DNA of 24,719 nucleotides from the IMG/VR virus record IMGVR_UViG_3300042459_000794, positions 1 to 24,719 of that record; one strand, given 5' to 3'. This DNA comes from a virus. Positions 1 to 24,719 of the stretch are shown here, piece by piece. Every line of letters begins with the position of its first letter. Position 1 is the first letter of the stretch. A program made the translations under genes and the position numbers. Below the pieces are notes generated by a model that made no database searches, was not told where the DNA came from, and saw nothing but the letters and a program-made list of their open reading frames with translations.

Positions 1-296
1 CACTTTGACCACTGCTCTCGTGAATCGAACCCCTTGCAGTCGGTTAGATAGCGTCAGTTGCTTGCATGTACGGGGTCCGATTCACTCGAGGCAAGTTACA
101 AAGTTAAGTTGTCTCGGTAGAGGTGAAGCGTTCGCTTCACGAGGGATCTCTATACTGCGCCCCGTTGGTAGAGTTTTGCACTTTGACCACTGCTCTCGTG
201 AATCGAACCCCTTGCAGTCGGTTAGATAGCGTCAGTTGCTTGCATGTACGGGGTCCGATTCACTCGAGGCAAGTTACAAAGTTAAGTTGTCTCGGT
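1..296. repeat. 178-bp tandem repeat array, left part
   Basis: Positions 1-178 are a full unit, and 179-296 repeat its first 118 bases exactly. A 14-base scrap of the unit start (298-311) follows before unique sequence. Each full unit holds the perfect palindrome GTGAAGCG-TT-CGCTTCAC (123-140) and an imperfect pair of arms, GTGAATCGAACCCC (20-33) against GGGGTCCGATTCAC (72-85). The same array recurs at 24415-24719. Short frames read through it, but 178 is not a multiple of 3, so the frame changes between copies and coding is unlikely. Confidence 0.9.
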
Positions 297-359
297 TACT
301 GCTCTCGTGAAAAGCTTAAGCCACCAAAGAAACAATTGATACTTCGTGTTTAGATGTGC

Positions 360-423
360 TGTCATAGTGCGATTTTAGAGCTATTTAAGAGCTAAGCGAT
401 CGCTCTAAAATCGCACCATGACA
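360..423. repeat. Long inverted repeat 1 (22-bp arms)
   Basis: Arms 360-381 and 402-423 are complementary over 22 bases with one mismatch. The 20-base loop includes part of a HIP1 site. No gene lies within several hundred bases on either side, so this is not an ordinary terminator. It is the first of four consecutive hairpins. Confidence 0.85.
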
Positions 424-442
424 AAGGCACAAAAGATCGAAA

Positions 443-497
443 TTGAAAATCAAAAAAAAATCTTGAAGGACTGAGTATATTTTTTTTTGATTTTCAA
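443..497. repeat. Long inverted repeat 2 (A/T-tract stem)
   Basis: Arms 443-461 and 479-497 pair perfectly over 19 bases. Each arm has the form TTGAAAATC plus a run of nine A (or its complement). The loop is about 17 bases. In either direction the stem ends in a T run, so it could act as a bidirectional terminator, but no gene reads into it. Confidence 0.85.
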
Positions 498-537
498 CTT
501 CTCCAGAAACAATTGACTAAACTTTTGTTTTCTGCCA

Positions 538-589
538 CAAAAAAAATAGCAAATCATGCGGATATCGGGCATGAGAGCTATTTTTTTTG
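538..589. repeat. Inverted repeat 3, two-tier hairpin
   Basis: The outer arms CAAAAAAAATAGC (538-550) and GCTATTTTTTTTG (577-589) pair perfectly. Inside them TCATGC and GCATGA form a second stem around GGATATCG. The result is a hairpin with an internal loop. Confidence 0.8.
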
Positions 590-625
590 CGGGCCCATAT
601 AATCCATATAATTCGGAAGATTGAT

Positions 626-699
626 CCTTTTTTGAAATTGCCGTTTCTGTGAATATCAAAAACAGTTTAAAAAGACAAAGACGGCAAATTCAAAAAAGG
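626..699. repeat. Inverted repeat 4 (19-bp arms)
   Basis: Arms 626-644 (CCTTTTTTGAAATTGCCGT) and 681-699 pair with one mismatch. Between 590 and 755 the phrase ATCCATATAA also occurs twice as a direct repeat. No reading frame here is convincing. Confidence 0.8.
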
Positions 700-769
700 C
701 TCGTGACGATCGGAAAAATGCCAATTGAAAAATTTCCCATATCCATATAAATCCAATGATGCGTGAAGC

Positions 770-843
770 GGGGGGGGTTCCTCTTGGCGGGGGTTCCTCT
801 TGGCGGGGGGGGGTTCCTCTTGGCGGGGGGGGTTCCTCTTGGC
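770..843 (+). repeat. G-tract tandem repeat, possible G-quadruplex
   Basis: Four copies of a unit made of a G run plus TTCCTCTTGGC. The G runs are 770-777 (8), 789-793 (5), 805-813 (9) and 825-832 (8), and GGGG follows at 847-850. Four or more G runs separated by 11 bases could form long-loop intramolecular or intermolecular quadruplexes on the plus strand. The varying run lengths suggest slippage. Frames through it translate to low-complexity glycine/leucine sequence, so I do not call a gene. Confidence 0.8.
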
Positions 844-879
844 TGTGGGGTTCTGCCTGGTGGTTTTTGGCTAGGCTTA

Positions 880-897
880 GGCGGCCTTGCGGCCGCC
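880..897. terminator. GC-rich hairpin after the 906-1202 gene
   Basis: GGCGGCC-TTGC-GGCCGCC is a perfect 7-bp GC stem just downstream of the minus-strand stop at 906. There is no clear T run after it on the minus strand, so it may be an mRNA end stabiliser, not a strong intrinsic terminator. Confidence 0.4.
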
Positions 898-905
898 CTT
901 CTGGT

Positions 906-1202
906 TCACCAGTTTATGCGGTTTATGGGGTGGCTGCTTCCACTTCCACCAGCCCATCTTTTTAGTTTTAGGTCTTGCCACCACTTGGGTGCGATCGCCT
1001 TTACTGCGGTTTGGCTGGTTTCAGGTTGATAGGCAACTTGTTTGATAGCGAGGTTTTGACGTAGCCATGTTGCTGCACCTTGCTTGTTTGGGTTGACCAT
1101 GATTACGACTTCACCGTTTTTGGCGGAAGCCCAAGCGATCGCGTCTAGCACGTAAGCGGGTAGCACTTCGGTTTTAACTTCTAGAAGGTTTAGTTGATGC
1201 AT
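906..1202 (-). CDS. Small hypothetical protein (98 aa)
   Basis: I do not recognise this protein. It begins MHQLNLLEVKTEVLPAYVLD and carries a predicted alpha/beta stretch (AIAWASAKNGEVVIMVNP) followed by a basic, tryptophan-containing C-terminus (KWWQDLKLKRW). I chose the ATG at 1202. A GTG at 1229 would add nine residues (KPKKTSKP type), but the -10 box TATAAT at 1242-1237 puts transcription start at about 1230, which would make that GTG leaderless. Neither start has a Shine-Dalgarno sequence. It diverges from the oxygenase-like gene at 1292 and shares one palindromic promoter with it. HIP1 cores occur inside. Function unknown. Confidence 0.55.
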   Translation of the reverse strand: MHQLNLLEVKTEVLPAYVLDAIAWASAKNGEVVIMVNPNKQGAATWLRQNLAIKQVAYQPETSQTAVKAIAPKWWQDLKLKRWAGGSGSSHPINRINW

Positions 1203-1230
1203 TGGTTTAGATGTTTTTTTTGGTTTCACT

Positions 1231-1266
1231 TATTAAATTATAGCAGATATCTGGTACAATTTAATA
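1231..1266. promoter_or_regulatory. 36-bp palindromic divergent promoter/operator
   Basis: The two 18-base halves are complementary with only two mismatches, centred on AGATATCT. Rightward: TTAAAT (1233-1238), a 16-bp spacer, then TACAAT (1255-1260). Leftward: the mirror TTAAAT, a 16-bp spacer, then TATAAT. One operator thus sits in the spacer of two face-to-face promoters, so one bound repressor dimer would control both genes. The core recurs at 1798-1821. Confidence 0.7.
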
Positions 1267-1291
1267 ACAAATAAATCAATGGGTGCAAGTC

Positions 1292-1657
1292 ATGATTAAC
1301 AACTATTTAGAAATACTTCAGTATTGTAAAGGGTTTAATTTACAAACTTTTGGGTTTGGGTTTAAGCCTGATTTCTACAACAAATTCGACTGGGTACAAG
1401 ACCAAAGACTAACCGACTACATCAGGAGGCACGATCGCGAGGTCGGTTTAGTAAGACTAGGCGGCGATGTTGGTTTGCATCGTGACAAAGACGTGAGCTC
1501 TAACGTAAAAATGATCGTTTTACAAGGCTTTTATTTTGAAATTAACGGGAAAAAATCACTTTTAAAAGGTGGTGAATTAATCGAGTTTAAGGGGACCGAC
1601 CTGCATCAAGGGTGGAATTGCCACTGTCTAGTTATGTGGAATAGAAAGAAATCATGA
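1292..1657 (+). CDS. Putative small 2OG-Fe(II) oxygenase-like protein
   Basis: A 121-aa protein starting MINNYLEILQ. A GTG at 1283 would add three residues; the ATG is preferred and lies about 25 bases after the predicted transcription start. It shows the residue pattern of the double-stranded beta-helix dioxygenases: HRD (H63, D65), then about 40 residues later GGELIEFKGTDLHQGW with H105, then an arginine at R118 near the C-terminus. These would be the iron-binding HxD...H set and the 2-oxoglutarate arginine. Most such enzymes are 180-220 aa, so this is a near-minimal version. Phage members hydroxylate or repair nucleic acid, but the substrate here cannot be read. It could also be a non-catalytic cupin-like protein. 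Confidence 0.5.
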   Translation: MINNYLEILQYCKGFNLQTFGFGFKPDFYNKFDWVQDQRLTDYIRRHDREVGLVRLGGDVGLHRDKDVSSNVKMIVLQGFYFEINGKKSLLKGGELIEFKGTDLHQGWNCHCLVMWNRKKS

Positions 1658-1671
1658 TCTCTCTACTTGTC

Positions 1672-1748
1672 AAAGTCCAAAAATCGACTTACTTAAAGCT
1701 TTGCATCAAAGCGAGAATACGTTAAGTAAGTCGATTTTTTTGGACTTT
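1672..1748 (+). terminator. Long hairpin terminator after the oxygenase-like gene
   Basis: Arms 1672-1696 and 1722-1748 pair over 25 bases with a 2-base bulge, and a second small stem (GCTTT-GCATC-AAAGC) sits in the loop. It starts 15 bases after the stop at 1657. The right arm contains a run of seven T (1734-1741 region) and the end is AT-rich. The stem is far longer than a usual intrinsic terminator and matches the style of the hairpins at 360-700. Confidence 0.65.
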
Positions 1749-1793
1749 TAAGTATCTGTGAAAATCTAAATAAAATAAATTTACTAAAAAGCT

Positions 1794-1821
1794 TTGCATT
1801 GTTGTAGATATCTGCTACAAT
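1794..1821 (+). promoter_or_regulatory. Promoter with the same AGATATCT operator
   Basis: TTGCAT (1794-1799), a 16-bp spacer, and TACAAT (1816-1821) form a sigma-70-type promoter for the operon starting at 1917. Bases 1798-1821 are a 24-bp palindrome centred on AGATATCT with two mismatched pairs. It aligns with the operator at 1237-1260, so the two promoters are likely co-regulated. Confidence 0.65.
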
Positions 1822-1828
1822 ATATATA

Positions 1829-1873
1829 GTTCAAAAATGAACAAGAGGAAGCCAATCTCTTACCTCTGGCCTC
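1829..1873 (+). promoter_or_regulatory. Structured 5' leader
   Basis: The untranslated leader begins with a perfect small hairpin, GTTCA-AAAA-TGAAC (1829-1842). A looser stem follows, GAGG-AA-GCCA (1845-1854) against TGGC-CTC (1867-1873). The start codon is 44 bases further on. This could stabilise the message or gate translation. It matches no riboswitch I know. Confidence 0.35.
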
Positions 1874-1916
1874 CCCTCAGATCGAAAATCCACTCTCAAC
1901 CTAAAGGGATCCTATC

Positions 1917-2219
1917 ATGAACATCTCAACAAGCTCAACACCTGTAACTCTCTCAATCGCGATTGACGAGATCAACAAAGATGCCAAAGATCTTTGTAAT
2001 CACCTCAGAGCCGAGACAGGTGATATCTATTATCAAAGCGATATCGAAGATATGATTTCAGACCTGCTTAGCGATTGCTTCGAGCAAATTGCCATCGAAC
2101 TCCCTAGACTTCTCAAAGATGGGTCAGATCGTAGCAAATCTATCGATTTAAGCCTGGTCGTCAAACGTGCTCAATCCAAGCTGGTAGCAGTTGATAACGA
2201 TCGCCTCGTTGCTGCTTAA
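1917..2219 (+). CDS. Hypothetical protein, early operon (100 aa)
   Basis: First gene after the promoter at 1794. It starts MNISTSSTPVTLSIAIDEIN and is largely helical and acidic (isoelectric trend low), with IEDMISDLLSDCFEQIAIEL as an amphipathic stretch. I see no catalytic motif, membrane segment or signal peptide. The preceding AAGGGATCC is a weak ribosome site. Its place as leader gene under an operator-controlled promoter suggests an early regulator or host-takeover protein, which is inference only. Confidence 0.65.
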   Translation: MNISTSSTPVTLSIAIDEINKDAKDLCNHLRAETGDIYYQSDIEDMISDLLSDCFEQIAIELPRLLKDGSDRSKSIDLSLVVKRAQSKLVAVDNDRLVAA

Positions 2220-2230
2220 TTTCTAAACTT

Positions 2231-2256
2231 GCGATCGCCTATCCTATAGCGATCGC
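2231..2256. repeat. Paired-HIP1 hairpin a
   Basis: Two GCGATCGC octamers 10 bases apart flank CTATCCTATA. Because the octamer is itself a palindrome, the pair can form one hairpin. It lies between two early genes, and an almost identical element follows the next gene (2561-2586). Confidence 0.7.
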
Positions 2257-2285
2257 CTTCTGTAAACCTTACTCACTACTAAAAA

Positions 2286-2555
2286 ATGGACATTAACGAC
2301 GTATTGCCAACTCTTCAAAACGACCTCAGAAACGACGATCGCCAGTGGCGAGAAATCGACCAAGAAAGCTTTACCGAAATGCTGGAGTGCTTGCCACCTC
2401 TAGCAACGAACGAGCGTGGCTTTCTTTCTTCAGAACCTTATACGCACATAAACGAAGAGGGCGTTTATCTATCGTGCATTAAGTCAAACGGAAGATTTCT
2501 CGCAGCCTATCTAACCCTCGAAGAATTTAAAAAAGCTAACCATCGCTTTTTCTAA
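2286..2555 (+). CDS. Hypothetical protein (89 aa)
   Basis: It starts MDINDVLPTLQNDLRNDDRQ. The second half (EEGVYLSCIKSNGRFLAAYLTLEEFKKA is split by predicted beta strands) looks like a small alpha+beta domain. There are no catalytic residues I can name and no membrane segment. HIP1 hairpins flank it on both sides. It is part of the run of small early genes, which phages and plasmids often use as accessory or host-interaction proteins. Function unknown. Confidence 0.65.
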   Translation: MDINDVLPTLQNDLRNDDRQWREIDQESFTEMLECLPPLATNERGFLSSEPYTHINEEGVYLSCIKSNGRFLAAYLTLEEFKKANHRFF

Positions 2556-2560
2556 AACCT

Positions 2561-2586
2561 GCGATCGCCTATCCTATGGCGATCGC
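2561..2586. repeat. Paired-HIP1 hairpin b
   Basis: Two GCGATCGC octamers flank CTATCCTATG, one base different from the copy at 2231. It falls 6 bases after a stop codon and is followed by CTACTAGAAC (2595-2604), a copy of the element's over-represented word. Confidence 0.7.
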
Positions 2587-2624
2587 CTCTACTTCTACTA
2601 GAACCAATTACCAAATTAACCATC

Positions 2625-2972
2625 ATGAAACTCTCAAATTTCCCACACGCGATCGCAACTGCACAGCAAAAACTTCTCAACCTTGGCAGAGATATCACCA
2701 TCGTTCGGAATCAACTATTGCTTGAGGAAAATTCAATTGATCAAGCGATCGCATTCTCCTCTGACTTCAAAAACGACAGTCAGCGCAAAACCGCAAAAGC
2801 TCAAATGATCCAAGAGTCTGCATTGTATCAATCTCTCACTCAAAATCTAGCTGACCTCACAGACAAATACAATCGCGTTGATATCAATTTGCAGTTGGTT
2901 AAAAATAATTTTACGGTCGCAAAATTGGAAATGCGTGAACGTATTGCCAAGATGGAAACTTTAGTCGCCTAG
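2625..2972 (+). CDS. Coiled-coil hypothetical protein (115 aa)
   Basis: It starts MKLSNFPHAIATAQQKLLNL. Almost the whole chain is predicted helical with heptad-like spacing (for example QNLADLTDKYNRVDINLQL and KLEMRERIAKMETL), so a coiled coil or helical bundle is likely. Such proteins beside RecT-type genes sometimes act in recombination or nuclease inhibition (Gam-like), but the sequence does not prove it. The gene carries two HIP1 sites in frame (HAIAT, QAIAF). Confidence 0.65.
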   Translation: MKLSNFPHAIATAQQKLLNLGRDITIVRNQLLLEENSIDQAIAFSSDFKNDSQRKTAKAQMIQESALYQSLTQNLADLTDKYNRVDINLQLVKNNFTVAKLEMRERIAKMETLVA

Positions 2973-3041
2973 AGTTTCCCGCTGCCAGCGAACAGCGTTA
3001 GCGATCGCGCATCAACAAACGTTTTTTTTGGAGACAAAACA

Positions 3042-3281
3042 ATGGACTATCCGCTATTTACCGATGATGACGACAGACTTCTATGGCTAATGGAAATTCG
3101 CTCAACAAACACTAAACCGTCTCACGAATACCGATTCCTCAAAACCGAAAACGGAGCCGTAGCCAAATTGCCGCCCGAAATCGTGATCAAAAAAACTAAT
3201 GGTGAAATACCGCCCGACTGCATTCGCGTCAAAGTAAGCAATGTATTGCATGACATTTTACAAAAAAGAATGAATAAATAA
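3042..3281 (+). CDS. Hypothetical protein (79 aa)
   Basis: A small protein starting MDYPLFTDDDDRLLWLMEIR, with an acidic N-terminus and a basic C-terminus (HDILQKRMNK). The ATG follows a good ribosome site (GGAG, 3031-3034, eight bases upstream), which supports translation. I do not recognise the family. It sits in the series of small early genes and is followed by a paired-HIP1 hairpin. Confidence 0.65.
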   Translation: MDYPLFTDDDDRLLWLMEIRSTNTKPSHEYRFLKTENGAVAKLPPEIVIKKTNGEIPPDCIRVKVSNVLHDILQKRMNK

Positions 3282-3293
3282 ATTCCTATCACT

Positions 3294-3324
3294 GCGATCG
3301 CTACTAAAACCATGTAGCGATCGC
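3294..3324. repeat. Paired-HIP1 hairpin c
   Basis: GCGATCGCTAC (3294-3304) and GTAGCGATCGC (3314-3324) are perfect 11-bp arms around a loop TAAAACCAT. The same hairpin is repeated at 3737 and 3983. Confidence 0.8.
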
Positions 3325-3356
3325 CTATCAACTACTAACAAAACGAGGATTTTAAA

Positions 3357-3722
3357 ATGGCGCGTCAAACAAGTGGATCAGGATTCTCAAGCACAACCCA
3401 TATCAGAGTCGGCGAAAGAGAATTCGCAAACGTTGAACTACTCTGGCAGTCAACATTTAACGAAGGAGAACTTAAAGAGCTTATAGGAGATCGGTGTTTT
3501 TGGTTTGACGATCTAACAGTTCGCTTTCCCGACAAACACAATGGATCATGCAGCTTTGTGGAAGTGCAAAAAAGAGTGGTAAACGTTGGACACCCAAATA
3601 ACTACCTCAGCTACAGGTTTAAAACAAGAGGAGAAGCCCTCGCATTTGCCGACAAAACAAATAAAGAATGGCTAGCCTTTGACGACTCAGCAGAAAATTT
3701 TATTGACTATTTGCAGAGCTAA
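3357..3722 (+). CDS. Hypothetical protein (121 aa)
   Basis: It starts MARQTSGSGFSSTTHIRVGE and appears to be a mixed alpha/beta domain rich in aromatic residues (CFWFDDLTVRF, NNYLSYRFKTRGEALAF). A GAGG ribosome site lies just upstream (3345-3348). There is no known motif. The second half alternates charged and aromatic residues in the way small nucleic-acid or protein-interaction domains do, but I cannot assign a function. Confidence 0.65.
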   Translation: MARQTSGSGFSSTTHIRVGEREFANVELLWQSTFNEGELKELIGDRCFWFDDLTVRFPDKHNGSCSFVEVQKRVVNVGHPNNYLSYRFKTRGEALAFADKTNKEWLAFDDSAENFIDYLQS

Positions 3723-3736
3723 TATCCAACAAAAAA

Positions 3737-3763
3737 GATCGCTACTAGAACCATGTAGCGATC
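3737..3763. repeat. Paired-HIP1 hairpin d
   Basis: GATCGCTAC (3737-3745) and GTAGCGATC (3755-3763) are perfect arms, and the loop reads TAGAACCAT. It differs from copies c and e by one loop base, which creates the word CTACTAGAAC (3742-3751). Confidence 0.8.
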
Positions 3764-3792
3764 GCCTATCCATTCCACTCTCTACTAAAACA

Positions 3793-3963
3793 ATGATAAG
3801 AAAAAGACTGAAAAGAGTAGTAATGATCGTGGACGATCGGATCACGATCAGGACACCTCACGGAGACATAAAGCTAGTTGTCAGAGAAGGAAGCGTTGAT
3901 TCGTATGCTCCAGAAAACATGAATTTTCACAACTTCATAGACAGAGGAAAAGTTTGGCAATAA
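3793..3963 (+). CDS. Small basic hypothetical protein (56 aa)
   Basis: The chosen start is the ATG at 3793 (MIRKRLKRVVMIVDDRITIR). An upstream in-frame ATG at 3679 would overlap the previous gene by 44 bases and read through the HIP1 hairpin, so I reject it. The N-terminus is strongly basic, and predicted beta strands follow (RVVMIVDDRITIRTPHGDIK). This may be a small beta-barrel or nucleic-acid-binding fold. Function unknown. Confidence 0.55.
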   Translation: MIRKRLKRVVMIVDDRITIRTPHGDIKLVVREGSVDSYAPENMNFHNFIDRGKVWQ

Positions 3964-3982
3964 GACGACTATCCAATCAAGT

Positions 3983-4013
3983 GCGATCGCTACTAAAACC
4001 ATGTAGCGATCGC
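3983..4013. repeat. Paired-HIP1 hairpin e
   Basis: Arms GCGATCGCTAC (3983-3993) and GTAGCGATCGC (4003-4013) are identical to copy c, including the loop TAAAACCAT. It lies 20 bases after a stop codon. Confidence 0.8.
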
Positions 4014-4042
4014 CTGTTCAACCCATTCCCTACCTGAACGTC

Positions 4043-4600
4043 ATGAAAACCGACAACGACGAGTTTATGCGGTCGCATACTGCGAATCCATCAAATCAAT
4101 TGGCTCTCAGTTTTGACGTTCCAGTGGAGGAAAAAGCAGAGCGTGCTAAAAATCCTGAGTTTGAAAAATTTCTAGCTGAACTTCGACAAGAAGCTAAAGA
4201 CATCCTAGATATTGCTAACTCTCTATCTGGCGATAAATTTCAAAATCAGAAAGAGATCCCCAACGACATTCTAGCGATCGCTGTGGGTGAATACCACAAA
4301 AAAAACAACATCGTCAAAATTGAAATAGCAAGGACACCCAACAGCAAAAAATCCAAGCCTTACAGCCCTTGGTCAGACGATCGCAAGCATAAAGACAGGC
4401 TTAGAAAACTGCATATCAGACTTTCTAAAAAGTGGTGTATTGACGAGCTAAGGTTTACAGCGCTTCTTGATGAATGCGCTAAAAACCCCCAATACTTTGG
4501 GCTTTGCATGTTGCCAAATGCTGGCGATCGCTGTCCTTGCAGTTACCCTTCGCCCGCAACAATTGCGGCTCGTCAAAAAGAAATGTTATCGAGAAATTAA
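4043..4600 (+). CDS. Hypothetical protein upstream of the annealase (185 aa)
   Basis: It starts MKTDNDEFMRSHTANPSNQL. Residues about 30-65 are a charged helix (KFLAELRQEAKDILDIANSL), residues 105-150 are basic with tryptophans (PWSDDRKHKDRLRKLHIRLS), and the C-terminal third has four cysteines (LLDECAKN, GLCMLP, DRCPCS) that could bind zinc. It precedes the 4605 and 4789 genes by a few bases, so all three are probably co-translated. The position suggests a DNA-metabolism accessory protein. No family name can be given. Confidence 0.65.
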   Translation: MKTDNDEFMRSHTANPSNQLALSFDVPVEEKAERAKNPEFEKFLAELRQEAKDILDIANSLSGDKFQNQKEIPNDILAIAVGEYHKKNNIVKIEIARTPNSKKSKPYSPWSDDRKHKDRLRKLHIRLSKKWCIDELRFTALLDECAKNPQYFGLCMLPNAGDRCPCSYPSPATIAARQKEMLSRN

Positions 4601-4604
4601 AACC

Positions 4605-4796
4605 ATGAAAGACAAATCACTAGGACTAATTCTGTTCGCGCTCAGGGAACTTCAAAGCAACATCCAATATGCTCCCGATCAAATACTGCGATGCTTGCGC
4701 GATGACTTTGGTGTCAATATTGCAACTATCGATCGCCTCTATGAGGAAATAAACGAGCTTGCCGAGACTCTTAACTGTGGTGGTGAAAATGTCTAA
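4605..4796 (+). CDS. Small helical protein (63 aa)
   Basis: The ATG at 4605 lies five bases after the preceding stop; the longer in-frame start at 4467 is inside the previous gene and is rejected. The product (MKDKSLGLILFALRELQSNI...) is helical and ends in an acidic segment (RLYEEINELAETL). Its stop lies within the ATGTCTAA that also contains the annealase start at 4789, so the two are translationally coupled. Function unknown. Confidence 0.6.
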   Translation: MKDKSLGLILFALRELQSNIQYAPDQILRCLRDDFGVNIATIDRLYEEINELAETLNCGGENV

Positions 4797-5553
4797 TCTT
4801 GTCAAATCAGAATCAAGTATTGTTGCCAAAAATCTTGATGAAACGTTGCTGGCCAAAATCGTTCAGTCTGGGAACTTGGCTTATCTGTCAGAAACAGAAA
4901 GATTAGTTTATTACTTCTCATACTGTCGCCAGCTTGGGCTTAACCCTATGTCTCGCCCATTTGATTACATCGATGAGTACAAAGACGGGAAGTTAGTAAA
5001 AACATCCTTATACCCAAACACGATCGCCGCTTCTCAGTTGCGAGATTCTAGAAATGTTTCAACCAAAATCTTAAAAGAAGAAATCTTGCTAGATGGTGAA
5101 ATTTATTCTGTTTTAGTTGAGGCAAAAATGGGAGGCAGATCCGAACAAGCGACAGGCAAAGTCGGCATCAAAAACCTAGACTGTAAAGCCAAAGCCACGG
5201 CTATGAAAAAAGCTGAGTCTCAGGCAAGGCGCAGAGCCACACTTGCAATTGTTGGGCTTGACGCGATGGGCGAAGGCGATAATCGCTCATCAGTTTCCGA
5301 CATGCCCCCCGACTGCTGGACACCCGATCTAGATAACAAATTGACTGCGATCGCTACCCCTCCCCAAATAAGGCCTAACTGGGATGAGTTCTATACAAAA
5401 TTCTGCAATTGCCACGATCGCTGTGAAACCGAGGAGCAACTAGATAAATTAATCAAATGGGCTTTCGCTCATCCAGTCTACAAAGCTTATCCAGAACACC
5501 ACGATCTTATTGAAGCCCACCTTGCGATCGCTCAAGAACGAGTTGCATTCTAA
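4789..5553 (+). CDS. RecT/Bet-family single-strand annealing recombinase
   Basis: A 254-aa protein resembling the phage RecT/Bet annealases, which coat single-stranded DNA and pair complementary strands during recombination and replication-end repair. Visible signatures are CRQLGLNPMSRPFDYIDEY (residues about 46-64), the conserved loop ASQLRDSRNVS (81-91), and the C-terminal block AESQARRRATLAIVGLDAMG (142-161), which is the family's most recognisable part. The tail after residue 165 is variable. I chose ATG 4789, not the track-style upstream start, because it overlaps the preceding stop (ATGTCTAA). I see no partner exonuclease or SSB nearby. A hairpin follows at 5588. Confidence 0.8.
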   Translation: MSNLVKSESSIVAKNLDETLLAKIVQSGNLAYLSETERLVYYFSYCRQLGLNPMSRPFDYIDEYKDGKLVKTSLYPNTIAASQLRDSRNVSTKILKEEILLDGEIYSVLVEAKMGGRSEQATGKVGIKNLDCKAKATAMKKAESQARRRATLAIVGLDAMGEGDNRSSVSDMPPDCWTPDLDNKLTAIATPPQIRPNWDEFYTKFCNCHDRCETEEQLDKLIKWAFAHPVYKAYPEHHDLIEAHLAIAQERVAF

Positions 5554-5587
5554 AGCAAAGCCTTCCACCCCGCCCACCCACCCTAAT

Positions 5588-5613
5588 GATTGGCGCTTTA
5601 AAAAGCGCCAATC
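5588..5613. terminator. Hairpin after the annealase gene
   Basis: GATTGGCGCTT (5588-5598) and AAGCGCCAATC (5603-5613) pair perfectly over 11 bases with a tight TAAA loop. There is no T run directly after it, so termination may be weak or it may protect the 3' end. It separates the annealase from the next transcription unit. Confidence 0.5.
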
Positions 5614-5621
5614 CAAAACGC

Positions 5622-5678
5622 CCAAAATTAGCGCACGCACAGGTCGATATAGTTTTCGATCAAAAATAACCAAACCTT
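5622..5678. promoter_or_regulatory. Conserved ~60-bp intergenic element, copy A
   Basis: The sequence from CCAAAATTAGCG to AACCAAACCT is shared with 9430-9488 and 19101-19160. The core GTCGATAT-AG-TTTTCGATCA-A-AATAACCAAACCT has two differences from the other copies in this part. Here it lies directly upstream of a -10 box, so an upstream activator or repressor site is possible. Copy B has no gene start next to it, so its role is open. Confidence 0.65.
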
Positions 5679-5700
5679 GTGTATAATTTTTCTTACACAA
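5677..5700 (+). promoter_or_regulatory. Promoter with TTGTGTA-N10-TACACAA operator
   Basis: TATAAT (5682-5687) is overlapped by a 7-bp inverted repeat, TTGTGTA (5677-5683) and TACACAA (5694-5700). It lies 16 bases before the ATG of the HTH-like gene at 5716, which fits autoregulation. The -35 region is poor, so activation through the conserved element just upstream is possible. Confidence 0.5.
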
Positions 5701-5715
5701 CTATACTTTACTTTT

Positions 5716-6009
5716 ATGCCAACTATAGAGAAAAAATCGGCAGCACAAAAAGCTATAGACAAACAACTCGAAGCAATAAAAGATCAAGCGATTGAACTTT
5801 GGGGCGACGAGTGGGAAGCTAGACTCTGTAATGCTTACGAGCAAAAAAACGGATACAAGCACAGATCTAAAAACAGTAAAGTGAGAGCGTGGTTTGACGG
5901 CTCTTACAAGCCTACGCTTTTGAGCTTTAACGAGTTATTAATTGCTACAAATTGCGAAATGGAAATCATGTCACGTAAAAAAATTCTGTCAGGAGCAACT
6001 TATGTTTGA
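5716..6009 (+). CDS. Putative helix-turn-helix regulator (97 aa)
   Basis: The start is the ATG at 5716, behind a -10 box and palindrome. The N-terminal half is a charged helix (AAQKAIDKQLEAIKDQAIEL). The C-terminal half (KVRAWFDGSYKPTLLSFNEL then LIATNCEMEIMSRK) has the spacing of a Cro/XRE-type helix-turn-helix: a turn with glycine, a second helix, then a small hydrophobic helix. It would bind DNA as a dimer and may repress its own promoter. The next gene starts inside its last codons (ATG 6002). Assignment is by pattern only. Confidence 0.5.
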   Translation: MPTIEKKSAAQKAIDKQLEAIKDQAIELWGDEWEARLCNAYEQKNGYKHRSKNSKVRAWFDGSYKPTLLSFNELLIATNCEMEIMSRKKILSGATYV

Positions 6010-6316
6010 AGTTTATACACTTTCAACGCATTGCAGTGTAGAGATCTCGCAAATGGCGGGAGTGCTAGGCGGTATTTGTGTTGAACAAACCGAAAAAGCG
6101 AAAGGATTCGAGCAAAGGTTTCAATTCGATTTGGAATCAAAAGCCGAGCAATTTGAAGCATCAATTTTGTGGTTCCCAGAAGTGTTTAGCGTTGGCAGAA
6201 AACCAATTCTGATCGAGCAAGCGATCGCTAATTCTAAGCTCTGTGATTGTGGTTGGACTACTAAACAATCTTGTTCAAAGACTTGTGAGGCAATTAATGA
6301 AAAGCAAGCTTCCTAA
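6002..6316 (+). CDS. Hypothetical cysteine-containing protein (104 aa)
   Basis: The start ATG at 6002 overlaps the previous stop and has a good AGGAG site at 5991-5995; the longer frame upstream is rejected. The product starts MFEVYTLSTHCSVEISQMAG and ends with four closely spaced cysteines (LCDCGWTTKQSCSKTCEAI), which could be a zinc or redox site. It overlaps the initiator gene start at 6297 by 20 bases, so the three genes 5716-7214 form one translation-coupled unit. Function unknown. Confidence 0.6.
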   Translation: MFEVYTLSTHCSVEISQMAGVLGGICVEQTEKAKGFEQRFQFDLESKAEQFEASILWFPEVFSVGRKPILIEQAIANSKLCDCGWTTKQSCSKTCEAINEKQAS

Positions 6317-7214
6317 AGACTTCTACCCACTAGTAGCAAGCACCGCCCAGAAGCTCAGGAACGCGAAACTGACATCGTCAGAGTGGGCTATCTGGAGCTA
6401 CCTCGTCGAAGTCGATCCCTGGGGCAATCGCTATCACGAAGTTGAAACTTTGGAAGTCATGGAAAAATGCAAAGTTTCCAAGGCCACATATTACCGAGCG
6501 ATCGCCAAGTTTCAAGATAACGAGATCTTTGATTTTCAAGATAAAGGCTTTAATGTCCGAAATTTACAGGGCGCACACAGTCTCAAAAATGAGAAAACTG
6601 TCTCAGAAATGAGACAACTTTCTCAAAATTGCGAGTCTCAAAATTGCGAAACCAGTCTCAATTTTGAGAAAACTGTCTCAGAAATGAGACAACTTTCTCA
6701 AAATTGCGAAAATCGCGGCTCAAAAGCCGCTCCTAGCAAGGATTCTGAAACGCCTAAGATCTCTTTAGATCAATTAGATCATTTAGATCGATCTGATCAG
6801 GACGATTTTTTAAATTTTGAAAACACAGAAGCAGCGCTTTGCGCTGATAATTTACCGCCAACAAAATCGACAACTCAAAAAATTGACGATTCTAGCCTTG
6901 ATCAAAACGATGGATTAGCAAACATGCCTACAGATAGCGCAACTCCCGTTGATGGCGATCTTTTCCGCGGCCGCGTTGAAGATTTTATTTTGAAATCTCT
7001 GAAATTTTCACCCCGCGATCGCACTGCCTACTTTTCCCGATTTACTCCCGAAAATTGGCAGGATTGGGAAGCCAAATATAAAGCAACACTGACTCAACCT
7101 TCTTCGATGTATAAGACTTTTACACCTGAAAAAGTTGAGGTAGCAGATCCAAATTCTCCTGAAGTTCAAAAAGCGATCGCTGAAATCCGCGAATCATTGA
7201 GGATAAAAAAATGA
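6297..7214 (+). CDS. Winged-helix replication initiator-like protein (lambda O-like organisation)
   Basis: A 305-aa protein. Residues about 25-90 (KLTSSEWAIWSYLVEVDPWG, then CKVSKATYYRAIAKFQ) look like the N-terminal winged-helix DNA-binding domain of cyanobacterial plasmid and phage replication initiators. Residues 95-140 contain a duplicated peptide (EKTVSEMRQLSQNCE twice). At the DNA level it is an array of seven 14-base palindromes, the likely origin. A low-complexity acidic linker follows (about 145-225), then a C-terminal domain with RDRTAYFSRFTPENWQDWE. In lambda O and related proteins the C-terminus recruits the helicase; none is encoded here, so the host DnaB is presumed. The ATG at 6297 is used because the upstream frame runs through the previous gene. 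It is coupled to 7211 by ATGA. Confidence 0.7.
   Translation: MKSKLPKDFYPLVASTAQKLRNAKLTSSEWAIWSYLVEVDPWGNRYHEVETLEVMEKCKVSKATYYRAIAKFQDNEIFDFQDKGFNVRNLQGAHSLKNEKTVSEMRQLSQNCESQNCETSLNFEKTVSEMRQLSQNCENRGSKAAPSKDSETPKISLDQLDHLDRSDQDDFLNFENTEAALCADNLPPTKSTTQKIDDSSLDQNDGLANMPTDSATPVDGDLFRGRVEDFILKSLKFSPRDRTAYFSRFTPENWQDWEAKYKATLTQPSSMYKTFTPEKVEVADPNSPEVQKAIAEIRESLRIKK
6581..6824. other. Predicted replication origin: seven iterons plus AT-rich segment
   Basis: Seven copies of TCTCA-N4-TGAGA (or TGCGA) start at 6581, 6601, 6621, 6636, 6656, 6676 and 6696. Five of the six steps are exactly 20 bases and one is 15. Next come five AGATC/CGATC words spaced about 9-10 bases (6758-6798) and an AT-rich run (6804-6824). 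Binding iterons followed by an AT-rich unwinding segment, all inside the initiator gene, is the lambda ori plan. The 20-base spacing would place sites on nearly the same DNA face. Confidence 0.7.
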
Positions 7215-7663
7215 CGCAGCTTGATATCTTCTCACTTCCCGCTCAAAGTTCTAGTAGTGAATTACCTAAGGCAATTATCCCAATCGATCCAAAAATTGAG
7301 GCTGCTTTAAATTCTCTACTAGAACTCAAAGAATTAGCACTCTCTCAATTCCAAATCGGTTCTAGGATTATCGCTGGAGATCTGCATGGTGCGATCGCAT
7401 CTATAGATGGTGAACTGTGCCAAGCGCTATTTGATGGCGAATCCAAAGCTAGAACTGTATTTCTAGATTCTCTTGAGCTAGAAAGCAAACCAATAAGCGA
7501 AGGTTGCATTGTCAAATCCGACTTGTTCTTCAAAGGCAAGACAGCCAAAGTTATCAATTTATATCAAATTGGCGCAGTGACAATGGCAACTGTTGAGCTT
7601 GAACTTCATAAATCATTAGTTAATTTTCCCTGCGGTATTAGCGCTTTGGAGGTTGTGACATGA
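7211..7663 (+). CDS. SH3/KOW-like small protein (150 aa)
   Basis: It starts MTQLDIFSLPAQSSSSELPK. Two segments (FQIGSRIIAGDLHGAIASID and GCIVKSDLFFKGKTAKVINL) look like small five-strand barrel units of the SH3/KOW type. They resemble the N-terminus of the next protein (FQIGDRIKDKEGFIGVIKSA). The gene is ATGA-coupled to both neighbours (7211 and 7660). The two adjacent genes may have been one protein with several barrels, or may act as a pair. Two copies of the over-represented word encode SSSS and SLLEL here (7248, 7316). No enzymatic motif is visible. Confidence 0.6.
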   Translation: MTQLDIFSLPAQSSSSELPKAIIPIDPKIEAALNSLLELKELALSQFQIGSRIIAGDLHGAIASIDGELCQALFDGESKARTVFLDSLELESKPISEGCIVKSDLFFKGKTAKVINLYQIGAVTMATVELELHKSLVNFPCGISALEVVT

Positions 7664-8910
7664 TTGCACTTGCTGGACATGGCAAAGATCCTCGACTTGT
7701 TCAACCTTCCATAATTCCAGAGTTTCAAATAGGCGATCGCATTAAAGACAAAGAAGGTTTTATCGGTGTAATCAAATCTGCCAGCGATCGCTGTATCACG
7801 GCTTCAAATAAAGATCAAATCAAATCTTACAACCTGACGCAATTTAAAAATATTAGGTTATTCATAGAATGTTTACCCACCTCGGAGCCTTTGAAGGAAT
7901 CGGAGCATTCTCCGAAGCTTGTCGCCGTACAGGCAAAATCCAAACGATCGCCTATATCGACATCGACAAACACGCGCAGACAGTCTTCAAAGACAATTTC
8001 CCAAACGTCCCAATCTATTCCGACATCAGAGACTACCACCCCTGCAAAGGAATCGATCTCTACACAGGAGGATTTCCCTGTACAGGAACCTCTAACGCTG
8101 GGAACAAGCAAGGACTTAATCACCCAGAATCAGCATTGTGGTTTGAATTTCTCAGAATCATTAATGAAGGACAGCCCAAATTTGTCGTCATTGAAAATCC
8201 CGCCTCAGTCCTTAATAACGGACTACGAACAATACTTGGGGGACTCCGAATGGCTGGATATAGTTGGGACAATCCGCAAATCTTACAAGCTGCTTTCTTT
8301 GGAAGCCCCCAAAAAAGAGAAAGATTGTTTGTCATTGCCTACCCTAACGACAGGACAAGGATCAGGACGGAATGCTGGTCAAACCAGATTGGAGAAAGCA
8401 TTAAAAGACAAAGGTTTTCGAGCCGATACCCAAGCTTTGAGCGCCGAGGGGATGAGCGTGCTATTCGGGTTCCCCCCGAATTGGGCAAAGTCGATATGTT
8501 CCAACCCAAAGGAATTGCAAACAGAAACGATGCTAGGCGACTGTTTGGCAGAACAATCGATCTCAACTGTGCCTCAGTCGTCATCAAACGAGTCCTCTAT
8601 CTTGACCGAGTTTTCAGTAAATAACATCGATGCAAAATTGCAATTTCTACTAGAACAACGCGATCGCCTAATCAATTCTGGAGCAAGCCCCCAAGGTGTT
8701 TGGCTATCAGTTGGGCAAGTCTATAAAAAAGATTTTCGCCAAGTTGTTTGGAAATCTGCCAAAAATCATGAATGGTTAGGTGGTAACAAGTCTCGCTATA
8801 TCGGTAAAGAAAATAGTGATGAACATCTATCTGCGATCGCCCAGCACAAAGCAGGGCAAGAATTAAGAAAAGTTGAGAGAGAACTTAAAAAGTTGCAGGT
8901 GAAATCATGA
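7660..8910 (+). CDS. 416-aa protein containing a complete gene in another frame
   Basis: N-terminal residues 20-70 are an SH3/KOW-like unit. Residues 90-150 are Ser/Thr-rich and look disordered. Residues 183-280 contain LPTLTTGQGSGRNAGQTRLE and AEGMSVLFGFPPNWAKS, which resemble the C-terminal part of cytosine-C5 methyltransferases. Residues 322-416 (KLQFLLEQRDRLINSGASPQ, then KSRYIGKENSDEHLSAIAQH) look like a conserved cyanobacterial helical domain. The frame stays open for 1251 bases although 756 of them are occupied by the methyltransferase at 7869 in another frame. It is ATGA-linked to the genes on both sides, strong evidence that it is translated. Possible role: accessory or target-recognition partner of the methyltransferase. 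Function is not known. Confidence 0.75.
   Translation: MIALAGHGKDPRLVQPSIIPEFQIGDRIKDKEGFIGVIKSASDRCITASNKDQIKSYNLTQFKNIRLFIECLPTSEPLKESEHSPKLVAVQAKSKRSPISTSTNTRRQSSKTISQTSQSIPTSETTTPAKESISTQEDFPVQEPLTLGTSKDLITQNQHCGLNFSESLMKDSPNLSSLKIPPQSLITDYEQYLGDSEWLDIVGTIRKSYKLLSLEAPKKEKDCLSLPTLTTGQGSGRNAGQTRLEKALKDKGFRADTQALSAEGMSVLFGFPPNWAKSICSNPKELQTETMLGDCLAEQSISTVPQSSSNESSILTEFSVNNIDAKLQFLLEQRDRLINSGASPQGVWLSVGQVYKKDFRQVVWKSAKNHEWLGGNKSRYIGKENSDEHLSAIAQHKAGQELRKVERELKKLQVKS
7869..8624 (+). CDS. Cytosine-C5 DNA methyltransferase, nested gene
   Basis: A 251-aa C5 methyltransferase, complete from N-terminal SAM motif to C-terminus. It shows FEGIGAFSEACRR (motif I, residues 8-20), GGFPC (67-71, catalytic Cys71), VVIENP (106-111), GSPQKRERLFVIA (145-157), a C-terminal RYPSFERRGDERAIRVPPEL, and NDARRLFGRTID where the family has RRLxxLGNxxxP; here the usual LGN is FGR. 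It would transfer a methyl group from SAM to C5 of cytosine; the target site is unknown. It lies entirely within the 7660-8910 gene in a different frame. It has no obvious ribosome site and may use translational coupling. It is small but full length for phage orphan methyltransferases. Confidence 0.88.
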   Translation: MFTHLGAFEGIGAFSEACRRTGKIQTIAYIDIDKHAQTVFKDNFPNVPIYSDIRDYHPCKGIDLYTGGFPCTGTSNAGNKQGLNHPESALWFEFLRIINEGQPKFVVIENPASVLNNGLRTILGGLRMAGYSWDNPQILQAAFFGSPQKRERLFVIAYPNDRTRIRTECWSNQIGESIKRQRFSSRYPSFERRGDERAIRVPPELGKVDMFQPKGIANRNDARRLFGRTIDLNCASVVIKRVLYLDRVFSK

Positions 8911-9119
8911 GTAATCCAATTCTTATAGGCAGTGCATTGACTACGGAATTCTACAGAGGCTATAGACTTGAGTTGTACGAAACGGATACAGGATGGGCGG
9001 TTAGAGTCCTTGACCGCCTTAATAGGCTTCAATTCATTACCTACTCTCACGATTTTGCAGTAGCCAAGTCACGGATTGATGATGAACTGGAAGGAACGAC
9101 TGACGAAATCCCATTCTAA
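8907..9119 (+). CDS. Small hypothetical protein (70 aa)
   Basis: ATGA-coupled to the preceding gene. It starts MSNPILIGSALTTEFYRGYR and has a compact beta-rich pattern (YRLELYETDTGWAVRVLDRL, FITYSHDFAVAKSRIDDEL). It resembles small single-domain proteins common in cyanobacterial plasmids, which often have no known role. No catalytic residues stand out. The acidic C-terminus (DDELEGTTDEIPF) is reminiscent of single-strand-binding protein tails, but this is weak evidence. Confidence 0.6.
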   Translation: MSNPILIGSALTTEFYRGYRLELYETDTGWAVRVLDRLNRLQFITYSHDFAVAKSRIDDELEGTTDEIPF

Positions 9120-9125
9120 AAAATC

Positions 9126-9296
9126 ATGACACATCAAAAATTCGCCTCTCTCGTTGCAAAAATGCGATCGCTACAAAAGGAATACTTTCGCGATCGCAGT
9201 CGGTCAACCCTTGACCAATGCAAGTTTATAGAACGTGAAGTCGATCGCGAACTTGAAAAGCTTTTATCGCCAGTCCAACAAACTACGCTTTTTTAA
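9126..9296 (+). CDS. Small basic/coiled protein (56 aa)
   Basis: An open frame of 57 codons starts with ATG 7 bases after the previous stop and ends at TAA 9294-9296. The translation begins MTHQKFASLVAKMRSLQKEY and continues with alternating charge (DQCKFIEREVDRELEKLLS), so one or two amphipathic helices are likely. HIP1 sites are used in frame. Its close spacing and direction suit the last gene of the early operon. Function unknown. Confidence 0.5.
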   Translation: MTHQKFASLVAKMRSLQKEYFRDRSRSTLDQCKFIEREVDRELEKLLSPVQQTTLF

Positions 9297-9592
9297 GTTC
9301 TAGTAGAGAATATAGGCGATCGCGCCGAGAATAACTTGTAGCTTACGTTTATGCGTTATCTCTTACGCGATCGCTATCTGCTACGTTGTAGCTCCCCTTC
9401 GGGAAAATTATAGGCTTTTGTGTTTCTCCAAAATTCTCGCACAGACCCGTCGATATGATTTTCGATCAGAAATAACCAAACCTATTGATAAATAATCATC
9501 TATGAATAAGCTAATAATCATTGACTAAATTAGATTAAAAAGTTTACCAAATTTGGCAATAAATAAATATTCGTTTATATATCTTACTTCTA
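9297..9592. other. Convergent spacer with conserved element, copy B
   Basis: This gap holds one GTTCTAGTAG word (9297), HIP1 sites, a small CCCCTTCGGG-type hairpin (about 9395-9411), and copy B of the conserved element (9430-9488). The rest (9489-9592) is very AT-rich. Genes on both sides end here, so copy B does not sit at a normal promoter position. I find no coding frame worth calling. Confidence 0.5.
9430..9488. promoter_or_regulatory. Conserved ~60-bp intergenic element, copy B
   Basis: From CAAAATTCTCGC to AACCAAACCTATTGAT, it is almost identical to copy C at 19101-19160: only the bases between CTCGC and GACCC and one base after ACCT differ. The core contains CGAT as a direct repeat on either side of ATGATTTT. 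Perfect conservation in a non-coding gap suggests a bound site. Confidence 0.65.
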
Positions 9593-10861
9593 TCAAATCT
9601 CACCTGAATAAATAACAGATGACTTGTTAATGCTTTGTAAGAATAGGCTTGATTTTCCGTCTGTATCTTCTATTCCTTCTAAGTTTGCGTCCTGCTCAGC
9701 AAAAGGATTTGTGTAAATCTTAGGGAACACAAGATCGTAATGCCATTGGTTTTGTGGAATACCTTTTAACGCTAGTTCGGTATTAATAATTTGCTTTATT
9801 CCCTTGGCAAAACATATACGCACCGAGCCTACAGCGATCGAAAAACTCAATGCTGGTTGCGCTCCCAAGTCTCGCAGTCCCCGACGCTCACCAAGTAGCC
9901 ACGGTGGAATACGGCTAATCATCCCAATCCGCGATCGCCACAGTTCGACATTATCCCGTAACGATGTTTCATTGGCAGGTAATTGACCAACACGCCCAAC
10001 CGAAGCCCCAGCCATCAAAAACATATGTGTAACGGGCCCTTCTTTTAACCTTGCCTCATACTCAGTTTTATATTGCTGCTTGTATGCCTCATCTGTTCCT
10101 TCAGGCATAAAGTGAGTTACTGGGTTGTAACCTATTTCGGCGCTGACAGCTTCAAGAACCTCGATCGCCCGTTCTAGTCTTTGCCCGTCGGCAACTGCTA
10201 CCCGATAATGCGATCGCCCGTATTTATTCTTTTGCCGATAGCGCCAATGAACGACAGTAATCGGATGTAGCTTAATCGGATCTGGATCGCTGATTTTTCG
10301 ATACTGCTCAAACCTAATTAATTGACCTGAAGTAACTTGACCATCCTGCACGAGCTTTTGATATTCGGGTAAGTCCCCTGCTTCAACTCGGAAAGTTTGC
10401 CACGTTGGAAGAAACTGTAAGCCACTAATCCGCATGTTATTGAAATCAATGGCAATATTCCCAAAGCAGTCGCCATACCGCATGAAACGGTCTACAGCAA
10501 TTTGAAAGTCAACACCAGACAGCACACGCTTTTGAAGTTCTTGCGCTATTTTCACGGTTTGAGGGAATCGGTTAAATTCATTTTCAACGATCGCAAAGCC
10601 ACGCTCATCCCCTGCCTCCGAGCCTAGAGTGTAATCGCTAAATATTTCTTGAGCAGTATCGACTTCTGGATTATGGTCAACAAAATTCATTAATTCCCTA
10701 GCCCGACGACTATCACGAAAAGGAATCTCGTCTAAATCTGGATCGTCGCGACGTTGTAATAGCGAGATAAAATTGTTATTACCTAATGACGGGCGCGAGT
10801 TTCCCTCAAACTTGGGGCGATCGCCGAAAATAGTTTTATAAAACTTTTGAAATATATTCAT
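9593..10861 (-). CDS. Phage portal protein
   Basis: A 422-aa protein with the length and layout of a portal protein, the dodecameric ring at the head vertex through which TerL pumps DNA and to which connectors bind. It starts MNIFQKFYKTIFGDRPKFEG. Portal-like segments include FVDHNPEVDTAQEIFSDYTL (early wing), GDCFGNIAID then GLQFLPTWQTFRVEAGD (clip/stem area), and NVELWRSRIGMISRIPPWLL. An upstream in-frame ATG at 10921 is inside the divergent gene; I prefer 10861, which shares CATG with the start of the plus-strand connector gene. It belongs to the head module but is separated from TerL by two plus-strand genes. Confidence 0.75.
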   Translation of the reverse strand: MNIFQKFYKTIFGDRPKFEGNSRPSLGNNNFISLLQRRDDPDLDEIPFRDSRRARELMNFVDHNPEVDTAQEIFSDYTLGSEAGDERGFAIVENEFNRFPQTVKIAQELQKRVLSGVDFQIAVDRFMRYGDCFGNIAIDFNNMRISGLQFLPTWQTFRVEAGDLPEYQKLVQDGQVTSGQLIRFEQYRKISDPDPIKLHPITVVHWRYRQKNKYGRSHYRVAVADGQRLERAIEVLEAVSAEIGYNPVTHFMPEGTDEAYKQQYKTEYEARLKEGPVTHMFLMAGASVGRVGQLPANETSLRDNVELWRSRIGMISRIPPWLLGERRGLRDLGAQPALSFSIAVGSVRICFAKGIKQIINTELALKGIPQNQWHYDLVFPKIYTNPFAEQDANLEGIEDTDGKSSLFLQSINKSSVIYSGEI

Positions 10862-11462
10862 GGCAATTTTAACCAGTTCCGATAAGTCTAAATATTTTTC
10901 TGAAGTCGTAGCAACTAGCACAACCTTGGACGGTTTACTGATTATCGCTCAAGCAATGTGTGAATCAACTTATGGCGCAGATCGTCCGTTGGAATTGCAG
11001 TCGTTTACAGATATTGTTAACCTATACCCAGCGTCAGGAATTGCACTAATTAAACGATCGCCTGTTATTGCGGTTTCATCAATTTCAGTACGTCGCGAAG
11101 TTGATAATTTCGGTAGTTCTAGTAGTGAATGGCAGTTACTAACAAGTAATGAGTATTCTGTGGATACTGAGATTAATCAAGTCAATATCAACTATTCAAA
11201 CAATTGGGGAATGCTAGGCGCAAGACGATCGCCTATGCAAGCAAAAATTACCTATACATCAGGCTTTGATTTCAGTACAGATACCAGCCAAGAAGCAGAT
11301 AACATCAGGGCAATTTGTGGACGCATTGTTTCTTATATGGAACAACCTATTGCGATCGGTAAAGCAAATATTACTGATGCTGTTGGGTTTCAAGCTTATG
11401 TTTCTGCAAATTCATTTTTAGGGATTTTCTTAGCCCCATTAAGACAATATAAGCCAAGGTAA
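10860..11462 (+). CDS. Head-tail connector/adaptor-like protein (200 aa)
   Basis: Its pattern fits gp6-like head-tail connectors: helices at the start (LIIAQAMCESTYGADRPL), then RSPVIAVSSISVRR, a beta region with EYSVDTEINQVNINYSN, AKITYTSGFDF, and a C-terminal helix (ADNIRAICGRIVSYMEQP). Connectors dock under the portal to close the filled head and accept a tail. The start codon overlaps the portal start on the other strand. The gene is followed closely by the structural gene at 11470. Family assignment is by overall pattern, not by a catalytic motif. Confidence 0.55.
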   Translation: MAILTSSDKSKYFSEVVATSTTLDGLLIIAQAMCESTYGADRPLELQSFTDIVNLYPASGIALIKRSPVIAVSSISVRREVDNFGSSSSEWQLLTSNEYSVDTEINQVNINYSNNWGMLGARRSPMQAKITYTSGFDFSTDTSQEADNIRAICGRIVSYMEQPIAIGKANITDAVGFQAYVSANSFLGIFLAPLRQYKPR

Positions 11463-11469
11463 AAAAAAT

Positions 11470-12603
11470 ATGCCATTCAACATTCAAGGAGGAGACTTTT
11501 CAAATATAAATGACTTTGATGCAGCATCAGAAGTCCCTAGAATGATTGTGCAAACTATTGGTGAAGGAGTCGTTTTTTTAACAAGGGATTTATTAGTAGG
11601 AGATCAAAAGGCCAAACAAGGACGTATAGACAATTTCTATAAACCAAGTAGATCAAGAAAAAGCCCAACGACTCCCCGTCCCCCCAAAGCCCCTAAACCA
11701 CGAAAGAAAAAATCTTTTGTAAATAAAAGTTTAGCTGCAAAAGCCGTAGGTATCGGAACTAGAAAACAGACACCAAGAGCCGCCAACTCAAACGACATTA
11801 AACGGGCTGGGAGAACTGCATTAAGCCGAGGCAACAGAGCGCTTGCCAGATTTATCGCCGCTAGATATAGCCCCAATGCGATCGCCAAATACAACGATTA
11901 TGCTGGTAGGTTGAGTCGTTCCAAACGGCTAATTAAGCAAATCGTTGAGATTGACGCAAATACTTTTAGAATCAAAAAACATATAGTTAGAACAAGCACC
12001 GATGGCTTAACTCCATATAGTTGCACTTGCCCAGACTTCTCGCAATTCTCTGATGATGCACGAACTTGGCTAGGCTCTAAAGCTGGACCGTTCAATCCTT
12101 GTAAACACATGATGGCTGTGCGCGATCGCTTTAGCGGTGGAGGATCGGGCGCAGGCTGGAATTGCAACAACGGTATTTGCACATTCAGCGCTGTTAGTGG
12201 TGTATATGCAACCAAAGCATTGTGCGAAGCTGCGCTGATACCACCGTTGTTCACAGGTGGGCAATGTGCGGTTAGATATAGGATCAGATTTGAGTGGGGA
12301 ATTTATGACGTTGCAACAAACACTAGAATCGGAGGCTCGTTCGCAAGCTTTACTTGTAGCGATCCAATACCATGTATTGGCCCTCTAGGTAGTCCATCTT
12401 TTGGGAGTGACGCAACATTTAAATATGTTGAATTCAGTTACAACGATGGAACCTCAAATGTAGTAGCCAAACTAGGCAGCGTAAACAAATCAGTATTCGA
12501 TCTCAGGGATCTAGTAATGTCAGTACTTATTGGAGTTGACAACCCTAGCAGGTGCGACGGAGGCGTAGACAATTGCGGAAACGCGGCAGGTACTTGTCCC
12601 TAG
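11470..12603 (+). CDS. Putative virion protein with SWIM zinc finger (377 aa)
   Basis: The chain has three parts. Residues 45-150 are basic and proline/lysine-rich (SRSRKSPTTPRPPKAPKPRK), consistent with DNA contact. Residues 181-220 hold a SWIM-type zinc motif: CTC at 185-187 and CKH at 211-213 (CxC...CxH). The C-terminal 150 residues are cysteine-rich and beta-rich (WNCNNGICTFSAVSGVYATK, CDGGVDNCGNAAGTC), similar to short disulfide or zinc modules in cyanobacterial surface or virion proteins. It lies between connector and terminase, so a structural or DNA-end-binding role is likely. Its stop shares CTAG with the terminase stop on the other strand. A SWIM finger in this setting is unusual. 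Confidence 0.6.
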   Translation: MPFNIQGGDFSNINDFDAASEVPRMIVQTIGEGVVFLTRDLLVGDQKAKQGRIDNFYKPSRSRKSPTTPRPPKAPKPRKKKSFVNKSLAAKAVGIGTRKQTPRAANSNDIKRAGRTALSRGNRALARFIAARYSPNAIAKYNDYAGRLSRSKRLIKQIVEIDANTFRIKKHIVRTSTDGLTPYSCTCPDFSQFSDDARTWLGSKAGPFNPCKHMMAVRDRFSGGGSGAGWNCNNGICTFSAVSGVYATKALCEAALIPPLFTGGQCAVRYRIRFEWGIYDVATNTRIGGSFASFTCSDPIPCIGPLGSPSFGSDATFKYVEFSYNDGTSNVVAKLGSVNKSVFDLRDLVMSVLIGVDNPSRCDGGVDNCGNAAGTCP

Positions 12604-14039
12604 ATAAACGAGCTTGTATACAAGCTCGGAACATCGCACACCATCACGATCGCATCGGCGAGATTAGTCGATCGCCCAAGTCGTTTTTTAATCTCATCCT
12701 TTGACTCAATCAATATTCCCCGCATTGTCAATGACCAACGAGGCGCAGTCAGTTCGGCAATAATTCTAGGGTCATCAGGCAATGTAATTTGTGGATCGTA
12801 ATTTGGGTCAAGCGCTTCTCGAAACTTCCACCACCATTCTGCTCTTTTATTAGCAAAGGATAATTTTGCCGAGCGATCGCGCTTAAAAGATTTCTTGCCC
12901 GCATCCATAGCGATCGGTTCAAGCCCTTGAAGTTTTGCGATATCAACAGGACTAGCGCCAATACCACCTATATCTATTTGGATAATACACTTTTGCCCTT
13001 GCATCGCGTTGATGATGTATTGAACTACTTGCATACCGTCTTGAGCTTTGATGGCTGGATATTCCTTAGTTTGAATATTTACCCCCCGCCGAATTGCGAT
13101 CGCACAGGCATCTTTACCACCACGGCTAGGGTCACAGGCGATCGCGTCAATTGGTTCTAGTAGAGTTTTTGGTTCTAGTAGTTTTCCCCTGTTAATTGCG
13201 TCTTGCACCCAAGAAGTTGGGATAACTTGATACGGCGTATCCTGCATCCCCGATGTGAAGCCCTCCATCATGGTGCGACGAAGTTCTTCGGGCAGTGAGT
13301 TGAGTGTGCTTTTATAGCCAGTCAGCAACAAGATCGGATTGTCGTCAATACTGGAATAAATAAACGTCCTTGACCTTGCATCAAGTGTGCCCTCGTCTAC
13401 TTCCTTGTCTCCTAAATACCAACGAATTTCACCGCTTTGCGCTGGGTTAGGATGACGTTTATCTAGCCAAGGAGCCCAACTGCTGATAATCCACTGCCCT
13501 TCTTGAGTATCTGGTGGGTTAGTTGTCGCCACAGTTCGGCATCGTTGACCGACTACACTTGTGCGATTCCAAGTTTTTACATAGTCATAGATTGACTTAG
13601 GAAATTCTGACAATTCGTCAAATGCTTTTAGATCGTGCGCTCGGCCTTTGTATTTAACTTTTTCCTTTTCTAACTTACAACCGCCTTTCTCTACCCAGCG
13701 ATCGCCATATTTAAGAATGTTGGTTTTGCCATGAAAACGGTACTGATTATCGAGTAACTCACCCTCGATCCGAGCAATCATTTCGTTTAGCTGCGATGCT
13801 TCTCTTCTGAGAATTAGCGATCGCCTATGTGCTGTCAATGCTAACCCCGCAATTAAATCGCTCTTGCCTCCCCCTGGTTCCCCACCATATAGCAAATCGT
13901 CGGCAGGAGAATAGTAGGCAAGCTCTTGAGGTTTGCCTTTGTATGGTTGCCATGCAATAGGAGGTAGCTCTATCTCGTCATCATCAAATAGATCGTCAAT
14001 TTCTTTGAGCTTGCGATCAACCCTTTGCTGGATTCCCAC
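12600..14039 (-). CDS. Terminase large subunit (TerL)
   Basis: A 479-aa packaging motor protein, the ATPase plus nuclease that cuts concatemers and pumps DNA into the head. ATPase part: Walker A GEPGGGKS (53-60), Walker B FDE (140-142), coupling motif TTNPP (172-176). Nuclease part (RNase H-like): first aspartate in DAIACDPSRGGKDA (D303), second in QIDIGGIG (D356), third in STNLADAIVMV (D462). All expected parts are present, so it should be active. The start MGIQQRVDRK at 14039 lies directly after the upstream minus-strand gene. Its stop at 12600-12602 overlaps the stop of the plus-strand gene in CTAG. Confidence 0.92.
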   Translation of the reverse strand: MGIQQRVDRKLKEIDDLFDDDEIELPPIAWQPYKGKPQELAYYSPADDLLYGGEPGGGKSDLIAGLALTAHRRSLILRREASQLNEMIARIEGELLDNQYRFHGKTNILKYGDRWVEKGGCKLEKEKVKYKGRAHDLKAFDELSEFPKSIYDYVKTWNRTSVVGQRCRTVATTNPPDTQEGQWIISSWAPWLDKRHPNPAQSGEIRWYLGDKEVDEGTLDARSRTFIYSSIDDNPILLLTGYKSTLNSLPEELRRTMMEGFTSGMQDTPYQVIPTSWVQDAINRGKLLEPKTLLEPIDAIACDPSRGGKDACAIAIRRGVNIQTKEYPAIKAQDGMQVVQYIINAMQGQKCIIQIDIGGIGASPVDIAKLQGLEPIAMDAGKKSFKRDRSAKLSFANKRAEWWWKFREALDPNYDPQITLPDDPRIIAELTAPRWSLTMRGILIESKDEIKKRLGRSTNLADAIVMVCDVPSLYTSSFI

Positions 14040-14040
14040 A

Positions 14041-14274
14041 TCAGCTTTCTACTTCATCTTTAACAACCACTTTCCCGTCTTGAATTACCCAGCGATCGCG
14101 AAATTGGCGATCGGGTAATTCCGAACCGTCAATAATTAAATATGGTCTAGGCTGATCTCCATTGAGTAGCGGAATATCTTTTCCTCCAATCTGTTCTATC
14201 GTTAGCCCGCTATCTAGAACAGGGGTCATTATTGAAACGCCGCCATTATCATTCGTAAATACTATTACTTTCAT
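14041..14274 (-). CDS. Small fibre-associated phage protein (77 aa)
   Basis: It starts MKVIVFTNDNGGVSIMTPVL and ends with a beta-rich segment containing ELPDRQFRDRWVIQDG. This pattern matches a small protein family found beside tail-fibre or structural genes in many phages; its role is not established, and an assembly or attachment function is possible. Its start shares the last base of the fibre gene stop (14274), and its end is next to the terminase start, so it is inside the minus-strand head operon. Confidence 0.55.
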   Translation of the reverse strand: MKVIVFTNDNGGVSIMTPVLDSGLTIEQIGGKDIPLLNGDQPRPYLIIDGSELPDRQFRDRWVIQDGKVVVKDEVES

Positions 14275-14870
14275 TATCTAATCACCATTATATTAACGAT
14301 ACTTGCATCAGCAAAACTACCTGTCGAGCTAAAACCAGTGCCTACCCGAACAGAACCAGTAGTGTAAACTGCGTTATTAACCCAAGCGATTGGGTCGCTA
14401 CTACCTACACCAGCAGCCGTGGCAACAACAGCATAGTTAGTGTCAGACATCGCAGTAGCAAAACTAATAGTATAATCGCCAAGACTGTTGTCAGTTACAG
14501 AGCTCACATTTCCACTACCAAGAATCGCAAGAGTTCCAGTCCCATTAAAATTCACCCATGCTCGTAAACCAAATATTGGAGCCGATCCAGATTGCGCGCC
14601 GTTTAATTTTGGCGCAGTAATATTTGCCTCAGCAATCTTGGCTGTTGTTACGTTTAAATCCGCGATCTTAGCAGTAGTTACGTTTAAATCCGCGATCTTA
14701 GGCGTTGTGACCGACCCATCAGCAAGACCGCCAAGCGAAAGCGCTTGAACCTCTAAAAGAATTTGCCTTAATAAATCCGTTTCTGTGGCATTCATTGTGT
14801 AAATTCCTTTAGAGTTCAAGTCACGAAAACCATTGAGGATACCTCTTAATGAGTCGATCGCAGTAGTCAT
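14274..14870 (-). CDS. Fibre/spike-like protein (198 aa)
   Basis: An N-terminal helix (residues 20-50) leads into a repeat of ten-residue units (TTAKIADLNV type) at about residues 53-92, coded by two identical 30-bp tandem copies (14641-14670 and 14671-14700, allowing edge changes) plus diverged flanking copies. Such repeats form trimeric stems. The C-terminal part (RAWVNFNGTGTLAILGSGNV, then ISFATAMSDTNYAVVATAAG) is a beta domain common in phage tail-fibre receptor-binding tips. It likely forms a surface fibre or head spike for host contact. The repeat is a slippage target that could change fibre length. Confidence 0.7.
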   Translation of the reverse strand: MTTAIDSLRGILNGFRDLNSKGIYTMNATETDLLRQILLEVQALSLGGLADGSVTTPKIADLNVTTAKIADLNVTTAKIAEANITAPKLNGAQSGSAPIFGLRAWVNFNGTGTLAILGSGNVSSVTDNSLGDYTISFATAMSDTNYAVVATAAGVGSSDPIAWVNNAVYTTGSVRVGTGFSSTGSFADASIVNIMVIR

Positions 14871-15698
14871 TTAACGACCTTGGATAATTCTTAAATAGTC
14901 AACTTGCAAGTTGCGAGCCGCAGCACCTGGGTTTTTAATTCCAAAAAATGGAACCATCGCTACACCTGTAGGGAAAGTAGCAACGTTGACGCTATATTCG
15001 GAGGCAAATTTAACGTCATTGGCAAAAACTTTTAAAGTCGTACCGCCATCAAAGTGAAGCTGTAAACGCACATCGTTAGTTCCGTCGTTTGCAACAACTT
15101 GAGTAGATTCCTGGACAGTTTGACCGCTAGCCTTGTGAGTCCAAATCCATTGAGTTGGCGCATCGTGGTCAATCGTAAAACCAAATAAACCAACGTCTGC
15201 AAATTCAGTTGTAGTGTCTGCCATGAAATTGGCAGCGTTAGCGGCATGAGTCGCAAAGCCCACAAAGTACGCGCCGTTAACCGTGCTTGAAGCTCGGACT
15301 TTAAACTCAGCCCACAATGCTTTACCAGAGTTTGCAGTGATGTTAAAAAAGTCATTACCGCCAGTCGTGAAGCCATCCAAGCTTAAATACTGTTCATCGT
15401 TTGCAGTTGCCGTGCAAGCAATTTGGAGTCTACCACCAGCACCGTCTACAGACGTGACATTACCGTTACCGTCACCAGTGTATCGCCATCCGAATGGTTG
15501 TAATGTGGTCGCAACGCTCGATCCTTGTGGGCGGATAAAGTCTTCAAGATACTCAAAAAATAAGTTTGGGGAGAAAACAAGCGGTGCTCTAGTTTGCCCC
15601 CAAAACGAAGTACCCCCATGAGGAATATAGTCAGGAGCGAAAGCAAGCTTTGCTCTCTCCAATGCGGCCAGTGCTGCTATCTGATCATTTGTGGTCAT
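14871..15698 (-). CDS. Jelly-roll structural/decoration protein (275 aa)
   Basis: Mostly beta, resembling the concanavalin-like jelly-roll structural proteins found beside the capsid gene of some tailed phages. Recognisable pieces are DYIPHGGTSFWGQTRAPLVF (18-40 area), LWAEFKVRASSTVNGAYFVG, DVGLFGFTIDHD, DVRLQLHFDGGTTLKVFAND and a C-terminal VPFFGIKNPGAAARNLQVDY. It could decorate the capsid or contact host glycans. Its start overlaps the end of the zinc-ribbon gene by 14 bases, and the fibre gene begins one base after its end, so the operon is tightly packed. Confidence 0.65.
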   Translation of the reverse strand: MTTNDQIAALAALERAKLAFAPDYIPHGGTSFWGQTRAPLVFSPNLFFEYLEDFIRPQGSSVATTLQPFGWRYTGDGNGNVTSVDGAGGRLQIACTATANDEQYLSLDGFTTGGNDFFNITANSGKALWAEFKVRASSTVNGAYFVGFATHAANAANFMADTTTEFADVGLFGFTIDHDAPTQWIWTHKASGQTVQESTQVVANDGTNDVRLQLHFDGGTTLKVFANDVKFASEYSVNVATFPTGVAMVPFFGIKNPGAAARNLQVDYLRIIQGR

Positions 15699-15882
15699 AA
15701 TTCTTAGTTTCCTTTCCTGTTCTAATAAACTTTGATTTTTCGGGCTTAGGATAGGTCAAATTTAAATCAGGGCAATGACCTACTTTTTGCAATTCTGGAC
15801 AAATGCGATCGCCTCCTAGGTTGGTGCAAATCTTTTCGCCGCAGGTTTCACAAATTAAAATGCCCTGACTGTTTTTAATCAT
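15685..15882 (-). CDS. Zinc-ribbon small protein (65 aa)
   Basis: It starts MIKNSQGILICETCGEKICT and has the cysteine series CETC, C, C, C (CGEKICTNLGGDRICPELQ then GHCPDL), compatible with a zinc ribbon. The C-terminus is basic (KSKFIRTGKETKNYDHK). It sits between the capsid gene and the jelly-roll gene, with overlap at the latter. It could be a small structural or regulatory factor. I know no standard head gene like this. Confidence 0.6.
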   Translation of the reverse strand: MIKNSQGILICETCGEKICTNLGGDRICPELQKVGHCPDLNLTYPKPEKSKFIRTGKETKNYDHK

Positions 15883-15884
15883 GA

Positions 15885-17588
15885 TTAAAAGGGTGCATCA
15901 GTAACGCGAACTTCAACAACTCTAAGCTGTTGTTCTGAGTCAATTGCGGGATCAACATCAAGATCGCCGACGATCCGATCTGCTGTCCAAATCCAATCGT
16001 CAACCATTTGGAAGTTGTCTTCAGTCGCTCGGCGCATTTCAGGTTCCATGCCAGTTGCATTAGCAACAGCATAAAATCCCATTGCAATACAAGCTCTAGT
16101 AGTTTTAGCGCCATCGCCAAAAGTCGTAGTGAATACACCTTCAGTCCCAGACGCACCGCCAGCAAAAGCAGTAGATTGAAACAAGTGGAATCCGCAAGCG
16201 GTAAGCATATAGCCCGACACAGTGGGCATATCTCCGTTAGTAACTTGAGTCAACATTTCGGTTAAGTACTCAACCGACTTCTTCTCAGTATTGCGATTGT
16301 TGGAGGTCAGCGAGTTAACTAGAGGTACTAGGCTCAAAGGATTGCCAACTAAAATAAGGGAACCCATTGCGTCAGTATCAATATTCAGAGCACCAGTCAT
16401 GTATGCATAAAGAGCATTCAAGAAAGACTCCGAAAGCGCTCCATTGTCACCCGCATTAACATCTAAAGCAGTTGTAGTTACCGAGCCATTGTCGTTATAA
16501 ACAATCCTAGTAGTGGCTAACAAACGAGTCCTGATACACAAATCAAGATCGGCTTCTTGATGCTTGCCCAATTTCTTCATGACTCGATTTTCCAAAGGAA
16601 TCATTGAATATGCCGAGAGGAACTGCGGAATCGAAACAGGAACAGTTAAGCCCCTTCTCTGCAAAGTCAAAGTTACCGAATCAACAACATATTCTTGGCG
16701 AGTTGCTCCAGGACCAGCAAGAGGCATCAAGTTGGTTGAAACATCAGAAGCAGGAGGAATATCGCGATCGCGAGGAACTTGAATTGTGTCACCTGGTCCT
16801 TTGCCTAATTCCAGATTCTTAAAAGCAAATTGCCAAAAAACATAAGTACCGCTATGAGTAGTTCTCATAAACGAGCTTAAATAATCAAGCAACGCTGGCA
16901 AAATGTCAGTTCTAGCAGTCGCCGCCGCCTTGTCGGTTAAGCCGCGTAAAAAGCCATGCTTCTTAACCATCGATTCCATCTCTTGACGAAGATCGGCTTT
17001 ATGCTTCAAGAAAAAGCTATCAATTGTTGAAGTATCTCGCTGCAAATATTGAATACCGCGCAATTGATTGGTATACATTTTGCTGTCTGCTTTTGCCACG
17101 CATTCAACAAAATCTTTAAATAGTCCAGTCTCCCGATCGCGATCGCTTGCTAGCAATGTATTAACGCCTGGCATAGACACACCAGATTTATCGGATACTG
17201 GATGAGAATGACCAAGAGCAGTAAACACATTTGCTATGGCGGCTTTTTCATTTTGAGCAGTTGCCAAATCAGACTTAGCCTTATCAAGTTCAGCTTGCAA
17301 AGTCTTGATATCAGTTTCAAACTTTCCCTCAACTTTCTTGGTTACGTCATCAGTTACAGAAGCGATCGCAGTCTTCAACATGCTCTCTAGTTGAGATGCA
17401 GCCAAAGTCACAATCTGATCTTTCTGTTCTGGTAAAACTTGATCGGGTTCTGCCGCAGCAGTCGAGATGACTTCCTTGTTTTTTGCTGCTTCGATCGCGC
17501 TTTGCTCAGTAACCGCACCTGTACCAGTCACAGGCGGAAATTCTGAAGCGATCGCACGAACTGGTCTAGGTATCAATTGCTTAGTCAT
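15885..17588 (-). CDS. Major capsid protein, HK97-fold-like, with scaffold-like N-terminus
   Basis: A 567-aa protein. Residues 80-120 are a coiled coil (LQAELDKAKSDLATAQNEKA), typical of an N-terminal delta or scaffolding region that a protease removes. From about residue 200 the chain has the strand/helix mix of a phage capsid: FLRGLTDKAAATARTDILPA, GPGDTIQVPRDRDIPPASDV, YVVDSVTLTLQRRGLTVPVS, and a late QMVDDWIWTADRIVGDLDVD. It is divergent from the prohead protease gene, with 55 bases between starts, so both may be controlled from one spacer. It is longer than typical HK97 capsid proteins (about 385 aa), mainly through the N-terminus. I rate the capsid role as likely from context and pattern. 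Confidence 0.75.
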   Translation of the reverse strand: MTKQLIPRPVRAIASEFPPVTGTGAVTEQSAIEAAKNKEVISTAAAEPDQVLPEQKDQIVTLAASQLESMLKTAIASVTDDVTKKVEGKFETDIKTLQAELDKAKSDLATAQNEKAAIANVFTALGHSHPVSDKSGVSMPGVNTLLASDRDRETGLFKDFVECVAKADSKMYTNQLRGIQYLQRDTSTIDSFFLKHKADLRQEMESMVKKHGFLRGLTDKAAATARTDILPALLDYLSSFMRTTHSGTYVFWQFAFKNLELGKGPGDTIQVPRDRDIPPASDVSTNLMPLAGPGATRQEYVVDSVTLTLQRRGLTVPVSIPQFLSAYSMIPLENRVMKKLGKHQEADLDLCIRTRLLATTRIVYNDNGSVTTTALDVNAGDNGALSESFLNALYAYMTGALNIDTDAMGSLILVGNPLSLVPLVNSLTSNNRNTEKKSVEYLTEMLTQVTNGDMPTVSGYMLTACGFHLFQSTAFAGGASGTEGVFTTTFGDGAKTTRACIAMGFYAVANATGMEPEMRRATEDNFQMVDDWIWTADRIVGDLDVDPAIDSEQQLRVVEVRVTDAPF

Positions 17589-17643
17589 TTGTGCGAAATT
17601 TGTGCAGTAACTTTATGATTGATTCTACTACCAAATAAAAAAT

Positions 17644-18207
17644 ATGCGCGTCAAAGTCTTGTTTACCGACAATTTGGTCTCGCGGAATCGTGCGCGATGG
17701 TCTGCGGCAGAAATTCAAAAAATGCCTTCACTAATAGTTGGTCATCGTGGAACACTTGATCACGCCTGGGGAAGTGTTGCAAATCGGTGGGGAATTGTAG
17801 TTAGCGCCAATGCTGTTAAGGGGGAAATTCCCAAAGATTTGTCGCCAGAGGAAAAAGCCGTCGTAGATAGAGAGGGTTACTGGTATGCAGAATGTGACAT
17901 CGAAGTAGCGATCGCTAATGTCCCCAGTCGAGCATGGTTAGCTGAAATGATTCAAAGTCTGTTGCTTAGCGAAAACTCCATAGGCTTCAGTTACCGATAT
18001 ATGCGATGCCCTAATTGTGAGTGTGCAGCGGGAGACTTGCGATCGCCTAAATGCCCTAACTCTTATGAAGATATTTCTTATTACGAGCGTGTTGATGTGC
18101 AGGAAGTTTTTGAAGTAAGCTTTGTGGAAATTCCCGATGTTCGCCGCGCCCGAATCTTGGAAATTGACGGTGTCAAAGTTGAAAATTTACTACTAGAACA
18201 AAAATGA
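17644..18207 (+). CDS. Prohead protease-like protein with cysteine insertion (187 aa)
   Basis: It shows the U35/S78-type prohead protease pattern: an early histidine block (IVGHRGTLDHAWGSV, H34 and H40), a middle SIGFSYRY, and the serine block EVFEVSFVEIPDVRRARI with S159. It would cleave the capsid delta domain and scaffold. Unusually, residues 122-137 carry four cysteines (CPNCECAAGDLRSPKC) between SIGF and the serine block, a probable zinc knuckle. It is on the opposite strand from the capsid gene. It ends at an ATGA with the next small gene. Confidence 0.65.
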   Translation: MRVKVLFTDNLVSRNRARWSAAEIQKMPSLIVGHRGTLDHAWGSVANRWGIVVSANAVKGEIPKDLSPEEKAVVDREGYWYAECDIEVAIANVPSRAWLAEMIQSLLLSENSIGFSYRYMRCPNCECAAGDLRSPKCPNSYEDISYYERVDVQEVFEVSFVEIPDVRRARILEIDGVKVENLLLEQK

Positions 18208-18371
18208 ACTTTCTTGCTGCTTTTATAGCGATCGCTACTTTTATGATTTGGGGTCACTTTCTACTAGAACGAACTTGGCAAGTTGCTGACGATCTTGACG
18301 CTGGTTTCTTTTGGTCAATAATCCCTGTGGCGATCGCACTTTGGGTAGCTTTGTATTTAGCAAGTGCTTAA
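18204..18371 (+). CDS. Small membrane protein, holin-like candidate (55 aa)
   Basis: An open frame of 56 codons, ATGA-coupled to the protease. It has two hydrophobic segments, FLAAFIAIATFMIWGHFLL (residues 3-21) and FFWSIIPVAIALWVALYLA (35-53), joined by a polar turn ERTWQVADDLDAG. A two-span, 55-residue protein fits a class of small holins or other phage membrane proteins; no lysis enzyme accompanies it. A strong hairpin follows at 18404. Confidence 0.55.
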   Translation: MNFLAAFIAIATFMIWGHFLLERTWQVADDLDAGFFWSIIPVAIALWVALYLASA

Positions 18372-18403
18372 AAGCTAATCGTTATTGCAGCCATTATCAA
18401 TAA

Positions 18404-18454
18404 ACTAAAAAATCGTCATTTGCTTATGTAGAGTGTAATTGACGATTTTTTAGT
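18404..18454. terminator. Bidirectional terminator hairpin
   Basis: ACTAAAAAATCGTCA (18404-18418) and TGACGATTTTTTAGT (18440-18454) are perfect 15-bp arms with T runs in both directions. It lies between the plus-strand gene ending at 18371 and the minus-strand gene ending at 18547, so it can stop transcription from both. A double HIP1 follows at 18499-18527. Confidence 0.75.
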
Positions 18455-18546
18455 GTGCAATAAGTGCGGGAAAATATACAGGTTATTTGCAATAAAAAGC
18501 GATCGCCCAAGTCAGTAAGCGATCGCCTTAATCCGCGAAGTCATAG

Positions 18547-18708
18547 TCAATTTTTCTTCTGATCAGATCCTATAGCAAGCAATCCAACAAAGCCCAAAGA
18601 CGCTTCATTAATTAGGCGAAATATGTTAGGCGCAATGCCTAGCTCTGCCAGCAACCCACTTGCGGCTCCAGCCACACCAATTACAGTTAATAGCCTAGTT
18701 TTAGTCAT
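18547..18708 (-). CDS. Small membrane protein, holin-like candidate (53 aa)
   Basis: An open frame of 54 codons begins at the ATG complementary to 18706-18708. The protein (MTKTRLLTVIGVAGAASGLL...) has two hydrophobic stretches, LLTVIGVAGAASGLLAELGI and INEASLGFVGLLAIG, and a charged C-terminus DQKKN. That is a common layout of short phage holins: positive tail, two spans, glycine/alanine-rich. A GTTCTAGTAG word lies just upstream (18716). Holin function is inferred from length and topology only. Confidence 0.5.
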   Translation of the reverse strand: MTKTRLLTVIGVAGAASGLLAELGIAPNIFRLINEASLGFVGLLAIGSDQKKN

Positions 18709-18721
18709 GCTTTTAGTTCTA

Positions 18722-18881
18722 GTAGTTAATAAATAGGCGATCGCCGCCGACGCTATTCTGTTGCTTCTATTCTATAGCGATCTCTCGGCTATACGCTGTT
18801 TGTAGTTAATAAATAGGCGATCGCCGCCGACGCTATTCTGTTGCTTCTATTTTATAGCGATCTCTCGGCTATACGCTGTTT
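18722..18881. repeat. 80-bp tandem duplication
   Basis: Bases 18722-18801 and 18802-18881 are identical except for one base (C772 against T852). The unit contains a HIP1-related GCGATCGCC, GCGATCTC and a HIP1-like inner part. It is intergenic between two minus-strand genes, upstream of the holin-like gene. It looks like a recent duplication. Confidence 0.9.
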
Positions 18882-18890
18882 GCTGCGTTG

Positions 18891-19094
18891 TTAGTCTTCT
18901 TCGTGATTAAATTGAGACTTTAAATATGCCTTAGCCTCATCAGTCAAACGAGGGTTAGCATCAATAAGCTCTAGCCATTGTTCTTCATTCTCAGGTATAG
19001 AGTCATTAATAGACTGCAATAACTCATCGAAATATTCACCAGCAACAACCAAAGAATTTTGCATAAATTTTGACAAGCATTTCAATCCAAGCAT
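18891..19094 (-). CDS. Small acidic hypothetical protein (67 aa)
   Basis: The start at 19094 gives MLGLKCLSKFMQNSLVVAGE; the internal ATG at 19064 is also possible. The rest is acidic and helical (EYFDELLQSINDSIPENEEQ, AKAYLKSQFNHEED). Strongly acidic small phage proteins sometimes mimic DNA or inhibit host enzymes, but there is no specific motif. The conserved element copy C lies directly upstream and also upstream of the divergent methyltransferase gene, so it may control both. Confidence 0.5.
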   Translation of the reverse strand: MLGLKCLSKFMQNSLVVAGEYFDELLQSINDSIPENEEQWLELIDANPRLTDEAKAYLKSQFNHEED

Positions 19095-19100
19095 ATTTTA

Positions 19101-19160
19101 CAAAATTCTCGCGTTGACCCGTCGATATGATTTTCGATCAGAAATAACCAAACCTGTTGA
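19101..19160. promoter_or_regulatory. Conserved ~60-bp intergenic element, copy C
   Basis: CAAAATTCTCGC...GACCCGTCGATATGATTTTCG...AACCAAACCTGTTGAT matches copy B nearly base for base. Here it sits between two divergent genes (19094 minus, 19216 plus), a natural place for a shared regulator site. An AT-rich stretch (19161-19215) separates it from the plus-strand start. Confidence 0.65.
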
Positions 19161-19215
19161 TTAGCTATTTATTTAATTATTAATTACTTATTCTTATTAT
19201 CAATTGAGATTCTAA

Positions 19216-19725
19216 ATGTTGACAATCAGCGATCGCAGCTACCTTACAGCACCTCACAGAAAACGATTATCAAAATCAATGCTGTACTTGATACGATCGC
19301 GTAAGTTACACCGTACTAACTCGCTACTCGATTACGGCTGTGGTCATGGCTTTGAGTGGCAGTACTTGCGATCGCTTGGTTACGATGCACATGGTTACGA
19401 TCCACATTACTTTCCCGAATATCACCACAGGCAATTTGATGTAGTGACATTACTGCATGTCCTAAATGTTATTCCTAGGTTTAGCGATCGCATTGCAGTT
19501 TTGCGAGATGCATACGCTAGATGTAAATCGGTTCTAGTAGTAGCATCGCGATCGCCCCAGCCATGTGTCGGAACTGACTATCTAGATGGCAAGGTGACTC
19601 GATACGGCTGGTTTAATAAATGCTATTCGGACTTAGAACTAAAGCTATTCTGTGCGCGATCGCTGGGCGTGGATGAGGGCAGGTTTAGGCAGATTGGGCA
19701 AAAAGCTTTTGTACTTCACCGCTGA
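19216..19725 (+). CDS. SAM methyltransferase, phosphorothioation-associated-like (169 aa)
   Basis: A class I SAM-dependent methyltransferase: LLDYGCGHG (residues 37-45) is the SAM-binding motif, YDPHY (61-65) follows the second strand, and DVVTLLHVLNVIP (75-87) is a recognisable motif IV region. The phrases DYGCG, YDP and HVLNVI match the N-terminal domain of the methyltransferase family linked to DNA phosphorothioation (dnd) islands; those full proteins are several hundred residues longer. No dnd genes are present here. The substrate is unknown; DNA, RNA or a small molecule is possible. It uses its own promoter region after copy C. Confidence 0.75.
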   Translation: MLTISDRSYLTAPHRKRLSKSMLYLIRSRKLHRTNSLLDYGCGHGFEWQYLRSLGYDAHGYDPHYFPEYHHRQFDVVTLLHVLNVIPRFSDRIAVLRDAYARCKSVLVVASRSPQPCVGTDYLDGKVTRYGWFNKCYSDLELKLFCARSLGVDEGRFRQIGQKAFVLHR

Positions 19726-19808
19726 CTAGCTCAGTATTTATAGCGTGAGTTGTTGCTTAAGCGATCGCTTGCTGCTTCGTTGACAGCTTTCTTCGTGGCT
19801 ATTTCAAG
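19726..19808. other. Convergent spacer with palindromic HIP1
   Basis: It contains the 12-base palindrome AAGCGATCGCTT near its middle and no reading frame. Genes on both sides end here. No T-tract terminator is seen. Confidence 0.4.
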
Positions 19809-20114
19809 TCATAACGGGATTGTGTCATCTTCTCCACCGACAAAGCTAGACCCAGACCTCAATAACTCTGTCATGCGATCGCCAAATATTTGACGCTCTA
19901 AGTTAACAACTCTTTGATCGACTCTCACATAAAACCTAGCCAAATCGTCAAGTCTGTGATCGGTGCGTTCGATATGAGTGTCAAGTTTTTTGCCTACATC
20001 ATTAATGTCTTCACTAATTACCGTTAAGGTTTGGGACTGTTTCCCCAAAGCAAATATAACCCCAGCCACCGCCAAGAAAGTAGCAAATATAGCGAGAACA
20101 TCTTGCAAGGTCAT
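19809..20114 (-). CDS. Membrane-anchored coiled-coil protein (101 aa)
   Basis: One N-terminal hydrophobic segment (LAIFATFLAVAGVIFALG, residues 7-24) is followed by a coiled coil (LTVISEDINDVGKKLDTHIE, then RVDQRVVNLERQI). The C-terminus is acidic. This layout suits phage spanin-like or other inner-membrane accessory proteins, and also many small phage proteins of unknown role. Its start overlaps the end of the helix-turn-helix gene by 4 bases (ATGA), so the two are coupled. Confidence 0.6.
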   Translation of the reverse strand: MTLQDVLAIFATFLAVAGVIFALGKQSQTLTVISEDINDVGKKLDTHIERTDHRLDDLARFYVRVDQRVVNLERQIFGDRMTELLRSGSSFVGGEDDTIPL

Positions 20115-20482
20115 TCTTTTCTACCCTTGGTTAATTTAGCCCGTACAGCCTCATTCATTATCTCAATTTCGTTTAGTACTTGCATAGCATTTATAACTGA
20201 ATCTAGCGAAGTGTGATTTTGCTCACTCAACTGCAATTTGTCTTGAACATACTCGATCGCTAGCTTCATTGTCTTTGGTATCTCCTTAGTCCATTCCTTG
20301 GTCTTGTTGTAAAGAGCCAACCTATATTCACGTTGCAAATCTTTGTCAGTTTCCAGCAACTTCCGATAATTAGAAATTGTCCGAGGATGGCAACTGAAAG
20401 TTACCGCAACTTTTTTGTCATCACTAAAAGCGGCTTCGGCAAGTATTAACGCGGCGCGATAGCGATCAAGTCTGTTTCCCAT
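20111..20482 (-). CDS. Helix-turn-helix protein, possible small terminase (123 aa)
   Basis: I chose the ATG at 20482; the upstream in-frame start at 20509 is TTG. The N-terminal part (ALILAEAAFSDDKKVAVTFS then CHPRTISNYRKLLETDKDLQ) is a helix-turn-helix that recalls the DNA-binding domain of small terminase subunits. A central helix follows (EYRLALYNKTKEWTKEIPKT), then a C-terminal oligomerisation-like helix. TerS binds the packaging site and hands DNA to TerL, and no other TerS is seen here. It is well away from TerL. It could equally be a regulator. It overlaps the CopG-like gene end by 17 bases. Confidence 0.45.
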   Translation of the reverse strand: MGNRLDRYRAALILAEAAFSDDKKVAVTFSCHPRTISNYRKLLETDKDLQREYRLALYNKTKEWTKEIPKTMKLAIEYVQDKLQLSEQNHTSLDSVINAMQVLNEIEIMNEAVRAKLTKGRKE

Positions 20483-20717
20483 TTTTCTGTTTTGGGCGCG
20501 ATCGCACAATCAATTCTAAGTCGTATATTCTTCTTTCTATTTCTGCATACCTTAGCTGGATTGGTATTTGCTCAGGTTGCTCCAAGTATTTAGCGATCGC
20601 AGCTTGAATAACCGCAGTGCGGTCAACACCCAATAACCTAGCATTTACATCCACTCCGTTAACTAAAGTCTGCGGAAGCCGTGCATGTATCTGCGTTCTA
20701 GTAGAATTATTTTCCAC
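20466..20717 (-). CDS. CopG/ribbon-helix-helix-like DNA-binding protein (83 aa)
   Basis: The N-terminus has a ribbon-helix-helix pattern: strand RTQIHARLP (residues 7-15), then two helices (QTLVNGVDVNARLLGV and RTAVIQAAIAKYLEQ). Residues 48-75 are an additional helix with basic residues. Such dimers bind palindromic operators or act in partition and copy control. It is the first gene of a small minus-strand unit with the putative TerS and a membrane protein, and a GTTCTAGTAG word covers codons near its start (20695). Confidence 0.7.
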   Translation of the reverse strand: MENNSTRTQIHARLPQTLVNGVDVNARLLGVDRTAVIQAAIAKYLEQPEQIPIQLRYAEIERRIYDLELIVRSRPKQKNGKQT

Positions 20718-20809
20718 TCGATCCTATTTCGATTACAAACAATTACTGATATTCTAGGTCATGTAAAGAACCAACTACCTAGCGATATTACGTTTCTCCA
20801 GCGTAAAAT

Positions 20810-20852
20810 AAGCGTCAATTCTTTTTGCGAGTAGAAGAATTGACGCTTTTTT
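20810..20852 (+). terminator. Intrinsic terminator, plus orientation
   Basis: AAGCGTCAATTCTT (20810-20823) and AAGAATTGACGCTT (20835-20848) are perfect 14-bp arms, and a T run follows to 20852. No plus-strand gene is upstream within the spacer, so it may end an unrecognised small RNA, or stop antisense transcription into the ATPase operon. Confidence 0.65.
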
Positions 20853-20910
20853 GTTGGATAATTATTTAAGGCCTAAAAACCTTTTGCTAGAAGAATTAGA
20901 TCCCATTGTT

Positions 20911-20945
20911 AAACGACTTGTGCCGCAATACGCAAGTCGTTTTTT
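20911..20945 (+). terminator. Second hairpin terminator before the ATPase gene end
   Basis: AAACGACTTG (20911-20920) and CAAGTCGTTT (20933-20942) form a perfect 10-bp stem followed by TTT. On the minus strand it lies directly after the stop of the ATPase gene (20944), so it can serve as that operon's terminator, though the T run is better on the plus strand. Confidence 0.6.
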
Positions 20946-21858
20946 ATATGATTAATGCTGGTGTATTCCCGACAATGCAGGGGCGATCGCACCCATGCAA
21001 AAATTGATTATCTTGTTTGGTTAATAAACCTGAACTTACTAAAGATTTTGAATACTCTAATGCAAACTTGCCGCCACGTACCATCGTGATACTGCTCAAT
21101 AAATCGGATCTTCCTTCCATGTCAAGAGCAGCCACATTACCCTCTTGAATGAGAAACCAAAATCTAATTCTATTCGATCGCCCATCACGAATAATTCTAG
21201 CTATGTACTTGTCGGTAATGCCTTTTATGCCTTGGACAATGCTTGGATAATCAGAAAAAACCACATTTAGCGGAGTCTTTGGTTCAAGACTTAACATTCT
21301 AGATTCGTTGCGATCGCTTACTTCTACTAGAACACTTTCAATTTCAGTTGTGTCGTAACCATTGCAAACTATCCTTGCCTGTGGGCAATGCGATCGCCAT
21401 ATCTCAGGCTCTTTAATCAAACATGCAATTATCTCACCATCGGCTTGAGAAATTAACTTAGATGAGTTGTAGTCCTTTCCCCATCCTGAAGGGCAGAAAA
21501 ATGCTGTATGTGGATATAGCGATCGCTTCTCTTCTTTGACCAAATCGGTTAAGTCAAACAGCTTAGATGGCTTTGCTATATGCACTGGTACGCAGTCAAG
21601 ATCTCTATTCAAAGATGGAGTTCTTAGCGGCGCGGCTCGTTTCGCTAAAGTCACACGAGGACATGGAGTATCTGGGAAAGCCTCTTCAATTAAGAGAGCA
21701 ACAAGTTTTCTTTGATCTTCAATCGCCATTGAATCCCAATGCTCAAGAAAATCATAGGGCTTGCCCTGCTTATAGCAAGCGACAAAAGCTTGCCTTTCGT
21801 ACCATTTAATAACGTCGTCAGGCAAGCTTAAAAATTCTGCTAGCGGATCGTCTTTCAT
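20944..21858 (-). CDS. HerA/FtsK-like ATPase with altered P-loop (304 aa)
   Basis: The region TAFFCPSGWGKDYNSSKLIS (residues 118-137) is in P-loop position, but the usual GK(S/T) reads GKD, so ATP binding may be changed or lost. A likely Walker B is LNVVFSDYPS (198-206). Later segments KYIARIIRDGRSNRIRFWFL, QEGNVAALDMEGRSDLLSSI and RGGKFALEYSKSL match the order of HerA/FtsK/TraD-type pumps (sensor Q, D-x-x-G-x-S-D-L). These move DNA or protein in conjugation, filamentous-phage and packaging systems. It heads toward four membrane or coiled-coil genes and is ATGA-coupled to the nearest (21855). Confidence 0.55.
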   Translation of the reverse strand: MKDDPLAEFLSLPDDVIKWYERQAFVACYKQGKPYDFLEHWDSMAIEDQRKLVALLIEEAFPDTPCPRVTLAKRAAPLRTPSLNRDLDCVPVHIAKPSKLFDLTDLVKEEKRSLYPHTAFFCPSGWGKDYNSSKLISQADGEIIACLIKEPEIWRSHCPQARIVCNGYDTTEIESVLVEVSDRNESRMLSLEPKTPLNVVFSDYPSIVQGIKGITDKYIARIIRDGRSNRIRFWFLIQEGNVAALDMEGRSDLLSSITMVRGGKFALEYSKSLVSSGLLTKQDNQFLHGCDRPCIVGNTPALII

Positions 21859-22250
21859 CTGACACCTGTAGCAGTTTGAATTGCTTGAAACAAATAGCCC
21901 GACAAATTAATGCTTTGAACTATCACAAATCCCCATCCTAGCCAGCCAAGATTTAGAAAAGGCTTAATCCAAAACATCATTACCACCATATAAATACTGG
22001 GAACCCAAACACGATAAGGCGATATGACTCTGGTTCCCACGTTGCGCTCTAGCCAAAGCCACAGCAAGCCGATAATTGCAACTATAAAAATGATAGTTGC
22101 TAGTTTTTGAAGGAATGCGATCGCCTTGTCATCAATCAGAGTTCCTTTGATAAATCGATCTTGCTGCGGCTGTGCTGCTTCAGTCGGAGTAGAAGCAGAG
22201 TTAGCCATCTTTGCTCTTAGCTGTTCTTTTAATTCTGCTGCTGTTGCCAT
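21855..22250 (-). CDS. Membrane protein with about three spans (131 aa)
   Basis: A soluble N-terminus (MATAAELKEQLRAKMANSAS...) is followed by hydrophobic segments LATIIFIVAIIGLLWLWLE (about 50-68), VPSIYMVVMMFWIKPFL (82-98) and GWLGWGFVIVQSINLSGYLF (101-120). It is ATGA-coupled to the ATPase gene and starts on the last base of the stop of the 39-aa membrane gene. A membrane partner or channel for the ATPase is a reasonable guess. Confidence 0.65.
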   Translation of the reverse strand: MATAAELKEQLRAKMANSASTPTEAAQPQQDRFIKGTLIDDKAIAFLQKLATIIFIVAIIGLLWLWLERNVGTRVISPYRVWVPSIYMVVMMFWIKPFLNLGWLGWGFVIVQSINLSGYLFQAIQTATGVR

Positions 22251-22369
22251 TAATTCACCCTCTCGGATTTTTCAATATGGCGCAACTGATTGTTGTAATC
22301 AGGAGAAATCAAATGAGTGATTGCCAAAAAAACTACTCCAGAAATCACAAAATATATAATTCCTTTCAT
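22250..22369 (-). CDS. 39-aa single-span membrane peptide
   Basis: An open frame of 40 codons begins at the ATG complementary to 22367-22369. A strong ribosome site, GGAGG, lies about five bases upstream. The protein starts MKGIIYFVISGVVFLAITHL (one span) and continues with a charged C-terminus (RHIEKSERVN). It shares bases with both neighbours (TAATG at each end), so it is an integral part of the operon. Function unknown; small one-span peptides in such operons often are subunits or regulators. Confidence 0.65.
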   Translation of the reverse strand: MKGIIYFVISGVVFLAITHLISPDYNNQLRHIEKSERVN

Positions 22370-22986
22370 TACACACCTCCAAATTCCTTTGCTGGTAAAG
22401 GTTGTCTTGGTTGATTAGGAAGGCAAATAACTTCAATACCACATGTCAGCAAGTCTAGATTCTTGGAAGCGGGAACGGGCTGCTTCTCCACTCTAAGACT
22501 CATCAGGGTTAAAGCCCCAATAATGGCAATAGAACAAACTGCCATGCCTGTTAATGGATCAAATCCAAAAAAACGCCCAGACTGCTTAGATAATTCCTTT
22601 GCACCTTGAGCCTTTTCTTCGGCGCGGACAACACTAATTGCAAGATCTTGAGTTTTCTCCAATGCTTTCTCAGCAGCTAATTTTGTTTCCATTAGAAGCT
22701 TTTGAGCATAGTTATTGTGAATAGAATCAATCTCTTGACGATGCTTGATATCTTTAATCTCGTCGTTTACAAGGCTGAATCCGTGGGCTACAGTTTTTTG
22801 CAATTTCAATTGAGCAATTTCCAAAGCATCTTGTCGCGCCGCTAATTTCGACACACCCGATTGCAACGACTCAATTACTGAATCGATGATCTGGTCATCA
22901 CACTGCATTTGCGGCGGTAAAGATTCCATGATCTCAGCAGCTTCTGCTAGAACGATCGCATCATCTTTAGGCATCATCATCACCAT
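22369..22986 (-). CDS. Coiled-coil membrane protein (205 aa)
   Basis: I start at the MVMMMPKDD methionines (22986); a start at 23043 would add 19 residues and overlap the upstream gene by 77 bases. Residues 35-135 are a long coiled-coil region (LQSGVSKLAARQDALEIAQL, AQKLLMETKLAAEKALEKTQ). A hydrophobic segment follows (MAVCSIAIIGALTLMSL), and the C-terminal part has two cysteines (CGIEVICLP) and a proline-rich end. It is likely anchored in the membrane with the coil on one side, a layout found in transport or morphogenesis proteins. Confidence 0.6.
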   Translation of the reverse strand: MVMMMPKDDAIVLAEAAEIMESLPPQMQCDDQIIDSVIESLQSGVSKLAARQDALEIAQLKLQKTVAHGFSLVNDEIKDIKHRQEIDSIHNNYAQKLLMETKLAAEKALEKTQDLAISVVRAEEKAQGAKELSKQSGRFFGFDPLTGMAVCSIAIIGALTLMSLRVEKQPVPASKNLDLLTCGIEVICLPNQPRQPLPAKEFGGV

Positions 22987-23281
22987 AGAAAAGGGCTCGG
23001 ATATTCGATTGAGATTCTGATGGTGGAAGCGATCGCACTTCATAAGTTGCAGATTTTAAAGCAGTTGAACTTGATGAAATCTCAGACTTTATAAAATCGG
23101 CAACTTCTAACTTGCCATGATGGTAGCCAGCTAAAACCGCTCTACCTTCAGCGATCGCCATTTGGCGACCAATCTCAAACTTTGCAGTTAAATCCAAGTC
23201 CATATCAAGAGCTTGATCGGCTTCTTGCTTAACTTGCTTAGCGGATTTACCCTTCTTGACGGCTTGCCTTACATCATTCAT
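22967..23281 (-). CDS. Hypothetical protein (104 aa)
   Basis: It starts MNDVRQAVKKGKSAKQVKQE, with a basic helical N-terminus and a middle helix (DLTAKFEIGRQMAIAEGRAV). The C-terminus is polar and serine-rich. It overlaps the downstream coiled-coil gene and is ATGA-coupled with 23278. No motif is recognisable. The tight overlaps on both sides support a common operon function with the ATPase genes. Confidence 0.6.
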   Translation of the reverse strand: MNDVRQAVKKGKSAKQVKQEADQALDMDLDLTAKFEIGRQMAIAEGRAVLAGYHHGKLEVADFIKSEISSSSTALKSATYEVRSLPPSESQSNIRALFYGDDDA

Positions 23282-23604
23282 AAAAGTTCAACCTCGTATT
23301 TCATATTTTCTAGAATCAATTGAGTTGCCTTTCGGGAATATTCAGCAATTCCGTCAGGCAATCGCGGAGTTAAATCGTCTAAGCAATACCCTTTGATTGG
23401 ATAATTTGCCCAGTCATGCAGCTTCAGTTCTTGGATTGATATCTGAACCAGTCTTTGTTGCGATCGCCTACTCAAATCTGGATATTGAAAAACAATAATT
23501 TCAGCAATGTAGGCAGTACAAAACCATGGCCAGTCAATCAATTCAATCCGCTTCTTTTGCCGAAGAGGGGGCGGCGTAGGATGTGCAGATTTAAGTTTGT
23601 TCAT
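23278..23604 (-). CDS. Hypothetical protein, first gene of the ATPase operon (108 aa)
   Basis: It starts MNKLKSAHPTPPPLRQKKRI, with a proline/basic N-terminus, then helices (CTAYIAEIIVFQYPDLSRRS, QRLVQISIQELKLHD) and a predicted C-terminal helix (EYSRKATQLILENMKYEVEL). No family is recognised. It is first in the minus-strand operon reading to 20944; upstream lie palindromes at 23628-23665 that are good operator candidates. Confidence 0.6.
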   Translation of the reverse strand: MNKLKSAHPTPPPLRQKKRIELIDWPWFCTAYIAEIIVFQYPDLSRRSQQRLVQISIQELKLHDWANYPIKGYCLDDLTPRLPDGIAEYSRKATQLILENMKYEVELL

Positions 23605-23619
23605 AGGCGCGAATAGTTA

Positions 23620-23796
23620 CGAATATTCGTTTTAGTTCGGGCGAAATGTTGCGAACGTTCGCGAATACATAGGAATTTAATACAGTATTAATAGGCTGTC
23701 AATACTAATCTGTATGTATTTTGTATTGCTTTTCTATGCTTTAACCATCAAAGCTATACAGTGCTAAACTCATAGGGATTTAATACAGTGCTGTAT
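23620..23796. promoter_or_regulatory. Divergent regulatory region with palindromes and ATACAGT boxes
   Basis: It separates the minus-strand ATPase operon from the plus-strand CopG-like gene. It contains CGAATATTCG (about 23620-23630), the perfect 12-base palindrome GCGAACGTTCGC (about 23652-23663), and ATACAGT boxes in AATACAGTATT (about 23681), TATACAGTGCT (about 23756) and AATACAGTGCTGTAT (about 23782). The last overlaps the CopG-like start. CATAGG(A/G)ATTTAATACAGT occurs twice. This is consistent with autoregulation by the ribbon-helix-helix protein. Confidence 0.55.
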
Positions 23797-23985
23797 ATGT
23801 CTAAAGCTTTTAATATTTCTTTGCCCGATAAATGGTCAGAGTTGGTTAGCGAGATTTCTAGCCATACAGGCGAATCTATGGCTTCTATTATTCAAAGAGC
23901 TACGATCGCTTATCTTGAAAATGCGATCGCCACGGGATTAATTAATAAGTTGCGCAGTGAGTCAGACGTAGATAAATCTGAATAG
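23797..23985 (+). CDS. CopG/ribbon-helix-helix-like regulator (62 aa)
   Basis: The ATG at 23797 (MSKAFNISLPDKWSELVSEI) is preferred to an upstream GTG at 23788. A short strand (AFNISLP) is followed by two helices (WSELVSEISSHTG and SMASIIQRATIAYLEN), the ribbon-helix-helix layout. Such dimers often repress their own promoter; the ATACAGT boxes overlap the start. It is similar in kind to the protein at 20466. The stop runs into the GTTCTAGTAG word (23985). Confidence 0.65.
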   Translation: MSKAFNISLPDKWSELVSEISSHTGESMASIIQRATIAYLENAIATGLINKLRSESDVDKSE

Positions 23986-23994
23986 TTCTAGTAG

Positions 23995-24055
23995 TAAATT
24001 GCAATTTAAGAAGATTCTGGGCGTTCCCCTACGGGTCGGGCTGTCCACTACCAAT
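23995..24055. other. Non-coding spacer before the long inverted repeats
   Basis: After AAGATTCTGG, a GC-rich phrase with CCCCTACGGG and TCGGGCTGTCC stands out from the AT-rich surroundings. No convincing gene is seen. Confidence 0.35.
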
Positions 24056-24158
24056 CGAGGAGGACTGAAAAGCAAGAAAATCAGGGGATGCAGCGTCTCC
24101 CTTACCGCCCATCGAGCCACTGCATCCCCTGATTTTCTAAAGCCTTTCAATCCTCACG
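24056..24158. repeat. Very long inverted repeat (18-bp perfect, ~38-bp extended arms)
   Basis: GAAAATCAGGGGATGCAG (24076-24093) and its exact complement (24120-24137) form an 18-bp stem; with mismatches the arms extend to 24056-24093 and 24120-24158. The 26-base loop reads CGTCTCC...GAGCCA. It looks like a stable structural RNA, the end of a lost mobile element, or a replication/packaging site. No transposase is present. Confidence 0.75.
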
Positions 24159-24242
24159 ATTCCGTTCCCATCCCTAACGCAAGTAGTTAAGGTTTTCAGT
24201 TTCTGCTTCAGTTAAATATTGAGCATATGTGCCACTGATACA

Positions 24243-24293
24243 GTCGGTTAAGTTGTCTCATAAAAGCCCTAGGTATCGACAAACTTAACCGAC
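24243..24293. repeat. Inverted repeat related to the 178-bp unit
   Basis: GTCGGTTAAGTTGTC (24243-24257) pairs with GACAAACTTAACCGAC (24278-24293), one bulged base. The 13-mer GTTAAGTTGTCTC (24247-24259) also occurs in every 178-bp repeat unit (for example 103-115), linking this hairpin to the array. Confidence 0.75.
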
Positions 24294-24335
24294 CGTCTCA
24301 GCTACCACCAGCCTGTAATTTTGCCGTCAATGAGT

Positions 24336-24397
24336 CTAGGCTAGGGGCGAGAATATATATCTGTTAATGCGATCGCAATTTACCGCCCCTAGCCTAG
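24336..24397. repeat. 14-bp perfect inverted repeat with AT-rich loop
   Basis: CTAGGCTAGGGGCG (24336-24349) and CGCCCCTAGCCTAG (24384-24397) pair perfectly around a mostly A/T loop with a HIP1 site. It is the last hairpin before the 178-bp array begins at 24415. Confidence 0.8.
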
Positions 24398-24414
24398 CCA
24401 CACCGACTAGATCC

Positions 24415-24719
24415 CACTTTGACCACTGCTCTCGTGAATCGAACCCCTTGCAGTCGGTTAGATAGCGTCAGTTGCTTGCATGTACGGGGTCCGATTCACT
24501 CGAGGCAAGTTACAAAGTTAAGTTGTCTCGGTAGAGGTGAAGCGTTCGCTTCACGAGGGATCTCTATACTGCGCCCCGTTGGTAGAGTTTTGCACTTTGA
24601 CCACTGCTCTCGTGAATCGAACCCCTTGCAGTCGGTTAGATAGCGTCAGTTGCTTGCATGTACGGGGTCCGATTCACTCGAGGCAAGTTACAAAGTTAAG
24701 TTGTCTCGGTAGAGGTGAA
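24415..24719. repeat. 178-bp tandem repeat array, right part
   Basis: 24415-24592 equal 1-178, and 24593-24719 repeat the start of the unit. Through 24710 they match 1-296, but 24711-24719 continue as a full unit where the left end breaks off at 297. The array therefore has at least three copies if the ends join. This is the evidence for a circular or terminally repetitive molecule. Confidence 0.9.

Follow-up and report, generated by a model that had tools for sequence, protein, structure and literature searches.

A C5 methyltransferase gene of a cyanobacterial virus nested inside the gene of its probable recognition partner

The window, a 24,719-base virus record analysed over its full length, carries a C5 cytosine methyltransferase (MTase) gene that lies wholly inside a longer gene read in another frame. 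It is close to certain that both frames are coding and that each is under selection at the protein level, and the frame that dominates changes at the borders of the enzyme's domains. The explanation that we favor, and consider probable, is that the two genes encode a two-polypeptide C5 methyltransferase of the M.EcoHK31I/M.AquI kind, in which the nested frame would specify the catalytic subunit and the enclosing, outer frame the recognition subunit. This enzymatic partnership between the two products is suggested by their sequences.

All features of this locus are on the plus strand. The outer open reading frame (ORF) occupies positions 7660-8910 and encodes the 416-residue proposed recognition subunit, and the MTase ORF, at 7869-8624, encodes the 251 residues of a C5 cytosine MTase catalytic (large) domain. 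Relative to the MTase, the outer ORF is read in the +1 frame, its codon positions 1, 2, and 3 corresponding to MTase positions 2 and 3 and to position 1 of the next MTase codon. It is linked by ATGA overlaps to both its neighbors: the upstream gene (7211-7663, 150 residues), whose stop overlaps the outer start at 7660-7663 and for which Pfam and PHROG searches returned no significant match, and the downstream gene (8907-9119, 70 residues), whose start overlaps the outer stop. These coordinates and couplings agree with those given in a sequence-only reading of the window. A Shine-Dalgarno-like GGAGG (7648-7652) is found 7 bases 5' of the outer ATG; a weak TTAGG is all that precedes the MTase start. 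Across the MTase, the window has no stop in the +1 frame and 17 in the +2 frame. The sequence-only reading had held that such an opening would hardly arise by chance. When the window MTase was shuffled among synonymous codons, +1 stops averaged 2.9 and the probability of finding none was 0.0125, a value that is not decisive for a single locus, and relatives were therefore needed.

The MTase matches PF00145 with E=4.8e-36 over profile positions 7-167 of 324 and contains motifs I, IV, VI, and VIII of this family, with PC, ENP, and RxR as invariants. The motif I region (HLGAFEGIGAF, 7878-7910) falls on invariant or nearly invariant columns of alignments A1 and A4, motif IV (GGFPCTGTS, 8067-8093) harbors the catalytic Cys and the invariant P70 and C71, motif VI (ENP, 8193-8201) the invariant E109 and P111, and motif VIII (SPQKRERLFVIA, 8304-8339) was located in the MTase alignments. 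Motif X (ARRLFGRTIDLNCASVVIKRVL, 8532-8597), where substitution counts point to the MTase frame again, is at the protein end, as the match to phrog_363 reaches profile position 314 of 327 and the structural model (pLDDT 85, pTM 0.85) has a C-terminal helix at residues 232-250. The model aligns with M.HhaI over 228 residues (Z=24.8, rmsd 2.6; M.HhaI residues 11-326), and thus has the M.HhaI large domain from end to end, including the motif X helix at M.HhaI residue 326, while the small domain of about 100 residues is absent. M.HhaI shares this large-domain fold but, like other canonical single-chain C5 MTases, has its large and small domains in one frame. Neither a recognition domain nor motif IX was found in the MTase chain by Pfam, the model, or codon phase. 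The gene had been described as complete, with every main motif. As the model lacks the small domain and the other frame governs evolution from motif VIII to motif X, this description cannot be kept: the MTase frame holds motifs I-VIII and X but neither the recognition region nor motif IX.

A tblastn search of plasmids with the outer protein retrieved 23 cyanobacterial records. Used as a single query against genome contigs and phage records, the outer protein gave no match, whereas an MTase profile succeeded. In the first set of loci, which comprised plasmid records, L006 and L007, the partly deleted L010, and the window, the outer match is always at offset +1, the open +1 frame spans 291 to 1015 codons, and no +1 stop occurs within the MTase except in L014. 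Because these loci had been found via the outer frame, the search was redone using nothing but the MTase alignment. This recovered 62 full-length relatives of the cyanobacterial type, every one of which scores at least 40 bits for the +1 core; in 25 the +1 frame is free of stops, and the +1 run overlapping the MTase measures 134-320 codons. The median number of +1 stops per 100 codons is 0.8 in the relatives and 7.4 in 37 unrelated C5 MTases of the same scan, controls that are poorer in G+C (0.36 vs. 0.43) and in which somewhat more stops are thus expected. In these controls, the longest +1 run is 69 codons and the conserved core is absent. It is these comparisons, rather than the window itself, that uphold the argument against chance. 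The nearest genome relative of the window is from Pseudanabaena (L026), at 62% in the MTase.

Two layouts were distinguished. In the extended layout (33 loci under a strict rule, by which some loci scored as nested are almost extended), the outer ORF encloses the MTase, while in the nested layout the +1 ORF lies inside the MTase. The latter also occurs in Bacillota, Methanophagales, Rhodobacteraceae, and phages. In the MTase tree the layouts are clustered, yet several switches are apparent. The outer ORF has a Shine-Dalgarno-like start at 25 of the 33 extended loci, and at all 33 the outer frame is open across the MTase and beyond both its ends, so that at these loci the stops or frameshifts named beforehand as grounds for abandoning the nested-gene proposal were not encountered. 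A contig of a metagenome-assembled genome (MAG) labelled Flavobacterium (L052) also has a cyanobacterial-type overlapping gene and is probably mis-binned.

Codon-position patterns among homologues, which had been suggested as a check, revealed that both frames are selected and that the phase switches along the gene. Between the window and L006, changes at MTase positions 1/2/3 number 14/13/29 in 7875-8157, 8/0/3 in 8212-8487, and 1/0/12 in 8488-8621. Past the MTase stop, in the outer C-terminal domain (8626-8907) that is coding in the outer frame only, they number 15/4/0 in the MTase phase and thus fall mostly on outer third positions. By phase, the core thus belongs to the outer frame and motif X to the MTase, and beyond the MTase the outer frame takes over once more. 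The same was observed in 24 disjoint pairs of loci, 28 of the 85 loci being omitted where a simple motif pattern failed. From motif VIII to the outer GFPxW, the ratio of changes at MTase positions 1 and 3 is 91:23 in the extended and 101:46 in the nested layout, compared with 232:374 and 188:363 in motifs I-VIII and 69:109 and 102:211 in the motif X part. This reversal is seen in both layouts, with Fisher p-values from 2e-16 to 3e-12 that are nominal, as the locus pairs share ancestry. In pairs more than 50% identical, changes 5' of the MTase are distributed 49:41:85 over outer positions 1, 2, and 3, an excess at third positions that accompanies the aligned outer N-terminal segment (residues 22-66, GDRIKDKEGFIGVIKS..., 7723-7857). 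Protein-level conservation of the outer frame is thus found upstream of, inside, and downstream of the MTase, which provides the relatives that had been sought for its two ends.

Constraint on synonymous sites peaks at MTase residues 106-135 and 151-210, coinciding with outer blocks, and reaches z=17.5 at residues 121-135; the baseline z is inflated by relatedness, and it is the peaks that carry the weight. In one such block, outer EQYLGDSEWLDI over MTase GLRTILGGLRMAGY (8224-8259), the third bases of the MTase codons are almost fixed. In the MTase string GLRAxLGGLRM, third bases are kept (GCA, CTT, GGA, CTC, xGA, ATG), yielding outer EQ.L.DSEW. Motifs I-VIII and X evolve in the MTase frame and the VIII-to-X stretch in the outer frame, with purifying selection on both, as in an overlapping gene pair. 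The idea that a match is a mere shadow of MTase conservation was weighed for every outer-frame match and rejected for the core, since changes there fall on outer position 3 and leave positions 1 and 2 untouched.

The outer core (LSLPTLTTGQGSGRNAGQTRLE..LSAEGMSVLFGFPPNW, 8329-8490), which we propose to be the recognition region and motif IX, is conserved exactly at the site of the missing small domain of the MTase, between motifs VIII and X. With hhalign, LPTLTT...LSAEGMSVLFGFPPNW was aligned to +1 ORFs of phages and bacteria (pattern LPTPxAxD...LNPxFVEWLMGFPxGWT) with E=7e-9, and those ORFs match the C-terminal part of single-chain MTases with E=2.7e-7. In the latter alignment, LNPxFxEWMMGFPxGW falls on RKLTPRECxRLQGFPD (motif IX) and GNSV on motif X. 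Direct comparison of the cyanobacterial outer core with canonical motif IX gave the same register, as a weak match (probability 14.5, E=4e-4). A wider profile match (E=1.3e-19) spans sequence shared with MTase motifs IV-VIII and is not relied on, as the other frame may account for some of it. The profile comparisons back the early impression that LPTLTTG and GFPPNW are reminiscent of the C-terminal region of C5 MTases. The small domain makes all the specific contacts to DNA in C5 MTases of solved structure (PMC3404938), and the split found here coincides with the border of this domain.

In the proposed enzyme, AdoMet binding and the catalytic Cys would reside on the large domain, which has motifs I-VIII and X and no small domain, while the missing small-domain part, with target recognition and motif IX, would come from a separate protein, the outer core being carried on a longer chain with its own N- and C-terminal domains. 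The two polypeptides would pair to form an active, sequence-specific methylase of this cyanobacterial virus, and the extra outer parts might add DNA binding or other targeting. The enzyme probably protects or marks the DNA of the virus, which most likely modifies its own DNA with it. Of the earlier suggestion that the two frames are overprinted partners, selection on both is observed, as is their joint conservation across loci; from the arrangement we infer that the two proteins pair physically and methylate DNA, that the outer core recognizes the target, and what the biological role is.

Both frames could also be coding with the outer one specifying an unrelated overprinted protein, for instance a DNA-binding or regulatory phage protein without a role in methylation, which we regard as improbable. 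Consistent with such a protein, profile searches found no Pfam or NCBIfam family that covers it, and outer proteins carry variable extra domains, the longest ORF, that of L004, having 1015 codons. Neither the outer nor the phage +1 profiles matched any sequence in the PDB, and the model of the outer protein is poor (pLDDT 55, pTM 0.30) and thus does not provide fold backing for a small domain. In alignments, a pattern like that of the outer N-terminal segment is present in L002, L004, L011, and L012, and the C-terminal domain appears at other loci as a KKLKxGT...YPRV module. In the close relative L010, MTase residues 51-229 and the outer core have been replaced by other sequence (L010:1055-1909), while the outer start and C-terminal domain are kept in one open frame, which may reflect either a separate function of the outer ends or a gene in decay. 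Against an unrelated protein, the core is conserved precisely where the MTase lacks its small domain, it is missing from no full-length relative, and little else is present in the shortest +1 ORFs, which lie nested within MTases from other phyla. The outer ORFs of L004 and L012 include a stretch that we take to be ASCH-domain-like (KALTLHQPWASLVGKYKHYETRG), and that of L004 matches phrog_3193.

Programmed frameshifting, in which a +1 shift after motifs I-VIII would give a longer MTase with the outer core and C-terminal domain, appears very unlikely. The outer core does begin right after motif VIII (8329-8340), and a shift would yield the order I-VIII, recognition region, IX. However, the outer frame has its own start and Shine-Dalgarno-like site, its conserved region 5' of the MTase would be absent from any shift product, and motif X is retained in the MTase frame, which implies that the unshifted product is also selected. 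In Mycobacterium phage Ochi17 (L023:1492-2251), the MTase is broken after the first motifs and VII-X are in the +1 frame, which is a case of frameshift or recoding. The view that codon usage in the MTase merely leaves the outer frame open, with no gene behind it, can be dismissed almost entirely, since, although the shuffling probability in the window is not extreme, control MTases have many +1 stops and neither the phase reversal nor conservation beyond the MTase can stem from MTase selection; the controls and the reversal likewise rule out a chance open frame.

Two-polypeptide C5 MTases are already known, as are +1-frame families labelled DNA methyltransferase in PHROG. The beta ORF of M.EcoHK31I lies inside alpha in another frame. 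The larger polypeptide of M.EcoHK31I (YGGCCR) has motifs I-VIII and X and the second has IX (PMC3404938), and the window's catalytic polypeptide resembles it in having I-VIII and X. The recognition domain of M.EcoHK31I was reported in the large subunit (PMC3404938), whereas here, in a comparison by published description, the recognition region seems to be on the second ORF. A further difference is that in the window and 32 other loci the second ORF surrounds the catalytic one and contributes further domains at both termini. Agmenellum quadruplicatum, the source of M.AquI, is presumably Picosynechococcus PCC 7002. M.AquI (CYCGRG) is made of two polypeptides split after motif VIII (PMC3404938), with IX and X both on the second subunit. 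The M.AquI type was rejected for the window, where X is in the catalytic frame and the outer frame varies freely at X.

Among phages, phrog_1008, phrog_10223, and phrog_16143 ('DNA methyltransferase') are in the +1 frame as in the window. Matches to phrog_1008 include gene 56 of Paenibacillus phage Shelly ('g55 internal gene') and the second 'DNA methylase' of SheaKeira, Vorrps, and Vash, and the Nostoc outer ORF L002 matches this family with E=2.6e-6. The +1 ORFs of Mycobacterium, Streptomyces, and Paenibacillus phages are shorter than the outer ORF, and are nested in alpha or overlap only its end. In actinophages, alpha ends at VIII and the +1 ORF holds IX and X, whereas the window has X in the catalytic frame; this M.AquI-like organization, with alpha stopping after VIII, was seen in L018, L019, L022, and L089 (actinophages and a Selenomonadales MAG). 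In Streptococcus phage MM1 (L020:1643-2068) and in L101-L103, the ORF annotated as 'C5 methyltransferase beta subunit' does not reach the motif IX region, where frame 0 supplies an IX and an X of its own, so that the beta label looks doubtful.

Compared with known split MTases, what differs is the geometry, with the catalytic gene inside the recognition gene, and the large extra outer domains. Among the papers searched there was no earlier description of the nesting in cyanobacteria, nor of the enclosure of a catalytic by a recognition gene, its cyanobacterial spread, the phase reversal at domain borders, or the alternating RefSeq annotation. We lean slightly toward the view that these loci represent a class of split C5 methylases that is widespread and has so far escaped notice, with the catalytic gene inside that of its recognition subunit, the cyanobacterial recognition frame having grown into a large multi-domain targeting protein; proteins so interlocked would be inseparable by recombination and would have to co-evolve. 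Long same-strand nested genes of prokaryotes are usually doubted, and the one described here is conserved across cyanobacterial orders, is carried by cyanobacterial plasmids and viruses, and has related forms in phages, Bacillota, and archaea. Such a long overlap can persist because the two frames take turns, one being free wherever the other is constrained.

The loci also expose a systematic annotation error, since RefSeq retains one frame or the other: the MTase alone in L002, L012, and L013, the long outer ORF in L004 (1010 residues) and L017, and the full pair at none of the loci examined. L013 is the member on plasmid pAQ5 of Picosynechococcus sp. PCC 7002, a laboratory strain that is easy to work with, which makes the idea directly testable. 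Its outer-frame sequence includes LLLPTLTTGQGTTR, VLQSPLVNSAHPTDGK, ASGCLVPFTEAR, and TYPIIQGER, and the companion protein has the accession WP_012308518.1. Elsewhere in the window, an ORF amid structural phage genes (11470-12603) has a SWIM-like zinc-finger string (CTCPDF...PCKHM), and a small ORF (19216-19725) contains a class I methyltransferase-like string (LLDYGCGHGFEWQYL).
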